Origin: Desulforhabdus amnigena
GTDB taxonomy: Bacteria; Desulfobacterota; Syntrophobacteria; Syntrophobacterales; Syntrophobacteraceae
Length of the DNA: 64,000 bases
Assembly: GCF_027925305.1 (NCBI RefSeq)
Contig: NZ_BSDR01000001.1
Location: forward strand, 1,763,001 to 1,827,000
Direction: 5' to 3'
Below the pieces are notes generated by a model, which worked only from the letters and a program-made list of their open reading frames with translations, ran no database searches and was not told where the DNA came from. Below are positions 1-64,000 of the stretch, piece by piece (position 1 is the first letter of the stretch; every line of letters begins with the position of its first letter). A program made the position numbers and the translations under genes.

Positions 1-168
1 TTGACTCTCCTTCGCACCCATTTTTTCAATCACTTCTTCAGGCAGGGTCTCGGGAACTCTGCACACCTTGACCCCTGCGCCTTCCACCTGGCCTGCCCCT
101 TCTGCAACAGCCCCGGCCATACGATGTATGTGACCGTACATGGAATAGTAAGCCACTAAAATTTTCAT
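1..168 (-). CDS. wrbA: WrbA-like NAD(P)H:quinone oxidoreductase, partial (N-terminal 56 residues)
   Basis: Only the first 56 codons are inside the window; the gene continues past its left edge. The start ATG at 168 is preceded by AAGGA at the right distance. The product begins [18 protein letters not shown] and continues [14 protein letters not shown], which is the FMN-binding flavodoxin-like opening of the WrbA family: a beta strand, then the phosphate-binding loop Y-S-M-Y-G-H. WrbA proteins are soluble flavoproteins that reduce quinones by two electrons using NAD(P)H, protecting against one-electron redox cycling. The loop and following helix are intact. The C-terminus cannot be judged, so a related flavodoxin or reductase is possible, but the opening is characteristic. 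Confidence 0.85.
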
Positions 169-250
169 AGCAGAATCCTTTCCAGAATCTTGAGAAATCC
201 AATACCATAAACGCCACCCCCGAAGATCCGCTCCTGGAACTGGTAAGTGT

Positions 251-347
251 CTATCCGAAAACCTATCCTCGACAGCGGACACTCCCCCTCGAAGGGGGAA
301 TGACGAAGGGGGGCTCCAAGGTCCATAGGAGGCTTCCGGATAGGCTC
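251..347. repeat. MITE-like palindromic repeat, family A, divergent copy
   Basis: Begins CTATCCGAAAAC and ends TTCCGGATAGGCTC, with a central CCCCCTCGAAGGGGG palindrome. Same architecture as the copies at 773-877 and 6091-6200 but more diverged. Confidence 0.7.
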
Positions 348-363
348 TAAGAAATTCCTCTGC

Positions 364-478
364 TTGGGAGCCGAACCTGCTTCGATTCCCCCTTGAAGGG
401 GGGCCAAGGGGGGTGTTTTTCTGGTTCGCAAAATCTTGACACCCCCTTCCCCCCTCAAGGGGGGAATTTTCAGACAGC
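364..478. repeat. Palindromic repeat, family B (second copy near 52905)
   Basis: Contains GGGAGCCGAACC, then TTCGATTCCCCCTTGAAGG and a second G/C-run palindrome, ending in AATTTTCAGACAG. The reverse complement of 364-400 matches 52909-52944 closely (CCCCTTCAAGGGGG then AATCGAA and CGGCTCCCA), so this is a dispersed element. Confidence 0.55.
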
Positions 479-772
479 CGCCTGTAAATAATTCTGACAA
501 TCTTCGGAGCCAAATGAACCGGAAGGCTGTCTTGCGCCAAAGACGGCTTTGAGACGGCGTTTGTAGCATCAGGATTGTCGTAGTGACCCGCACTACCCTT
601 CCCATCCCAAGAGTCAAATCAGGAAAATGCAGCTTGCCTCCTGCCATGAAAGATAAAAGCGATCTTCCGGACTGTGAATCCCTGGCGACCAAGAGCCTGT
701 AAAAAAACTATACTCCGCGCGGATGAGATCCCGACTTCTTGATGACCTTGTAGGAACGGCCGCGTACTTAGG

Positions 773-877
773 GCTTATCCGAAAACATTCCTCGGCAGCG
801 GACACCCCCCTTAGTCCCCCCTCGAGGGGGGACTAAGGGGGGTGTCGCAAAGTCCACAGGGGGTTTTCGGATAGGTT
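773..877. repeat. MITE-like palindromic repeat, family A
   Basis: About 105 bp. Left end CTTATCCGAAAACATTCC, right end GGTTTTCGGATAGG, with a central perfect palindrome CCCCCCTCGAGGGGGG flanked by CCCCCCTTAGT/ACTAAGGGGGG. It is nearly identical to 6091-6200, including the internal CTCGGCAGCGGACA and TCGCAAAGTC stretches. It encodes no protein, so any mobility would need a transposase in trans. Confidence 0.85.
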
Positions 878-948
878 CTTACAGTTTTCGGTATCAAGAT
901 TGATGCCTTACTTCTCGCGCATCGACAGTTTCTGCCAATGACTGCCCT

Positions 949-1314
949 TTACCCTTTGAGCAAACGCCCGATACTGGCTTTGAGATCCTTCATTTTGACA
1001 GGCTTCGGGAAAAAATCGTCAACCTTGCCTCTCATGGCCTCTAACGCTGAATCCATGTTTGCAAAGGCCGTAATCATGATGACCTTTGTATCCGGAGATT
1101 CCCCCTTGACCGTCCGCAGGACTTCCATGCCGTCTTTGCCCTTCATCTTGAGATCGGTAATCACAATGTCGAATTTCTCCTCTTTCAGTCGAGCCAGAGC
1201 AGGTGTTGCACTGACGAAGGCCTCCACCCGATATCCGTCTTGTTCCAAAACCGCCTTGACCATCTTGCCCACAATATTTTCGTCATCGATGACCATGATT
1301 CTATGGTTGCTCAT
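949..1314 (-). CDS. Receiver-only response regulator
   Basis: A 121-residue protein that is a single CheY-type receiver domain with no output domain. The acidic pocket (D10-D11), phosphoacceptor D54 in IVITDLKMKG, the switch Thr82 in IMITAFA and K104 in FFPKPVKMK are all present, so it should accept a phosphoryl group. Its ATG lies 14 bp inside the end of the upstream sensor kinase gene, so the two are translationally coupled and surely form a cognate pair. With no DNA-binding domain, output must go through protein contacts; the membrane proteins encoded just upstream in the same operon are natural candidates (inference). It is the last gene of a four-gene minus-strand operon starting at 5634. 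Confidence 0.95.
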   Translation of the reverse strand: MSNHRIMVIDDENIVGKMVKAVLEQDGYRVEAFVSATPALARLKEEKFDIVITDLKMKGKDGMEVLRTVKGESPDTKVIMITAFANMDSALEAMRGKVDDFFPKPVKMKDLKASIGRLLKG

Positions 1315-2722
1315 CTTTGCTTCCTTTCATATCGTTATGTGCAGGTAGTTGAATGGTGAAACATGTCCCCTTTCCCAGTTCACTGCTGACCATCAAATTG
1401 CCGCCATGATTCTTAATGATCCCGTAGCTCACAAAAAGCCCGAGCCCCGTCCCGTCGGCTCCCTTGGTCGTAAAGAAGGGATCGAAAACATAGGGGAGGA
1501 GTTCCGAGGAAATGCCTTTTCCTCTATCCCTGACTTCAATTTCAACAGAACCTCTATCGTTCGACAGGGAAGAAGTAATGGTGACCGTATCCCTCGGCGA
1601 TCCGGCCTGAATAGCGTTTGTGATCAGGTTGATGAGAACCTCGAGAATCTGGTGTTCATCGATCATCACTGGCGGCAACCCATCCTGCAACAGTGGTTGT
1701 ACTTCGATGTTACACACGCAGATCATGTTATGAACGAGCTTGAGACTCTTCTTGATCGTATCGTTAATCCCAACCGCCTTGAGATGCAATTCCTTCGGTT
1801 TTGCAAAGTCCAGGAGGTTTTTGACTATTTCTTTAATTCTCTCCGTCTCTTCCTCCACCTTGTTCATAAAATCAATGCGATCTTCCCTGCTTAGGTTATC
1901 ATAGAGTTCCACGTAAGCCTGAGCGAGCATGGAGATGTTATTGAGCGGGTTACCCAGTTCATGGGCGACGCCCGCTGTCAGAATGCCGATGGAGGCAAGC
2001 TTCTTCGACTGAACAATCATCTCCTCCCGATTCTTCAGTTCGTCGGACATCGAATTGATCGCTCTCATGACCGACCCCAATTCGTCGGGAGGAATATCGG
2101 ATTCAACTTTGCTGAAATTTCCTTCGGAAATGAAGCGGGCCACTTTCTCTATGTCTTTCAGGGAATGCAAAACCTTGCGGGAAATTAGCTGGCTGACGCC
2201 GAAAGCTGAAAGGAGGATGAGACACAAGGATGAGAACAGCCCTGTCCTGGAGCCGGATACGATTTCATTGAGCTTGCTCCTCTCCAGGCGTGTGAGTCGG
2301 CTCGAAAACTCTCTGAGCTTCTGGCCGAGTTCGCGAACCCTTGCCTGTACCTCCCCATTCTTGGGATTTTCCGCCTCCGCATTCTTGATGGCTCTCGCAT
2401 AATCCTTAAAACTCGTCTCGAGCCGTGCAAAATTGCTCTCACCAATGGCGCGGACGATATCCTCCTTTGCGAAGTCGATTGTAGCGCCGCTTTCATCCAG
2501 TTTATTATGGATATCCGGGAGCGCGGATTTATCTTCGTACAGAAAGAAGTTCTTCTCGGAGAGCCGCATTTCAAGGAATGAGGCATTGAGGTCGTCGGCA
2601 ATTTCCATGAAACGCAGCTTGGTCAGAACCAGATTGAGATTGTGAAATGCGAAGAAGCCGGTCACTGCGATCAAGAGGACGTCGAAGACATTGACAAGAA
2701 TGAGCTTGTGAACAATTTTCAT
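1301..2722 (-). CDS. Membrane sensor histidine kinase (HAMP-HisKA-HATPase)
   Basis: 473 residues from the ATG at 2722, which follows AAGGA; longer in-frame starts would run into the upstream gene and lack a ribosome site. Order of parts: transmembrane helix at about 8-27, an acidic helical periplasmic sensor region (about 30-160), second transmembrane helix (about 164-183), HAMP linker (about 184-238), dimerisation domain with phospho-acceptor H254 in GVAHELGNPLNN, and an ATPase domain with the N box LINLITNAIQA, F box VFDPFFTTKG and G box TGLGL. The H-E-L-G-N-P form is typical of NtrB/ZraS-like kinases. It autophosphorylates and passes the phosphate to the receiver protein overlapping its 3' end. 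Its start is 10 bp after the upstream DUF202 gene, so it belongs to the same transcript. The stimulus is unknown. Confidence 0.95.
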   Translation of the reverse strand: MKIVHKLILVNVFDVLLIAVTGFFAFHNLNLVLTKLRFMEIADDLNASFLEMRLSEKNFFLYEDKSALPDIHNKLDESGATIDFAKEDIVRAIGESNFARLETSFKDYARAIKNAEAENPKNGEVQARVRELGQKLREFSSRLTRLERSKLNEIVSGSRTGLFSSLCLILLSAFGVSQLISRKVLHSLKDIEKVARFISEGNFSKVESDIPPDELGSVMRAINSMSDELKNREEMIVQSKKLASIGILTAGVAHELGNPLNNISMLAQAYVELYDNLSREDRIDFMNKVEEETERIKEIVKNLLDFAKPKELHLKAVGINDTIKKSLKLVHNMICVCNIEVQPLLQDGLPPVMIDEHQILEVLINLITNAIQAGSPRDTVTITSSLSNDRGSVEIEVRDRGKGISSELLPYVFDPFFTTKGADGTGLGLFVSYGIIKNHGGNLMVSSELGKGTCFTIQLPAHNDMKGSKDEQP

Positions 2723-2732
2723 TCGTTTTTCC

Positions 2733-3947
2733 TTATGGGATGAAGCCGCATTTCGTCGCTTCACCATGTTCCTTCCTGACCGGCCAGTACCAGACCATCC
2801 CGTCAACCGCCATGGCTATCCCTGCCGCAATGACCGTGGAATCCAGGATTGTAAAAAGGCTCAAACCGAAGTAGCCGATAAGACCAAGACCGATACCGGC
2901 AAATGAAATGCCGGTACGTATGAAAGAGAGGCCCGTCCTGGCTCTGGCATAGATGGTGCGAAAGCACGCAAACACGGTGCGCTGAGCGGCAAGCGACGTC
3001 CTCTCATGAGCCAGGTACGAGCGTACCTTATTGTCGAGTGACGCCTCGATGTATACGCATGAATTGGGTAAAAGATCGGCCAAACGGCACAGCATGGTAC
3101 TCTTCAGGAAAGAATCCGCAGGCCTTTGTTCCACAAACTGGTAATTTTCAAGGAAATAGAGGGTTGCAGCAGTCACTTCCACCAGGGTCTCATGTTTTGG
3201 TGGGCTCAAGATGGACTTCTTGATCTTGAAATAACTGAAAAGCCCGAACAGCACAAAGAGCCCCCCCACCATGATCATCATCCAGTAAAGGGCAAGGAAT
3301 GGGCTCTGTTTGCGGATCAGCAGGAGAGTCCGGCCGATCGTAATCAATCCCAGCCCTCCACGGAGAAAGCTCAGATGAGTCCTTGCACTGGCAAAATCCG
3401 TCCGGTAGCAAGCCAATCTCGTTCTCCACCGCGCCATGGTATTCCGCCAGAATGCCAGCCCGGTTCGTTCATTCCCGATCAAATGTTCCGGATCGGCGTT
3501 CAGGAAATCCTGGATGAAGAAAAGGATTTCCTCTCTGAGTGCCACGCGGAATTCACAATGTTCGACATGCAGTGATTCCTTCACTTCGCTCATGAGCAGC
3601 TCATCGCGGGGATCCGAGGCGGCAATGATTACCCTTTCTCCCTCTCTGGCCACGGGAAACCACCCCTGCATGCAGAGCTTTTCCGGGTTCAAGCCCGCAA
3701 GAAGCTCCGGCGGCACAGGGATCCTCTCATCGTATTCAACCCACGCGCACTGATAATATTCGCCGAGGGCCTCCAGAAGCCTGCGGCGAGGGATGAGATA
3801 GTCGTAGCGGAGAATCTGTTCGATATCCGCATCCCGGTAGGCCGCGGACTCCTCTATGGACTCGAGTTCCTTTTTATCCAGCAGACCCCAGTCCAACAGG
3901 AGATGAAACCGCTCGATCTCCGAGTCAAAAGGTCTACAGGTCATCAT
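2733..3947 (-). CDS. MshEN-like N-terminus fused to two DUF202 membrane modules
   Basis: 404 residues from ATG 3947 (ATG 3944 is an alternative), overlapping the end of the upstream homologue by 14 bp. Residues 1-150 resemble the N-terminal domain of type II secretion/pilus ATPases (MshEN/T2SSE_N): a short helical unit around LLDWGLLDKKELESI, then RRRLLEALGEYYQCAWVEYD and a small alpha/beta unit (FPVAREGERVIIAASDP). Some MshEN domains bind c-di-GMP; I cannot show that here. Two DUF202 modules follow. In the first, Arg recurs at 161, 168, 175, 182, 189 and 196, exactly every seven residues, before hydrophobic helices (about 197-240). In the second it recurs at 316, 323, 330, 337 and 344 before helices at about 345-388. 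No ATPase domain is present, so this is not a secretion motor. Function unknown; the operon suggests signalling at the inner membrane. Confidence 0.75.
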   Translation of the reverse strand: MMTCRPFDSEIERFHLLLDWGLLDKKELESIEESAAYRDADIEQILRYDYLIPRRRLLEALGEYYQCAWVEYDERIPVPPELLAGLNPEKLCMQGWFPVAREGERVIIAASDPRDELLMSEVKESLHVEHCEFRVALREEILFFIQDFLNADPEHLIGNERTGLAFWRNTMARWRTRLACYRTDFASARTHLSFLRGGLGLITIGRTLLLIRKQSPFLALYWMMIMVGGLFVLFGLFSYFKIKKSILSPPKHETLVEVTAATLYFLENYQFVEQRPADSFLKSTMLCRLADLLPNSCVYIEASLDNKVRSYLAHERTSLAAQRTVFACFRTIYARARTGLSFIRTGISFAGIGLGLIGYFGLSLFTILDSTVIAAGIAMAVDGMVWYWPVRKEHGEATKCGFIP

Positions 3948-5634
3948 GGCTGAATTCAACCTTTCGCCACGTTGTTGAAGGCTTCGCGTAATCGACAAAA
4001 ACAATCTCCATGTCTCCAAGACAGTAGGAAAACTCTTCTTTCATTCTCTCAGCAGGGATATGCCAGTAAAGCCCATCAGCAATGAACGCCAGTCCGATGA
4101 CGAGCAGAACCAGATTACAGAGAGTCCAAATGGTACTGCCCAAACCAAAGTAAACGAGGAGAACCATCCCTACAGAAAAAATACTGCTCCCGGTCCGGAT
4201 GAATGCCATGCCGGTCCGTGAACGCGCCATTATCGTCCGAAGCCTTGATTTGACATTGCGTCTGTCGGCGATCAACGTTCGCTCCAGCGCCAGGCCGGTG
4301 GTGCCCCATATCCCGAGGGCATGGTCTCTGTTCAAGAATAGGGGCGGTGAAGGATGATCGGAGTTCACCTGTCTATGGAGCGGGGGAAACATGAACTCCC
4401 ATATGGAAGTCCTGTTTCTCATGTTTTGAACGGCCTTGAAACTTTCATCCCCCGCTTTTCGACCGGGGACATACCAGTGGAAACCCTCCAGCACCATGAG
4501 CGCACCGGAAAGAATGAGAAGTGCATCGAAGAGCGACCAGGGACCGGCATGGAACTGCCTGAACAAGCCGATTCCCAGTCCGATAAAAGAGACGCCGGTC
4601 CGGGTGAAAGCGAGACCGGTTCTCGCTCTTGCCATTCTTGTTCTGTAATTTGCCAGGATGGTCCGCTCTTCGGCCAGGTCGGTCCTGTCGATGGCAAGAA
4701 ACCTGCGCTTCATGACCGGAGAGAGTCTATTCCATAAAGATCGAAGTTTTTCGGCCCCCTCGACGGGAGGAGTCCGACGGAATGTTGGGGTCTCACCAGA
4801 ATAGCCGAGCTGAAGTATCGTGGTTCCAAATGTCGGTTCCGTGCCGGTGTAATCGATGCGGTTCTTATTTATTTTCCTGGCGGGGAGGTACCAGTAAACG
4901 CCATCGACTGCCATTATCACTCCTCCGACAATGAGCAACGCCTCCAGGATGGTAAGGAAACCGATACCAAAGATTCTCAACAGCACCAGCCCAATCGATA
5001 TGAAAGCAACTCCGGTACGTATGAAGGCAAGACCAGTCCGGCCTTTGCTCAGGGTAGTCCGATACTGAGCGAGCAACACCCTCTCATTTGCAAGCCAGGT
5101 GCGGAGTTTTGCAAGGCGCGTCCTCCCCGCAGAATCGGGAAAGCCCGGGTTGATGTCCCCACTGTTTTCCAGTATCCGGATTATATCCGATGGAAGGGCT
5201 ACGACTAACTTCAGGGTATCTACCCGAAGGATTCTTTTGATTGCTTCCAACAGAGATTTTTCGGCAGGATTGAAGATAACGACTTTAGCCGTACCTGCAC
5301 GAACGCCAAGAGGGCACCACAGTCTTTTCTTCAGTTCATTGAAATCGACCTGGGCTGAAAGGTTTTCGGGAACCGTAAGTTTTTCATCATATTCGATAAA
5401 AGGAAGACGATAGTGGCTGGAAAGACAGTGCAGGATGTGATGTTTCGGGATTCCCTTCGTCAGCAAGAGTCTTTCGACCTGTTCTGCGGGGCTGCGCGAT
5501 ATTCTTGAGATTTCCTCCAATTCTACCCCGGTGAGCACCCCCCTGTCGACAAGCCTCTGGAACATGGAATCTTCAACCCGAAAGACCTGGAGCTTTCCCG
5601 TCAACTCACCCTCTGTTATTCTGCCATAAGCCAT
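3934..5634 (-). CDS. MshEN-like N-terminus fused to three DUF202 membrane modules
   Basis: 566 residues, first gene of the minus-strand operon. Residues 20-155 resemble the MshEN/T2SSE_N domain of PilB/GspE (RLVDRGVLTGVELEEI; then GIPKHHILHCLSSHYRLPFIEYD; then LWCPLGV). Three DUF202 modules follow. Each has a helix with Arg (mostly Arg-Thr) every seven residues (171-206; 317-345; 452-480), then two hydrophobic helices ending in a similar phrase: AVDGVYWYLPARK, VLEGFHWYVPGRK and IADGLYWHIPAER. The repeat of the whole module, down to that closing phrase, shows internal duplication. DUF202 proteins are usually short, single-module membrane proteins of unknown function, so three modules behind a cytosolic domain is unusual. 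The ATG at 5634 has only a weak ribosome site. The next gene, a shorter paralogue, overlaps its 3' end. Confidence 0.75.
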   Translation of the reverse strand: MAYGRITEGELTGKLQVFRVEDSMFQRLVDRGVLTGVELEEISRISRSPAEQVERLLLTKGIPKHHILHCLSSHYRLPFIEYDEKLTVPENLSAQVDFNELKKRLWCPLGVRAGTAKVVIFNPAEKSLLEAIKRILRVDTLKLVVALPSDIIRILENSGDINPGFPDSAGRTRLAKLRTWLANERVLLAQYRTTLSKGRTGLAFIRTGVAFISIGLVLLRIFGIGFLTILEALLIVGGVIMAVDGVYWYLPARKINKNRIDYTGTEPTFGTTILQLGYSGETPTFRRTPPVEGAEKLRSLWNRLSPVMKRRFLAIDRTDLAEERTILANYRTRMARARTGLAFTRTGVSFIGLGIGLFRQFHAGPWSLFDALLILSGALMVLEGFHWYVPGRKAGDESFKAVQNMRNRTSIWEFMFPPLHRQVNSDHPSPPLFLNRDHALGIWGTTGLALERTLIADRRNVKSRLRTIMARSRTGMAFIRTGSSIFSVGMVLLVYFGLGSTIWTLCNLVLLVIGLAFIADGLYWHIPAERMKEEFSYCLGDMEIVFVDYAKPSTTWRKVEFSHDDL

Positions 5635-6021
5635 AGTTAATCCTAGAGAATCAACGTAATCGAAGCAAGATTGTCACGATGCGAACGAAAATCTGATGGC
5701 CGATATATGCTTTTATGTATTTTTTTGTCTCGCCCGGCTCCAGAGGCAAATATTGCGCCAAATTGATAACTACTCTTAATTGCATGATTTCTTTGAAAGG
5801 ATATGATCATTATGATTGAAATGGGAATGGAAAGTGTTTCAGTTTGAAATCGCATGTCCTCCTTTGGCTCACTCGCATTCCATATTGAAACACAATCGTC
5901 CTCGATCGATATTGACAATATCCATGCAACGGAGAGGACCTGCAGAGAGGATGGAACGAAGACCTCAGCGATTGAAATGTGCGCAGCTTTGGCGTAGAAC
6001 ATCCTCATTACCCCATAAAAA

Positions 6022-6088
6022 ACTATCCGAAAACCTCCCTCGCCCCTTTGGGAAGAGAGCCGGTGCGAGGGATTTCCGGACGGGCACT
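6022..6088. repeat. Short palindromic repeat related to family A
   Basis: Starts ACTATCCGAAAACCTCCC and ends TTTCCGGACGGGC, enclosing CCTCGCCCCTTTGGGA and a complementary arm. It shares the CTATCCGAAAAC terminus with family A but has a different core. A loosely similar CTTCCCCCTTTGGGGAGAG core occurs near 52130. Confidence 0.5.
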
Positions 6089-6090
6089 GA

Positions 6091-6200
6091 GAGCCTATCC
6101 GAAAACATTCCTCGGCAGCGGACACCCCCCTTCAATTCCCCCCTCGAGGGGGGACCAAGGGGGGTGTCGCAAAGTCTACAGGGGGTTTTCGGATAGGCTC
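6091..6200. repeat. MITE-like palindromic repeat, family A, best-preserved copy
   Basis: 110 bp bounded by a perfect 16-bp inverted repeat, GAGCCTATCCGAAAAC and GTTTTCGGATAGGCTC. The core is CCCCCCTCGAGGGGGG. About 90% identical by eye to 773-877, with insertions or deletions only in the core arms. Confidence 0.85.
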
Positions 6201-6266
6201 TAAAAGGTGAGTCTGGAGCGGCTTGAACCAGCGAAGGCGGTGGAATTCTAGGAAGGGCGCTGACTT

Positions 6267-7094
6267 ATGTCGATTCTATTCATTTCACGCGGCACCATGT
6301 CCGGAGTCTATCAATTGGTGAAATGCCTCGTTGGACGTACGGGAATCCGCGAGGTTTCTCATGAAGATCTGACAAAAATAGTAAATCGGCATGGCGAGTT
6401 GGCAACTCGCGTGATGCAGCAGCTCGATGGCGCCATCTCGGCATACGATCAGTTCAGCAGATTGCGATGGCCCTACTGGGTTCTGATGCGACAGGCCCTG
6501 CTGGAGGAAGTTCTCGCGGACAACATGGTCTATCATGGTTACTCGGCTCATTTCCTGTTGCCGACGCTACAGCATTCCATAAAGGTTCGCATCGATGCTC
6601 CTCTCGATCTTCGAGTGAAAATGACCATGAAGCGTCTTGATTGCGATGAAAAGGCCGCTCGAGATTACATCACCAGGGCTGACGACGAGCGTGTGCGGTG
6701 GGCGCGATTCATGTACTACCGGGACGTTCGTGATCCCAAATATTACGACCTGCACATCAACTTGGGACACATGAGCCTGGATGCGATCTGTGGAATTTTG
6801 GATCGAGCCATATCGGAAAAAGAATTCCAGACCCTTCCCGAAACGAGGGCCGAGGTGGAAAGGCTTTTTCTCGCTGCATCCGTCGAGGCAGCCCTGGTAA
6901 CGGATCCACGGACCTACGATCTTGAAATCGGGGCAAAAGTTGAGGGTGCCGATGTATATCTCTCCGGTCCTTACCTTGCGGACAGGCAACTCGCAACGGT
7001 GACGGAAATTGTTGCAGGGATAGCCGGTGTTGAAAAGATCAGATACGCTCCCGGCTATGCGGCCACATTCGGCATCTTACACGGGAAATCATGA
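6267..7094 (+). CDS. Cytidylate-kinase-like protein with C-terminal BON-like domain
   Basis: 275 residues; ATG 6267 follows AGGAAGG. Residues 1-190 resemble the cytidylate-kinase-like family (Cytidylate_kin2): opening SILFISRGTMSGVYQLVKCL, the middle HSIKVRIDAPLDLRVKMTMKR (base-binding/lid helix), and DEKAARDYITRADDERVRWARFMY followed by a D-x-x-Y-Y-D-L-H-I-N strand. The opening lacks the Gly-rich phosphate loop (G-x-x-G-x-G-K) of true kinases, so activity on CMP is doubtful. Residues about 200-270 look like a BON fold (VEAALVTDPRTYDLEIGAKV, then GADVYLSGPYLADRQ and GIAGVEKI), a domain often bound to membranes or lipids. It is the first gene of the right arm, followed after 76 bp by the DUF202 heptad protein. 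A sensory, rather than metabolic, role is my inference. Confidence 0.7.
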   Translation: MSILFISRGTMSGVYQLVKCLVGRTGIREVSHEDLTKIVNRHGELATRVMQQLDGAISAYDQFSRLRWPYWVLMRQALLEEVLADNMVYHGYSAHFLLPTLQHSIKVRIDAPLDLRVKMTMKRLDCDEKAARDYITRADDERVRWARFMYYRDVRDPKYYDLHINLGHMSLDAICGILDRAISEKEFQTLPETRAEVERLFLAASVEAALVTDPRTYDLEIGAKVEGADVYLSGPYLADRQLATVTEIVAGIAGVEKIRYAPGYAATFGILHGKS

Positions 7095-7170
7095 GGGAGT
7101 GTTAAACCGTGAAGAGCCGCAAGGTTCTAATTCGCATTGTTTCCGCTCAAACTGAAGGAGCTAAAAAGTT

Positions 7171-7893
7171 ATGGATGAGGAGGAGCGTAAATTCCGCGAC
7201 GAGCTAACAGCCGCAGTGGATGCTATTCAGTCGTTACTGGAACACTCTGTGACCATCCAAGAGCAAAGCAAAGAGATCGAGAAGAAAATCCATCAGCTCG
7301 GGAAGCAAAGAACAGAAGCCACTTCAGATCTCCTTGAACACGCGAATACTGAAAATGCTCTGGCTCAGCAACGAACCGGCATGGCGCAAGAGAGGACAGC
7401 TCTTGTCCGCGAACAAACACGTCTTTCTACAAGGTCTACCGAGCTGGCAACCATTCGCACGGACTTTGCCAGAGAGAGAACCACCCTGGCCGGCCAACGT
7501 ACCGATCTGGCAGTGTTGCGGACCGATTTCTCCCGTAACAGGACCAACCTTGCGGACCAGCGAACCCATATGGCCGGTTTTCGCAGCCGGCTTTCCGAAA
7601 AGCGCACCGAATTGGCCGGCAAACGCACCATCTTCTCCAATATGCGCACGGAACTGGCTCGCGGACGCACCGATCTCGCTCTTATACGAACCGGACTGGC
7701 TTTCTTATCATTGGCCATAGCGTTTTTTCGTTTCTTTGGTCTTTCCTGGTGGTCCTTTTTTGATGGAGCCCTTGCACTAGGCAGTCTGATGATGGTGTCT
7801 GTCGGACTTGTCGGTTACTGGAGGTCGAGCCGTTCAGTCAAGATACTGGAAAGCCAAGCGGCTACAGAACAAGAGGCAGTGACGGTAAAATGA
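7171..7893 (+). CDS. DUF202 membrane protein with a 16-heptad Arg-Thr array
   Basis: 240 residues; ATG 7171 has a strong GAAGGAGC site. Residues 1-60 are a charged helix. From residue 68 to 173 the pattern R-T-x-(L/F/M)-(A/S)-x-x repeats every seven residues with no gap: Arg at 68, 75, 96, 103, 110, 117, 124, 131, 138, 145, 152, 159, 166 and 173, with Gln82 and Ser89 as the only exceptions. That would be a continuous helix of roughly 110 residues. Two hydrophobic helices (about 175-192 and 198-217) and a short basic tail follow, as in DUF202 modules. Ordinary DUF202 proteins show only about two such heptads. Codons vary between heptads, so the array is held by selection rather than recent DNA slippage. 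It shares the heptad rule with the two MshEN-DUF202 proteins of the opposite arm. Function unknown. Confidence 0.8.
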   Translation: MDEEERKFRDELTAAVDAIQSLLEHSVTIQEQSKEIEKKIHQLGKQRTEATSDLLEHANTENALAQQRTGMAQERTALVREQTRLSTRSTELATIRTDFARERTTLAGQRTDLAVLRTDFSRNRTNLADQRTHMAGFRSRLSEKRTELAGKRTIFSNMRTELARGRTDLALIRTGLAFLSLAIAFFRFFGLSWWSFFDGALALGSLMMVSVGLVGYWRSSRSVKILESQAATEQEAVTVK

Positions 7894-8319
7894 GGAAAGA
7901 GGACATTACGCTCTCAGCCCTCTCAATTTGCAGCCGTTCGCAGTATAAAATGATATTACCCCCCATGACGGGGCGGTCATAACGAAGAATGAAAAAAGGC
8001 AATGCGATGCAAGGCGACAGGGAAGGCGGGAAGCGCTCTTGAGAAGCGATATTATCATGAGCTATGAGCCTTTTTTCATATAAAATGTCAAGTTTTTCAA
8101 CTGAACGTCCGAAATGCTTTTGAGGCCGACATATGGGCCGGCATTTATCATATACTCTCGCCATGAAAACGCACCGGAATCAACAAAAACTAAGCTTCGG
8201 CCCGCGTTTCGCCTTTTTGCCGTGTCTCATTCTCCTGCGTGCGCTCCATTGGGCTTTTGCGGCAATTCGAGTTCCATGACCGGTCCGGCCCGATGCCCAT
8301 TCAAACGAGGAAATTTACA
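7894..8319. other. 426-bp intergenic region with a family C repeat
   Basis: No credible gene. It contains the family C repeat at 7962-8082, listed separately. The remaining 8083-8319 precedes the SOUL-family gene and shows nothing beyond its ribosome site at 8307-8311. Confidence 0.6.
7962..8082 (-). repeat. Dispersed intergenic repeat, family C
   Basis: About 120 bp. Read on the minus strand it starts TATATGAAAAAAGGCTCAT, then AGCTCATGATAATATCGCTT, CTCAAGAGCG, CTTCCCTGTCGCCTTGCATC, a TTGCCTTTTTTCAT stretch, TTCGTTATGACCG and CCCGTCATGGGG. The same ordered blocks occur at 37315-37441 and, shortened, at 29423-29520. Confidence 0.75.
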
Positions 8320-8967
8320 ATGAAAAACTTCCATCTGCTTTTGATCGTTATCGTGATCTTTGTCTTGGCGCTTCAGCAGGATGCGTTTTCCTACGAGACA
8401 GCATTTGAAAAAACCGCAGTGGGCGCCATAGAAGTCAAAACGCTTCCCGCCACCAGAGCGTTGGTCGCCACCGACGCCGAAGGCGATTTTTTCAAGAATC
8501 GTGACAGGCTTTTCAAGACTCTTTTCGCCTACATCAAGGAGCACGACATCAAAATGACCGTTCCCGTTGAAGGCCACATGAAACCGGCGCGGATGGTCTT
8601 TTTTCTTGGGAAACGCTATCAGGAGAGGATTCTGCCGGATCGAGGCAAAATCAAACTTGTCGAACTGCCCAAGCGAACGGTCATTGCCTTGGGAAAACGG
8701 GGAGAGTACTCGCGGGAGAATTTCACCAAGGCCAGGCTGGAACTGCAGCAATGGATGAAAAAACACCCTGAATACATAGCAACCGGTGAAGCTTACGCCG
8801 TATTCTGGAGTGCACCCTATGTCCCCCGCTTTCTCAAAAGATTTGAAGTACACGTTCCTCTCATGACCGAGGGAAGAGGCGCACCATTAATCAAAACAGA
8901 TGCGGGATGGTTTGAGGAAGTCGATTGCAGAGTCGCCGGTTCGGCTTCCGCAGGGAAAACTCCGTGA
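8320..8967 (+). CDS. Exported SOUL/HBP-family heme-binding-like protein
   Basis: 215 residues from ATG 8320, preceded by ACGAGGAAA; an upstream in-frame start would add 27 residues in front of the signal peptide. Residues 1-24 form a signal peptide (MKNFHLLLIVIVIFVLALQQ, cleavage after FS). The mature part shows the SOUL family pattern: YETAFEKTAVGAIEVKTLPATRA near the start, DIKMTVPVEG (the conserved P-V-x-x-x-M-x-x-P-V-like strand) and a C-terminal EAYAVFWSAPYVPRFLKRFEV. SOUL proteins bind heme or tetrapyrroles in eukaryotes; bacterial members are mostly uncharacterised, so the ligand here is unknown. The signal peptide places it in the periplasm. It precedes an exported ankyrin protein but nothing shows that they work together. 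Confidence 0.8.
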   Translation: MKNFHLLLIVIVIFVLALQQDAFSYETAFEKTAVGAIEVKTLPATRALVATDAEGDFFKNRDRLFKTLFAYIKEHDIKMTVPVEGHMKPARMVFFLGKRYQERILPDRGKIKLVELPKRTVIALGKRGEYSRENFTKARLELQQWMKKHPEYIATGEAYAVFWSAPYVPRFLKRFEVHVPLMTEGRGAPLIKTDAGWFEEVDCRVAGSASAGKTP

Positions 8968-9056
8968 GACATTGAAGGGTCTTCACTCCATTGGCCCGGA
9001 CCTTCAATCCAAGGAACCCTGATAATGATGAAGACAGTTCAAAGGAGTCAAAAGAG

Positions 9057-9905
9057 ATGAGGCAGGGGAAAAGATTGTTGGGTGCTTTTGTCATGTGTTG
9101 CTTTGTTTTTCTTTCCACGTCGCCGGCAATGGCGCAAAGTCAGAATGAGCCCAGAAAAAAGAGTTCCGTCAAACGAGAACAGCTCAATAACGGCTTGATC
9201 CAGGCGGCTTCTTTGGGTGATACTTCCCTGGTCGGTACCCTGATTTGCAAAGGAGCGGATGTCAATGCACGGGACGCTGAAAACATGACACCACTCATGC
9301 ATGCCGCTCTCAACGGACACGAGGACACGTTGGAATACCTGATCGATAAAGGTGCGGACCTGAACCTGGTGGATGTCTTCGGGGTCACGGCATTGATGCA
9401 GGCTTCGTGGTCCGGCCACACGAATATCGCGGAAACCTTGATATCCTATGGTGCCAACGTCAATGAGAAAAGTTCCGGACAAATCCCCAAATTGAAGAAG
9501 AAGGGGATAACGGCTCTCATGGCTGCAACGCTGACCGGTGATTACGATATGGCTCAACTTTTGGTGTCCAGGGGAGCCGATCTGGACCAGCAGGATGAAG
9601 AAGGACAGACAGCTTTGACCTATGCTGCCAAAGGCGGGTATGATCGAATTGCGAAACTCCTGCTTGCCAATGGTGCAAACATGGAGATCAGGGACCAGTT
9701 CGGGAGAACCCCTCTCATCATTGCCGCTATTCACAACAACATAGGCGTTGTAAACTCCCTCGTGAATTGCGGCGCCAACATTAACGCCAAGGATTTCAAC
9801 GACCTCACTGCCATCAGGTATGCTTCGGCATTGAGTCACGACAGGATTCACAGTCTTCTGACGCATGCCGGGGCGTCCCGTTCCGCAAGAGGTTATCGAT
9901 ATTGA
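9057..9905 (+). CDS. Exported ankyrin-repeat protein
   Basis: 282 residues from ATG 9057, which sits after AAAGGAGTC. Residues 1-26 are a signal peptide ending AMAQ. The rest is a run of about six ankyrin repeats; consensus pieces such as DAENMTPLMHAALNGHEDT, FGVTALMQASWSGHTN, EGQTALTYAAKGGYDR and FGRTPLIIAAIHNN are clear, with G-A-D/N-V/L-N turns between them. A 12-residue insert (SSGQIPKLKKKG) separates repeats three and four. Ankyrin arrays bind other proteins; periplasmic ones in bacteria are often regulators of neighbouring enzymes, but no partner is obvious here. Confidence 0.9.
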   Translation: MRQGKRLLGAFVMCCFVFLSTSPAMAQSQNEPRKKSSVKREQLNNGLIQAASLGDTSLVGTLICKGADVNARDAENMTPLMHAALNGHEDTLEYLIDKGADLNLVDVFGVTALMQASWSGHTNIAETLISYGANVNEKSSGQIPKLKKKGITALMAATLTGDYDMAQLLVSRGADLDQQDEEGQTALTYAAKGGYDRIAKLLLANGANMEIRDQFGRTPLIIAAIHNNIGVVNSLVNCGANINAKDFNDLTAIRYASALSHDRIHSLLTHAGASRSARGYRY

Positions 9906-9910
9906 ATGAA

Positions 9911-9985
9911 AAATGTCATCATGAGCCACGAGCTATAAACCATGCGCCACGAGCCATGAGCCATAATAAACCTTTTTCATAAAAG
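9911..9985. repeat. Short GAGCCA/GAGCTA repeats, partial family C element
   Basis: Contains CATGAGCCACGAGCTATAA, CCATGCGCCACGAGCCATGAG and CCTTTTTCATAAAAGATG. Read on the minus strand it resembles the first third of family C (…ATGAAAAAGG… then …GGCTCAT…) with the GGCTCRT unit multiplied. Confidence 0.45.
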
Positions 9986-9994
9986 ATGTGTTGC

Positions 9995-10651
9995 ATGAAA
10001 TACAGGGCAGTAATATTCGATCTGGACGGCACCCTGCTCAATACCCTTGAAGATCTGGCAAATTGCATGAACGATGTGCTCGATCGCTCCGGCTTTTTGC
10101 CGCACAGGGTGGAAGCGTACAAGTATTTTGTTGGAGACGGCATGGAGAACCTCGTCCGGCGTGCGCTGCCGGAGGGCAAGAGGCACGATGAGGCAACCGT
10201 TGCCGAATGCCTTGCCGCCATGCGATGGGAATATGGGAACCGGTGGAAGGAAAGGACCCGACCTTACGAAGGCATCCCGCAGCTTCTGGATGCTCTGGTA
10301 AAACGCGGGATCAAGATCGCCGTGCTGTCCAACAAGCCGGATGAATTCACCAGGAAAATGGTTGCGGAATTGCTGCCCCACTGGACCTTCGATCCGGTAT
10401 TTGGCGAAAGGCCTCCCGTGCCGAGAAAACCCGATCCCTCGGGAGCCCTGGAGATCGCAAATCACCTGAAAATTCCGGCAGGCGATTTTCTCTACCTCGG
10501 CGACACCAACACGGACATGCAAACGGCTGTCGCGGCCCATATGCAGGCCATTGGCGTGCTGTGGGGCTTCCGCGGCGCCGACGAACTCCTGGCTTCGGGT
10601 GCCGAGACACTCATCGAAACCCCCATGAGTCTCCTAAAACTTCTGGACTGA
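9995..10651 (+). CDS. gph: Phosphoglycolate phosphatase (HAD superfamily)
   Basis: 218 residues from ATG 9995; an ATG nine bases upstream is possible and neither has a strong ribosome site, but family members begin at this point. Haloacid dehalogenase motifs are complete: FDLDGTLLNT (nucleophile and acid/base Asp), VLSNKPD (motif II Ser), KPDPSG (motif III Lys) and YLGDTNTDMQ (motif IV acids). The helical cap between motifs I and II matches Gph. The enzyme dephosphorylates 2-phosphoglycolate formed from DNA 3'-end repair or oxygenase reactions; broad specificity in this family means another small phosphate ester is possible. Confidence 0.88.
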   Translation: MKYRAVIFDLDGTLLNTLEDLANCMNDVLDRSGFLPHRVEAYKYFVGDGMENLVRRALPEGKRHDEATVAECLAAMRWEYGNRWKERTRPYEGIPQLLDALVKRGIKIAVLSNKPDEFTRKMVAELLPHWTFDPVFGERPPVPRKPDPSGALEIANHLKIPAGDFLYLGDTNTDMQTAVAAHMQAIGVLWGFRGADELLASGAETLIETPMSLLKLLD

Positions 10652-10678
10652 TCCCGTGCGGAAGAAGAAGCGAACCGG

Positions 10679-11584
10679 ATGGCTCTGAATGCAGGGTTTG
10701 AATATCGCGAGCAGATCGGCGACACAGGACAGGGCTCCACCGCGCTCGCGTACCTCTCGCGGCGGTACCGCCATTCCTCGGAAGCGGAATGGCTCGAAAG
10801 GATTCAGGCCGGTCAGGTCTTTCTCGACGGCATGCGAGCCCACCCGGATTCCCTGCTCAAGCCCGGCCAGTGGCTCACATGGCAACGGCCTCCCTGGGAT
10901 GAACCGGATGTTCCCCTTTCATTTGCCGTTCTTCACGAGGACAGGGATCTGCTTGCAGTGGCCAAACCCAACGGACTCCCCACCGCCCCGGCAGGAGGCT
11001 TTCTCGAACATACCCTCCTGATGCAGGTGCGCAAACATTACCCCGAAGCCACGCCCGTCCACCGCCTGGGACGCGGAACTTCCGGAGTGGTCCTCTTTTC
11101 GCGAACCGTCCGGGCCCGATCCCTTCTCGCCGCCGCATGGCGCACCAGGAACGCCGTTAAAATCTACCGCGCCCTGGCCTCCGGAATCCCCAAAAAGTTT
11201 ACCTTTACCATCGATATTCCCATCGGTCCCGTTCCCCACCCCAAACTCGGCACACTGCATGCCGCCAGCATGAGCGGAAAGCGGGCAGTCAGCCGGGTAA
11301 AGCTTTTGGAACCACGAGAGGAATCCTCCCTCCTGGAAGTCAGAATAGAGACGGGAAGGCCGCACCAAATCCGCATCCACCTTGCCGCCGCCGGCCATCC
11401 ACTGGTGGGTGATCCCCTCTACGCCTCCGGCGGCCTCTTCAAAGAAGCGCAAACCGCTCTGCCGGGAGACATCGGCTATCTTCTGCATGCACATAAGCTC
11501 CTCCTGAAGCACCCGGCAACGGGAAATCTTCTTGAACTCGAGTGTTCCCCTCCTCCCGGATTGCGGTTTGAAAGCGAAAATTAA
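10679..11584 (+). CDS. RluA-like pseudouridine synthase with Gly in place of the catalytic Asp
   Basis: 301 residues. The N-terminal part (about 1-75) is an S4-like unit (SEAEWLERIQAGQVFLDG). The synthase fold follows: DLLAVAKPNGLPTAP (motif around the active cleft), VHRLGRGTSGVVLFSRT, TGRPHQIRIHLAAAGHPLVGDPLY and the C-terminal LLHAHKLLLKHP. In most RluA enzymes the second motif is H-R-L-D, whose Asp is the nucleophile; here residue 131 is Gly, read clearly as CTG GGA CGC. Similar H-R-L-G-R-G-T-S-G proteins are, from memory, known in plants, so this may be a real subfamily. RNA substrate unknown, and catalysis cannot be assumed. It follows gph by 27 bp and is probably co-transcribed. Confidence 0.82.
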   Translation: MALNAGFEYREQIGDTGQGSTALAYLSRRYRHSSEAEWLERIQAGQVFLDGMRAHPDSLLKPGQWLTWQRPPWDEPDVPLSFAVLHEDRDLLAVAKPNGLPTAPAGGFLEHTLLMQVRKHYPEATPVHRLGRGTSGVVLFSRTVRARSLLAAAWRTRNAVKIYRALASGIPKKFTFTIDIPIGPVPHPKLGTLHAASMSGKRAVSRVKLLEPREESSLLEVRIETGRPHQIRIHLAAAGHPLVGDPLYASGGLFKEAQTALPGDIGYLLHAHKLLLKHPATGNLLELECSPPPGLRFESEN

Positions 11585-11618
11585 CTCCGTAATCTGCGGC
11601 TGCTGATTTACCGTTTTT

Positions 11619-11676
11619 GTAGGTCGGGTTTTCATACCCGAAATGTGGCGCCGTCGAGTATGAAAACCCTGCCTGC
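11619..11676. terminator. Inverted repeat downstream of the RluA-like gene
   Basis: Arms GTAGGTCGGGTTTTCATAC and GTATGAAAACCCTGCCTGC are near-complementary over about 20 bp. There is no clear T-run, so it may be a dispersed palindrome rather than a strict intrinsic terminator. The rest of the 300-bp gap up to the Rhs gene shows only its AGGAGG site and a TATAAT at 11763 without a convincing -35. Confidence 0.45.
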
Positions 11677-11884
11677 AAGCTGTTCAATGTTTGCCCGCAC
11701 CTCCCCCATCCTGGCATATCGGGACACACCGGCTCCCTAAAAAATGGAATACATTCCTCTCCTATAATCAGGAATTTCTCGATAGAATCCGTAAGCAATA
11801 CATTGTATATACAATATTATTCTAATGAAGCCACTGCACTTTCCCTATCTTCTGATCGCAATATAAAAAAGCAAGGAGGATGGC

Positions 11885-14800
11885 ATGTTTTTGAGAAAAT
11901 CCATTGGCATGGCAATCGGTTTGGCACTGTTGCTGTCGGTTCTTTTGACGTTGGACGTGAAGCCCCAACCTGCAGGAGCACCCGTTCCGGACCTCGTGAA
12001 CTCGATCTGGATTGGTACATCAGAAGGGATTGTCAAGTTTTCTGGAAAAGACGGTGTAAAACTTCTTGAGATCCGAGGGTTAGGAGAAGTCCTCGCCCTT
12101 GCCATAGACGAGGAGGACGGCAGAGTCTGGGCCTTTACCGACTCCACCCTTTATGCTTACAACCGCAGAGGAGAACGACTGTCGGCAACAAGCATCCCTT
12201 CAGGTGAGAGTAACCGTATTGTCCTGGCAGTGGACCCATCAGACAGGGGCGTTTGGCTGGGAGAAGGAAAAACCTTGTATCGGCTCAATTCGCAGGGCGT
12301 CACGGAATTCATGACCCCCCTCCCCCATCTCATCGAGGCGATGTCCATGGACCCCCATCGGTCGCGCATCTGGGTGGCGACAAAAAAAGCTCTAATGGCC
12401 TATGACACCACTGGAACCCCCATCGCTTCAATTGATCCTGGAAAACAGGCCGACATCGCAGAAATCGCTTTTGAGAGCACCTCGGACAGCCTCTGGGTCG
12501 CAACTGAGCAAGACATCTACTGCTACGGAGGCGACGGAATCCTGAGGACTAAAATACAGATCGGAAAAATCGATTCCATGGTCCCGGACGGAGAAGGGGG
12601 ACTCTGGATCGCAAAAAAGAAGCTTCTCACTCGCATTGATTCCATGGGGCATGTTCTCTTTGAAGTGGAGCCTTTCAACCCAAAGGGGCATGGCACCATA
12701 GAGGCCCTCGTCCTTAACCCTTCCGATCACTCTGTATGGGGCATCGACACAAAAGTCTTGATCCATGTGAGTGAGGACGGCGCGCTACTCCATTACATGG
12801 AACCGGTTGCCAAAGAAATGGGACATCTACTGTCATTGGCCCTTTACAGTGACCTTGCTGCCCCGATCTTTAGAATCACCTCTCCCTCCGAGGAAGAATT
12901 TCTCAACACGAATACCCCAAAAATTGAGGTAAATTTCGAGGATCCTGGCTCGGGTGTGGACACATCCTCTCTTGTCTTTCAGATCAATAACATCTCCCTG
13001 AAGGTGAACTGCATTTTTGAGGAAAACGGCGCTTCGTGCACTCCCCAGAGTGTTCTTCCCGATGGTGAAACGGCATTGAGCGCTACCGTGAAGGATTTTA
13101 CGGGAAACACTGCCCATGTCACCGGTATCCGTTTTACCATTGATACGGTAAAACCCCAAATCACTGTGGAGGCCCCACGGGATGGTCTTATTACCAATCA
13201 ACCGGCTCAAGCCATCATGGGAAACGTAAATGAACCGGCAATGCTTACAGTGAACGGCCAACCAGTCACCTTTTTACAAAATCTAACATTTTCCTCCACT
13301 GTAACGCTTCAGGAGGGGAACAACACTTTTACAATCCGCGCACTGGACCGTGCTGGCAATGAACAGGAACTGCCCCTTCTAGTGACCCTCGACACCATCC
13401 CCCCTCCCCTCATCGACAGCACCCACGTGACAGTAGGGCCCGTGATAAACGGCCATGCAAGTATAGCCGGTGCAACGGGATGCTTTGAGCCCGGCATGAG
13501 GATCAAGGTGACAAACAAGGTGACTCAAGAGGCAAGGACGGTCACCGTATTCCCTGACGGCGGCTTCACGATAGACATCCCCGCCCTGTCCGGCGAGAGC
13601 GTCTCCATCGTGGTTATGGACTTAGCCGGAAATGAAAGTCCCGCACTGACCTTTATCGTGAACAGCTCGCTTCCTCCCGCTGCAAAAAAACTCCCAGAGG
13701 GAAGTTTCGGCGAAAAATACCGCTCTCTCGTGCCGGCGGACGCCACCATTGAAGAGTATTCCTCCGCAAGATTCAGCCTCATCACCGGAACTGTCTACAG
13801 TATTGACGGTTCACCTTTGCCGGAGGTGATTGTCAGCATTCTCGATCACTCCGAATACGGTACATCGATAACCAACGCCGAAGGAGAATACACACTACCG
13901 GTTGAAGGCGGTGGAATATTCACGGTCAGCTTCGTCAAAAAGGGATACCTGGAAGCGCAGCGAAAAGCATCCACGGAGTGGAACCAGATCCATACCGTGG
14001 ATGGCGTTTTTCTGCTTCAGGAGGATACGGCTTGCACTACCATAGACTTCGACGGAAACCCCGCAAGCCGTTATATCCATGTGTCGAGCGCTTACACGGA
14101 CGAAGATGGAGTGCGCAGCACTACTTTGGTTTTTTCCGGGGATACGACTGTAACGATAAAAGATACGGAAGGCAACGAATCGCCAGTGACCACTCCCATT
14201 ACCGTACGCGCTACGGAGTTTGTCAAACCGGAGACGATGCCGGCACATCTGCCTTCTACCTCCGCATATACCTTTGCTGTAGACCTCACGGTCGATGGAG
14301 TTGCACAGCGATCCCAAGTGCATTTCTCGAAACCCGTAACCATGTACGTTGACAATTTTCTCGAGTTTCCCGTGGGTGAAGTGGTACCGGTTGGCTACTA
14401 TGACCGCATCAAAGCCGTGTGGGTACCTTACGACAACGGGCTGGTCATAAAGCTTCTGGACCTCGATGGGGATGGTACGACTGATGCTCTCGACGCGAAC
14501 GGCGATGAGAGTGCAGATGACCTGAATAAAGATGGCAGCTTCGGGGATGAGGTGGCGGGTATCGCTGGCAATGGCTCTTATCAGCCAGGAAAAACCTACT
14601 GGCGTGTGAAAATTGATCACTTCACACCGTGGGATTGTAATTGGCCATGGGATTTCGAGGAGGGTGCAGTTGGACCGCCCAAGGTCATTTCTCCCCCACC
14701 CAACCAGAATGCCTGCGAGCAGAAATTGCATCCCGGTTCCACAGTCATGTGTGAGTCAGGCATTTTTGAAGAAGATATTCCGCTTCTCGGCACCGGAATG

Positions 14801-17800
14801 ACTCTCCATTATAAATCTCAAAGTGCACCGGGATATCAGTATCCCATTACCATCCCCTTGACGGAAGGTACGGTGCCGCAAATCCTCCGAAAAGTCAGGG
14901 CAAAGGTCTCGGTAGCAGGAAGGGTCTTCAATTATGAGTTGGATCCCCAACCAAATCAGAGCATCGTTGTGAACTGGGACGGATTCGATCATCTGGGACA
15001 CAGGATGAGCGGAGAGGTGCCGGTCCACGTGGAGATAAACTACGACTATCCCCTCAGGTATGCGAGTGCGGGACGGGGAGGAACTCTAGCCAGAGCTTTC
15101 GGTAATACGGGCTACAACGTTATCGCACAGCGCAATAATCAGAGTATCAGTGCATCTCTCGGTTTCGACTACGATTTGGTTATCCATGCAGGCCCCTCAC
15201 TCAACAATCAATTCGCGGAAGGCTGGACTTTATCCGAACACCATAGTTTGAGCGCTGCATCCCACACTATCTGGAAGGGGGATGGGGAAATATTGGAACC
15301 TTCCGACGCTGGATATCTCGAGGTGGTTGCAGGCGGCGGTTCGTTTAATGGTGACGGGAAATCCGGTCTTGAAACGGCCATCAGTCTTTCGCCGGGCGAT
15401 ATTAACGTGGCTGCCGACGGCAGTATTCTCTTCATTGATGGTGGCAGAAGGATCCGTTCACTGGGGCCTGACAACATCATTCGAACGATTGCCGGCAATG
15501 GCTCGGCAGCAAATCCCGGAGCCAATGACGGAGCTCTTGCCACTGAGGTGGGCCTGGGATTTCTGATGGCCTTCACCCTCGCTCCTGACGGAACCCTCTA
15601 TTTCATTGAGACGGATTCTTTCGGCCAACACAATTCCCATGTCAGACATGTGACTCCCGAAGGAAGAATAGAAACGGTCGCAAAATTTATCAGCAGCGAC
15701 ATCACAGACATTGATGCGGGACCTGATGGATCTCTCTATGTGACACGGGAGGCGGCTAATACTGTTACCAAAATCTCTCCCGACGGCAGTGTCACGGATG
15801 TCGTTTCCGTATATTACTGGCCTTGGGGCGTAAATACACGAAAGGATGGTTCGCTTTTCATATCCAGCACTTTCGGACACAAAATAGATATCATCCGTCC
15901 CTCAGGAGACCGTGAACAAATCCCCATCACCGGACCGAATGACATTTCCTGGGACAGTTTCGGAAATATGTACATCAGTACAGGTTTCTATAACAATGCC
16001 GCGGACGGCATCTATCTTTACACACCGGACGGGACCCTGCGCCGGTTATCCGGGAATGCAGGCGATCCCGCTCCCTACCCCGGTGCACCAGTCAGTAAAG
16101 TACGTATTCAGGTATCCGCCCTCTGTTACTCTGAAAAGCACGGCGGTCTACTGCTTCCCTGTGGAAGCCGCATCTATCTTCTGCGCGACAGGATTTCAAA
16201 CCGTTTCAGACAGGCACCTGGAGAAAAGGCTATCCCCGACATATCGTCATCCGTGGCTTATGTTTTTTCAGCTGATGGCAGACATACGAGAACCGTTGAC
16301 CTCGACACGGGCAAAACGCTTCTGAACTTTGGTTACGACGATCAAGACCGTTTGATTTCAGTCACCGATCGTTTTGGCAATATGACCACCATTCAACGCG
16401 ACAGTACAGGGGGCGTCACTTCCATCGTCGGTCCCGATGGAGATGTCAATCTTCTCACGGTGAGTGATGGACGTCTCGTCAGCGTGGCCTATGCCGATGG
16501 AAACAGTTACGAGTTTGCATATTCCGACACTGGATTGATGACCCGCAAAACCGACCCCAATGGGGGACGGTTTGAGTATAGTTATGACGGACATGGCCGT
16601 GTTTATCTCACCCGGGATGCTGTGGGGGCACTCACTCGCTTCGCTGTAACAACAGATGGCGACAAGCTAACTGCCGCTACTACTGACGCAGAAGGACGTT
16701 CCAGCTTCAGCCTCTTCAGGAAAGGAGCTACGGAAAGCAGCTATCACGAATGGAGGGACAAAGCGGGTCTTTCAACCATCATAGAGACTGACCCCTATGG
16801 ATTGAAAGAAATATTCCACTCTCCCGAAGGCACTGTTTCTACCTTTCTTTACGCCAGCGATCCCCTTTATGGTACCCGGCGCACTCAATCAACAACCACT
16901 CGGTTTCCCTCGGGTATCACATCTCTTACCGAATATGCCGTGAACTACACTGACAGCGATAAAAACGGGATCCTGGAAGCAACCAGCCACACTCAAAGCC
17001 TGAACGGAAAAAGTTATTTTACACGAAAGGACCTGACGCACGCCAGTGTGACAACGACCACCCCGGCAGGACGCACTACAACCACACAGTATGATCCTGA
17101 TACTCTATTGATGCGACAAATCGAAATGGCAGGGATCGAGCCGGTCCGTTTCACATATGACCCGCAGGGCCGGTTGACGGAAATCAGCCAGGGCGAAGGG
17201 GAGACCCTGCGTCGCACTACCCTTTCCTATAATTCTCAGGGCAGGATCGAAATGTTGAGTGATGCCCTGAACAGGACTGTGGGATTTGAGTATGATGCGG
17301 TCGGAAATGTTACGAGCAAGACTCTGCCTCACGGAGAGAAGATCAGCTTCACTTATGACGCCATAGGCAATCTCACCTCTATTACCCCTCCAGGACATTT
17401 CATCCACGTATTTCGCTATACTCCAGTGGACCTTACAGAGGAATACGCACCGCCGGATGTGGGCACGGGTATAGAAAGCACCCTTTATTCGTATAATCTG
17501 GATAAGCAACTCAGCTCCATTACCCGACCGGACGGCAAAAAAGTCCTCCTCTCCTACGACGCGGGCGGGAGACTCGGTACCGTCCAGTTCTCCCGCGGAC
17601 AGTTGAGCTATAGCTATTCACCAACTGGCCAGTTGGCTTCCATAGCGACCCCCGAGGGGATCACACTGGCTTATTTGTACGATGGACCATTAATGACCGT
17701 CGAGAGCTGGTCGGGAGAGATCTCGGGAAGCATCACGCGCAGCTATGATAACAACTTGCGTATCACAGGGCTCGCCTTGCAAGGCATACCCATCAACTTC

Positions 17801-19303
17801 CAATACGATGTCGATGGACTGCTGGCCCACGCGGGGAGTCTGACACTCACACGGAACGCCCAAAACGGCCTTGTCACCGGCACCTCTTTAGAGAATACCA
17901 GCACGACTCACGGTTACAACGAGTTTGGAGAACCCGAAAGCTTTGAGGTGTTCTGCCAGGGTGAACTTTTATATGGCGTTCAATATAGCCGCGACCGGCT
18001 GGGGCGCATCAGTGAAAAAACCGAATCCTTGGCAGGAGAGACAACGGCTTATGCTTATACATATGACACGGCCGGCCGCATCAAGGAAGTCCAACGTGAC
18101 GGAACCACGGTCGCCATGTACACTTACGATGCAAACGGCAACCGCTTGAGTTACACTGGGACACTGGGAGTGGACAGCGCCGATTATGACCGCCAGGACC
18201 GTCTTACGCGGTATGGCGCCACAACCTACAGTTACAGCGCCAGCGGTGACCTGGAAAGCAAGACCGAAGGGACCGATACTACGAGCTACAGCTACGATGA
18301 GTTCGGCAACCTCCTTGCCGTTGTCTTGCCAAACGGCAACTGCGTTGAGTACCTCATTGACGGGCGCAACCGCCGCATCGGCAAGAAAGTCAACGGCGTT
18401 CTCGCTCAGGGCTTCCTGTACCAGGATCCGCTCAACCCCATTGCCGAGCTGGACGGCAACGGCAATCTCATCACCCGTTTTGTCTACGGTAGCCATCTCA
18501 ACGCACCCGACTACATGATCAAAGGCGGGACCACCTACCGCATCATTTCCGATCAGACAGGCAGTCCGAGACTGGTCGTGAACGCTCTCACCGGCGAGGT
18601 TGCTCAAAGAATCGATTACGATGTCTTCGGCAAAATCCTTCTCGATACAAACCCGGGATTCCAGCCTTTCGGCTTTGCCGGAGGCCTCTACGACCGGGAC
18701 ACAGGCCTTGTGAGATTCGGATACAGAGATTATGATCCGGATACCGGCAGGTGGACCGCAAAGGATCCTATCCTCTTCCGGGGCGGGGATACGAACCTGT
18801 ATGGGTATGTCCTGGGTGATCCGGTGAATTGGGTGGATCCATCAGGATTGCAGAGACCTGTCAGAGATCCCAGTGATATCGTCAATGCAGGACCGCTCGT
18901 CGGTGGTGGTAGCCGGTCGTCAGTAGGTAAAAGTATACCATCGATAAGAACACCTTGGGGTATTGCAACACAAAGCAGTAGTGAGGCAGCCTTGGCTTCA
19001 CGTGCTCAGGTGGAGGGAGGGGCAACTCTCTATCGAACTGGGACAACAGGGAGAAGTGCTGCATGCGAAGCTCAGTTTTGGGCTCTAGAGCATCCCTCGA
19101 CACCGGGTTTTGCAGGAAGATATGGTATACCACCTGAAAATGTTGCAGGTGCTAACTTTATCGAAGCTGCAACCCTGAAACCAGGTACACCGTTCATAAC
19201 GAGACCAGCACCAGGTTTTGGAACCAATCCTGGCGGGGGTATTGAAGTGGTCGTGCCAGAACATGGCATCATTTTAAAATATTTTAGCATTATAGGGGAA
19301 TGA
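11885..19303 (+). CDS. Giant exported Rhs/YD-repeat polymorphic toxin
   Basis: 2472 residues; ATG 11885 follows AGGAGG. Order: signal peptide (1-31); beta-propeller-like repeats (about 40-320, NSIWIGTSEGIVKFSG, RVWAFTDSTLYAYNRRG); Ig-like repeats (about 325-590); a carboxypeptidase-regulatory-like fold (about 635-700); a Ca-binding-looking DLDGDGTTDALDANGDES; a second NHL-type propeller (about 1140-1400); some 700 residues of YD repeats (for example YSYDGHGRVYLTRD); and the Rhs core end GYRDYDPDTGRWTAKDPI with DPVNWVDPSGL near 2280-2322. The last 150 residues are the variable toxin tip. YD repeats build a shell that encloses the tip. It uses the general secretory route by its signal peptide; no type VI genes are in view. 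A small downstream gene probably encodes immunity. Confidence 0.93.
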   Translation: MFLRKSIGMAIGLALLLSVLLTLDVKPQPAGAPVPDLVNSIWIGTSEGIVKFSGKDGVKLLEIRGLGEVLALAIDEEDGRVWAFTDSTLYAYNRRGERLSATSIPSGESNRIVLAVDPSDRGVWLGEGKTLYRLNSQGVTEFMTPLPHLIEAMSMDPHRSRIWVATKKALMAYDTTGTPIASIDPGKQADIAEIAFESTSDSLWVATEQDIYCYGGDGILRTKIQIGKIDSMVPDGEGGLWIAKKKLLTRIDSMGHVLFEVEPFNPKGHGTIEALVLNPSDHSVWGIDTKVLIHVSEDGALLHYMEPVAKEMGHLLSLALYSDLAAPIFRITSPSEEEFLNTNTPKIEVNFEDPGSGVDTSSLVFQINNISLKVNCIFEENGASCTPQSVLPDGETALSATVKDFTGNTAHVTGIRFTIDTVKPQITVEAPRDGLITNQPAQAIMGNVNEPAMLTVNGQPVTFLQNLTFSSTVTLQEGNNTFTIRALDRAGNEQELPLLVTLDTIPPPLIDSTHVTVGPVINGHASIAGATGCFEPGMRIKVTNKVTQEARTVTVFPDGGFTIDIPALSGESVSIVVMDLAGNESPALTFIVNSSLPPAAKKLPEGSFGEKYRSLVPADATIEEYSSARFSLITGTVYSIDGSPLPEVIVSILDHSEYGTSITNAEGEYTLPVEGGGIFTVSFVKKGYLEAQRKASTEWNQIHTVDGVFLLQEDTACTTIDFDGNPASRYIHVSSAYTDEDGVRSTTLVFSGDTTVTIKDTEGNESPVTTPITVRATEFVKPETMPAHLPSTSAYTFAVDLTVDGVAQRSQVHFSKPVTMYVDNFLEFPVGEVVPVGYYDRIKAVWVPYDNGLVIKLLDLDGDGTTDALDANGDESADDLNKDGSFGDEVAGIAGNGSYQPGKTYWRVKIDHFTPWDCNWPWDFEEGAVGPPKVISPPPNQNACEQKLHPGSTVMCESGIFEEDIPLLGTGMTLHYKSQSAPGYQYPITIPLTEGTVPQILRKVRAKVSVAGRVFNYELDPQPNQSIVVNWDGFDHLGHRMSGEVPVHVEINYDYPLRYASAGRGGTLARAFGNTGYNVIAQRNNQSISASLGFDYDLVIHAGPSLNNQFAEGWTLSEHHSLSAASHTIWKGDGEILEPSDAGYLEVVAGGGSFNGDGKSGLETAISLSPGDINVAADGSILFIDGGRRIRSLGPDNIIRTIAGNGSAANPGANDGALATEVGLGFLMAFTLAPDGTLYFIETDSFGQHNSHVRHVTPEGRIETVAKFISSDITDIDAGPDGSLYVTREAANTVTKISPDGSVTDVVSVYYWPWGVNTRKDGSLFISSTFGHKIDIIRPSGDREQIPITGPNDISWDSFGNMYISTGFYNNAADGIYLYTPDGTLRRLSGNAGDPAPYPGAPVSKVRIQVSALCYSEKHGGLLLPCGSRIYLLRDRISNRFRQAPGEKAIPDISSSVAYVFSADGRHTRTVDLDTGKTLLNFGYDDQDRLISVTDRFGNMTTIQRDSTGGVTSIVGPDGDVNLLTVSDGRLVSVAYADGNSYEFAYSDTGLMTRKTDPNGGRFEYSYDGHGRVYLTRDAVGALTRFAVTTDGDKLTAATTDAEGRSSFSLFRKGATESSYHEWRDKAGLSTIIETDPYGLKEIFHSPEGTVSTFLYASDPLYGTRRTQSTTTRFPSGITSLTEYAVNYTDSDKNGILEATSHTQSLNGKSYFTRKDLTHASVTTTTPAGRTTTTQYDPDTLLMRQIEMAGIEPVRFTYDPQGRLTEISQGEGETLRRTTLSYNSQGRIEMLSDALNRTVGFEYDAVGNVTSKTLPHGEKISFTYDAIGNLTSITPPGHFIHVFRYTPVDLTEEYAPPDVGTGIESTLYSYNLDKQLSSITRPDGKKVLLSYDAGGRLGTVQFSRGQLSYSYSPTGQLASIATPEGITLAYLYDGPLMTVESWSGEISGSITRSYDNNLRITGLALQGIPINFQYDVDGLLAHAGSLTLTRNAQNGLVTGTSLENTSTTHGYNEFGEPESFEVFCQGELLYGVQYSRDRLGRISEKTESLAGETTAYAYTYDTAGRIKEVQRDGTTVAMYTYDANGNRLSYTGTLGVDSADYDRQDRLTRYGATTYSYSASGDLESKTEGTDTTSYSYDEFGNLLAVVLPNGNCVEYLIDGRNRRIGKKVNGVLAQGFLYQDPLNPIAELDGNGNLITRFVYGSHLNAPDYMIKGGTTYRIISDQTGSPRLVVNALTGEVAQRIDYDVFGKILLDTNPGFQPFGFAGGLYDRDTGLVRFGYRDYDPDTGRWTAKDPILFRGGDTNLYGYVLGDPVNWVDPSGLQRPVRDPSDIVNAGPLVGGGSRSSVGKSIPSIRTPWGIATQSSSEAALASRAQVEGGATLYRTGTTGRSAACEAQFWALEHPSTPGFAGRYGIPPENVAGANFIEAATLKPGTPFITRPAPGFGTNPGGGIEVVVPEHGIILKYFSIIGE
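18850..19303 (+). other. Polymorphic C-terminal toxin tip of the Rhs protein
   Basis: Residues about 2322-2472, after the conserved D-P-S-G-L end of the Rhs core. The tip has YRTGTTGRSAACEAQFWALE, GRYGIPPENV, NFIEAATLKPGTPFITR and NPGGGIEVVVPEHG. The arrangement (Y-R near the start, a Q-F-W strand, a Gly-rich I-E-V-V-V strand at the end) resembles ADP-ribosyltransferase-type tips such as the EF-Tu-modifying TreTu toxin, but this is recognition by eye and could be wrong. The tip and the following gene look richer in A/T than the Rhs body, consistent with tip exchange. Confidence 0.5.
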
Positions 19304-19310
19304 GAACACT

Positions 19311-19553
19311 ATGGAGACATATGATTTCTATAGTAAGGCCAGAGAGATTGCCCGAAAACTTGAAAAAGAGAACCTTACCGACCAAGCAAGCAAAGTAGTC
19401 GATGCAATTTCTGCAGGTTCTACAGCAACGGAAATACTAATGATATTAAGATGGGAACTCGACCAAGTATTACTCAATTCCCCTCTTTTATCTGGAGAAA
19501 TTAGGAACGAGATATTTGACTTTATATGTAAGGTCGATGAAGTATTGAATTAA
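19311..19553 (+). CDS. Putative immunity protein of the Rhs toxin
   Basis: 80 residues, starting 8 bp after the toxin stop. Short, acidic and helical (FYSKAREIARKLEKENLTDQ, then EILMILRWELDQVLL), with no signal peptide or membrane segment, so cytosolic. Size, position and AT-rich composition fit an immunity protein that binds the toxin tip; I recognise no family. Without it the producing cell would be exposed to toxin from sister cells. Function rests on position only. Confidence 0.65.
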   Translation: METYDFYSKAREIARKLEKENLTDQASKVVDAISAGSTATEILMILRWELDQVLLNSPLLSGEIRNEIFDFICKVDEVLN

Positions 19554-20024
19554 ACTAGGGCGTCCAAAAATGGCCTCTGAGGGCTGATTTTAGTGCTCGG
19601 GATTTGGGCCACATAAGTGTTGGACAGGTTGTGTCCACAGTTGTACGATAACCTGGATTTTATCAGCCATAATCCGGGAGGTAAGTACAATGATCAAAAT
19701 ACACATCCTCAGTGGCAGCGGCGGCGCATCTCGGTGGGCGGGTGCGCTATGAGTCCGGAGACCAGATACAAAAGGAGCCGGGATAACTGGAAACAGAAAG
19801 CCGCGTGCAGAGCTGAGAAGAACCGCTACCAGAGTAAAGAGCTGGCCCGGGTCAAGGCGGAGCGCGACAAGTTCAAAAAAGAGCTCAAGGAGAGCCGGGC
19901 TCGTGTACACCAACTGGAGAGCCAGGGACGGGTGTTGCCTCTCAAATTGATCTGACCTTTTGGTTCTGATTATTCTGGATTGAAGGGAAAGTCGACCAGG
20001 CTATTTTGACATTCAATAGCGGGC
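19554..20024. other. Debris region after the Rhs locus
   Basis: No intact gene. Composition changes from AT-rich to GC-richer around 19680. It contains the possible transposase remnant at 19749-19955 and no other feature that I can name. Confidence 0.4.
19749..19955 (+). pseudogene. Possible N-terminal remnant of a transposase
   Basis: 68 codons from ATG 19749 giving a very basic coiled-coil opening (SPETRYKRSRDNWKQKA, then ELARVKAERDKFKKELKES). Such Arg/Lys-rich heptad starts are common at the head of several large transposase families, but no catalytic part follows. Given the mobile debris around it, a truncated transposase is the simplest reading; a small unrelated protein cannot be excluded. 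Confidence 0.35.
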
Positions 20025-20813
20025 TCAGGAATTGTTGACTACCTGTTTGACACGGCCGATGGTGCGATCGAGGTAGTCTTGGATTCTTTTTTCCCCCTTA
20101 TGATTGCTCCAGTCGGTTCTCTCCGAGAGAATGCGCTGCCGGATCTGATCGTCCGAGAAGCCTCTTCTGGCCAGAGAGAGTGCATAAGCAAAGTCGGTTG
20201 TGGACTCGTTGTCTTTCTTGAAATGGTATCGGCAGGGATCAGCCGGATGGCACACAGACACCCTTCGGGAGGGATGGGAAAGGAGGGATGGTTTTGATTC
20301 CGGGACAAGCAGGGGGATGTCGGCCTGCGAGTCCCAGTCGATCCAGATGAGCCTTGCAAGGGGAAAGCGTCCCGTAGGGGAGCGGTGCTTTTCCTTGGTG
20401 TTGCGAAAGCCGGGACAGCGCCCCCAGCGGTTTTTGGGATGTGCTGCCGGATCGCTTCGCATTCTTTCAAGCCACATGCATTTTTCTTCCAGGGACAATG
20501 CTCTGCTGGAGTGAACCCATACCTGGAAGTTTTCCGGTGAGGTCTCAACGATCATTCGAGCGGGTTTCCACTGTCCGGAGGGGAAGCAGTGGTGTCGCAG
20601 AAGGGTTTGTCGGTCAATGTCGTCGGCCAGGAGGTAATGGTCGATGCAGAGGGGCTTTATGAGTATGTGGCAGCCCCGGGCATTTTGGGATCTGAGGTAG
20701 GCGATCTTCTCGAGAGCCGGTTTTACGGTCCACAGTCCCTTTTGTGGATCGAGGACGCCGAGTTGCCAAAGGTTGAGGAAGTATCAGGCCATCTTTTGAA
20801 AGAGCTTTTCCAT
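20025..20813 (-). pseudogene. RepB-like primase gene interrupted by an in-frame TGA
   Basis: From ATG 20813 the frame reads MEKLFQKMA, hits TGA at 20786-20784, and continues open with YFLNLWQLGVLDP through the recognisable primase body to the stop at 20025. Body motifs include KPLCIDHYLLADDID, RMIVETSPENFQVWV, NRWGRCPGFRNTKEKH and LARLIWIDWD, typical of RepB-family DNA primases. A TGG-to-TGA change would restore Trp at codon 10. Internal ATG 20555 could start a shortened product lacking the first third. The gene is the last of a transposon gene set (transposase, ATPase, primase) on this strand. Confidence 0.7.
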
Positions 20814-20872
20814 GGGAGAGGCTCCTTTGGGGGGGCAAGGCGCCCCGGGCAGACGCCTTGCCGGTTTTCACA

Positions 20873-21591
20873 TCAAATGAGCTCGGTTGAAGCGATGCGC
20901 ACGTGCTCGGCCGAAACGATCTGGTTTTTTTCATGTGCAGCAGCGATGAGGGCGCCCCGGGCGAGATGACTGGCTCGTCTGAGCAATCCCCCCGAGCCTT
21001 GCTGGATGGCGGTAACGGCCGCATCGGCAAAGATCTGCTGGGAGACTCCGCTGATTTTGAGATGGTGGTTGAGGTAGCGGTCCATGTCCTCTCGTGTGAT
21101 ACCCTGGAGGTGGCAGCGGGAAACGATTCTCGATGCCAGGGGGACGGAAGTCCGGTAGAGCAGGAGATCGACCAGATTGTTCTGGCCGGCCAGGATGATG
21201 GGCAGGTAAGGTTTGGAGTCGCCCTCGAACTGGGTGAGGGTATGGAGCTCGGCATAGACTTCGATCCTTAGAAGAGAGGCTTCATCGACGACGAGCACGG
21301 GTCTTTGTTTGCGGTTGCAGGCAAGCTCGAGGATTTGGCGTCTGATGAGGCGGTGATCCACAGGGGACGGTACTCGGAAGGATGGAGGCGGCTCAGAGCC
21401 CATCTCAAGGCCGTCGATTTGCCTGATCCGACATCTCCTGTAACCAGGCCGATGGCGCCAAGGCGTACGGTATATTCGAGCCGGTCCGAGACGGCGAGCA
21501 CTTCGGGGGTTTGAAGGATCTGATCGATCCGGATGTCTGCGCCAAAGGGCTCATGGAGGAAACCGAAGAAAGTGAGATAGGAGGGCTTCAT
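20873..21591 (-). pseudogene. ExeA/TnsC-like AAA ATPase with internal deletion and frameshift
   Basis: The first part (from ATG 21591, immediately after the transposase stop) reads MKPSYLTFFGFLHEPFG, then GLVTGDVGSGKSTALRWAL, with an intact Walker A. The second part, in another frame from about 21370, reads LIRRQILELACNRK and RPVLVVDEASLLR (Walker B), then LPIILAGQNNLVDLL, SRIVSRCHLQGITREDM and the C-terminal helical domain. The frames meet near 21365, at LWITA followed by LIRRQ; related ATPases have about 20-35 more residues there, so a deletion removed them and shifted the frame. Such ATPases select targets for DDE transposases. This copy cannot make a whole protein. Confidence 0.78.
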
Positions 21592-22893
21592 CTACTGGTC
21601 CTCCCGATTGGAGAAGGAAAGCCTGCCGGAAGAAATGGCCGGTTTGCCGGTGTTTTCGATCACGAGGCCGGTCGAGTGGTTGCGGCGCACCCTACAGTTG
21701 ACGTTGAGATCAAGGGGGGTGAGAAAGCCGTGGGATTGGCCCCCGAGCTGGACTTCGACCCGGGTGGGATCGTCCTCGTTGTAGAGGAGGGTGACCTGGG
21801 ATCCTATGAGGGCGACAGAAGCCTCGTAGAGTCTACCGTTGAGCGATACGGTGCGATCGTTTGCCACTTTCCTTCGTGCGCGCTTCCTGAAGTAGTCCTC
21901 GAGGTATTTAGGGGCGGGGCGGATGCATTCCATGTGATCGGCAAATCGCTTCAGGGGAGGCTCTCCGGTGCCCCCGTGAGGACGCTGATGATAGACGGTC
22001 GTGACCCATTGGTCGAACTGCTCGTTGAGAGCTTCGAGGGAGTCTGCCTCAACGGATGCAAGAAACTGGGCTCTAACGGTTTGAAAGAAGCGCTCCACTT
22101 TGCCGCGTCCCTGGGGTTTGTAGGGTTTGGAGTGGACGAGGGCGATTCCAAGGGATGCCGTGATCTCATGGAGGAGCCTGGAGCGGAAGGCGGCTCCATT
22201 GTCCACGTAGAGCTTGCGGGGAAGTCCACGCTTGAGAAGAGCGCGTCTGAGTGCGCACAGGTAGGAGTCGAGGTTCTCGTTTAAAAAGAAGGCGGCATGA
22301 GGAACGAGACGGCTCATGTCGTCAATGAACGCAAAAAGGTAGGTCTTTCGCCGCTTCTCTCCCACCATGACCAGGGGGCCATGCAGGGCGTCGCTTTGCC
22401 ACAGATCGTTTGGGAGCTCGGCTTCAAATTTCCTGCGATCGACGGCAGGGGGCGGTGCCGCCTTGAGGAGTCCTTCGCGTTTGAGAAAGCGGTAGAGGGT
22501 GCTTTCGCTCAAGACCATACCGGCGGGAAGGAGCTTTCGCTTCTCGAGCTCTTTGATCAATGTGGGAAGGGAGCATTTGGGCATCCCGGCCCTCAGTCGA
22601 GCGATGAGACCCCCGGTTTCCTCGTCAATGATCCGGCTCACCCCACGGTCGTTTCGGCTGCCGGGGTAAAGGGATTCGAGTCTGCCGCCACCCTGGCGAT
22701 AGGCTTTGATCCAGCCGAGGATGGTGGATCGGGCCAGGCGGGAGCGGTTGGAGTGGGGAATCTGCCAGGACTGTTCGCATTTTTCGGTAAGGAGCCTCTC
22801 CTGCTCGCCACGATCCATCGCGTTTCGGGTGACAAAGTCGCTGATGACGCCAAAGCGGAATACGGCCACATCCTTTTGTTGCTGCTCATCCAT
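21592..22893 (-). CDS. DDE transposase (Mu/TnsB/IS481-like integrase core)
   Basis: 433 residues from ATG 22893, which follows a strong AGGAGG; a longer frame upstream has no ribosome site. The N-terminal half is helix-turn-helix (RSRLARSTILGWIKAYRQGG and LPTLIKELEKRKLLPAGMVLSESTLYRFLKREG). The catalytic core carries D in LWQSDALHGPLV, D in KLYVDNGAAFRS and E in GRGKVERFFQTVRAQF. A C-terminal Mu-type beta domain (DRTVSLNGRLYEA, VTLLYNEDDPTRVEV) follows. The gene appears intact while both genes downstream of it are broken, so the element can no longer move on its own if it needs the ATPase. It touches the ATPase start with no gap, as expected for a coupled transposition operon. Confidence 0.85.
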   Translation of the reverse strand: MDEQQQKDVAVFRFGVISDFVTRNAMDRGEQERLLTEKCEQSWQIPHSNRSRLARSTILGWIKAYRQGGGRLESLYPGSRNDRGVSRIIDEETGGLIARLRAGMPKCSLPTLIKELEKRKLLPAGMVLSESTLYRFLKREGLLKAAPPPAVDRRKFEAELPNDLWQSDALHGPLVMVGEKRRKTYLFAFIDDMSRLVPHAAFFLNENLDSYLCALRRALLKRGLPRKLYVDNGAAFRSRLLHEITASLGIALVHSKPYKPQGRGKVERFFQTVRAQFLASVEADSLEALNEQFDQWVTTVYHQRPHGGTGEPPLKRFADHMECIRPAPKYLEDYFRKRARRKVANDRTVSLNGRLYEASVALIGSQVTLLYNEDDPTRVEVQLGGQSHGFLTPLDLNVNCRVRRNHSTGLVIENTGKPAISSGRLSFSNREDQ

Positions 22894-23005
22894 GGAAAAC
22901 CTCCTCTTTATGTGTTTTGGGTTTTCCCAGGAAATAGCGTGAAAAGGCCTCCGGAGGCAAAAGCACGCTTCGGTGGGGTGTGTCAATCGAGGCTGGGAGC
23001 CCGAA

Positions 23006-23479
23006 TTAAATCGACCGGCTCACGGCGGGAATACCCTCCCGGCATAACTGATCGAAGGCTTCCAGAAAATTTCCCGCCCAGCCGGCACCCCATCGGGCGA
23101 GGATCTGCTTTTTTAGGCCGCTCAGCCAATGGCGCTGACGGGAAGGGGAACGGCCGGATGGCCATCGGAGGTGACTCAAACGATGGGAAAGGCTCTCACG
23201 GATGTCTGAAATGGAAGCCTGGAATCGGCTCCAGTAGCCGACCGGGCGGGCCCGGAACACCTTGCGACATTGGCTGCATCGGTACCGGGCAAGCCGGACC
23301 GCCTGCGGGCATCCATCAAACCAGGCCTGTACGAAGCCATGGCCCCACAGGCGAGAGCCACACTCGGGGCATACCAGGTCCTTGGGCCACTCATACCGAC
23401 GCCCGAGCTCAACGAGACTCTTGATTGCAACGCTTACGAACAGTATCAATGGAATGCTCTGTGTTGGGGGGGAACCCAC
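23006..23479 (-). CDS. Zinc-ribbon protein of the transposon
   Basis: 157 residues. The first half has two Cys pairs, CPECGSRLWGHG and CSQCRKVFRARPVGYW, giving one zinc ribbon of the sort found in transposase accessory proteins (DUF6431-like). The second half is helical and basic (RESLSHRLSHLRWP, RQRHWLSGLKKQILAR). It lies upstream of the DDE transposase on the same strand, separated by 112 bp. Probably binds element ends or helps the transposase; function not established. The exact start is uncertain, as several alternative initiators exist near 23479. Confidence 0.6.
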   Translation of the reverse strand: MGSPPTQSIPLILFVSVAIKSLVELGRRYEWPKDLVCPECGSRLWGHGFVQAWFDGCPQAVRLARYRCSQCRKVFRARPVGYWSRFQASISDIRESLSHRLSHLRWPSGRSPSRQRHWLSGLKKQILARWGAGWAGNFLEAFDQLCREGIPAVSRSI

Positions 23480-23665
23480 TTTGTTCGGGGGTAAGGAGTG
23501 ATTGCCGCACTCTTTTCCCCTACACCATCCACTCGATCCGCTTGCATCAAACCGTCCATATAAATTGACCAGTTCGCGCTTTCAGTCAAAACATCGTGAA
23601 CGAAACCACTATCTTGGGGTCAGGACATTCTGCAAGACAACAAGAGAGAGCTCTCCATATATCCT

Positions 23666-23857
23666 GTAAACCACCTTTCGGAAGTCGTGAGCTTCCTGAA
23701 CGGCCAATCCGATCTCCAACCCCTTCGGCTGGCTCCCGGAGAAATCTGGAATTTTGAAATGCTCAACGAAATGGATTTTGAAGAGGTGAAAGGGCAGGAA
23801 CATACCAAGCGGGGTTTGGAAGTCGCCGCTGCGGGGGGACACAATGTTCTCCCATGA
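23666..23857 (+). pseudogene. Fragment of comM/yifB (Mg-chelatase-like AAA protein)
   Basis: One frame reads VNHLSEVVSFLNGQSDLQPL, later NFEMLNEMDFEEVKGQEHTK and GLEVAAAGGHNVL, then stops (TGA 23855). This is the stretch just before Walker A in YifB/ComM proteins (typical: DFxDVKGQEHxKRALEVAAAGGHNxLLxGPPGSGK). Both the N-terminal Lon-like domain and the whole ATPase core are missing, so it is a 64-codon relic. It abuts the IS200/IS605 end at about 23860, suggesting that the insertion or a later deletion cut the gene here. A full copy may exist elsewhere. Confidence 0.8.
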
Positions 23858-23865
23858 GTCAAATA

Positions 23866-23940
23866 CCTCCGGCAAAGCCGGAGGCTTGAAAATATGGACC
23901 GCTCAAAGCGGTTGTAAACCATTGGCCACCTAAAGGTGGC
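23866..23940. repeat. Three consecutive short hairpins, likely IS200/IS605 right end
   Basis: CCTCCGGC-AAA-GCCGGAGG (23866-23884), ACCGCT-CAA-AGCGGT (23898-23912) and GCCACC-TAAA-GGTGGC (23925-23940). They lie just beyond the stop of the TnpA relic. IS200/IS605 TnpA proteins recognise subterminal hairpins at the element ends, which fits this position. Three different stems with similar A-rich loops is more than the usual one. Confidence 0.65.
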
Positions 23941-23942
23941 GG

Positions 23943-24225
23943 CTACTTGAACATATGCAGTTGATCGAGTCTGCGATCCTCGGTTTCCTGCTTTTTGATA
24001 TATTCGCGGATCATCTTCTCATCTTTACCCACCGTGGACACGAAGTATCCGCGCGCCCAAAAATTGTGGCCAGTGAAATTCTTCCTCTGACCAAGGAAAC
24101 GTCCTTGCAATGTGGATGGCTCTCTTGCCTTTGATATACCCCACCACTTGAGCAACCGAGTACTTGGGCGGAATCGAGATAAGCCTGTAATGCCAATTGG
24201 GGTCAGCCCTTGACATAAGACTTCA
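23943..24225 (-). pseudogene. IS200/IS605-family TnpA remnant
   Basis: The C-terminal part is clear: FTGHNFWARGYFVSTVGKDE, then MIREYIKKQETEDRRLDQL. The preceding part continues in a second frame (LISIPPKYSVAQVVGYIKGKRAIHIAR), so a frameshift lies near 24090. Upstream of that, the expected metal-binding H-x-H block has degenerated and the N-terminal half is gone. TnpA is a Y1 single-strand transposase; the catalytic Tyr in the C-terminal block may survive but the protein is not functional. It lies against three hairpins and a comM fragment. Confidence 0.75.
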
Positions 24226-24465
24226 CCTTCTCGCCTTCGCTTCTGCGGACCACACGGAAGCGCGTGTCGTTTAATCCTGCAGTCTCTAGATGCGGCTCCT
24301 GAATATGGATCAGACACAGTCTGCTTTGCACTCGCAAAGGACAGTTGGACGTGGCCCTATCGGATCACGGAGTTTGCGGAGGAGAAGAACCAACACAGCA
24401 ACCATGAAAAAAGGCTCACACCTTTCGATGTAAGCCCTTAATTTCCATGGTCCCAATCATCTCGA

Positions 24466-24541
24466 TGGTAGTCCCAACGGGACTCGAACCCGTGTCTCTG
24501 GCGTGAGAGGCCAGTGTCCTAGGCCGCTAGACGATGGGACC
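24466..24541 (-). tRNA. tRNA-Glu (CTC)
   Basis: 76 nt cloverleaf on the minus strand: acceptor GGTCCCA/TGGGACT (one G-T pair at the end), D-arm GCGGCCTAGGAC, anticodon stem CTGGC/GCCAG with loop CTCTCAC (anticodon CTC), T-arm ACGGGTTCGAGTCCCGT, and CCA encoded. It and the neighbouring tRNA-Gln bound the mobile-element debris. Confidence 0.95.
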
Positions 24542-24558
24542 TTTTGTTTTTTGGGGTT

Positions 24559-24632
24559 TGGCTGGGGGACTAGGATTCGAACCTAGGTAGGCAGATCCAG
24601 AGTCTGCAGTCCTGCCGCTGGACGATCCCCCA
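24559..24632 (-). tRNA. tRNA-Gln (CTG)
   Basis: 74 nt on the minus strand: acceptor TGGGGGA/TCCCCCA, D-arm CAGCGGCAGGACTG, anticodon stem GCAGA/TCTGC with loop CTCTGGA (anticodon CTG), T-arm CTAGGTTCGAATCCTAG, discriminator G, CCA encoded. It precedes tRNA-Glu by 17 bp and is probably co-transcribed with it. Confidence 0.95.
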
Positions 24633-24877
24633 ACGACCTGCAGAACATAATCAAAATCACCTGTGGTGTCAAGGAAAAACATCGTCTCCAATTGCTTGTT
24701 TCGATTAGGAAGTTATTCTATAATCGTTTTTGAGCAAGGCAGAAAAAGCTTCATCGACTTCAGGCTATTACAGTTATCGATCCATTTCGCTTGCAAGACT
24801 ACTCTTGAAGAGAAACCGACGGCACATTCGTCTATCTGCTTTGCTTTCGATTAACTATTTTACTCTGTGAGGCAACC

Positions 24878-27118
24878 GTGAGCGTTCAAGGCATTAAGAA
24901 AAACATGAGCTACGCACCATCCAAAGGATCAAGAAGGGATCCTCACTTGTTTGATTTGGAAAATTATCATTCCCGAATAGCCCGCTATCTGGATGACAGC
25001 AAAGAAGAAAACAAGGTTTTTTTCAATGCACTGCGTTTCGCTCACGATCTTCACAAAGGCCAGATCAGGAAATCCGGGGCGCCCTACATCAGCCATCCCT
25101 GTGCAGTGGCCGAGATCCTGATTCGGGAGCTGGGTTTCAAAGACCCCATACTTCTGGCTGCTGCGCTGCTCCATGATGTAGTCGAAGATGTTCCTTCCAT
25201 CACTCTTGAAGATATAGAAAGCCGTTTTGGAGAGACGGTCGCGGAGCTGGTCGACGGATGCACCAAGTTGACTCGCCACCACCTGGACCGCGCGGCACTG
25301 AAAGACCTCACTCACAGCAAGATCTTCCTCAGCGCCAGTCGGCGATTGGGTGTGCTCATCATCAAACTTGCGGACCGTCTCCACAATTTGCGTACCCTCC
25401 ATTTTCTGCCCCTGGCCAAACGTCAGAGGATCGCGCAGGAAACCGTAGAGGTCTATGCCCCCATTGCGGCGAGGCTCAATTTGTTTCCCCTGAAAAGGGA
25501 ACTCTACCATCTGGCTCTCTCCTTTCTCTATCCTCGCAAGAGCAAGAAAATTCTCAACCGGATCCGGGAAATTCGCAGTTCACCTGAAGTTGTTGAAATT
25601 GAAGAGACTCTAAAAAGGACTTTTTCCGACAAGATCCCATCTGTTGTCATACGCCCTCGCCCCAAGGGTCTTGGAAGCTACTATGACCCCAGAAAGCGCA
25701 GCCTTGACCCTTTGAATCCAGAAAATTACATAGACTTCGCCATCATTCTTCCTACGGAAAACATTCTGGATTGTTACCTGGCCCTGGGGATCGTAAACAG
25801 TACCTATCCCCCCATTCCACGCAGCATGAGAGATTTCATAGCCAACCCTAAAAGCAATGGCTACAGGAGTCTGCACGTTCGTGTCCATGTGAAGGGTCAG
25901 AATTATCTCATCAAGATTCGCACCCCGGAGATGGACCAATGGGCAGCCTTTGGAGTTTTGGCTGAATGGGACGCACAGGAAGCTTTGAGTGACGAACATT
26001 GGCATGAGGTGAGTGAACTGCTGCGGTCCATCGGTGAGTATGGAGGCGCTGCCACGCAGCGGAAGGCTCTCATCCGCCTTTCCGAAACGGAAGACACTTT
26101 CGTTTACAGTCCCAATGGTGATATTTTCTATCTTCCCAGAAACAGCGTAGTCCTGGATTTTGCTTATAAAATCCACTCAGAATTGGGGGATTTCTGCGAA
26201 GGGGCCTTGATCAACAATGATTGGGCCCCTCCCACCCGCAGGCTTCAGGATGGCGATACGGTAGAAATTCTGACTTCACCCGACCCGCTGGATGTGGACC
26301 CCGATCTGGAGGAACTCTGCAAGACCCCCAAGGCCCGCACCGCCATAAACCGCCACCTTCAGCAGAAGAGATCCCACTATGCTGAAGAGATTGGGCGGCA
26401 GATTCTGGAGCAGGAAATCGAGCGCCACGGGCTGGCCTCGGATGTGCTTCTGGGTGAAAGCACCCGGCTCATGTTGGAAATACTCAATCTCAAGGATCTT
26501 TCAGAACTCTTTATACGGATCGGCCAGGATTTGATCGATCCTCACCTGATCCTTTATTACCTAGAATCCGTATCGAGTAATACGGAGCGGGAAAAGCAGC
26601 CTTCCCTGGAACCGATACTTGAACGCAACACTATCTCCATTTGTGAATTGGACAAGGCCATTCACAAATTCGCCCGCTGCTGCAATCCATACCCCGGCCA
26701 GGAGGATATCGTCGCCACTCTGAGTGAAAGAGGGATCACTTTTCACCACCGAGACTGTCAGGATCTGCTTGTCCGCCATGATCTTCGACCACAACAACTG
26801 GTCGATGTCCAATGGTGCGCTCAGAAAGCCTGGCGATATCCGTTGGTGTTTCAAATCCAGGTCCTCCACGAGACGATGAGCTCTCTCCTGCCTATCCTCT
26901 CCAGGATAAAGGGGGAAATACAAGTGCAAAAAATCGAACACATTTTGGATAAGCACGATCAGCCCGTGATCCTAATGAATGTTAAGCTGAGAGATTTCAA
27001 GGAAGCTCATGATTTTTTCATGAATCTGCCGGCACAACATCTTTCCATTGAATATTACGGTCGGGAAGGGGGGCTTAGAAAAAGGCACCTGCAACACAAT
27101 GAATCCACCGTGTTTTGA
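24878..27118 (+). CDS. RelA/SpoT-family (p)ppGpp hydrolase with degenerate synthetase domain
   Basis: 746 residues from GTG 24878 (ATG 24905 also possible). The HD hydrolase domain looks intact: PYISHPCAVAEILIRELG, AAALLHDVVEDV, IKLADRLHNLRTLHFLP. The synthetase domain keeps the fold (FIANPKSNGYRSLHVRVHV) but has lost key residues. The usual catalytic E-V-Q-I-R-T is LIKIRT, the D-x-x-A-V-R-I strand is DFAIILP, and the ATP-binding Arg/Lys loop is altered (RPKGLGSYYD). A TGS domain (FVYSPNGDIFYLPRNSVVLD), the conserved RCCNPYPGQ region and a C-terminal ACT domain follow. By sequence it should mainly degrade (p)ppGpp, like a SpoT specialised for hydrolysis; another Rel would then make the alarmone. 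It stands alone, 245 bp from the tRNA-Gln gene on the other strand. Confidence 0.88.
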   Translation: MSVQGIKKNMSYAPSKGSRRDPHLFDLENYHSRIARYLDDSKEENKVFFNALRFAHDLHKGQIRKSGAPYISHPCAVAEILIRELGFKDPILLAAALLHDVVEDVPSITLEDIESRFGETVAELVDGCTKLTRHHLDRAALKDLTHSKIFLSASRRLGVLIIKLADRLHNLRTLHFLPLAKRQRIAQETVEVYAPIAARLNLFPLKRELYHLALSFLYPRKSKKILNRIREIRSSPEVVEIEETLKRTFSDKIPSVVIRPRPKGLGSYYDPRKRSLDPLNPENYIDFAIILPTENILDCYLALGIVNSTYPPIPRSMRDFIANPKSNGYRSLHVRVHVKGQNYLIKIRTPEMDQWAAFGVLAEWDAQEALSDEHWHEVSELLRSIGEYGGAATQRKALIRLSETEDTFVYSPNGDIFYLPRNSVVLDFAYKIHSELGDFCEGALINNDWAPPTRRLQDGDTVEILTSPDPLDVDPDLEELCKTPKARTAINRHLQQKRSHYAEEIGRQILEQEIERHGLASDVLLGESTRLMLEILNLKDLSELFIRIGQDLIDPHLILYYLESVSSNTEREKQPSLEPILERNTISICELDKAIHKFARCCNPYPGQEDIVATLSERGITFHHRDCQDLLVRHDLRPQQLVDVQWCAQKAWRYPLVFQIQVLHETMSSLLPILSRIKGEIQVQKIEHILDKHDQPVILMNVKLRDFKEAHDFFMNLPAQHLSIEYYGREGGLRKRHLQHNESTVF

Positions 27119-27255
27119 AAGGAATGATTCTTGCCTCACGGATGAATTTCACAACACAGAATCACCAGATTTTTTTTGCAGGTTTTTCTGAATACCGCTG
27201 CCATGAATTACGCAACCCAATTACAGCTGCAAGGGATGGAAATGAGAAAATGGTT

Positions 27256-27591
27256 TCAATGGAGTGATTTCTCTTCCTGGATGCCTTCAAATACTCTTTG
27301 AGCAATGGCCTGAAGCTTCTCTCTTTTCACGCCTGCAATTTCAATGAGCAAAAATTGTATCCACACTCCGCAGAAGAAACTCAACAGGCTTTCATTGTTG
27401 ATGAATACTTCCTTCTTCAATTCCTCTTCTTCAAGCGCTTCCACCGCCATATTGAGTACGCTGGTCCGCAGAGCTCCAACCCCCAGATAGCGGATGGCCT
27501 TCCGATGAAGGCGCTCTATCTCCTTTGCTTTGTACACAATACGCTCAGCCTTATCACAGGCTTCTATAATATTTAACCGTCCTTCGAACAC
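27256..27591 (-). CDS. Small helical protein of unknown function
   Basis: 111 residues. GTG 27591 is preceded by GAAGGAGAG at good spacing, which supports a real gene. The product is largely helical and charged (NIIEACDKAERIVYKAKE, then LNMAVEALEEEELKKEVF), with one hydrophobic patch (SLLSFFCGVWIQFLLIEIAG) in the middle that could be a buried helix or a membrane contact. No family recognised. It lies convergent to the Rel gene and divergent from the DegP gene. Confidence 0.45.
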   Translation of the reverse strand: MFEGRLNIIEACDKAERIVYKAKEIERLHRKAIRYLGVGALRTSVLNMAVEALEEEELKKEVFINNESLLSFFCGVWIQFLLIEIAGVKREKLQAIAQRVFEGIQEEKSLH

Positions 27592-27827
27592 CAGACTCTC
27601 CTTCGTCTGTCTTCCTATATGTAGCTTGATTTTTTACCCAATTAGTTTATGTTGTTTATAACATCTTTCCCGGGGTGTTGGAAGCCGATTCAGAAATAGG
27701 GGTACGCCTTTTTGATCAAGAGGTACCCTGAATTCAACGGTGACGAGACAAAGGTAAAATCTCTCAAATAGCATTTTCGATCCCTCAATGACTTTATTTT
27801 TCAATTGGGATTTAGAAAGGAGTATCA

Positions 27828-29276
<1,449 letters not shown>

Positions 29277-29320
29277 GAAAAAGAGAAGTTAGGGAGTGAG
29301 TCACTCTTGAAATCCCCATT

Positions 29321-29391
29321 TACCATGGAGACACAGAGATCGCAGAGGAATTCTGAAACATTCTCCGTGCCCTCCGTGTCTCCGTGGTGAA
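29321..29391. repeat. 71-bp palindromic repeat, family D, copy 1
   Basis: Left end ACCATGGAGACACAGAG, right end CCTCCGTGTCTCCGTGGT. Same length (71 bp) and end sequences as 52987-53057 and 63521-63591. Confidence 0.8.
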
Positions 29392-29422
29392 TAGTGGGAT
29401 ATTGGAATCCGCCAACTCCCTT

Positions 29423-29520
29423 TTATATGAAAAAAGGCACATAATTCATAATAACATCGTTTTTCAAGAGTGTATCGAACTTTCCCTTCCGCCTTGCATC
29501 TCTCCCTTCCAGTCAGGGGG
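29423..29520 (+). repeat. Dispersed intergenic repeat, family C, shortened copy
   Basis: TATATGAAAAAAGGCACAT, then ACATCGTTTTTCAAGAG, TTTCCCTTCCGCCTTGCATC and TCCAGTCAGG, the same order of blocks as 37315-37441 with the TTGCCTTTTTT segment missing. Confidence 0.65.
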
Positions 29521-29573
29521 AGGCATTCCGGTCTCTTACGATATTTTATAAATTTGAAAGAGATTTTAGATAG

Positions 29574-29951
29574 ATGGAGTTTTATTCCAATATGAGCGTT
29601 TTTTTGGTGACAGCATCACCGGAATCCGTCCGGCGTGAAAAGGAAAAGGCAAGAGCGCTGCGAAAAACCCAGTGGTGGCAAAGACAGGTTTCCAAGGGAA
29701 TCTGTTACTATTGCAGAAAGCCGACACCCCCGGAAGAACTGACGATGGACCATGTGATCCCCTTGATTCGTGACGGAAAGTCCACCAAAGGGAATGTGGT
29801 GGCCGCTTGTAAGACCTGCAATAACCAGAAGAAGTATTTACTTCCCATAGAATGGGAAGCCTATCTCAGGGACTTTTCGGCTGAAGAATCCACAAAGGAA
29901 AAGTATAATTGGAAGGATCAATCAGAGGGTAACCGAGATGGAAGAATGTAA
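29574..29951 (+). CDS. HNH endonuclease
   Basis: 125 residues. A compact HNH fold: zinc Cys pair C44-Y-Y-C47, then the catalytic D59-H60 in TMDHVIPL, the N74 in KGNVVAACK and the second zinc pair C79-x-x-C82 followed by N-N-Q-K-K. No other domain. Stand-alone HNH proteins of this size act as DNA nickases or nucleases in repair, defence or mobile elements; the role here is not clear. An alternative start at ATG 29592 removes six residues. The next small gene overlaps its end by 14 bp. Confidence 0.85.
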   Translation: MEFYSNMSVFLVTASPESVRREKEKARALRKTQWWQRQVSKGICYYCRKPTPPEELTMDHVIPLIRDGKSTKGNVVAACKTCNNQKKYLLPIEWEAYLRDFSAEESTKEKYNWKDQSEGNRDGRM

Positions 29952-30123
29952 AAATTGCCAATTAGCGATTTACTGCTATACAGACTCAAGCACCTGGACG
30001 TTCCGAACCACTCAGGAAATGGAAGAGAAGCAGGAGGCGATGGCCAAATGCTCTTTTCATAAGAAAGCTCAGCAAATCTGTGCCCTAGCCGCTCAAAAAT
30101 GCACTCAAGGCAATACCGTATGA
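29938..30123 (+). CDS. Small Cys-rich protein overlapping the HNH gene
   Basis: 61 residues with six Cys (4, 7, 13, 38, 48, 55): EECKNCQLAIYCYTDSST opens with a C-x-x-C pair, and AMAKCSFHKKAQQIC adds Cys-His. It could bind one metal. The ATG has GAGGGT upstream and overlaps the HNH end by 14 bp, suggesting coupling. I have no family name; size and composition are suggestive only. Confidence 0.5.
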   Translation: MEECKNCQLAIYCYTDSSTWTFRTTQEMEEKQEAMAKCSFHKKAQQICALAAQKCTQGNTV

Positions 30124-30274
30124 GCACTTCTGTGGCCTTGGTCATCCGCCATGCCCTCCCCATGAGGACTTGCTTCTCCAGCCGGATCTTTTAAATTTCA
30201 ACGGCGCCCCACGAAACAAAACCAACCGGGAAGCGCCGCTGCAGAAATGGGAAGGAACCTACTCGAATGCCCGT

Positions 30275-30760
30275 TTAGGTGAACATATTGATCTTACAGT
30301 AGCGAGCATGTTTCAGGTAATCCTCAGCTGTTTGGATTTCCACACCATCGATCAGTTCTTCCGCTGTCATCCCCATCATATCCATCGTCATTTTACACGC
30401 AACGAACTTCACTCCTTCCGCTTGCGCCATTTCCAGCAGATCTTCCACGCAGGGAATTTCGGCACCTTCGATCTGCTTTTTCATCATTCTTGTGGCGACG
30501 GTTGCCATCCCGGGAATGGCCCCCAGGGTACCCTGAGGAATGAACTTGCACTTGGGGGCTCCCCCCTTGCGAATCACTTCGATTCCCATAAAAGTGTAGA
30601 AAACAGTGGCATCCATTCCCAGTCTACGCGCATTGATGGCAAGGATGAGCGCAGGATAAGCCCCATCCAGGGTCCCTCGACTGCAAATGAAAGTACAACT
30701 TTCCCTTTCAGGAGCGGGTTGTAATGATTTTTCAATGTTTAAACTCACTACTTCAGACAT
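30275..30760 (-). CDS. DsrE/DsrF/DrsH-like sulfur-transfer protein (DsrE2 type)
   Basis: 161 residues from ATG 30760, which has AGGAGG upstream; an extended frame overlaps the regulator gene and lacks a site. The fold is that of DsrE2: FICSRGTLDGAYPALILAIN (first strand and helix, with Cys in FICSRG), VFYTFMGIEVIRKGG, then PGMATVATRMMKKQ, CVEDLLEMAQAEGVKFVACKMTMDMMG (with the conserved C-x-M-T-M-D) and AEELIDGVEIQTAEDYL. DsrE2-type proteins carry persulfide sulfur between enzymes of thiosulfate, sulfide or thiol metabolism. It is preceded by an ArsR-family gene on the same strand, 80 bp away, presumably its regulator. Confidence 0.88.
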   Translation of the reverse strand: MSEVVSLNIEKSLQPAPERESCTFICSRGTLDGAYPALILAINARRLGMDATVFYTFMGIEVIRKGGAPKCKFIPQGTLGAIPGMATVATRMMKKQIEGAEIPCVEDLLEMAQAEGVKFVACKMTMDMMGMTAEELIDGVEIQTAEDYLKHARYCKINMFT

Positions 30761-30840
30761 GTTTTTTCCTCCTACGAGTCGAATGTTTGCATCATCCGGC
30801 TTAAATCGTCTCGGTTTCGTTCCATGAATCACAATCTTGG

Positions 30841-31200
30841 TCAACTGCTGGGTTTGGAATTGAATTCCTTTACACATTCTTCCGCACCCTTCTCAGCACC
30901 TCCGACCTGCTGTCGAACGCAGCGTATCACCTTTACCACACTATAATTGGCAATAGCGTAATACACCTGGTTGCCTTCCCGGCGAGAAGAGAGGATTCCC
31001 TTGGATTTCATCAAATTCAACTGCTGAGAGGTATAGGGCTGTTGAGTTCCCAGGCTTTGACATAACTCTGAAACCGTCCTCTCTCCCTGCTCCAGCAAAT
31101 CAATGATTTGCAGGCGTGTGGGATGAGCAACAGTCTTGAGTATATCCGCAGCTCTTTGAAGCTGCTCCGTTTCAAGCACTGTAAGAGAATTTTCAGACAC
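30841..31200 (-). CDS. ArsR-family regulator, possibly persulfide-sensing
   Basis: 119 residues from GTG 31200 with AGGAGAAGGA upstream. Winged helix-turn-helix: AHPTRLQIIDLLEQGERTVSELCQSL, then QQPYTSQQLNLMKSKGILSSRREGNQVYYAI. Cys residues at 47 (in the helix before the recognition helix), 94 (in the last helix, VIRCVRQQ) and 109. Sulfane-sulfur sensors such as BigR/SqrR/YgaV use one Cys in each of the corresponding helices; the spacing here is similar, and a DsrE2 gene follows. Sensing of persulfides is inference. No metal-site pattern of SmtB/CadC is visible. Confidence 0.85.
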   Translation of the reverse strand: MSENSLTVLETEQLQRAADILKTVAHPTRLQIIDLLEQGERTVSELCQSLGTQQPYTSQQLNLMKSKGILSSRREGNQVYYAIANYSVVKVIRCVRQQVGGAEKGAEECVKEFNSKPSS

Positions 31201-31454
31201 AGGTCAATCCTTCTCCTCTTTATTATCGTTATATTTGATTGTTAGAATATAAGAATATTCTGATATTGTCAATTGCTTTTTTACGATAAAAATTTCTTGG
31301 AAAAATCTCACAAGATTGCCGATCGATCCGGAATTTGAAAAACAGGGTAAAAAGGCCTCTTGGTGGAGGATTTGCAACGGCAGGGACCGATTTTGGTAAA
31401 GGAACGCGGCAAAATCAGACAGGGGCAAGAATTAGGGAGGGTGTCAAGGTACCC

Positions 31455-32276
31455 TTAAAAAGCAAAGCTTTTTCGAATCCATTTGCTGAGAATATCGGCA
31501 TATGAAGGGTCGCATATCAATGTTTTCATTCGCCCGTCCGCATCCTGCTGCATTTTTACCTGTCCCGCAGCCAGCCAATTGATACACTGAGAATATACCT
31601 CATATTCAAGCTGCAATCCCCGTTTACGGATCTTTTCAAGATCATCTGCCGGCCAGATGGGATAGACTCCCTGAGCAATGATGGGCCCTGTATCTTCACC
31701 CTCATCCGCAAAATGAACCGTGACCCCGCCCCATTTTGCACCATAAGCAAAAGTATCCTCATACCCGTGCTGTCCGGGAAAGGCGGGCAGGAGCGCAGGA
31801 TGAACGTTCAAAATACGCCATGAGTCTCTTTGATTGTAGTGGCTGATAAAATAGGGTGAGAGCAACCGCATGAACCCCGCCAGGCAGATATAATCTGGAT
31901 GATATCCGTCCAGCAGCTCCATCATTTCCTTTTCGGCAAACACAAGTCCCGCCAGATGACGCAACCGCTTCAGCGGATCCTTTGTTTTCAGTATCCTTTG
32001 CCTGCGGTCCAATTCTTCCAAATCCACAGGCAGGATTTCCTCTAAAAGGTCAAGCTCCCTCGCCCGCTGAAGATGAGCTTTGTAATCCACTACGTGGTGC
32101 GGAATGCCGCCTCTTTCGGCGCGCACCAACCCATAAGCATCGGCCCTGTCACTGGTTACAACCACGACCTCCGCAGCAAGTTCTCCTTCGGCAGCACGGT
32201 CCAGAAGGGCCTGAAGATTCGTCCCTCCTCCAGAAACCAGAACCGCAAGACGCAGTTTTCGACGTGTGGTATTCAT
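31455..32276 (-). CDS. purN: Phosphoribosylglycinamide formyltransferase, long form
   Basis: 273 residues. Opens RLAVLVSGGGTNLQALLD (GAR-phosphate loop). Catalytic triad region: WRILNVHPALLPAFPG (Asn, His) and THE Asp in ADEGEDTGPIIAQ. Compared with the usual 190-220 residues, there is an insertion of about 45 residues after HHVVDYKAH (HLQRARELDLLEEILPVDLE through RQRILKTKDPL). It transfers formyl from 10-formyltetrahydrofolate to GAR in purine synthesis. It is the last gene of purL-purQ-purN on the minus strand. Confidence 0.9.
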   Translation of the reverse strand: MNTTRRKLRLAVLVSGGGTNLQALLDRAAEGELAAEVVVVTSDRADAYGLVRAERGGIPHHVVDYKAHLQRARELDLLEEILPVDLEELDRRQRILKTKDPLKRLRHLAGLVFAEKEMMELLDGYHPDYICLAGFMRLLSPYFISHYNQRDSWRILNVHPALLPAFPGQHGYEDTFAYGAKWGGVTVHFADEGEDTGPIIAQGVYPIWPADDLEKIRKRGLQLEYEVYSQCINWLAAGQVKMQQDADGRMKTLICDPSYADILSKWIRKSFAF

Positions 32277-32367
32277 GAAATATTTCTATGGAATGTTGAC
32301 GGCAGACTGAAACCGCTGCCTCCCGTTTCTTTTAAATTTCAAAGAAGTTACCAGAACGAACTCAAGC

Positions 32368-33177
32368 TCATTCAAAAAAATTGACGGCATTACGGAAAAT
32401 GCGAATTCCATCACCTTCCTCGGAAAAATCTCCCCCCCGGCGCCCTACGATCTCCCTTTGCAGGGTCCAGTCGGGATGGTTCGTCCAATGATTGAAGGCT
32501 TCAGGATGAGGCATCAGGCCGGCAACACGGCCCGTGGGATCGCAAATTCCCGCAATGTCCGCCACAGATCCGTTGGGATTGTGTGGGAATTCCCCTTGCG
32601 CCGTTCCGCCATCGGGCAACGCATACCGCAGGATGACCTGGTTTTGTTCCTCCAAACGGGCCAGAACATCCGGTTCGGTAAAAAACTTGCCTTCGCCGTG
32701 GCGGACGGGCAATTCGATTTTATCGATTCCCTTGGTAAAAATGCACGGCGAAGAAAGATTGGCAGCCAGATGAACCCACTGATCCCGGAATCCGCCACAG
32801 TCGTTATTGATCAGGGCGACTTCACGCTTCATGGCCCGTGTTTCGAAGCCGGGGAGAAGACCCAGATTCACGAGCACTTGAAAACCGTTGCATATTCCGA
32901 GGACCAACCCTCCACCTTCCACAAATCCGAGGATATCGTCTTTCATGCGATGTTTGAGACGCATGGCCATGATCACGCCCGCCCCATGATCATCTCCCCA
33001 GGAAAAGCCTCCTCCAACCACAAATATTTGGTAATCCAAGAGATTTTTCTCACGGGCCACAAGAGTGTTGAGGTGGACTCTTTCCGCTTCAGCCCCCGCT
33101 TTTTTTAAAGCGTAGGCCGTTTCCAGATCACAATTCAAACCAAAACCTGTCAAAACAAGAGCTCTTACAGGGCTCAT
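32368..33177 (-). CDS. purQ: FGAM synthase glutaminase subunit
   Basis: 269 residues, a class I glutamine amidotransferase: VRALVLTGFGLNCDLETA, FVVGGGFSWGDDHGAG, nucleophile Cys in LVLGICNGFQVL, and the His-x-Glu pair in LMPHPEAFNHW. It supplies ammonia to PurL for conversion of FGAR to FGAM. Slightly longer than the classic small PurQ because of an extra segment around NPNGSVADIAGICDPTG. It lies 92 bp after purL and 91 bp before purN. Confidence 0.95.
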   Translation of the reverse strand: MSPVRALVLTGFGLNCDLETAYALKKAGAEAERVHLNTLVAREKNLLDYQIFVVGGGFSWGDDHGAGVIMAMRLKHRMKDDILGFVEGGGLVLGICNGFQVLVNLGLLPGFETRAMKREVALINNDCGGFRDQWVHLAANLSSPCIFTKGIDKIELPVRHGEGKFFTEPDVLARLEEQNQVILRYALPDGGTAQGEFPHNPNGSVADIAGICDPTGRVAGLMPHPEAFNHWTNHPDWTLQREIVGRRGGDFSEEGDGIRIFRNAVNFFE

Positions 33178-33269
33178 CGGGGACTCCTGCTACTCCACCG
33201 CTGAATGCTGGACTCAAAAAGATGACGAAAAACTTGCCTCGGGATGCCTGAAAAGCAGGCAGCACGCGC

Positions 33270-36200
33270 CTAATCCGCATCCACTTGTGTAAATTGTCTC
33301 CATGATCGTTTGAGAAGCGCGAGGGGTTCCTGAACCAGAATGCCGCCCCCCTCTCCTTTAATGACCAATTGAGGTTCTTCGGTAATCTTCCCCACGAGGG
33401 CATAGGGCAAGCCTTTAAAAAGAGACTCGAAATCCTTTTGCCGAGAGGGTGACACAGTAACCAAAAACCGCCCGCAGGATTCACTGAAGAGGATCTGGTC
33501 ATCCCTGAGTTGCATCCCGCCAGTTGACGAACGGGGTACCCTGGCCAGGTCCAGTATCATTCCAAGATGACTTGCAAAGGCCACCATCGTTGCATGGACC
33601 CCCAATCCGCCACGGTAGATGCCATGACAGGAGGCCATCAGGCCGGAGGCAAGGCCCCGCTCCAGGGCCTTGTAAAGCGGCCAAAAGGCTTCGGCATTCA
33701 CTTTGGGAACGTTCAGTCCCACATATCCCATGAGGTCGTAGTATTCCGAACCACCCAGTTCATTGGCTGTATTTCCCAATACATAGACGAGGTCTCCCGC
33801 TATTTTGGCTTCCATGGTGCAGCACTTCCTCACATCTGAAACGACACCCGTGGCCGTGAATTGCATGGTGGGAAGCCCCGAAATCTTGTGGCGCTCTCCG
33901 AACTCCCCCGGCAGATGTCCATCCACATACATACTGTCTTTGCCGGAAAGCAGCGGAATACCATAGGCAAGACACATGTCGCGCAGAGCCCAATTGGCCC
34001 GAACCAGTTGCGCGGCCTTGTAACGCCCGTCGGGATTTTGAACCGGGTCATACTGAATGCTGGGCCAGCAAAAGTTATCGACACCCCCGATTTCCTCCAG
34101 AACTGCTCCCACGGCGAGCAATCTGCGGACCGCCTCGTCGATGGACGCAGCGACCATATCGTAGGTATCGATGACGGAATAAGTGGGGTTGAGGGACTGA
34201 GAAACCGCCAGTCCTTTGTTGCTTTCCAATAAAGGCCGGAGCACCACTGCATCGTTGGGGACATCCCGTTCCCGCCCTGTGAGGAACTTGACAACACTGC
34301 CCCCCTGCACTTCGTGATCGTACTGACGCTGAATCCACTCGCGCGAACAGATATTGGGGCTTTCCAGAAGCGCATGCAGCAGTTTTGTGTAATCCCGGGG
34401 TTCTCCCAGAACGGGTTCCTGCAGGCCACGTGATTCCGGCGGCAGCCAATGAGCATCGAACTGCCATTGTGGAAAATCTTCGGAAAAAAAGCTGAGGTCA
34501 AGCTGGGCACACGTTCTGCCGTCATAGGCAAGCTGGAGCTTACCATCCCCTTTATAATACCCGATGACGGTGCTTTCCACTTCGTGTTTGCGTGAAAGCT
34601 CCATGAACCGATCCAGATGCGAAGGATCGACCGCCACCGTCATACGTTCCTGGGATTCGGAAATCCAGATTTCCCAGACATCCAACCCCTCGTATTTCAA
34701 GGGCACCTTATCCAGTTCGACGTAGGCCCCGCCCGCAAATTGCGCCGACTCACCTACGGAGGAAGACAACCCCCCGCCGCCGTTGTCCGTGATAAAAGTG
34801 ATGAGTCCCTCGTCGCGGGCTTCCAGAAGAAAGTCGTGCATTTTTTTCTGCGTATAGGGATCCCCGATCTGTACATGACCGGCAGGCGTATTGGCGCTGT
34901 AAATTTCACTGGAAGCCGTGACGCCGTGGATCCCGTCCTTGCCGACCCGCCCCCCACTCATGATGATGCAGTCCCCGGGCCTCGGGCACTTCTGGTCGGA
35001 AGGCTCCCCAAGGATTTTTCCAGGCATGATTCCCAAGGACGCCACAAAGACCAGGCATTTTCCAAGGTAGGAGGGATGGAAGAAAAGGCTTCCGAAGGGA
35101 GTGGGAACGCCATGCTTGTTCCCTCCGTCACGGACTCCCTCCACGATTCCATCCAGAAGCCGCCGAGGATGGAGATGGGGGCGCAATGGGCCGGCATAGT
35201 CTCTAGGGCCGACACAGTATCCGTACAAACCCGCCACCAGCCGGGCCCCTTTGCCGGTCCCCATGATATCGCGGTAGATGCCCACGATGCCGGTCAGGGA
35301 TCCACCGTAGGCCTCCATATTGGAAGGGCTGTTGTGGGTCTCACCGGTGATGGCATAGTTATGCTCCTCGTCGAAACGCGCCAGCCCGGCATTGTCCCAC
35401 AGCACGGAAACGACCCAGTCTTTCTGTCTCTGGATGGTGAGAGTGGGAGCTTCAATGCACGTTTTGAAAAGGTTGTCCACCACCTGGCTCTCGCCCGTCG
35501 CAAGATCCCGATAGTGGAATTTCCCCCGAAAGGTATTGTGATTGCAATGGTCGCTTCTGGCCTGCGAGATGGCTTCCAATTCGACATCGGTGGGTACGGA
35601 CAGTCCTACTGCCTTGCGCGCCTCGACCACTTCGGTTCGACTAAAGTAGTTTCTGATAACGGGAACATCCTGAGGATTCAAAGCGAGGTTGCGCTCGCGG
35701 CTCAGGGCCATCAAAGCTTCGTCCGAAGGAACTGGGATTTCGGCTACCGTCGGAGTATGAGCCAGTACGACCTTGGGCACGATCAACCCGATCCCCTCCT
35801 CTTCATTCCACTCGGACCGGGCATAAATGCGCCACTGCTGAATGATATCGTTGGCCAGCAGCTCGCGTGCAATCGTATCGATCTGTTCGCGCTCCAATGT
35901 ATCGCCCGACAAGAGATAAAGCCTGGAGGTATATGCGGATTCACCGGACCCGGGGGAACGGCCCAGATAGTCCGAAATGGCCTCAATGGCCACACTCCCG
36001 GCCGTATCCCTTACACCGGGCCGAAAGCCGACCCATATGGCCCAATCGAAATCCTTCGCCAGGGGGCGAAAGCTCGAATCTTGCGTCACGGGATTCGTGA
36101 AGATTTCCCGGCGAACGGATTCCAGTTCATCGATGGAAAGTCCGGTATCCAGGGTGAGAATATGCACGACACGAATCCTGTCCGGATTCCAGCCGAAATA

Positions 36201-36281
36201 GTCCCTGATTTTGCGGCAAAGGCTCGCCCCTTCGGCATCGAAAAGATGACTTTTGAGCGTGATTTCAAGTCTTGCTACCAT
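33270..36281 (-). CDS. purL: FGAM synthase large subunit with PurS-like N-terminal domains
   Basis: 1003 residues, longer than the 730-750 of small PurL. Residues 1-165 form two PurS-like units in tandem (VARLEITLKSHLFDAEGASL; then DFDWAIWVGFRPGVRDTAG), so the usual separate PurS is fused. The catalytic part begins near 200, with SDHCNHNTFRGKF, TGETHNSPSNMEAYGG (substrate and Mg binding), GGGRVGKDGIHGVTASS-like ATP motif (SGGRVGKDGIHGVT) and a second AIR-synthase-like half with LLSGKDSMYV. ATP-dependent amidation of FGAR. The ATG at 36281 has a weak ribosome site and lies 15 bp after the MntP-like gene. Confidence 0.92.
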   Translation of the reverse strand: MVARLEITLKSHLFDAEGASLCRKIRDYFGWNPDRIRVVHILTLDTGLSIDELESVRREIFTNPVTQDSSFRPLAKDFDWAIWVGFRPGVRDTAGSVAIEAISDYLGRSPGSGESAYTSRLYLLSGDTLEREQIDTIARELLANDIIQQWRIYARSEWNEEEGIGLIVPKVVLAHTPTVAEIPVPSDEALMALSRERNLALNPQDVPVIRNYFSRTEVVEARKAVGLSVPTDVELEAISQARSDHCNHNTFRGKFHYRDLATGESQVVDNLFKTCIEAPTLTIQRQKDWVVSVLWDNAGLARFDEEHNYAITGETHNSPSNMEAYGGSLTGIVGIYRDIMGTGKGARLVAGLYGYCVGPRDYAGPLRPHLHPRRLLDGIVEGVRDGGNKHGVPTPFGSLFFHPSYLGKCLVFVASLGIMPGKILGEPSDQKCPRPGDCIIMSGGRVGKDGIHGVTASSEIYSANTPAGHVQIGDPYTQKKMHDFLLEARDEGLITFITDNGGGGLSSSVGESAQFAGGAYVELDKVPLKYEGLDVWEIWISESQERMTVAVDPSHLDRFMELSRKHEVESTVIGYYKGDGKLQLAYDGRTCAQLDLSFFSEDFPQWQFDAHWLPPESRGLQEPVLGEPRDYTKLLHALLESPNICSREWIQRQYDHEVQGGSVVKFLTGRERDVPNDAVVLRPLLESNKGLAVSQSLNPTYSVIDTYDMVAASIDEAVRRLLAVGAVLEEIGGVDNFCWPSIQYDPVQNPDGRYKAAQLVRANWALRDMCLAYGIPLLSGKDSMYVDGHLPGEFGERHKISGLPTMQFTATGVVSDVRKCCTMEAKIAGDLVYVLGNTANELGGSEYYDLMGYVGLNVPKVNAEAFWPLYKALERGLASGLMASCHGIYRGGLGVHATMVAFASHLGMILDLARVPRSSTGGMQLRDDQILFSESCGRFLVTVSPSRQKDFESLFKGLPYALVGKITEEPQLVIKGEGGGILVQEPLALLKRSWRQFTQVDAD

Positions 36282-36296
36282 ATGTCGTATCCAGTG

Positions 36297-36848
36297 CTAT
36301 GCGACCAGGAACTTCACCGCAATCCCGATGAGAATGAGACCCCCTACGGTTTCCATTCGCCGGCCGAATTTTTCAGAAAGTCGGTTTCCAAGCTTCATGG
36401 CCATCCACGTCATAGCGCAGGCCACAATACCGATACAGATTGCAGAAAAGAAAAGGCTTTGTCCCATGATTCCAAGACCGATCCCCACCCCCAATGCATC
36501 GATGCTTGTGGCAACGGAGAGCATCACCAGGCTGAATCCACGCGTCGGGTCGATGCATTCGTCCCTTTTGTCGGATTCAGGCGGCTTCAGACTTTCGTAG
36601 CCCATCTTCGCACCGATGAAGAAAAGCAGAGCGAATGCCACCCAGGGCGCCCACCGGCGCATGATTCCCACCATATTCTGCCCAAGAAACCAGCCGATCA
36701 CGGGCATCAAAAACTGGAACAATCCAAAGTGAAAGGAAAGGCGAAAGACCTGCCTCGGGGCGCAAAACCGCGTCCCGACCCCCATGCCCACGGCAAACGC
36801 ATCACATCCCAGTGCCACCGCAACCAGAAATGTTTCGATAAACTCCAA
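36297..36848 (-). CDS. mntP: MntP-like manganese/heavy-metal efflux membrane protein
   Basis: 183 residues from TTG 36848, which follows GAGGATACAGGAC; this gives the normal family length. A longer reading from ATG 36911 would add a CPQCSSNFF head and starts 3 bp after the PilZ stop. Six hydrophobic segments are visible; the two halves each carry an Asp-rich motif, ALGCDAFAVGMGVG in the first and ATSIDALGVGIGLG in the second, which is the pattern of the MntP (YebN) family. These proteins export Mn(II). Presence between PilZ and purL is odd; Mn control by the yybP-ykoY riboswitch is not visible here. Confidence 0.8.
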   Translation of the reverse strand: MEFIETFLVAVALGCDAFAVGMGVGTRFCAPRQVFRLSFHFGLFQFLMPVIGWFLGQNMVGIMRRWAPWVAFALLFFIGAKMGYESLKPPESDKRDECIDPTRGFSLVMLSVATSIDALGVGIGLGIMGQSLFFSAICIGIVACAMTWMAMKLGNRLSEKFGRRMETVGGLILIGIAVKFLVA

Positions 36849-36916
36849 GTCCTGTATCCTCGATTCAAATACCCGAAAAAAATTGCTTGAACACTGTGGG
36901 CACGCCTTCATCACAT

Positions 36917-37300
36917 CTATGTATAGTAGCACTCGTACATATTGCCGTGGGTCTCGTACCTCTCCGCCAATTTAGACAAGACTCTTTCCATGTCCCTTTC
37001 GACATTCAGGAACTTCACCCCCATGCCCCGAGGCGTCAGGGAATCGGCACTGCCATGAATATTGGTCCAAACCACTTCTCCCTGAAGTTCAAAGGGATTT
37101 CTCAACCCCTGGAATTGGAGAAGCAGTTTGAGTTTGGTCCTGAGGGGCGCGGGTTCGGTACAGATGATCAACATTCCCGTTGCGTTGAAATGCAGGGAAG
37201 ATCCATTGCGGGCCTGGCCACCCGCTTCATAAATGACCAGGCAGGGGGGCGGCTTGGTCGCAACTCTAACTTTGGGTGGATGACTTTTTTTATCCGTCAT
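36917..37300 (-). CDS. PilZ-domain protein
   Basis: 127 residues. The beta-barrel PilZ core is recognisable: LHFNATGMLIICTEP (the N-x-S/T-x-x-G position), LKLLLQFQGLRNPFELQGEVVWTN and PRGMGVKFLNVERDMERVL. The Arg-x-x-x-Arg pair that grips c-di-GMP in canonical PilZ domains is not visible before the core, so ligand binding is uncertain. Similar short PilZ proteins in deltaproteobacteria control motility or surface structures. It follows pheT after a 145-bp gap filled by a repeat, and precedes mntP. Confidence 0.78.
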   Translation of the reverse strand: MTDKKSHPPKVRVATKPPPCLVIYEAGGQARNGSSLHFNATGMLIICTEPAPLRTKLKLLLQFQGLRNPFELQGEVVWTNIHGSADSLTPRGMGVKFLNVERDMERVLSKLAERYETHGNMYECYYT

Positions 37301-37314
37301 TCTCTCCCTATCGT

Positions 37315-37441
37315 TATGAAAAAAGGCTCATGACTCATAGCTCATGCCGACATCGCTTTTCAAGAGCGTTTCGCGCTTTCCCTATCGCCTTGCATCTCTT
37401 TGCCCTTTTTTTATCTTTCGTTGTGACCGCTCCAGTCATGG
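37315..37441 (+). repeat. Dispersed intergenic repeat, family C
   Basis: About 125 bp: TTATGAAAAAAGGCTCATGA, then CATCGCTTTTCAAGAGCG, TTTCCCTATCGCCTTGCATC, TTGCCCTTTTTTTATC, TTCGTTGTGACCG and TCCAGTCATGGG. It matches the reverse complement of 7962-8082 block for block. It lies between pheT and the PilZ gene. Confidence 0.75.
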
Positions 37442-37444
37442 GAG

Positions 37445-39850
37445 TTACCTCAACGTAGCATGGAATACGTCCAACACCTTTTGAACCAGCCGGTTGTGTA
37501 TTTCGTTGACTTCTTCGTCCGTCAGGCTCCGGTCCGCAGAGCGATACACCAGCCGATAGCCTACGCTTTTTTGTTTCCCTCCCCACTGAGGATTCCGATA
37601 GATATCGAAAATATCGACCCGCTCCAGAAGAGGCTCTTCCTGTTTCCCGATGAAATCCAGAGGTTCCTGAACGGGGAGGTTTTCATCCACAATGAGAGCC
37701 ATATCCCTGGCTACGGAAGGGAACTTCGGCAGACTCCGGAACATGGGTTGAGATCGCTTGAAGGAGTAGGTCTTGTCGAAGTCCAATTCAAACGTAAAGA
37801 TGTTCCTTTTGAGATCGAAGGATTCCGCCACTTCGGGGCGAAGGCGCCCCAAAGCTCCGATACATTCCCCGGAGCAAAAAACCGACGCAGAAAGGGAAGG
37901 ATCCAGATAAGGGGGCAGATCTTTCGCGACAAACCGTAATTCATTCAAAAAGAACAGTTCCAAAACGCTTTCGACCACCCCTTTCACATCAGTGAATTCC
38001 ACTTCGGCTTCTCCGCCATAGAGGAGATGGGGATCGCGTTTTCCAGCCATGAGTCCTGCGAGATGGTGGGGTTCAAAGGGCAGAAGCTCCCCTTCTCTGG
38101 GAAGGAAGACCTTACTCAACTCAAATATCCTCAGATCTTCATTCCGATGGCCGAAGTTGTGCCGCGCCGTCTGCAGGAGACCGGGAATCAAAGAGGTCCG
38201 CATCACTCCCTGATCCTCGCTGAGCGGATTCTTCACGGGAACAGGATTGAGCCGCGGGTCATCGGCCGAGAACTTCAGCCTGCGCAGTGATTCCTGGGAA
38301 ATAAACGAATAATTGAGCACCTCGAAAAAGCCGAACCCCTGCAGAAGGTTCTTCGCCTCCTGACGAATCCTGAAATGCGCATCAAGGGGGGCCGCACAGA
38401 CATCGGCTTTGGGGTAAGTCACAGGAATTTTGTCGTAACCCACCAGACGGGCCACTTCCTCCGTCAAGTCCACTTCCCGCGTTATGTCCGGGCGGAATGA
38501 GGGTGAAATCACCTGCAACTCGTTTTCATTCAACTGCTTCACTTCCATTTCGATGCTCTTCAGCACCTGAGCCATCTGCGAAGCTTCGAGTTCGGTTCCG
38601 AGATAACGATTGGTGCGATCCACCCGCAGGGTCAAGACCGGTTTTTCAATGGGATTGGGGTAAACATCGATGCGCCCCGTGGCAATCTCACCGCCACCCA
38701 CTTCAACCATCAATCGAGCTGCACGGTCCAATGCCCGAAGCACTCCCTCCGGATCGACCCCGCGTTCAAACCGATAACTCGACTCCGAGCGCAATCCGAT
38801 CTTTTTCCCCGTCCGCCGGATGCAGACGGGCTGAAAATAGGCGCTTTCGATGAGCACGCGCGTGGTTTCTGCCGTGATTTCCGAATCCAGCCCCCCCATG
38901 ATTCCGGCAATGGCTACGGGTCCGACGCCGTCGCAGATGAGCAGGGTATCATCAAAAAGAACCCGTTCAACGCCGTCGAGGGTGGTAAAACGCTCGCCCG
39001 CTTTGGCTTTACGCACGACGATTCGATTCTCGCGCAGGCTATCGAAATCAAAGGCGTGCAGTGGCTGGCCCATTTCCATAAGAATGTAGTTGGTGACGTC
39101 CACGATATTATTGATGGATCGAAGGCCGACGGCTTCCAGACTTTCCTTCAGCCAACGGGGAGAGGGACCGATCGTGATGCCCTCGACAACGCGCGCTGCG
39201 TATCTGGGACATCCCACCGGATCGTCTATGGTCACTGAAGCGAGGTTCTCGATACGAGGCCCTTTCTCCTGCACAGAGGAGTCAGGATATCTGAGGGGCG
39301 TTCCGCAGATGGCCGAAACTTCACGAGCAATGCCCAGCATGGACAAACAATCACCACGGTTGGGAGTGATGCTGACCTCAACAATGGTGTCTTCAATATC
39401 CAGGGCCTTGGACAAAGGAACCCCCAGGGGAAGGTCGTCGGGCAGGTGCCAGATGCCGCCGGCGTCTTCTCCGAGTCCCAACTCCTTCTGAGAGCAAAGC
39501 ATGCCCTGGGACAGCTCACCACGAAGCTTGGTTTCCTGCAGCGTCATTCCATTGGGCATTTGAGTTCCGGGGAGAGCCAGAGGAGCAACGATGCCCTCTT
39601 TTACATTGGGCGCGCCACACACCACCTGATAGACTTTCTGTCCATCCGAAACATCACAGAGATGCAGCCGGTCAGCGCGCGGGTGAGGTCGCACCGTTTC
39701 GACACGCGCAGCCACCACTCCCTTCAAATGGGGATTCAGTTCACTGACGCCCTCCACTTCAAGGCCGACCATGGTCAGGCGGTGAATCAACTCTTCAACG
39801 GATAGGGGTACATCCACGTAATTATGGAGCCACTTTAGACTGACGATCAT
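37445..39850 (-). CDS. pheT: Phenylalanine-tRNA ligase beta subunit
   Basis: 801 residues, full length. Order: N-terminal VSLKWLHNYVDVPLSVEEL; a tRNA-binding OB domain (VRPHPRADRLHLCDVSDG); B3/B4 editing region (TIDDPVGCPRYAARVVEG, DVTNYILMEMGQPLHAFD); B5 (VLTLRVDRTNRYLG); catalytic-like core (GYDKIPVTYPKAD, GFFEVLNYSF); and the C-terminal anticodon-binding domain (FPSVARDMALIVDENLPV; SVGYRLVYRSADRSLTDEEVN). It pairs with PheS as an (alpha-beta)2 enzyme charging tRNA-Phe. The gap from pheS is 194 bp. Second-last stop before the family C repeat. Confidence 0.96.
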   Translation of the reverse strand: MIVSLKWLHNYVDVPLSVEELIHRLTMVGLEVEGVSELNPHLKGVVAARVETVRPHPRADRLHLCDVSDGQKVYQVVCGAPNVKEGIVAPLALPGTQMPNGMTLQETKLRGELSQGMLCSQKELGLGEDAGGIWHLPDDLPLGVPLSKALDIEDTIVEVSITPNRGDCLSMLGIAREVSAICGTPLRYPDSSVQEKGPRIENLASVTIDDPVGCPRYAARVVEGITIGPSPRWLKESLEAVGLRSINNIVDVTNYILMEMGQPLHAFDFDSLRENRIVVRKAKAGERFTTLDGVERVLFDDTLLICDGVGPVAIAGIMGGLDSEITAETTRVLIESAYFQPVCIRRTGKKIGLRSESSYRFERGVDPEGVLRALDRAARLMVEVGGGEIATGRIDVYPNPIEKPVLTLRVDRTNRYLGTELEASQMAQVLKSIEMEVKQLNENELQVISPSFRPDITREVDLTEEVARLVGYDKIPVTYPKADVCAAPLDAHFRIRQEAKNLLQGFGFFEVLNYSFISQESLRRLKFSADDPRLNPVPVKNPLSEDQGVMRTSLIPGLLQTARHNFGHRNEDLRIFELSKVFLPREGELLPFEPHHLAGLMAGKRDPHLLYGGEAEVEFTDVKGVVESVLELFFLNELRFVAKDLPPYLDPSLSASVFCSGECIGALGRLRPEVAESFDLKRNIFTFELDFDKTYSFKRSQPMFRSLPKFPSVARDMALIVDENLPVQEPLDFIGKQEEPLLERVDIFDIYRNPQWGGKQKSVGYRLVYRSADRSLTDEEVNEIHNRLVQKVLDVFHATLR

Positions 39851-40044
39851 CCTCGAATCCCTCTTCTCCTTCCCCTGCAGACAGCTTCAGCGCGGCGAAG
39901 CAGAAAATATTGGGGAACAACAATCTGTTCCATTCTCAGTACAGTCGATGGGTGCCTAAAAAACGAGAAAAGTTCCCTTCATCCGCCGATTGTGTGAGAC
40001 GGACGATCAGGAACCCGGGAAAGCGAAACGAAACCTGGATACGA

Positions 40045-41055
40045 TCAAAATTGTTTTAAAAAACGGAGATCGTTTTCATAGAACAGGCGCAGATCATCGA
40101 TCCCGAATTTCAGCATGGCAATGCGCTCGATCCCCATACCGAAAGCGAAACCGGTGATTTCTTCCGGATCGTAACCCACCATCTTGAAAACTTCCGGATC
40201 CACCATTCCCGACCCGAGAATCTCCAACCAGCCCGTCTGCGAACAAACCCTGCACCCCTTCCCCCCACACATCACGCACTGGATGTCCACTTCAGCACTC
40301 GGCTCAGTGAAGGGGAAGAAACTGGGGCGAAACCTGAGGCCTACATTAGGGCCAAACATCTGGTGCACGAAGATGGTAAGTATCCCTTTGAGGTCCCCAA
40401 AGGAGATGTCATCCCCCACCAGCAGACCTTCCACCTGGTGGAACATGGGTGTATGGGTAACGTCGGAATCGCAGCGGTAGGTCCTGCCGGGTGCAATGAC
40501 GCGAATAGGCGGGCGGCGTTTTTCCATGGTCCTGACCTGAAGGGGAGAAGTATGCGTTCTCAGGACCACGTCATCGGAAATGTAGAAAGTATCTTGCATG
40601 TCCCGAGCCGGGTGATCTTTGGGGATATTGAGAGCTTCGAAATTATAATAATCCAGCTCGATCTCGGGGCCTTCCACCGTCTCGAAACCCAACCAGTTGA
40701 AGATGCGCGAGATCTCCTGAGCCGTTTGAGTAATGGGGTGCAGGCGGCCTCGAAGGGGCCTCCTGCCCGGGATGGTCACATCAAACCGTTCTTTACGGTC
40801 AGTCTCCCCTTCCCTCGCACGATCAAGAGCATCGTTGAGCCACCCTTCCAGAGAAACCTTGGCTTCATTGAGTATTTTTCCAGCCAGGGGGCGGTCTTTT
40901 TCGGAAACCTTGCCCAGTTGCTTGAACAACTGGGCCAATTCCCCTTTTCGACCCAAATAGCGTACCCGGACTTGTTCCAGCGACTTGAGGTCATCCCCCA
41001 AAGCGGCTATCTCTCGTGATGCCGCATCCAGGAGTTTTCGAACAGCGTCTTCCAT
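40045..41055 (-). CDS. pheS: Phenylalanine-tRNA ligase alpha subunit
   Basis: 336 residues from ATG 41055, one base after the rplT stop, with AGAAG upstream; longer readings run inside rplT. N-terminal coiled coil ([21 protein letters not shown]), then the class II core: [49 protein letters not shown] (motif 2 region), [15 protein letters not shown] and [15 protein letters not shown] (motif 3). Catalytic subunit that activates Phe and transfers it to tRNA-Phe. Tight coupling to rplT places it in the ribosomal operon. Confidence 0.96.
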
Positions 41056-41056
41056 T

Positions 41057-41410
41057 TTATGCGGCTTCTTTTGCGAGTTGGGCCAGTTTGGCGAAAGCAT
41101 CGGGATCTGAAACGGCAAGATTGGCCAAGGCCTTACGGTCCAGGGAGACGTTGGCCCTGGAAAGGCCGTTCATAAATTTGGAATAGCTGAGGCCATGCAG
41201 CCTGGCTGCGGCGTTGATGCGCATGATCCAAAGGCTCCTGAAAGAACGCTTGCGAGCCTTGCGGTCCCGGTAGGCGAACTTCAGGGCGCGATCAACCGTT
41301 TCAGACGCAGAACGCAACAGAGTACCGCGTCCCCCTCTATAGCCTTTCGCCATGTCCAGGATTTGCTTGCGACGCTGGCGGGATTTGACAGCTTTTTTTA
41401 CTCTCGGCAT
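41057..41410 (-). CDS. rplT: Ribosomal protein bL20
   Basis: 117 residues, standard length. Begins [20 protein letters not shown], with the L20 core [20 protein letters not shown]. Assembly protein of the large subunit. In other bacteria L20 represses its own operon by binding the messenger ahead of rpmI. It follows rpmI by 46 bp. Confidence 0.97.
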
Positions 41411-41456
41411 GGATAACGACTCCTCAATTGAAAATCTTCAACTATTTTTTAATCCT

Positions 41457-41654
41457 CTAGAGATAGGGCAGCATGCGCCTGAGAGCCTTGGAGTTGGCGG
41501 CATCGGCTGTCGTGGTCTGGCGCAGATAACGCATCCGCTTGGGTGCTTTCTTGGTGAGAATGTGGCTTTTGTTAGCTCGCCCACGCAAGAACTTGCCCGT
41601 TCCCGTTTTCTTGAAGCGCTTGGCAGCAGCGCGATTGGTCTTAATCTTCGGCAT
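41457..41654 (-). CDS. rpmI: Ribosomal protein bL35
   Basis: 65 residues from ATG 41654 (MPKIKTNRAAAKRFKKTGTG), standard size; the in-frame initiator four codons upstream is not needed. Highly basic. Large-subunit protein. Confidence 0.96.
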   Translation of the reverse strand: MPKIKTNRAAAKRFKKTGTGKFLRGRANKSHILTKKAPKRMRYLRQTTTADAANSKALRRMLPYL

Positions 41655-41950
41655 TACATCCTCCATGTTCCAACTTAATGTTTGGCTAGAGGTTGAGAGC
41701 TTCAGCCGGCAGCCTTCGTCTCCCGATCCAGAACCCCGCAGCCCAGCCCACCGAAATGAAACTCAACCGGCGGCTCGACTCCGCAGCCCACCCCTCTTGC
41801 TTTCCGTGATCAACCACTTGCCGGGAACCGCATCTCACCGGAAAGGAACAGTCCACCGGCTTTTCACCTCCACCCCTTCGCCAGGAGTTGAAAGGGAGCA
41901 ATTTATTGGCCTTCCACAAGTGTGTCAAGCTCTTTTTTCCGAGGCTGAAG
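41655..41950 (-). promoter_or_regulatory. infC-rpmI leader region
   Basis: A 296-bp gap between infC and rpmI on the same strand, unusually long for neighbouring genes that are normally close. In other bacteria this is where L20 binds to repress rpmI-rplT, or where an internal promoter lies. I see no convincing pseudoknot by eye; the function is inferred from position. Confidence 0.35.
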
Positions 41951-42460
<510 letters not shown>

Positions 42461-42507
42461 GACAAAATCCTCCTTTCTGATAGATATGATCTCTATGCCG
42501 TTGAATG

Positions 42508-44442
42508 CTAAATGATACTCAAACCCACGCGACCCTTCGTGAGACCGCGGCATTCCTCTTCGAGCAGTGCAGCAAAATCCCGCGGAGACATGAGTTCCAT
42601 TTGAGTACCATCACGGCGTCGCGGGCAAATTCCGCCGGCTGCGACTTCCCGATCTCCTATGACCAGCATATAAGGTACTTTTTGCATTTGAGCTTCACGA
42701 ATCTTGTAACCCAGCTTCTCGTTCCGGTCGTCCAAATCGACCCGCACACCGGCGCTGCGCAGCTCATCACAGACTTTTTGGGCAAATTCCACCTGAGCGT
42801 CCGTGACCGTGACCGCAACCGCCTGAACAGGAGCCAGCCAAACGGGGAAAGCTCCTGCGTAGTGTTCTATGAGAACACCTAAAAACCGTTCGATCGCTCC
42901 CAGGATCACACGGTGCAGCATAACGGGGCGATGGCGGTTCCCGTCCACACCGATATAACTCAGATCAAAGCGTTCCGGAAGAGTGAAATCACATTGAATG
43001 GTAGCACACTGCCAGCGGCGATCCAATGCATCTTTCAGCTTCACATCGATCTTGGGACCGTAGAAAGCTCCCTCCCCCCGGCAGACTTCGTAAGGGATGC
43101 CCTTCCCTTCGAGCGCCCCGATCAGCGCGGCCGTCGCCCGCTCCCAATCTTCATCCGTTCCAATGGATTTTTCGGGCCGCGTGCTGATTTCCATTTCATA
43201 TTCAAACCCAAAAATCCCCATTATTTCGATAACAAATTCGATGATGCCCTGGATTTCCCGGTTGAGTTGTTCGGGCATACAGAGGATATGGGCATCATCC
43301 TGAGTAAACTGCCGCACACGCAAAAGGCCGTGAAGGACACCCGATTTCTCGTGACGGTGAACCGTGCCCAGTTCAAAATACCGCAAGGGCAAATCCCGGT
43401 AGCTGCGAATCTTGGATTTGTAAATGAGCATATGCGAAAGGCAGTTCATGGGCTTGATGCCATAGGACTGCTCATCGATTTCCGTAAAATACATATTTTC
43501 ACGGTAATTATCAAAATGGCCGGAGCGTTTCCAAAGGTCTGTTTTAAGCAGCGTCGGTCCGACCACCAGATGATACCCCCTGCGCAGGTGCTCTTTTTTC
43601 TCGAACGTCTCGAGAATATGCCGAATGAGAGCCCCCTTGGGATGATAAATCACCATCCCCGCTCCCACCTCTTCACTGAAGCTGAAAAGATCCAGCTCTT
43701 TTCCCAGGCGGCGATGATCCCGCTTTTGAGCTTCGGCCAGGAAATTCAAGTACCTCTTCAGCCCATCCCGATTCGGAAAGGCGGTTCCGTAAATCCTCTG
43801 AAGCATGGCGTTGTGTTCGTCGCCCCGCCAGTAGGCCCCTGCAACGCTCAGCAGCTTGAATGCCTTGAGGTATCCCGTATTTGGAATGTGGGGTCCTCGA
43901 CAAAGATCCACAAACTCTCCCTGTCTGTACAACGACACTTTTGGATCTGCAAAGCCCTCGAGCAGCTCGACTTTGTACTTTTCCCCCTGCTCTTCAAAAA
44001 ATCGAATGGCCTCTTCCCGGGACATTTCCTGCCGGTGCAATTCCAGGCGGGAGGAAATGATTTCCTTCATCTTGGCTTCAATCTGTTCGAGATCTTCCTG
44101 GGTAAAAGGACGATCCACATCGAAGTCGTAATAGAAACCGCTTTCAATGGCAGGACCGATAGCGACCCTGGCACGGGGAAAGAGCATCTTTACAGCCTGG
44201 GCCATGATATGAGCCGCGCTGTGTCTGAGGATCTCAAGCCCATCCTCGGAATCCGCCGGAACCCCCTCGACCAGAGCGTCCGCTTCCACCGGTCGCGAGA
44301 GATCGACCAGTTCTCCATCGACACGGGCCGCCACAAAATCATCCCTCTGCCCGGTTTTCAGGATTTCCTGAGCGGAAGCACCTTTGGGGAAAGCTTTTCG
44401 ACTTCCATCTGAAAATGTCACCTGGATTTCTTGTGAATTCAT
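42508..44442 (-). CDS. thrS: Threonine-tRNA ligase
   Basis: 644 residues from ATG 44442, preceded by AGGAAG. N-terminal TGS domain (1-62); editing domain with [12 protein letters not shown] and the GFYYDFDVD region; class II core with [12 protein letters not shown] (zinc Cys), [34 protein letters not shown] (motif 2), and [27 protein letters not shown] (motif 3); and anticodon-binding domain at the end ([26 protein letters not shown]). It charges tRNA-Thr and clears Ser-tRNA-Thr. First gene of the translation operon; a hairpin with a T-run lies 63 bp upstream. Confidence 0.97.
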
Positions 44443-44504
44443 GTCCGCTTCCTGGGAGTAATCAAACCAAAATCGTTTAGCACACAATATATACAATAAT
44501 TCAA

Positions 44505-44543
44505 CAAAAAAGGCACCGTGCCTCACACAGAGGGAAGGTGCCC
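44505..44543 (-). terminator. Hairpin with T-run upstream of thrS
   Basis: On the minus strand: GGGCACC (44543-44537), 19-base loop, GGTGCC (44517-44512), then TTTTTT. The second arm could also pair with an AGGCAC just before it, so the structure could switch. It can be the terminator of tRNA-Val or an attenuator in the thrS leader. Confidence 0.55.
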
Positions 44544-44679
44544 ATCACCGATATCCTAAGGACTTGTGTCTCTGTCTCGAAAAGTCTTCTTTTCCGTCGT
44601 ATTCCGAATTCCAACGAGCCAATCAGGCGCCTTATCGAAGTGGATTCCAACCACCCCCATTTTTCCCGGGGGATCCATT

Positions 44680-44754
44680 TGGTAGGCACGGGCGGTATCG
44701 AACCGCCGACCTCTACCGTGTCAAGGTAGCGCTCTCCCACTGAGCTACGCGCCT
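44680..44754 (-). tRNA. tRNA-Val (GAC)
   Basis: 75 nt on the minus strand: acceptor AGGCGCG/CGTGCCT (one G-T), D-arm GCTCAGTGGGAGAGC, anticodon stem CTACC/GGTAG with loop TTGACAC (anticodon GAC), T-arm GGCGGTTCGATACCGCC, discriminator A, CCA encoded. Confidence 0.95.
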
Positions 44755-44823
44755 AAAAAATTTATACGTTTCTATAGCGGTATCGTCTATCCATGTCAAG
44801 AAAAATAGCATTCACGATCTCTC

Positions 44824-45372
44824 TTATTCTTCATTATTGGAACGGCGGGTTTCCAGGAGGGATATCCCTATGAGAATATAGTGTATGCCGCTCCCCACCG
44901 AAAAAAAGGCCGTCGCAAAAAACAGGATCGAATATCCCCATTCCGGAAGTGAGGCGTAAGGGGAACCCATGACCGCCAAAATCGTAACGAGTTGCATCAG
45001 CGTAGTGATTTTACTAAAAAAAGAAGGCCTGATCTCCACACTGACCTCATGGAAGATGAGAGTCATCAAGCCCAATACAATCATGATGTCCCGGCTCACC
45101 GTGACGATCACGAGCCAATCGGGCACCAGCCCCAAGTGCCCGAGCAGAATAAAAGAACTCACGAGCAGAAGCTTATCGGCCAGAGGGTCCAGATAGGCTC
45201 CCAATTTTGACTTCTGGTGAAAAAGGCGCGCAATCAAACCATCGAGACCATCCGTCATTCCGGCAATAAAGAACACGAACAGCGCTTGTTTCAGATTGCC
45301 GTCGAGGAGAAGCCAGATGAGCAGGGGGGTGAGGAGAATGCGGCCGAGAGTTAGAATGTTAGGGATTGTCAT
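44824..45372 (-). CDS. pgsA: CDP-diacylglycerol-glycerol-3-phosphate 3-phosphatidyltransferase
   Basis: 182 residues, integral membrane. The CDP-alcohol phosphotransferase signature is complete: D-G-L-D-G-L-I-A-R, eight residues, G, three, D-P-L-A-D. About four to six hydrophobic segments. It makes phosphatidylglycerol phosphate, the first step to phosphatidylglycerol and cardiolipin. Its ATG overlaps the stop of the upstream exported protein by 4 bp, so the two are translationally coupled. The tRNA-Val gene follows. Confidence 0.92.
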   Translation of the reverse strand: MTIPNILTLGRILLTPLLIWLLLDGNLKQALFVFFIAGMTDGLDGLIARLFHQKSKLGAYLDPLADKLLLVSSFILLGHLGLVPDWLVIVTVSRDIMIVLGLMTLIFHEVSVEIRPSFFSKITTLMQLVTILAVMGSPYASLPEWGYSILFFATAFFSVGSGIHYILIGISLLETRRSNNEE

Positions 45373-46805
45373 TGCTCCGACTCTGTCTGAGGTATTTCCG
45401 ATTCAGGCGTTTCTGACTCAGGTATTTCCGAGGGCTCCGTACTTTGCTGCATATTGGATCGATGTGTTGGAGTGCCTGTCAATGTCACTCGGACGGAATG
45501 GGATTCCGGTGCGAAGGCATCGACCTTGATTTGGACTCCACCTCGAAGCTCTCTCCCATCCAGGGTCTGAATGAAAGCACCATCCACTCCATCCAAACGC
45601 ACTACCCCTTCCTCAGGCCCCAGTTCAAGCCCTTTAACCTGCATGGACTTGAACTGTTCCCTCAAAAGTTTTTCCAATTCCTGCCAATATACATATTGTT
45701 GATCCGACCGAATGCGCAGGATCCACTCACCCACCTCCCCGCCGGTGACATATTGCCCTGAACCGGGCGCACCTGGACGAGGCGAGCTTTCCTCCATTTC
45801 TCGAACGGACCTCCTCAATAGACCATCCAATTCAGGCACCACACGAGAAGCGATTTCCATCGCTCCTTCCTGATTGGATTCATCCAATAACTCCAAATTC
45901 TCGCGTATTTCCCCTCGGCTTTTCCCCGTGTCCACGTCCAGCACGCGAAGGACGACTTCGAGGCGGGGTTCTTCGCCCTGTTTCTCATACAACGCCACGG
46001 TTCCCAAAACCAGGTTTCCAACACCCTGTTCGCGAGCCTGCCTCAGGGCTTCGCCCGATGAAACGTTGCCTCTTTCGCTCACTTCCAATCCATCCGATTG
46101 GGGAAAGCGGATCTGCCAGTCATAATCCTGCGTTTCCTGCAAAAGGCTCACCGCAAAAAGCCCATGAGGATCGCGCTTATCCTGCGGCAAATGCCAATCC
46201 TGGTCCCACTTTTCCGGCACCACCCACAAGACATCCGTTCCCGCTGAAATCCTCTCTACCGCACTGGGCGCATTTGCTTGCCTGTCGTCCTCCGACGCCA
46301 CCTCGGAAGTTGACTCCGACGCATCATACGATTTATCGGAAGGAGGCGCCGGGGTTCCAGAGTCGGCAACAGAGGTTTCGGGGAGCGCTTTTTCCTCCGA
46401 TATCAAACCCAGCTGCTGAAGATCCGCCATGAGCAGATCCATATCAACCGTCACCTGCCCCGCCACGCGGTAAAGCCCGCCTTCAGAAGGATTTTCCGAA
46501 AAAATCCGGTAAGTTTGAACATAGCGCTCAGGCTGTTTGAATATTTTATCCTGGAGGAGGTTATAACGGGTGCCCATCTGGCCGGGGGGCAGGAATGTAC
46601 CGACCGCATGAATGATCGCCTGCACCTGAAAATCATGAATCGCTTCCTGCTGGCTTTTCGAATGGTCCTGAGCGTTATAAAGCGATTGTCCCTGGCTGAA
46701 ATAAATGGAGGACTTGCCCTGCAATTGGTTGATAGCGGTCCAGCCGAAATGAGGGCTAAAACCTATAAACAAAGCCAAAACTACAAGCACTGCACGACCA
46801 TTCAT
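45369..46805 (-). CDS. Exported protein of unknown function upstream of pgsA
   Basis: 478 residues from ATG 46805 (a TTG four codons earlier is possible). Signal peptide 1-22 (MNGRAVLVVLALFIGFSPHF, then GWTA). The mature protein is soluble: an N-terminal unit with YFSQGQSLYNAQDHSKSQQEAI and VGTFLPPGQMG; an acidic low-complexity linker (PETSVADSGTPAPPSDKSYD, then STSEVASEDD); a DUF2066-like alpha/beta part (DVLWVVPEKWDQDWHLP, GNLVLGTVALYEKQ, EVVLRVLDVDTGKSRGE); a C-terminal strand-rich part (YWQELEKLLREQFKSM); and a Pro/Glu/Ser tail (PSEIPESETPESEIPQTESE) with repeated S-E-I-P/S-E-T-P. Probably periplasmic. Coupling to pgsA suggests envelope work. Confidence 0.65.
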   Translation of the reverse strand: MNGRAVLVVLALFIGFSPHFGWTAINQLQGKSSIYFSQGQSLYNAQDHSKSQQEAIHDFQVQAIIHAVGTFLPPGQMGTRYNLLQDKIFKQPERYVQTYRIFSENPSEGGLYRVAGQVTVDMDLLMADLQQLGLISEEKALPETSVADSGTPAPPSDKSYDASESTSEVASEDDRQANAPSAVERISAGTDVLWVVPEKWDQDWHLPQDKRDPHGLFAVSLLQETQDYDWQIRFPQSDGLEVSERGNVSSGEALRQAREQGVGNLVLGTVALYEKQGEEPRLEVVLRVLDVDTGKSRGEIRENLELLDESNQEGAMEIASRVVPELDGLLRRSVREMEESSPRPGAPGSGQYVTGGEVGEWILRIRSDQQYVYWQELEKLLREQFKSMQVKGLELGPEEGVVRLDGVDGAFIQTLDGRELRGGVQIKVDAFAPESHSVRVTLTGTPTHRSNMQQSTEPSEIPESETPESEIPQTESEQ

Positions 46806-46991
46806 ATCTGTTCCCAACTCTTTTACTCTGCTTTTTCCGATCCAATCTGTGAATGGTAGAGGATATCACGAACTTTTTCCTGTCGAATGTCAGATCAAGA
46901 CTCTTTTTCCTGTGCAACCTCGTTTCTCACTCTTTCCTTTTTGGAATGTTATCTGGTATCATAGTCTCGATTGAAACGAAAGGAGAAATGC

Positions 46992-47327
46992 TTGAGTGGG
47001 ATTCCTGACAAGTGTGTTGTCCGCCACATGATTCTACCCCCTTTCCAAATCCATTATCTCCGTTTTATTCTGGAAGCTTACGAGGGGATTGGCATAGTCA
47101 CCACTCTGGATCCTCGTTTGGGTCTGATACAATTGAGAATTGCTCCTGGATGCGAAGAGGAGATAGACCGGATCCTTGAAGCGGAAAAAGAACAGCTGCA
47201 ATGGCGAGGGGTTGCATTGGAGGAAGATTTTCCGTCCCAGCTTCTTTTCGAGGAAATCTGCATCCTGGAACCTTTTTCCTCAAACCGAACCCCTCAGACC
47301 AAAGCATCCTCAGCATCTTCCCCTTAA
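46992..47327 (+). CDS. DUF4911-family protein
   Basis: 111 residues from TTG 46992, chosen because AAAGGAG lies six bases before it; TTG 46971 upstream lacks a site. The core HMILPPFQIHYLRFILEAYE, IGIVTTLDPRLGLIQLRIAPG and CEEEIDRILE matches the small alpha/beta DUF4911 family, common in deltaproteobacteria and near translation or tRNA-modification genes. Function not known. It is followed by the CNB protein and miaB on the same strand. Confidence 0.7.
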   Translation: MSGIPDKCVVRHMILPPFQIHYLRFILEAYEGIGIVTTLDPRLGLIQLRIAPGCEEEIDRILEAEKEQLQWRGVALEEDFPSQLLFEEICILEPFSSNRTPQTKASSASSP

Positions 47328-47449
47328 GGTTAAATTCAGAGTGAACTCATGCACCTCTCCATTTTTGACCTCATGAAGCCCACCGGCTTTTCCTGAGGCG
47401 AAAACCCTCCGGTTTTCAGTATAAGCTATTGGATCAGGCTTTAGAACCT

Positions 47450-48253
47450 ATGGATAAGTTTTTTCACTACAATGACGATGAAGATGATTCTTCCCTGTCT
47501 CTTCGGCCGGAAGAGATAAAGATCTACCGGCAAGGGGAGGCAATCCTGCAGGAAGGTGAAAGCTCTTCCCTCTTTTTTGTGATCATGGACGGTCAGGTGG
47601 AGATCAGAGTCGGTGCCAGAGAAATCAGGATACTGGAACCCCAGGACGTTTTCGGATTGGAGTCGTATTCCCTCAAAAAACCGTCCCCCTATTCGGCCAT
47701 AGCCATGAAAGAATCCAGGGTTGCATCCTATAATAGAGAAGCACTGGACCATTTCATAAGGGAAACGCCACGCATGGCGCAGAGCATTCTGGCTTCGGTG
47801 CTGCGTCAATTGGACCAGACATCGCAGAATATGGTTGAAAGTCCTAACCCTTTTCTTTTGCGGGACAACCGAATCATTTTTGTTTCCGATGGAGATACCA
47901 TTATCGATGAAGACAGCACGGGAAAAGCCTTTTACAGGCTGATCTCCACCCAGAAAGGCCTGCAGGTGAGCACGGGGGGCAAGGTTACAGCCATCATCGA
48001 CACCCCTGGAGAATTCATCGGAGAATCGGCCGCGCTCCTCGCCATTCCCCACGAAGCAACAATAACGAGTATGGGGGAAACCGTTCTGGAGGCCTACACG
48101 GTGGACAATCTGGATGTGATCATCAGGGATTACCCCGAAGTTGCCCTTCGAATGATGCAAACACTCCGTTCCCGATGGATGCAATGGAGAGCGGAACCGA
48201 CACCTCAGTATAGGGAGATCCATGACAGAACCGTTACTGAAAACGGCCAGTGA
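47450..48253 (+). CDS. Protein with two cyclic-nucleotide-binding-like domains
   Basis: 267 residues from ATG 47450 (TTG 47429 is an alternative). The first cNMP-binding-like beta roll (about 20-120) is clear: IYRQGEAILQEGESSSLFFVIMDGQVEI, DVFGLESYSL. A second, similar unit (about 150-245) has VSDGDTIIDEDSTGKAFYRL, GEFIGESAALL and EATITSMGETVLEAYTV. No DNA-binding or enzyme domain is present, so it is not a CRP-type regulator; the nucleotide-binding Arg-Ala-Thr is replaced by EATI in the second copy and absent in the first. Possible role as a sensor subunit. The miaB start lies inside its 3' end (32-bp overlap). Confidence 0.78.
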   Translation: MDKFFHYNDDEDDSSLSLRPEEIKIYRQGEAILQEGESSSLFFVIMDGQVEIRVGAREIRILEPQDVFGLESYSLKKPSPYSAIAMKESRVASYNREALDHFIRETPRMAQSILASVLRQLDQTSQNMVESPNPFLLRDNRIIFVSDGDTIIDEDSTGKAFYRLISTQKGLQVSTGGKVTAIIDTPGEFIGESAALLAIPHEATITSMGETVLEAYTVDNLDVIIRDYPEVALRMMQTLRSRWMQWRAEPTPQYREIHDRTVTENGQ

Positions 48254-49595
48254 GCCACGCTACTTGTATGTCCATACCTTCGGCTGCCAGATGAATGAAT
48301 ACGATTCCCTGCGGGTACAACGCATTCTTGCGGCCAAGGGCTATCTCCCCACGCCAGATATGGCTTCTGCGGACGTCATTTTTCTGAATACCTGTTCCGT
48401 AAGGGACAAGGCGGAGCAGAAGGTCCATTCTTTTTTGGGACGTCTGAAACGCCTTAAAGTTCATCATCCGAGTCTCAAGATCATTCTGGGCGGCTGTGTA
48501 GCCCAGCAACTGGGCGAGAAGCTCCTGAAAAGATTCGACCACCTGGATCTCGTCATGGGCACCCGTGCCATTTCTTCGGTAGGGGAAATTCTGGACGAAA
48601 TTCAAGCATCGGACAAGCGGTTGGCCTATCTTCCCGAAGAAGACTCCACGGCTCCACAGGAACTCTTCGAAGCATCCCCTTTCTCCAACTTCACGGTTTC
48701 AGCCCCCGTGACCATCATGCAGGGCTGCAACAATTTCTGCACCTATTGCATCGTTCCCTATGTTCGTGGGCGGGAACGCAGTCGCCCCAGCCGGGAGATT
48801 TTGGATGAAATCAACAGGCTGACCTCCTGCGGAACGAGGGAAGTCCTCCTGCTGGGCCAAAATGTGAATTCCTACGGGCGAGGTCTCCAGGAGAAAATAT
48901 CTTTTGTCGATCTGCTGCATCGCATCGAGGAAGAAACGGGCGTTCGCAGGCTTCGATTCACCACCTCCCACCCCAAGGATCTCACGGACGAGCTGATCCG
49001 CTGTTTTGCCGATATGCCCGTACTTTGCAAATACCTGCACCTGCCCTTCCAGGCAGGATCCGATTCTATCCTCCAACGCATGAACCGCAACTATACTGCG
49101 GCACATTACCTGGAAAAAATTCGGCGTCTGCGGGAAGCCTGTCCGGAAATCGGCCTATCTTCAGATGTCATCGTGGGATTTCCGGGGGAAACGGAAGAAG
49201 ATTTTCAACAAACCCTTCATTTGCTGGAAACGATCCAGTATGATAATCTTTTTTCTTTCAGGTATTCGGACCGTCCCTATGCCAGGGCCGCACAGTTTCC
49301 TCATAAGGTGGATGAAGAAACCAAGGCTCGTCGATTGATAGAGCTTCAGGCGTTTCAGGCGGAGATCACGCTCCGGAAAAACAGGGCTGAAGTAGGGGCC
49401 ATTCGAGAAATTCTGGTAGAAGGTCCCAGCAAAACCGCGCCGGAGCTTTTGACAGGCCGGACACAGCAAAACCGGCTTGTTCATTTCCAAGGATCGCAGG
49501 AACAGATCGGAAGGCTCCTCCAGGTCAGAATCCGTTCGGCATCTTCCCACTCACTAACGGGTGAACCGGTTTCACAGGCTCGCAGTGATGGATAG
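48222..49595 (+). CDS. miaB: tRNA-2-methylthio-N6-dimethylallyladenosine synthase
   Basis: 457 residues; ATG 48222 after GGGAGATCC. Three Cys of the N-terminal UPF0004 domain that hold the auxiliary 4Fe-4S cluster (C22 in HTFGCQMNEYD, C58 in NTCSVRDKA, C92 in GGCVAQ). The radical-SAM triad C169-x3-C173-x2-C176 (GCNNFCTYCIVPY). C-terminal TRAM domain (LVEGPSKTAPELLTGRTQQN, LVHF). It adds the methylthio group to i6A37 in tRNAs reading UNN codons. It reads from the end of the CNB-protein gene and stands 258 bp before the next gene. Confidence 0.96.
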   Translation: MTEPLLKTASEPRYLYVHTFGCQMNEYDSLRVQRILAAKGYLPTPDMASADVIFLNTCSVRDKAEQKVHSFLGRLKRLKVHHPSLKIILGGCVAQQLGEKLLKRFDHLDLVMGTRAISSVGEILDEIQASDKRLAYLPEEDSTAPQELFEASPFSNFTVSAPVTIMQGCNNFCTYCIVPYVRGRERSRPSREILDEINRLTSCGTREVLLLGQNVNSYGRGLQEKISFVDLLHRIEEETGVRRLRFTTSHPKDLTDELIRCFADMPVLCKYLHLPFQAGSDSILQRMNRNYTAAHYLEKIRRLREACPEIGLSSDVIVGFPGETEEDFQQTLHLLETIQYDNLFSFRYSDRPYARAAQFPHKVDEETKARRLIELQAFQAEITLRKNRAEVGAIREILVEGPSKTAPELLTGRTQQNRLVHFQGSQEQIGRLLQVRIRSASSHSLTGEPVSQARSDG

Positions 49596-49853
49596 TTGCA
49601 ATCCTATTACTATGACCAAAAGTCTTGACTTTATCAGCGCAGAGCACAACCACCGGCTGAATATGGAAGGTCTTTTCACGGCTCGTTTAAATGGTTAATT
49701 TAGTCGTCAAGCGCCATACAGATTTCCCTTAAAAGAAACACCCGAACACGTAACACGAATTGCATTGACGCGCAGACGCTTTTTTCGGTTTGATCACCAG
49801 TTCACTTTTTTCATCCAGTGAGGACTGGACTATAGCTATTCTAAGGAGCCAGC

Positions 49854-50351
49854 ATGTTTAAAGAGATGAAAGTTTCCGGCCTTGTTATGGACCCAAAGAC
49901 CAACACGCCCATCCTGGTCCTGAAGGATCCTCGGAACGAAACCTCCCTTCCCATCTGGATCGGCCTTCTGGAAGCAACCGCCATTGCAACAGAGCTGGAG
50001 AAAATCCAGTTCCCGCGTCCCATGACACATGATCTGATCAAAAACTGTTTTGACCTGCTGGATGTCAAAGTCGAACGCATAGAAGTCTGTGACTTGAGGG
50101 ACAACACTTACTACGCTCTCATCTACCTTCGGGACAAGGATCAGGTCAGTTCCATCGATGCGCGTCCAAGCGACGCCATTGCCATCGCCCTTCGGACCAA
50201 TGCCCCCATTTTTGTCGAAGAGGAAGTTCTCTACAAATCCCAAAAAACCGAGGATTCCACTCAGCCTCTCTTCGACCGCGAAAATAAGGAGAAATGGGCA
50301 GACATTCTGGAAGATCTCGATCCGGAAGACTTCAGCAAATACAAGATGTAA
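49854..50351 (+). CDS. Bifunctional nuclease family protein (DUF151)
   Basis: 165 residues. N-terminal DUF151 domain: FKEMKVSGLVMDPKTNTPIL, LPIWIGLLEATAIATEL, RPMTHDLIKNCFDLLDVKVE, YYALIYLR, and IDARPSDAIAIALRTNAPIFV, the last being the signature. Members show RNase/DNase activity in plants and mycobacteria; the bacterial role is poorly known. The C-terminal 40 residues are acidic (KWADILEDLDPEDF). 15 bp before the adenine deaminase gene. Confidence 0.9.
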   Translation: MFKEMKVSGLVMDPKTNTPILVLKDPRNETSLPIWIGLLEATAIATELEKIQFPRPMTHDLIKNCFDLLDVKVERIEVCDLRDNTYYALIYLRDKDQVSSIDARPSDAIAIALRTNAPIFVEEEVLYKSQKTEDSTQPLFDRENKEKWADILEDLDPEDFSKYKM

Positions 50352-50365
50352 GGCATACAACCACA

Positions 50366-52108
50366 ATGGATGAATGCATGAAGTGGGAAAGCTCTCGCCT
50401 GAGCCGGTTCATTGAAGCAGCCCGGGGTCAAATCCCTGCGGATCTTTGTCTACGCGGATGCCGCATCGTGAATGTCCTCATGGGAAAGGTGGAAACCGCC
50501 GATCTGGCAGTTTATGATGGATTCATAGCGGGATGGGGCCGGTATGAGGCAATGGAAACGATCGATGCAGACGGTATGTTTGTGTGTCCCGGGTTCATTG
50601 ACGGCCATATCCATATCGAAAGCACGCTTCTGAGCCCCGGCCGGTTTTGCGCCTCCGTGGTCCCGTGGGGCACGAGCGCAGTCGTTGCGGACCCTCATGA
50701 AATCGCCAACGTCCTGGGGATCGAGGGAATCCGATATTTCCTCGGCGCCACCGAAGCCATTCCGCTGGATGTCTATTTCAATCTTCCGAGCTGTGTGCCC
50801 GCATCCCCCCTGGAGACATCGGGAGCACACCTCAGGGCTTCGGACCTCCACTCTCTTCTGCCCCATTCAAGGATCCTCGGTCTTGCGGAAATGATGAACT
50901 TCCCCGGCGTCCTGCAAGCTTTTCCAGACGTGTTGGACAAGCTTCTGCTCTTTCAGGAGCGATGCATGGATGGCCACGCTCCGCAGTTGAGCGGCATGGA
51001 TCTGAACGCCTACATCGGAACGGGAATCACTTCCGACCACGAATGCACCACCCTTGAAGAAGCCCGTGAGAAGCTTTCCAAGGGAATGGCCCTCATGCTT
51101 CGGGAAGGAAGTCAATCCAAGGACCTGGCAAATCTTCTTGCCGCCGTCGATGATTACACCTGGCCCCGGTGTCTGCTGGTGAGCGATGATCGCCATCCCG
51201 ACGATCTCCTTCGGGAAGGACACATGAATTTCATCGTAAACCGGGCCATGGCCCTCGGCCTGGAACCCGTCCGCGCTCTGACTCTGGCCACGTGGACGCC
51301 CGCCAGGCACTTCGGCCTCTCCCGCCGGGGAGCCATCGCTCCTGGATATCTGGCGGATTTCAGCCTGAGTCCCACTCTCAATCCATGGGTTCCTCAGCGC
51401 GTTTTCAAGAAAGGCAGGGAAGTTGCCCGGGAGGGAAAACTCCTCATTGCACCAGAGACATTTCCCTCCCCCGCGGCGCCTCCCAGCCCCATGAATCTTT
51501 CCGCTCCATCCCTCGATGCCTTGAGTGTTCCAGTCGAAGCCGGCCTTCTCCGCGTGATCGGTGTTCAGGAAGGAACACTCCTCACTCGAAAAATTCTCTT
51601 TCCCCCCAAAGTCGAAAATGGACAGGCCGTTGCGGACCTGGACCGTGATATCCTGAAACTGGTGGTCTTCAACCGCTACCGTCCGGGCGCTCCACCTTCC
51701 ATCGGGTTCGTTCAGGGGATCGGACTTAGAAAAGGAGCCATGGCCACCACTGTGGCTCACGACTCGCACAATCTCATTGTAGTGGGAACCAACGACACAG
51801 ATATCGCACATGTGGTCGATGCTGTGCGGAAGGCAGGTGGAGGCATGGCCATCGGTTCGGCAGGCGATACCACGGAATTGCTTCCTTTGCCCATTGCCGG
51901 ACTCATGTCCGATGCGCCTGTTGAAAAAGTGGTGGAACATCTTGAAACCCTGAAGGCGAGAGCCCGCTCCTGGGGATCTCCTCTTCATAACCCGTTCATG
52001 GCTCTTTCGTTTCTCGCCCTTCCCGTCATCCCTGAGCTGAAGCTGACAGATTTGGGGCTGGTGGATGTTTCCGCTTTTGATTTTGTTCCTCTTTTCCAGT
52101 CAAAATAA
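50366..52108 (+). CDS. ade: Adenine deaminase
   Basis: 580 residues from ATG 50366; longer readings overlap the preceding gene. Amidohydrolase with the H-x-H metal pair H81-x-H83 in FIDGHIHIESTLLSPGRF, DPHEIANVLGIEGIRYF, TSDHECTTLEEAREKL, and LVSDDRHPDDLL; then the C-terminal Ade domain (GIGLRKGAMATTVAHDSHN, GGGMAIGSAGDT). It deaminates adenine to hypoxanthine in purine salvage, using two metals (Mn or Fe). Consistent with the de novo purine genes elsewhere in the window. Confidence 0.94.
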   Translation: MDECMKWESSRLSRFIEAARGQIPADLCLRGCRIVNVLMGKVETADLAVYDGFIAGWGRYEAMETIDADGMFVCPGFIDGHIHIESTLLSPGRFCASVVPWGTSAVVADPHEIANVLGIEGIRYFLGATEAIPLDVYFNLPSCVPASPLETSGAHLRASDLHSLLPHSRILGLAEMMNFPGVLQAFPDVLDKLLLFQERCMDGHAPQLSGMDLNAYIGTGITSDHECTTLEEAREKLSKGMALMLREGSQSKDLANLLAAVDDYTWPRCLLVSDDRHPDDLLREGHMNFIVNRAMALGLEPVRALTLATWTPARHFGLSRRGAIAPGYLADFSLSPTLNPWVPQRVFKKGREVAREGKLLIAPETFPSPAAPPSPMNLSAPSLDALSVPVEAGLLRVIGVQEGTLLTRKILFPPKVENGQAVADLDRDILKLVVFNRYRPGAPPSIGFVQGIGLRKGAMATTVAHDSHNLIVVGTNDTDIAHVVDAVRKAGGGMAIGSAGDTTELLPLPIAGLMSDAPVEKVVEHLETLKARARSWGSPLHNPFMALSFLALPVIPELKLTDLGLVDVSAFDFVPLFQSK

Positions 52109-52424
52109 GCCCCCATCAAAAGACCTTCCTTCCCCCTTTGGGGAGAGAAGATCGAGGTGGGGGGCTTGAATGGTTACAAAACAGCCCCCATGCACGTGGC
52201 GGGGGGCTGAGGCATGAGGCCCCTGTATTCCGATTCTTACCCCCATCCCTTGCAAAGAGTCATGGCAATACGCGATTTGCCGAGGCTCTCAGCGCTGAAA
52301 ACGCACACAGGATGCTCGACCGGCCACGGCCTCATATCCTTCGGGAAAAAAGGCTGCAGATTGTTTCTCATGAGCGACGCTTGAGAACAAACATTACCCG
52401 TCATCAAAAACTTTGGAGGGAACC
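52109..52424. other. 316-bp intergenic region with repeat remnants
   Basis: Contains CTTCCTTCCCCCTTTGGGGAG (near 52128) resembling the core of the repeat at 6022-6088. A later AAAAAAGGCTGCAGATTG near 52349 recalls the start of family C. No gene seen. Confidence 0.4.
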
Positions 52425-52886
52425 ATGACCAGCGTTTCGTGCAGTTCTGTTGATGATGTTGTCAACTTTGCCATCAATAAGGAAGAGAAGGCCATGGAGT
52501 TTTATCAGAAGTGCGCCGACCGCGCCAAAAATCCGGGCATCAAGAAATTCTTCCTGGAAATGGTGACTGAGGAAAAACGGCATAGGGACATGCTCAAGGA
52601 TCTCGATGTTCTTGGAATTTCGGACGTGAAACTGCCCCAGGTGGAAGATCTGCAAATCGGCGATTACTTGATCGATGTCGAGTTCTATGACGACATCACC
52701 TATCAGGAGGCACTGACTCTTGCCATGAAAAAGGAAGAAAAGGCCCACGCTTTCTATTCAGGCTGGAAAAACAAGTGCATGCATGAAAAGACATCCAAAC
52801 TGTTTGAACTTTTGGCCATGGAAGAACTGAAGCACAAACGCACCATCGAAACCATGTACGACGAGGAAATCCTCGCCTGGGATTGA
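52425..52886 (+). CDS. Ferritin-like (rubrerythrin-type) diiron protein
   Basis: 153 residues from ATG 52425, preceded by GGAGGGAACC. Four-helix ferritin-like fold with two E-x-x-H-type motifs: INKEEKAMEFYQKCADR and MVTEEKRHRDMLK in the first half, MKKEEKAHAFYSGWKNK and LAMEELKHKRTIE in the second. Glutamates and the E-x-x-H pairs are those of rubrerythrin diiron sites. It lacks the rubredoxin domain of full rubrerythrin. Likely used in peroxide reduction or iron handling in an anaerobe. Confidence 0.88.
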   Translation: MTSVSCSSVDDVVNFAINKEEKAMEFYQKCADRAKNPGIKKFFLEMVTEEKRHRDMLKDLDVLGISDVKLPQVEDLQIGDYLIDVEFYDDITYQEALTLAMKKEEKAHAFYSGWKNKCMHEKTSKLFELLAMEELKHKRTIETMYDEEILAWD

Positions 52887-52904
52887 GGGACTGTCTGCCC
52901 CCCT

Positions 52905-52944
52905 GCCCCTTCAAGGGGGGAATCGAATCAGATGCGGCTCCCAG
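52905..52944. repeat. Palindromic repeat, family B, second copy
   Basis: CCCTGCCCCTTCAAGGGGGG followed by AATCGAATCAGATGCGGCTCC. It matches the reverse complement of 364-400; both copies lie close to a GAATTTTCAGACA stretch. Confidence 0.6.
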
Positions 52945-52986
52945 ACAGAGGAATTTTCAGACAACCCATTGTCAGATTTCATCTGA

Positions 52987-53057
52987 ACCACAGAGACACG
53001 GAGAACACGGAGATTTCATTTAAAAGTCCTTCTCTGTGCCCTTCGTGCCTCCGTGGT
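52987..53057. repeat. 71-bp palindromic repeat, family D, copy 2
   Basis: ACCACAGAGACACGGAGAAC at the left end, GTGCCTCCGTGGT at the right end, with TCTCTGTGCCCTTCGTG in between. Same length as the copies at 29321 and 63521. Confidence 0.85.
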
Positions 53058-53120
53058 AAATATGACGATACCACACACTAAGAGCCCACCCGGAAACATC
53101 CTTCACTCCTTTGCCCCCCT

Positions 53121-53909
53121 TCACATTCCGTCCTTTTCTCTCCCTCTGACAACCGAAGTCACAAAAGGCGCTTTTCCTTCATTCCTGCGCAGGAGCACAT
53201 AGAATGCTCCGGCACCGCCGTCATAGGTTCGCGCCGAAGCAAAAGCCAGAATGAAGCGCTTCAAAGGGGCGCGTGTAAGCCAGGTCACCAGCTCTTTTTT
53301 CAGAACCGGTTGTTTGTCCTTTGAATTGAGGCCGCGCCCGGAGACGATGAGAATACAACGGCACTTTTGAGCAAAACTCTCCTGCACGAACTGAATGACG
53401 ATCTCACGAGCCTGATTCCGGTTGCAGCCATGAAGATCCACGTAGTCCTGGTAGCTGAATTCCCCCTTACGCAGCTTCTTGAGAACCTTCGGAGAAAGCC
53501 CCACAATCGCCCCATCCACATATTCGTCGGAGTATGAGAGCTCGAATTCCACCTCGCCCGACACCAGATGCATCAAATGCATGTAGACTTCCCGTTCTTC
53601 TTCCGCCAGAAAACGCGGAATTCGCTTTGCAGGGGATGGAGGTGCGACCCGCTCTCTGTGCACTTTTTCCAAAGGCGTTACATCCTTCATGGCCTCCGCG
53701 AAGAGCTGCTCGTCATTCATGGACTGTTTTGGGGCTGACGTTGAGACGCAAACGTCATCAGGCAGGGAAGCACTGCGAACTGCACGCGAAATTTGTGCAA
53801 GGTGTTGATCTAAGCCCTCAAAGGGGGTATAGAATCCCTGGGCGGAAGATTTCGCATGAGAAGAGCGATGGATGGTTTGTCTGATGTTTTTTTTCCTGGT
53901 ACCCATCAT
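53121..53909 (-). CDS. Smr-domain protein
   Basis: 262 residues from ATG 53909 (GAGGC five bases upstream); ATG 53930 would add seven residues. The C-terminal Smr domain is clear: YQDYVDLHGCNRNQAREIVIQF, CILIVSGRGLNSKD, PVLKKELVTWLTRAP, FILAFASARTYDGGAGAFYVLLRR, with the D-L-H-G and G-R-G-x-x-S motifs. The N-terminal 100 residues are polar and variable. Smr domains are endonucleases, in MutS2 and in ribosome-rescue factors (SmrB), so a nuclease role is likely. Divergent from rnd. Confidence 0.88.
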   Translation of the reverse strand: MMGTRKKNIRQTIHRSSHAKSSAQGFYTPFEGLDQHLAQISRAVRSASLPDDVCVSTSAPKQSMNDEQLFAEAMKDVTPLEKVHRERVAPPSPAKRIPRFLAEEEREVYMHLMHLVSGEVEFELSYSDEYVDGAIVGLSPKVLKKLRKGEFSYQDYVDLHGCNRNQAREIVIQFVQESFAQKCRCILIVSGRGLNSKDKQPVLKKELVTWLTRAPLKRFILAFASARTYDGGAGAFYVLLRRNEGKAPFVTSVVRGREKDGM

Positions 53910-53966
53910 ATTGCCTCGTTTGTGTCTCATTTCATAGCATAGGAAAATGTAACGGGAACCCCCTTG

Positions 53967-54842
53967 ATGAACCCAGTGATTGTGATTGAAAAACCATCAG
54001 AACTCGATGCTCTTGTCGAAAAGTTGGCTGCCACTCGATACATTGCCATCGATACGGAATCCAACAGCTTTTACGCATACTTCGAACGGATCTGCCTCCT
54101 TCAGCTCTCGACGGAACAGGAAGATTATATCCTGGACCCCCTGGAACTGGAAGACCTGCAGCCTCTGGCCAAAATCTTCATGGACCCCGGCATCGAAAAG
54201 ATCTTCCATGCTGCGGTAAACGATGTTTTGGGACTGAAACGGGACTACCGGTTCAGCATCAACAACGTCTTTGACACGGCCATCGCAGCCAAACTTCTGG
54301 GATACAAACAATTGGGCCTGGCAAAGCTCCTTCAGGAACACTTCGGAGTGGTGCTCAACAAAAAGTGGCAGCGCCACAACTGGGGGAAGCGCCCACTGGA
54401 ACCCGAACAGTTGGATTATGCCCGCATGGATACTCATTATCTCATCACCCTGCGGCACATCCTGGCTGAAAATCTCAAGGCACGGGAACTCTGGGAGGCA
54501 GCACGGGAATCCTGTGTCAAAATCACGGAACAGGCAGTTCAGGAGAAGACGTTTCGGCCCGAAAGCTTCATTCAGATCAGCGGCGCCAGGAATCTGGACC
54601 CTACGGGGAAGCGCATTCTGAAAGCCCTTTACCTCTACAGGGAACATGAAGCGCAACGGCGGAATCGAGCTCCGTTTCGAGTCCTTTCCAATGACACCCT
54701 TTTGAGACTGGCTCACCAGCGGCCCAAGAACGTGAGCGATTTTTCCAAGATCAAAGGAATACCGAGGAACTACCACAACGGGCGTGGGGCTCAAAACCTC
54801 CTGGAATTGATCCGGAAAATTGAGGGACATGCCTCTCGCTGA
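53967..54842 (+). CDS. rnd: Ribonuclease D
   Basis: 291 residues from ATG 53967 (TTG one codon earlier is possible). DEDDy exonuclease: IAIDTESNSFYAYF (D-x-E), IFHAAVNDVLGLKRDY, FDTAIAAKLLGYKQLGLAKLL, LDYARMDTHYLITL (Tyr and last Asp). One C-terminal HRDC domain (ALYLYREHEAQRRNRAPFRV). It trims 3' ends of tRNA precursors and other RNAs. Shorter than E. coli RNase D (375 residues) because only one HRDC domain is present. Confidence 0.9.
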   Translation: MNPVIVIEKPSELDALVEKLAATRYIAIDTESNSFYAYFERICLLQLSTEQEDYILDPLELEDLQPLAKIFMDPGIEKIFHAAVNDVLGLKRDYRFSINNVFDTAIAAKLLGYKQLGLAKLLQEHFGVVLNKKWQRHNWGKRPLEPEQLDYARMDTHYLITLRHILAENLKARELWEAARESCVKITEQAVQEKTFRPESFIQISGARNLDPTGKRILKALYLYREHEAQRRNRAPFRVLSNDTLLRLAHQRPKNVSDFSKIKGIPRNYHNGRGAQNLLELIRKIEGHASR

Positions 54843-54974
54843 GAAGGATCCCGCAAAGGTTATCATCTGAGGCACCGCTGTGATCATTGATGCATCCTGC
54901 CGTTTTCTCCGATGGCGAAATATTTTTCGTGAACGCTCTCCCTTCCGGAATTCCCCTCTCGCCGGAGACCCAAA

Positions 54975-55160
54975 ATGACAGCGAAGAAAAAGCACGAAAC
55001 AGAAAAAGACCCTGGAGCCCATTCCCGAAAGTGCCTATGCAAACTTCACTTATTCTTGAATGCCTTGGGCATTCAAGAATCCATAAAAACCGGACACCAT
55101 CTATTTCAAGCAGAAATTCAAAGAGTCGGCCGGCGCTTTGAAAATATATGCAGAAAATGA
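54975..55160 (+). CDS. Small basic ORF upstream of the YcaO gene (doubtful)
   Basis: 61 codons from ATG 54975 with GGAGA six bases upstream. The peptide is basic, with one C-x-C (MTAKKKHETEKDPGAHSRK, then CLCKLHLFLNALG). It overlaps the palindrome at 55052-55080. Its position before a YcaO gene makes a substrate peptide conceivable, but the composition is not that of a typical precursor. It may be chance. Confidence 0.22.
   Translation: MTAKKKHETEKDPGAHSRKCLCKLHLFLNALGIQESIKTGHHLFQAEIQRVGRRFENICRK
55052..55080. promoter_or_regulatory. Perfect 13-bp inverted repeat upstream of the YcaO-TPR gene
   Basis: ATTCTTGAATGCC, TTG spacer, GGCATTCAAGAAT. No T-run follows, so an operator for a dimeric repressor or a strong mRNA hairpin is more likely than a terminator. 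It lies 101 bp ahead of the YcaO start at 55181. Nothing else recognisable in the 54843-55180 gap besides a doubtful small ORF. Confidence 0.45.
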
Positions 55161-55180
55161 ACGATGAAAGAGGAGAAATA

Positions 55181-56929
55181 ATGAATTCGCACATTGTGAT
55201 CAAGGATTGCTACAAAACCTACCGCCATGATCAGGACAAAGCGCGCACTCCGGAAGAAACGGTGGCAAGGGTCAAAGAAAGATTGGAAAAGCTCAAGATC
55301 AACATCCTCTCCGAGACCCGGCGCATCGACACCGGGCGTTTGGACATTCCCGTCTACATCAGTTTGTGCGGTGACGACGCCACGCGGCTCACGGGCACCA
55401 AGAAACAGATGGGAAAGGGAGCCACGCCCATCCAGTCGGAAGCCAGCGCCGTCATGGAACTCATGGAAAGATTCAGTTTCTTCTCTTTCATTCGCCGGTC
55501 TTCGTTTCCCCTGCTGCCCTATGGAGAGGTCGCATCCGAAGCGGTTTCCCCCGAAATGCTCAAGCAATCCGTTTACGATGATTCCACTCCCCTGGACCTC
55601 TGCCGGGAATTCCTGCAGGATGTTCCCCTGCGCTGGACCAGAGCCACCAACCTGACCCGCGGAGAAGACCAATGGGTGCCCATCGACTGGTTTTATCTCA
55701 TCAATGAATACAACGGTCCCGCGGCAGGCAACACCATCGAGGAAGCCATTCTGCAGAGCCTCTGCGAAGTGGTGGAACGGCATGTGGGCTCCATCATCAG
55801 CTATGAAAAGCGCTCGACCCCCCTCATCGATCCGGCATCCCTCAAGGATCCAGCGGCAGTGGAACTGGTGGAAAAATTCCGCAGGCAGGGCATCGAACTC
55901 TATATGAGGGATTTTTCCCTGGATACGGGAATCCCCACGGTGGGAGCGCTGGCCTACGATCCTTCCACCTTTCCCCAATTGAGTGAAATCATTTTCACTG
56001 CGGGAACCACATCCAATCCGGAAAAATCCCTTTCAAGGGCTCTAACGGAGATCGCCCAGCTTGCGGGAGATTTTGAAAGCCGCACCTCCTACCGGCCGAC
56101 TCTCCCCAAGTACACCAGCCTGGAAGAGGCCGGCTACCTCATGGAAAACCATAGAACCGTTTCCATTGGAGATCTTCCCAACCTGGACCACGACAATTTG
56201 AAGGTGGAAATCGAACGCTGCGTAAACGCTCTCAGGCGGATCGGCCTGGAAGTTCTGGTGATCGACGTGACGCACCCGGAACTCGGTGTACCGGCGGTTT
56301 ACACCATTGTACCGGGAGCGCACTTCCTGGACCGCACCCGCGACACGGATTTTGCCCAGCATGCCGCGCGCACCCTGCTCCAAAGCGTTCCCATCGAACA
56401 GATCATGCCCCACATGGAACGACTCCTCCATCTTTTCGGGCCGCGCTACGATCTCACCTTCTTTCTGGCGCACAGTCTGGAACTGGAAGGCCGGCCGAAA
56501 ACCGCACTCTCTCTCTTCCTTCAGGCCCTGGATCAAAACCCCGATCCCAGGGAAATCGCGAGCATTTATGTACACATCGCTTCCTGCCGAAAAGATTTGG
56601 CGCAATACGAAGAAGCCCTGGAAGCCCTGGCGCAGGCCGAACAATTCAACGACGAACTGAAGGAAATTTACAACCTGCGCGGCTTTTGCTACTATCAGCT
56701 CAAGAGACACCGGGACGCCATCTCGGCCTTTGAAAAAGCCATCGAACTGGACCCCGGCTCGGCCATCGACTATGCCAACATCGGCTCCAACCTGCGGGAA
56801 CTTGGGTTCAAGCAGGAAGCCATTCGTCTCTACCGCATGGCCCTTGAACTCGACCCAGACATCGAATTTGCGCGCGACAACATTGCAAGGCTCGAAGAGG
56901 CGATGGAAAAGGATTCAACGGCTGCCTGA
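55181..56929 (+). CDS. YcaO-domain protein with C-terminal TPR
   Basis: 582 residues from ATG 55181, with AGAGGAG just upstream; a start 11 codons earlier lacks one. YcaO core (about 50-400): the ATP-binding motif SEASAVMELMERFSF and the second acidic motif NTIEEAILQSLCEVVERH are intact, as is TSNPEKSLSRALTEIAQL. YcaO enzymes use ATP to activate a backbone amide, making azolines, thioamides or the RimO-related thiolation. Residues 430-575 form three to four TPR units (PREIASIYVHIASCRKDL; LKEIYNLRGFCYYQLKRHRD; SAIDYANIGSNLRELGFKQE). No TfuA, precursor or dehydrogenase gene is near, so the substrate is unknown. The C-terminus lacks the Pro-rich end of TOMM synthetases, consistent with a stand-alone modifier. 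Confidence 0.88.
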   Translation: MNSHIVIKDCYKTYRHDQDKARTPEETVARVKERLEKLKINILSETRRIDTGRLDIPVYISLCGDDATRLTGTKKQMGKGATPIQSEASAVMELMERFSFFSFIRRSSFPLLPYGEVASEAVSPEMLKQSVYDDSTPLDLCREFLQDVPLRWTRATNLTRGEDQWVPIDWFYLINEYNGPAAGNTIEEAILQSLCEVVERHVGSIISYEKRSTPLIDPASLKDPAAVELVEKFRRQGIELYMRDFSLDTGIPTVGALAYDPSTFPQLSEIIFTAGTTSNPEKSLSRALTEIAQLAGDFESRTSYRPTLPKYTSLEEAGYLMENHRTVSIGDLPNLDHDNLKVEIERCVNALRRIGLEVLVIDVTHPELGVPAVYTIVPGAHFLDRTRDTDFAQHAARTLLQSVPIEQIMPHMERLLHLFGPRYDLTFFLAHSLELEGRPKTALSLFLQALDQNPDPREIASIYVHIASCRKDLAQYEEALEALAQAEQFNDELKEIYNLRGFCYYQLKRHRDAISAFEKAIELDPGSAIDYANIGSNLRELGFKQEAIRLYRMALELDPDIEFARDNIARLEEAMEKDSTAA

Positions 56930-57028
56930 TGAGTTATAAGCAACCGCATTGTCCTCCCTGGCTTTAGCTGCCGGTTGCCCCGAAAGTTCTCGGCCCGCGT
57001 GCTATGGCATGACTCATAAGGGAAAAAC

Positions 57029-58039
57029 ATGGGAATACAGGGACCAATATCGTTGGCAAGTGACCAGGATTCGCTGATCGAAGTGACTGAATTGACCAAG
57101 AAATTCAACGAGGTCACAGCCGTTGACGCGATTTCCTTCAGTGTGCGTCAGGGTGAGCTTTTCGGCTTTCTCGGCCCCAATGGCGCGGGCAAAACAACTA
57201 CCATCAATATACTCACAGGGCTTGCCAGGCCGAATTCGGGAAAAATCAAAATCGCCGGTATGGAATGTGAAAAAAACCCAAAAGCGGCTCAGCATCTGAT
57301 TGGGATTGTTCCCGATGAAAGCAACCTTTATCCCGAGTTGTCCGGATTTGACAACCTCTGTTTTTGCGCTTCCCTCTACGGCATGCGGAAGAAGGAGCGC
57401 CAGGCGCGCGCAAGAGAACTACTGGACGCATTTGGTTTAAAAGAAGCGGCGAATCGGAAATTCGCCGGTTATTCCAAAGGCATGAAACGCAAACTGACGA
57501 TTGCCGCAGGAATCATTCACCATCCACAAATCCTGTTTCTGGATGAACCCACCACCGGCATCGATGTGGCCAGCGCCCGGCAGATCAGGCAGCTCATTGC
57601 CGAACTTCACCGCGCCGGGACAACGATCTTTCTCACCACACATTACCTCGAAGAGGCTGAACGCCTCTGTGAGCGTATCGCCTTCATCGTGAAAGGGCGG
57701 GTGGTGCGAACAGACACCGTTGCCAATCTTTTGCAGCCAATACAGGAAAGGAAAGCGATGCTGATTTCTGTCTCGAATAGTGCCGACGATCTATGCGACA
57801 AGCTGGCTTCCGCCTTTCCTCATTTCGAGTTCCAAGCCGTTTCCACCGGCCAGGTTCGCATCGAGTCGGCAGAGGCAATAAGCATTGGCCCCTTCGTACG
57901 GTTCATTGAGAACCAGGGCGCCGAAGTCATGGAGGCCCGCCGGCTGATACCGTCACTGGAGGAAGTCTTTGTTCGGGTTACCGGTATCGAGCTGGATGCC
58001 ATGAAAAAAGAAAAGGAAAGGGCTGGAGGCGGTCAATGA
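57029..58039 (+). CDS. ABC-2 type exporter ATP-binding protein
   Basis: 336 residues; AAGGGAAAAAC precedes the ATG. Walker A GPNGAGKT (49-56), Q-loop region GIVPDESNLYPELSG, signature YSKGMKRKL (148-156; variant of LSGGQ), Walker B ILFLDEP with catalytic Glu near 172 and H-loop LTTHYLEEAERL. The C-terminal 100 residues are the DUF4162-like tail of drug/polysaccharide exporters. Pairs with the permease that overlaps its stop. Substrate unknown; such pairs in anaerobes export antibiotics or lipids or are involved in gliding. Confidence 0.93.
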   Translation: MGIQGPISLASDQDSLIEVTELTKKFNEVTAVDAISFSVRQGELFGFLGPNGAGKTTTINILTGLARPNSGKIKIAGMECEKNPKAAQHLIGIVPDESNLYPELSGFDNLCFCASLYGMRKKERQARARELLDAFGLKEAANRKFAGYSKGMKRKLTIAAGIIHHPQILFLDEPTTGIDVASARQIRQLIAELHRAGTTIFLTTHYLEEAERLCERIAFIVKGRVVRTDTVANLLQPIQERKAMLISVSNSADDLCDKLASAFPHFEFQAVSTGQVRIESAEAISIGPFVRFIENQGAEVMEARRLIPSLEEVFVRVTGIELDAMKKEKERAGGGQ

Positions 58040-58773
58040 AACGGTGGATTGCTTTTTGGAATATTATGCTCAAGGATATGCATGCCTATTATCTCAAGCC
58101 GCCCAACATCAGTTGGGGCCTGATGTTTCCTGTGGCCTGGACGGGTATGTTCTTCATCAAGTCGGGCAGCGGCCTGGAAAGCATTCTTACACTGCTTCCA
58201 GGCGTGATTGCGATTTCTGTCCTTTTCGGCACCACTTCTATGTTGGCAGTGACGGTAACATTCGAGAAAAAGAACCGCTCGTTTGAACGCTTGCTGCTCG
58301 CCCCCATTCCATTGGAGCTTCTCATGCTGGCCAAGACGAGCGGGGCGATCCTCTTTGGTGTGGCGAATGCTTCTGTCCCCATCCTTCTGGCCCTGTTCCT
58401 GAGCGATCTTTCCCAGGTTGCCTGGATCGCTGTATTGCCCGCCATTATATTGATCGCAATCGCATCGACTTTCCTGGGCCTTTTTATCGCGGTTTCAGTC
58501 AGTGAAGTTTTTGAAGCTCAGACTTTCTCCAACTTTTTCCGTTTTCCAATGATTTTTCTTTGCGGCCTGTTTTTCCCGATCCATTCTCTTCCAACGTTTT
58601 TGCGCCCGTTGTCCTACCTGTTCCCTCTCACTTATGGTGCCGACATTCTCCATGGTACAATTCGGGGGAAAAATATCATGCCACTCGGCCTGGACTTTTC
58701 GATCATCACTGTTTTTTGTATCGTCCTGTTTTACGCCAGTCTGAGGAACATACATAGAAAATGGATTGCTTGA
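58036..58773 (+). CDS. ABC-2 type exporter permease
   Basis: 245 residues with six hydrophobic segments (for example SWGLMFPVAWTGMFFI, TLLPGVIAISVLFGTTSML, IAVLPAIILIAIASTFLG). The ABC-2 permease motif region FPMIFLCGLFFPIHSLPTFLRPLSYLFPLTY is typical. Its ATG overlaps the ATPase stop (ATGA). The two form a dimer of half transporters. Confidence 0.92.
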   Translation: MKRWIAFWNIMLKDMHAYYLKPPNISWGLMFPVAWTGMFFIKSGSGLESILTLLPGVIAISVLFGTTSMLAVTVTFEKKNRSFERLLLAPIPLELLMLAKTSGAILFGVANASVPILLALFLSDLSQVAWIAVLPAIILIAIASTFLGLFIAVSVSEVFEAQTFSNFFRFPMIFLCGLFFPIHSLPTFLRPLSYLFPLTYGADILHGTIRGKNIMPLGLDFSIITVFCIVLFYASLRNIHRKWIA

Positions 58774-58964
58774 ATACCAGTCAAACGTCCCTCTTCTATT
58801 GGATGAAGGGCGTTTTGAAGAATTGCTCGAATTGAACGAAGATGAGAAGATGAAAAGTTTCCCCTTTTTCCCAACCCGGTCATGTGAAGCTGCTTCTCGG
58901 GGCCGGGTCGGGCAGGAATTTTTGGCACCATGTCGTGCATATTAAGAGCCGTCATAACGCATTT

Positions 58965-59159
58965 CTACTCTTCCCATGAAATGCATCCCACAGGGCAAGT
59001 GTCAATGGCCTCCTCAATGCACGCTTCGTTGCCCCCTTCCGGCAGAATCACATGAGCTTTTTCCGACGCTTCATCCATCTGAAAAACTTCAGGACAAAGC
59101 TCTACGCAACTCTCACAAGCAATACAACATTCCTGATCCAAAACGACCTTTCGAGCCAT
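58965..59159 (-). CDS. 4Fe-4S ferredoxin
   Basis: 64 residues from ATG 59159 (AAAGGAG upstream); a longer reading is not supported. Cluster ligands C12, C15, C18 and C55 in CIACESC and TCPVGCISW, the single-cluster arrangement of Desulfovibrio-type ferredoxins; C11, C22, C47 and C59 are extra Cys, C22 next to Pro. Low-potential electron carrier for anaerobic enzymes. The cupin gene lies just upstream on the same strand. Confidence 0.93.
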   Translation of the reverse strand: MARKVVLDQECCIACESCVELCPEVFQMDEASEKAHVILPEGGNEACIEEAIDTCPVGCISWEE

Positions 59160-59276
59160 TTTCTCACTCCTTTCCATTTTTTGCATCACGGTTCCGTCCC
59201 GGCCCCCCATTACCCCCGAGCGGAACCGTTGCGAACCTTTGACGAGACTCACCGACATACTCCAGGCTTTCATCCA

Positions 59277-59594
59277 TCAGATAGGGGGAGCGATGGTGAC
59301 CAGAAGCCTGAGATCCGTTTTGGCTCGAAGCCCATGGGGTTCACTGATTTCACTGACAACCACATCCCCGGGCTTTGCAGGGAATGAAGCTCCGTCTTTC
59401 CCCAGAAATTCCCCCTCTCCCTCCAGGATCACAAGGCTCACCTCCCCTTCAATGTCATGAGAATGGACGGGAAGTTCCTGCCCTGCCTTGAAGTTAAAAT
59501 TGAGAATCTTGAAATAAGGGGAATCCTGGACCAGCAGTCTCTTGAAGCCTTTTTCATCAAACCCGCCTGCCTCATACAAGTTGACTTTTTTCAT
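59277..59594 (-). CDS. Cupin-domain protein
   Basis: 105 residues: a single cupin barrel with the metal-binding His pair in LPVHSHDIEGEVSLVILEGE and the second motif FPAKPGDVVVSEISEPHGLRA. The function of small cupins varies (isomerases, dioxygenases, sensors), so no reaction is assigned. Lies between the ferredoxin and MetE-like genes on the same strand. Confidence 0.85.
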   Translation of the reverse strand: MKKVNLYEAGGFDEKGFKRLLVQDSPYFKILNFNFKAGQELPVHSHDIEGEVSLVILEGEGEFLGKDGASFPAKPGDVVVSEISEPHGLRAKTDLRLLVTIAPPI

Positions 59595-59746
59595 CCCATC
59601 TCCTTTTCGGTTTCATCTCGGTTGATTGAGAATGATATCTTCTCAGTGTGAAAGGCTGATACTCTCATCATTCTTTGCGTTTAAGATAATGTTTAGCAGC
59701 ACCGATCAAAAGAGGGATTGACTTAAGTCAACAGAATGAAAGATTT

Positions 59747-60772
59747 TTATTCCAAGGCAAAACGCATGCGAAGCCTTCTGGAAAGATCTTGAGTCAATTT
59801 GAAGGCATTCTCTACAGTAACGACACCGTCCGGATTCACCAGGCAGCAGGTTGCAGGAGACAGCATGCTGCGTGATAGAAGGTATTCCCGATCGATCCCT
59901 TGCCGATCCAGCCGGTCCCAGAGATCCAGCAGCCTCTTTTCCAGGGAATCCAGTTCCTCTTTTTCAAAGAACTGAAAGTTTGTCGGAGTGATTCCCCAGA
60001 TGAGGATGCCTCCACGCTCCAGGTATTTTCTTATGGAACCGGCATAGGAAACAAAAATCTCCCCGTTCGTGTACATGTCCAAAGAGAGCACATCCAGGTC
60101 CAGCCCCAGCAGGAAGTCCCAATCGGGATTCCCGCACAAATGCACTCCTCGCGGCCTTTCAATGAGGGAGAAAAAATATTCCATGTCCTTTCCGGCCAGC
60201 GTATTGTTGTACCCCGACATGCCGCTGAATACGAACTGGAGCCCGGGTTCATCCACGAACATGAAGGCATTGGGATGCAACCCTTTCAGACGCTTCAATT
60301 GCGCATTCACGCGCCGGGCCATGAACTCCAGCATGAAAGGGCGCACCGTTTCATCGAAGAGGATGGGACGGTCATCCTGGTCCCTCACGTTGAAACCGAA
60401 ACTGATGGGACCTTCCAACTGGCCTCGAATGGCTCTCCGGTCGCTGAAGTCCATCTGCAGGAACCTGTGGTAAACCACCGAGTAGGTTTCACTGATATCG
60501 AAATATGCAAGCTCCTCAAAATGGGCCAGCGCATCTTCTAACTCCCTCACGAACTTATCCATGGAAAAGCGCAGGGTTCGATTTTCCATATCCAGAACGA
60601 TTCCGGGGAAATGTTCCGAAGCCTGGACATACATGTCTTCATAATAATTGTAGAGCGGCAACTGAGGCCAGAAAGGAATATCCAGGGAAAGAGCGGCCTT
60701 CAGCGCGGCATCCACATCCCTGTGGGGCATGACCGCCATGGCGGTCGTCAAAAGGTTACCCGGTATTGGCAT
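59747..60772 (-). CDS. MetE-like (cobalamin-independent methionine synthase-like) protein
   Basis: 341 residues from ATG 60772 (AGGAGA upstream). It resembles the C-terminal catalytic half of MetE and UROD/MetE-like proteins: opening PGNLLTTAMAVMPHRDVD, then GQLEGPISFGFNV, AFMFVDEPGLQFVFSG, RGVHLCGNPDWDFLLGLD (the His/Cys zinc region) and GGILIWGITPT. It lacks the N-terminal half of true MetE. Such single-domain proteins may take methyl groups from corrinoid proteins or methylthiols; the reaction here is unassigned. Confidence 0.8.
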   Translation of the reverse strand: MPIPGNLLTTAMAVMPHRDVDAALKAALSLDIPFWPQLPLYNYYEDMYVQASEHFPGIVLDMENRTLRFSMDKFVRELEDALAHFEELAYFDISETYSVVYHRFLQMDFSDRRAIRGQLEGPISFGFNVRDQDDRPILFDETVRPFMLEFMARRVNAQLKRLKGLHPNAFMFVDEPGLQFVFSGMSGYNNTLAGKDMEYFFSLIERPRGVHLCGNPDWDFLLGLDLDVLSLDMYTNGEIFVSYAGSIRKYLERGGILIWGITPTNFQFFEKEELDSLEKRLLDLWDRLDRQGIDREYLLSRSMLSPATCCLVNPDGVVTVENAFKLTQDLSRRLRMRFALE

Positions 60773-60918
60773 GAGGTCTCTCCTATCAAGTTGGCCTTGG
60801 GGAAGGGGCCGCGTCGGTGACGCAGGCATTCGTCATGATTTGATAAAATCGCTTTACAGAGTTGCCGGTATACTGGACGGGCCAGGAGATGGATTTGAAC
60901 CCCTTCAGAAAGGAAACT

Positions 60919-63201
60919 CTACCGGTTCGCGGCCCACATGTACCGGTAGGCCAGAGCTGTTGCCAGTACCGCCGGGACAACACCCAGGACAATGAATACC
61001 ACGTCTCCGGGCATACGCATCCATTCGACCAGACGAACCAGATGTTCACTGGTATAGTCGAGTCCCCGTGCATGCCAGTAGCCATTGGTCAGAACATCCC
61101 AAAACTGCATCACACCACCGGGAAAAAGGCTCAGGAGCACCATGAGCAGCAGACCGATGTTCAATCCCCAGAAGGATATGCGAATGAATTTTTCAGGGCG
61201 GACCCATTGCTCGTCCGTAAGCACCTGCCGGAGTGATAGCACCAAGAGCGCCATGGCCAGCATTCCGAAAGCCCCCATGAAGGCCGCATGGCCATGGTTC
61301 GGCGTCAGCATGGTTCCGACTTCAAAGTAACTCACCACGGGAAGGTTGATGAGAAAGCCGAAAACCGCAGCTCCCAGAAAATTCCAGAAGCCCACGGCCA
61401 TCAGGAAATAGAATGTCCATTTGTGAGGGATCACGATGCCTTTACCGCAGACCTCGCATTGCGTGCCCGTCAACTTGACAAAATCCCAGGCATCCAGCGT
61501 GAGAAGAGTGAGGGGAACGACTTCCATGGCGGAAAAAGTTGCTGCAAGGGCCATGGTCACATTGGACTGTCCCGTCCAGTACCAGTGATGTGCCGTTCCC
61601 ACAATGCCGCTTCCCAGAAAAAGTATGGCGTCCAAGTAAATGATGCGCACAGCCGTCTTGCGGGCTACCATGCCGAGCTGGTAGAAGATGACGGCAACCA
61701 GCACGGTCACGAAAAGTTCGAAAAAACCTTCCACCCAGAGGTGGATGATCCAGAATCTCCACATATCCACGACGGAAAAATTGGACTTGCTGCCAAAGAA
61801 GAATGCTGGCAGGTAAAAGAAGGGGATGGCTATGGCCCCAAGCATGAAGAGCGTTGCGATTTCACTGCGTTCCTCGTCTTTTCTCGCGGGAGCCACGGCG
61901 CGATAGAGCAGGAAGAGCCAAAAGAGAAGTCCGATAGTCAACAGGACCTGCCACCCGCGTCCCAGATCCAGGAATTCCCAGCCCTGATGCCCAAACAAGA
62001 ACCAGAGTTTTCCGAGAATTTGGCGAATGCCGAACATCTCCCCCAAAAGACTACCGACCACCACGAGGACCAGGGCCCAGAACAGTGCATTGATGCCCGC
62101 CACTTGTCCGTTGGGGTCTTTGCCTCCCAAGGAAGGAGCGAGCAGCAGGCCCCCGGCGACGTATGCCGTTGCAATCCAGAAAATGGCCAACTGGAGATGC
62201 CAAGTACGCACGAGGTTACTGGGAAGAATCCAGGAGAGATCGATGCCGTAAAAGTTTCCGGGATCGGCGCGGAAGTGAGCCGTCGCAGCGCCCACCAGCA
62301 CCTGCGCCAAAAAGAGCAAAGAGACGATGACGAAATATTTGATTGTGGCCTTCTGGCTTTCCGTAGCCACCCCGGGAAGCAGGTGTGGATGAATGTGCAC
62401 TCCTTCCCCATGGCCTTTCCAGCCCAGATAATCGAACCGGCCGAAAATAAAGAGCACCAGGGCCGTCGCGCCAAGAAGAGTAATGATGCTGAGGGCGCTC
62501 CACAAAACGGCATCCCGTGTGAGAGTATTTCCAACCAGAGGGTCATATGGGAAGTTGTTGGTATAGGAATAGGACTTCCCCGGCCGGTCCGCCACGGAGG
62601 CCCAGGCTGCCCAGGCAAAAAAAGCCGTGAGCTTCCGGATTTCCTCTTTGTCTTCGATATACTTCATGGGAAGGCCTCCACTGACGGTAGGTCCCGAGAA
62701 GTAATCGGTCCATTTGCCGATCTGTTTCCGGTATGAAGCCACCTCTGGCTCCGAAAAAATCAGCGTTTTGGTCTTGGGATCATAGCGGTTGGTTTTCAGA
62801 AGATTTTTTACTTCCGCTCCGAGCGCTTCCTTTTCGGTATCTGAAAGGGAGGCCGCATCCCTTTTGAAAAGTTTTTGAGCCAGGCTGTCACGTGCATCAA
62901 CACCCAGAGTGTGGAGATATTCCGCCGAGAAATCGGGCCCGAGATAGGCTCCATGCCCCCAAATGGTGCCATTTTCCATGAGGCCGTACTTTAGAAAGAC
63001 CTCCTGCCCTTCTGAAATGTCCCTACCGGTGAAAACCATTTCGCCCGATGGCGATACGATTCCCTCGGGAATGGGTGGCGCATCCCGGTAAGCTGTTGCA
63101 GAAATGTAGATCAGGATGGACATGCCAATCACGATGGTCCAGAAAACGCCATGCCGCCACCGGGGTGAAAGGGTTTGAAATGAGCTTTTTTTCAATTCCA
63201 T
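60919..63201 (-). CDS. norZ: Quinol-dependent nitric oxide reductase
   Basis: 760 residues, the length of single-subunit qNor. N-terminal periplasmic domain follows one helix (WTIVIGMSILIYISATAYRD) and includes FTGRDISEGQEVFLKYGLME; it lacks a C-x-x-C-H, as in qNor. About 13 further membrane helices. Heme and iron ligands: TWHLQLAIFWIA, HLWVEGFFELF (with the Glu of the FeB site), GTAHHWYWTGQ (paired His), and TPNHGHAAFMGAFG. It reduces two NO to N2O with electrons from quinol. In an anaerobe without other denitrification genes in view, detoxification is likely. No NsrR/DNR box is clear upstream. Confidence 0.95.
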   Translation of the reverse strand: MELKKSSFQTLSPRWRHGVFWTIVIGMSILIYISATAYRDAPPIPEGIVSPSGEMVFTGRDISEGQEVFLKYGLMENGTIWGHGAYLGPDFSAEYLHTLGVDARDSLAQKLFKRDAASLSDTEKEALGAEVKNLLKTNRYDPKTKTLIFSEPEVASYRKQIGKWTDYFSGPTVSGGLPMKYIEDKEEIRKLTAFFAWAAWASVADRPGKSYSYTNNFPYDPLVGNTLTRDAVLWSALSIITLLGATALVLFIFGRFDYLGWKGHGEGVHIHPHLLPGVATESQKATIKYFVIVSLLFLAQVLVGAATAHFRADPGNFYGIDLSWILPSNLVRTWHLQLAIFWIATAYVAGGLLLAPSLGGKDPNGQVAGINALFWALVLVVVGSLLGEMFGIRQILGKLWFLFGHQGWEFLDLGRGWQVLLTIGLLFWLFLLYRAVAPARKDEERSEIATLFMLGAIAIPFFYLPAFFFGSKSNFSVVDMWRFWIIHLWVEGFFELFVTVLVAVIFYQLGMVARKTAVRIIYLDAILFLGSGIVGTAHHWYWTGQSNVTMALAATFSAMEVVPLTLLTLDAWDFVKLTGTQCEVCGKGIVIPHKWTFYFLMAVGFWNFLGAAVFGFLINLPVVSYFEVGTMLTPNHGHAAFMGAFGMLAMALLVLSLRQVLTDEQWVRPEKFIRISFWGLNIGLLLMVLLSLFPGGVMQFWDVLTNGYWHARGLDYTSEHLVRLVEWMRMPGDVVFIVLGVVPAVLATALAYRYMWAANR

Positions 63202-63692
63202 TTCGATCCTTCCTTTCTTTTATGTGAGCATGTATTGACAATGAGAGATTTGAATCAAAACCATCCCTACTCAGACAAACCGGCTTGCAAGGTCCTCTCT
63301 TAGGCTCCTCCTTTTCCAATCGTGTCGTTGAAATGGCAATCTATTGCTTTTTGTGGCGATTTTCAAAAAATCGTCCCCTCGGATCAAGGACGCATTGATA
63401 AGCATTTTGAGGATAAGAACCGTATTCGATCGAAGAGGAGGGGGAGATCATCTTACAACATGATGAATATATATACCACCGGCATGCACACGATTGCAAA
63501 TGCCCTTGAACTCCATAGGAACCACAGAGACACGGAGGGCATAGAGAAAGACTCTCAAATGAAATCCTTGTGTTCTCCGTGTCTCTGTGGTCGATGTGAC
63601 AATGTCGCATTGTATATCCCCCTCTACCTGAGAGGGACATAACGAAGCGTGCATGAAGGTTTTTTCTATAAAACGGGGAATCCTGGAAGGAA
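63202..63692. other. Intergenic region with repeats between the NO reductase and thiD
   Basis: 491 bp. It holds the 71-bp family D repeat (63521-63591). A TAACGAAGCGTGCATGAAGG stretch near 63643 recalls family C. No gene. Confidence 0.5.
63521..63591. repeat. 71-bp palindromic repeat, family D, copy 3
   Basis: ACCACAGAGACACGGAGGGC at the left end and TCTCCGTGTCTCTGTGGT at the right. The outer 17-18 bases are almost perfect inverted repeats. Confidence 0.9.
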
Positions 63693-64000
63693 TCAGTGAA
63701 AATGCCAGCCAGCCAGTCTGTAAAGTTCATAAAAATGATGGACCGGGCCATGCCCCTTGCCGAGGGGCAGCCCCTGGCGGATAGCTCCCGTTATGTAGGA
63801 TTTGGCCTGGGCCACGGCTTCTTCCACTGCAAGCCCGCGAGCCAGTCCTGCAGCGATGGCGGAAGCAAATGTACAGCCCGTTCCATGAGTGTGAGGGGTA
63901 TCGTAACGGACATTGGAGTATTCACGAAAGTTCGTCCCATCGAAAAGCAGGTCCATGGGAGTTCCGGCCAAATGCCCCCCCTTGATCAAGACATAGCGCG
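63693..64000 (-). CDS. thiD: Hydroxymethylpyrimidine/phosphomethylpyrimidine kinase, partial (C-terminal end)
   Basis: About 102 codons of the 3' part; the gene runs off the right edge, and the true start is outside. Contains [25 protein letters not shown] and the anion-hole/catalytic [19 protein letters not shown], all typical of ThiD, ending [12 protein letters not shown]. It phosphorylates HMP and HMP-P for thiamine synthesis. A fused ThiDE cannot be excluded from what is visible, but the stop here lies right after the kinase domain, so a fusion could only be at the N-terminus. Confidence 0.92.

Follow-up and report, generated by a model that had tools for sequence, protein, structure and literature searches.

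Genes at the locus

The gene considered here, P0001, lies in a stretch of 64,000 nucleotides from Desulforhabdus amnigena, hereafter called the window (contig NZ_BSDR01000001.1, positions 1,763,001 to 1,827,000). It occupies positions 7171-7893 of the forward strand and encodes a protein of 240 amino acids, in which translation, Pfam and a structure model place an N-terminal helix, 16 arginine heptads, and a DUF202 two-helix hairpin. Directly upstream on the same strand is P0004 (6267-7094), which has a Cytidylate_kin2-like Pfam match and a BON match under the BON cut-off. A homologue of P0004 is also found directly upstream of P0001-type genes at five related loci. On the other side of P0001, the forward strand carries genes for a SOUL heme-binding protein (8239-8967) and an ankyrin-repeat protein (8991-9905), and further on an open frame of 2472 aa (11885-19303) that appears by eye to be Rhs/YD-repeat-like.

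The reverse strand carries two further DUF202 genes. According to Pfam and the structure model, P0002 (566 aa, 3934-5634) consists of an MshEN domain and three heptad-headed DUF202 hairpins, while P0003 (2733-4019) has, according to Pfam, an MshEN domain and two such hairpins. The frame of P0003 opens at TTG, and the real start is probably a methionine near 3947. The copies of DUF202 in P0002, P0003 and P0001 thus number three, two and one, and the scores for P0002 and P0003 are 48.7 and 34.1 bits, with a cut-off of 23.4. MshEN (PF05157) reaches its Pfam score in both proteins and is also recognised by fold in P0002, where residues 20-159 resemble the MshEN of PilB/MshE/GspE ATPases (Z 13.5 to 5htl). 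Unlike in those ATPases, MshEN is followed in P0002 and P0003 by DUF202 units, and the ATPase is absent.

Downstream of P0003, and also on the reverse strand, Pfam identifies a histidine kinase (HAMP, HisKA, HATPase_c; 1301-2806) and then a lone response-regulator receiver domain (949-1314). Both belong to the divergent neighbouring operon, on the strand opposite to P0001. No PPDK_N/PEP-utilizer gene lies within the window, although such genes are present elsewhere in the same genome, where 13 PPDK_N match places fall in about ten open frames (L227-L234).

The arginine array of P0001

The array of P0001, with the unit R-T-x-L-A-x-x, spans residues 68-179 (7372-7707, forward strand) when heptads are counted on the translation, and runs straight into the DUF202 transmembrane hairpin. 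The original prediction, made from the sequence of the window, had described a ladder from residue 68 to 173 in steps of seven, with 14 arginines, one glutamine and one serine. This description is exact, and the heptad observation is confirmed: position 68+7k (k=0-15, R68 to R173) holds arginine in 14 of 16 cases, the exceptions being Q82 and S89. R47, further upstream, shares the phase of the array, which extends to 19 heptads under a looser rule that tolerates two successive non-Arg heptads. When the whole protein was shuffled 20,000 times, the best 16-step ladder contained at most nine arginines, and shuffling the array alone in place gave at most ten, versus the real 14.

The DUF202 match covers residues 159-221 (7645-7833, forward strand), that is, the last heptads, TM1 with the in-phase R173 and R187, and TM2. 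At 24.5 bits its Pfam score is barely above the cut-off of 23.4; the RTxLAxxRT head leads into TM1, as is characteristic of members of DUF202 (PF02656). A search of PDB sequences with P0001 alone gave kinesin coiled coils (E 0.3-0.4), and the NCBIfam matches were to coiled-coil proteins, all far under their cut-offs. A single-alpha-helix (ER/K) domain was considered for the array and rejected, since only about one third of the residues are charged (34/105) and Leu, Met or Phe recurs at each seventh residue.

Divergence of the repeat units

The DNA of the 16 units has diverged considerably. Their mean identity is 0.49, with codon third positions at 0.325 and second positions at 0.64, and the longest exact in-register match between units is 8 nt. 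Tandem Repeats Finder, applied to window positions 7000-8000 at a score of 30, found no repeat. Near-identical units, which would have pointed to recent slippage, were therefore not encountered at this locus.

A same-genus orthologue, which is 80% identical, carries 0, 1, 6, 0, 0, 5 and 1 amino-acid substitutions relative to P0001 at positions 1 to 7 of the heptad (of 16 each), while synonymous changes number 5-7 at each position. The Arg, Leu and Ala/Ser positions are therefore under selection. At the level of sequence, the comparison shows the 16 heptads of P0001 to be under purifying selection. The earlier proposal that codons vary between units while the pattern is kept by selection thus holds, both in the low identity of third positions and in same-genus changes that spare Arg, Leu and Ala.

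Heptad number and profile in relatives

P0001-type genes were sought in 395 genomes of the phylum, 22 of which had a match at E <=1e-6 with the two-gene (P0002/P0003) type included, and in 59 relatives, 19 of which had a match at E <=0.001, a few of these being spurious. In total, 21 P0001-type genes were counted and 16, including that of the window, were complete enough for use. The others were set aside because of an internal stop (G020), a contig edge (G040), a sister relationship to G041 (G043) or fragmentation (G045 and G236). Matches in G037 (L022, L034) were also left out, as they are readings of an RSEVRGP-type DNA repeat. These repeats are long, readable in several frames, and unrelated to DUF202.

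Heptads were counted in a single phase, such that a shift ends the count, and up to two successive non-Arg heptads were tolerated. The original prediction had proposed counting heptads in homologues, and the number does vary, from 12 to 38 across the 16 proteins. All 15 relatives of the window's protein are heptadic, and relatives devoid of the period, which would have spoken against a function, were not found. The period of seven is unbroken in arrays of 12 to 38 heptads, as expected of a left-handed coiled coil. The longest array has arginine in 38 of 38 heptads, and nine of the 16 arrays have no non-Arg heptad at all. The two exceptions in P0001, Q82 and S89, reappear as a QTxxS/STxLA pair in six of the 15 relatives.

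The 300 heptads of the 16 proteins have R in 276 at position 1, T in 256 at position 2, L in 230 at position 4, and A in 227 or S in 60 at position 5. The remaining three, positions 3, 6 and 7, vary (entropy of 3.3-3.6 bits versus 0.6-1.4 elsewhere in the heptad), and acids are common at 3 and 6, on the outside. The net charge is positive in all 16 arrays. It amounts to only +0.25 to +1.3 per heptad, so the arginines may be partly paired with acids.

The window's array and those of three close relatives, counted in the same way, have 16, 16, 14 and 14 heptads. Two relatives with long arrays contain repeat units of 42-105 bp that are 72-80% alike. Together with the whole-heptad differences, these units show that arrays gain, by duplication, or lose several heptads at once. 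Among viral contigs, none of 12 pattern matches to the array was confirmed, and a phage search gave no match.

The paired DUF202 genes

The best 80 of 94 P0002-type loci, which contain 82 P0002-type ORFs, are distributed over Deltaproteobacteria/Desulfobacterota, Nitrospirota and Actinobacteria. Within these best 80 of 94, a P0002-type gene is followed by a P0003-type gene at 76 loci. A kinase and receiver come next among recognised genes at 58 of the 80, and a PPDK_N/PEP-utilizer enzyme follows them at 35, with some loci cut short by contig edges. Also frequent in the same best 80 of 94 are genes for a sigma-54 regulator (33), TauE (31), Alph_Pro_TM (30) and Usp (26).

The copy number of DUF202 is similarly stable at the best 80 of 94 loci, with three copies in 79 of 82 P0002-type ORFs and two in 71 of 76 P0003-type ORFs. 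The remaining ORFs are cut or split, or else have the motif under the HMM threshold (three actinobacterial P0003). One locus (L101:6229-9692) breaks the 3+2 arrangement with two tandem P0002-type genes before one P0003-type gene. At another (L136:9586-12201), a single frame of 872 aa with both DUF202 and kinase matches replaces P0003 and the kinase, possibly as a natural fusion or through a lost stop.

Each of the five units is headed by its own short array, all on the reverse strand of the window. In P0002, the first (4999-5124) has arginines 171, 178, 185, 192, 199 and 206, the second (4582-4707) arginines 310, 317, 324, 331, 338 and 345, and the third (4177-4281) arginines 452, 459, 466, 473 and 480. 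In an alignment of 69 P0002-type ORFs and the window's own (A3, 70 rows), all six places of the first array are arginine in every one of the 70 rows, whereas those of the second are arginine in 65 to 70 rows and those of the third in 69 or 70. The arrays of P0003 place arginine at every seventh residue from 185 to 220 (3342-3467) and from 333 to 368 (2898-3023), and it is present in 66 to 73 and 68 to 73 of 73 rows, respectively. The in-phase arginines per unit are therefore 6, 6 and 5 in P0002 and 6 and 6 in P0003. Over the 70 rows, the 17 in-phase arginines of P0002 are on average 99.2% conserved, versus 42% for the 35 other arginines, and they make up 12 of the 47 invariant columns.

A reading of 55 genomes of the class found a P0001-type gene in nine (two as fragments) and the 3+2 pair in eight. 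Both occur together in three of the 55, so neither the P0001-type gene nor the pair requires the other.

Association with two-component genes

A kinase of the same type lies directly downstream of four of the 16 P0001-type genes (L061, L065, L066, L068), and a receiver comes next in three of these cases. Four other P0001-type proteins (L063, L064, L067, L070) themselves end in a receiver domain, and a PPDK-like gene directly follows each. The other eight genes, including that of the window, lack both a fused receiver and an immediately adjacent kinase; in L071, L072 and L075, kinase-like genes are found at a distance of a few genes. The fusion of a receiver to P0001-type proteins suggests the DUF202 protein as the target of the receiver.

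In L065, a protein with 29 heptads is encoded amid kinase, receiver, PPDK-like, Alph_Pro_TM, TauE and Usp genes. These are the surroundings of the 3+2 pair, and no pair is present within the 15 kb covered. The TauE, Alph_Pro_TM, PPDK-like and Usp genes that L065:3259-13568 shares with P0002/P0003 neighbourhoods hint at a link to sulfur compounds or stress. Two further neighbour families recur and have no Pfam match.

Helix geometry

AlphaFold2 predicts for P0001, from its single sequence, one helix over residues 3-189 and a second over 193-237 (mean pLDDT 87.5, pTM 0.39); given the single-sequence input and this pTM, only the helices of the model are to be trusted. The P0002 model, based on 70 rows, has a pLDDT of 85.6 and a pTM of 0.81, and each of its three units has array and TM1 joined in a single helix. 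In both models, each DUF202 unit comprises this joint helix plus one more.

A straight helix has 3.6 residues per turn, on which a heptad stripe drifts by about 20 degrees per heptad. Because the 3.5-residue period is strict over up to 38 heptads, the array is better explained by a left-handed coiled coil than by a straight lone helix. The original prediction had placed the arginine ladder on one face of an amphipathic helix. The face that carries the ladder is conserved and apolar, not polar, a point that this prediction missed, as it did the context provided by the neighbouring 3+2 pair and two-component genes. On a coiled-coil helix, Arg is flanked by Leu and Ala at about 51 degrees on either side, the apolar direction (Arg excluded) is 10 degrees from Arg, and the centre of conservation is 31 degrees off, between Arg and Ala. 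Bundles of two to six helices built with Crick geometry gave their best fit when Arg pointed no more than 35 degrees away from the axis, and no number of helices is favoured.

A further feature that the original prediction missed is that the heptad phase is carried through TM1. In the P0001 type, R173 and R187 are conserved in all 16 proteins, and the position between them, 180, is A, S or T in 15 of 16. The corresponding places in domain 1 of P0002 have R206 in 70 of 70 rows, T/A/S in 63 and R/K in 64. The outer basic residue is absent from P0002 domain 3, whereas in P0003 it is R in 36 of 73 rows of unit 1, and in unit 2 the commonest residue is K (12 of 73), tied with S.

Ordinary DUF202 proteins and the origin of the array

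We know of no established mechanism for DUF202 outside the eukaryotic VTC complex. Escherichia coli YidH is a member of Pfam PF02656. In two papers (PMC10299036, PMC4054840), YidH figures as a candidate D-alanine exporter that transport did not confirm, and the deletion strain as peroxide-sensitive. DUF202 is present in 24 of 148 genomes of the phylum and in four of 14 control genomes. Across the window's genome, a DUF202 search at E 0.001 hits five places and no others; P0002 accounts for three of them, P0003 and P0001 for one each.

The 27 DUF202 loci of the phylum, minus two array proteins, provide a set of 25 ordinary DUF202 proteins. These share the head R-x-x-x-A-x-E-R-T-x-L-A-x-x-R-T, but are short, three-helix by eye, and devoid of a long array. 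The in-phase basic residues up to TM1 number three in 16 of them, four in six and two in three, and K or R occupies the outer TM1 place (the equivalent of R187 in P0001) in 21 of 25. Since relatives of P0001 have 12-38 heptads versus two to four in ordinary DUF202, the array looks like a DUF202 head copied many times, as had been proposed from the window alone. A DUF202 protein with five heptads (L021, in G010) stands between the ordinary and long-array forms.

Ten heptads also precede DUF202 in two plasmid-encoded proteins. In the Leptolyngbya protein (WP_225907736.1; L235:4013-5455), DUF202 differs in being fused to an SBF (bile acid symporter family) transporter domain, and the gene stands beside three further DUF202 genes. 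In the Neorhizobium protein (WP_037145520.1), the unit differs, being RTxLS/RTxMS. No kinase annotation was found near either array in the stretches examined. These plasmid arrays indicate that expansion of the DUF202 head may have taken place on more than one occasion.

Comparison with the VTC complex

When the DUF202 profile was compared with the PDB, chains of Vtc1 were the top four of 21 matches, all weak (E 0.0036-0.0077). In the 8i6v alignment, Arg at residue 31 falls on the heptad Arg, as counted from the alignment, and the VTC membrane domain (Vtc1 and the C-termini of Vtc3/Vtc4) has a DUF202-type head, ANERTFLSW, on the heptad Arg. According to the VTC paper (PMC9911596), VTC is a 3:1:1 pentamer with a channel made of five TM1 helices. 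The lining includes K24 and R31 of Vtc1 and K622 and R629 of Vtc4, pairs seven apart, and two phosphates sit at the cytoplasmic entrance. Basic residues seven apart on TM1, which line the pore in VTC (PMC9911596), are thus shared with the proteins described here.

There are also clear differences. VTC subunits have three transmembrane helices in that account (PMC9911596), as opposed to two per unit predicted here; the proteins described here have 16 (up to 38) heptads and no polymerase domain; and the neighbours P0002 and P0003 fuse three and two units in tandem. Foldseek and VIA searches with the whole P0002 model were headed by MshEN chains, after which came helical proteins of unrelated kinds; the matches listed include no chain of VTC.

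Neither the VTC polymerase (PF09359) nor PPK1 or PPK2 has a match in the window's genome; the same searches were positive in three, seven and eight of 14 control genomes. This weakens the case for polyphosphate, the substance carried by the yeast VTC channel, as cargo; on these genome searches it is unlikely in the window's organism.

A model for the array

The evidence allows a tentative model, to which we assign a probability of about 0.45, and in which we infer the oligomer, the anion and the transport alike. P0001 would be a parallel, probably pentameric coiled-coil stalk, whose arginine rings extend the entrance of an anion pore under the control of a phosphorelay. A parallel, probably pentameric bundle is suggested by the 3.5-residue period, the Arg-centred apolar face, the phase of TM1 and the Vtc1 match.

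P0001 would be a membrane-anchored rod, in which array and TM1 are predicted to be one continuous helix that leads to a second transmembrane helix, and both termini to be cytosolic. Several copies would wind into a parallel coiled coil, left-handed as the 3.5 period implies. Arg, between Leu on one flank and Ala/Ser on the other, would point into the core, and with about five helices this core would become a lumen lined with stacked arginine rings. These rings would prolong the basic ring of a VTC-like DUF202 pore into a longer cytosolic vestibule for anions; alternatively, the array might be an anion-stabilised stalk on the pore. P0002 and P0003 would build the same structure from five tandem DUF202 units, with five to six rings instead of 16; a ring of five adjacent helices would call for just such a set of five units, with 6, 6, 5, 6 and 6 arginines. 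The histidine kinase and receiver, whether operon-encoded or fused, would set the state of the DUF202 protein.

A bolder generalisation is that these proteins constitute a bacterial anion conduit, with the arginine-ringed DUF202 entrance stretched by heptad copying into a cytosolic tube of 12-38 rings (about 12-40 nm), occurring also as a gene-fused 3+2 pseudo-pentamer, and gated by phosphorylation of the receiver. As a whole, this proposition is rather unlikely.

A serious rival, quite possible if not probable, is that the array is a plain coiled-coil spacer or signalling rod, which keeps partners at a fixed distance from the membrane or transmits a twist to a kinase. Core arginines would then set the register and the number of helices, paired with acids, and no anion would be conducted. 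Variable array length (12-38 heptads), the two-component partners and receiver fusion, and the frequent acids at outer positions 3 and 6 would all fit such a rod. However, arginine in 276 of 300 heptads seems to exceed what a coiled coil needs, and a rod does not account for arginine at both ends of TM1, in the same phase, in P0001-type proteins.

Among the roles first suggested for the array, an oligomerisation stalk, which is retained in the coiled-coil stalk favoured here, fares best. An amphipathic helix lying flat on the membrane, with its arginines on lipid head groups, has only a slim chance. The Arg/Leu content and the adjoining membrane anchor would suit it, but such a helix needs 3.6 residues per turn and the ladder holds 3.5 over up to 38 heptads, such that the drift would carry the stripe about twice round the helix. 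Furthermore, the arginines sit inside the apolar face and not at its border.

Equally improbable is a membrane-tethered binder of nucleic acid or the nucleoid. The positive net charge of all 16 arrays is in its favour, as is a UvrD-like helicase encoded close to the array at L061 and L068, whose two genomes belong to the same genus. However, the annotated recurrent neighbours are kinase, receiver, PPDK-like, TauE, Alph_Pro_TM, Usp, ETF and sigma-54 regulator genes, and mixed or acidic residues fill the three variable positions on the outside. This suggestion therefore finds little support. Neutral, slippage-driven growth of a functionless array is hardly credible: the similar 42-105 bp units in two relatives show that arrays grow by multi-heptad duplication, but the window's units differ at silent sites with R, L and A fixed, and the in-phase arginines of P0002 far exceed its other arginines in conservation.

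Implications for the DUF202 family

In titles and opening lines of abstracts, the literature on DUF202 with heptads or coiled coils does not describe the array, and a narrow literature search for pentameric coiled coils with an arginine or anion lumen found nothing. To our knowledge, core-arginine arrays this long and regular are unlike any known coiled coil, and a structure could show how a bundle of helices accommodates them. Whether bacterial DUF202 builds a pentameric pore can be put to a natural test in the 3+2 pair. The SBF fusion in Leptolyngbya connects DUF202 with a transporter, and the fused receivers offer a clue as to what a DUF202 pore may respond to.
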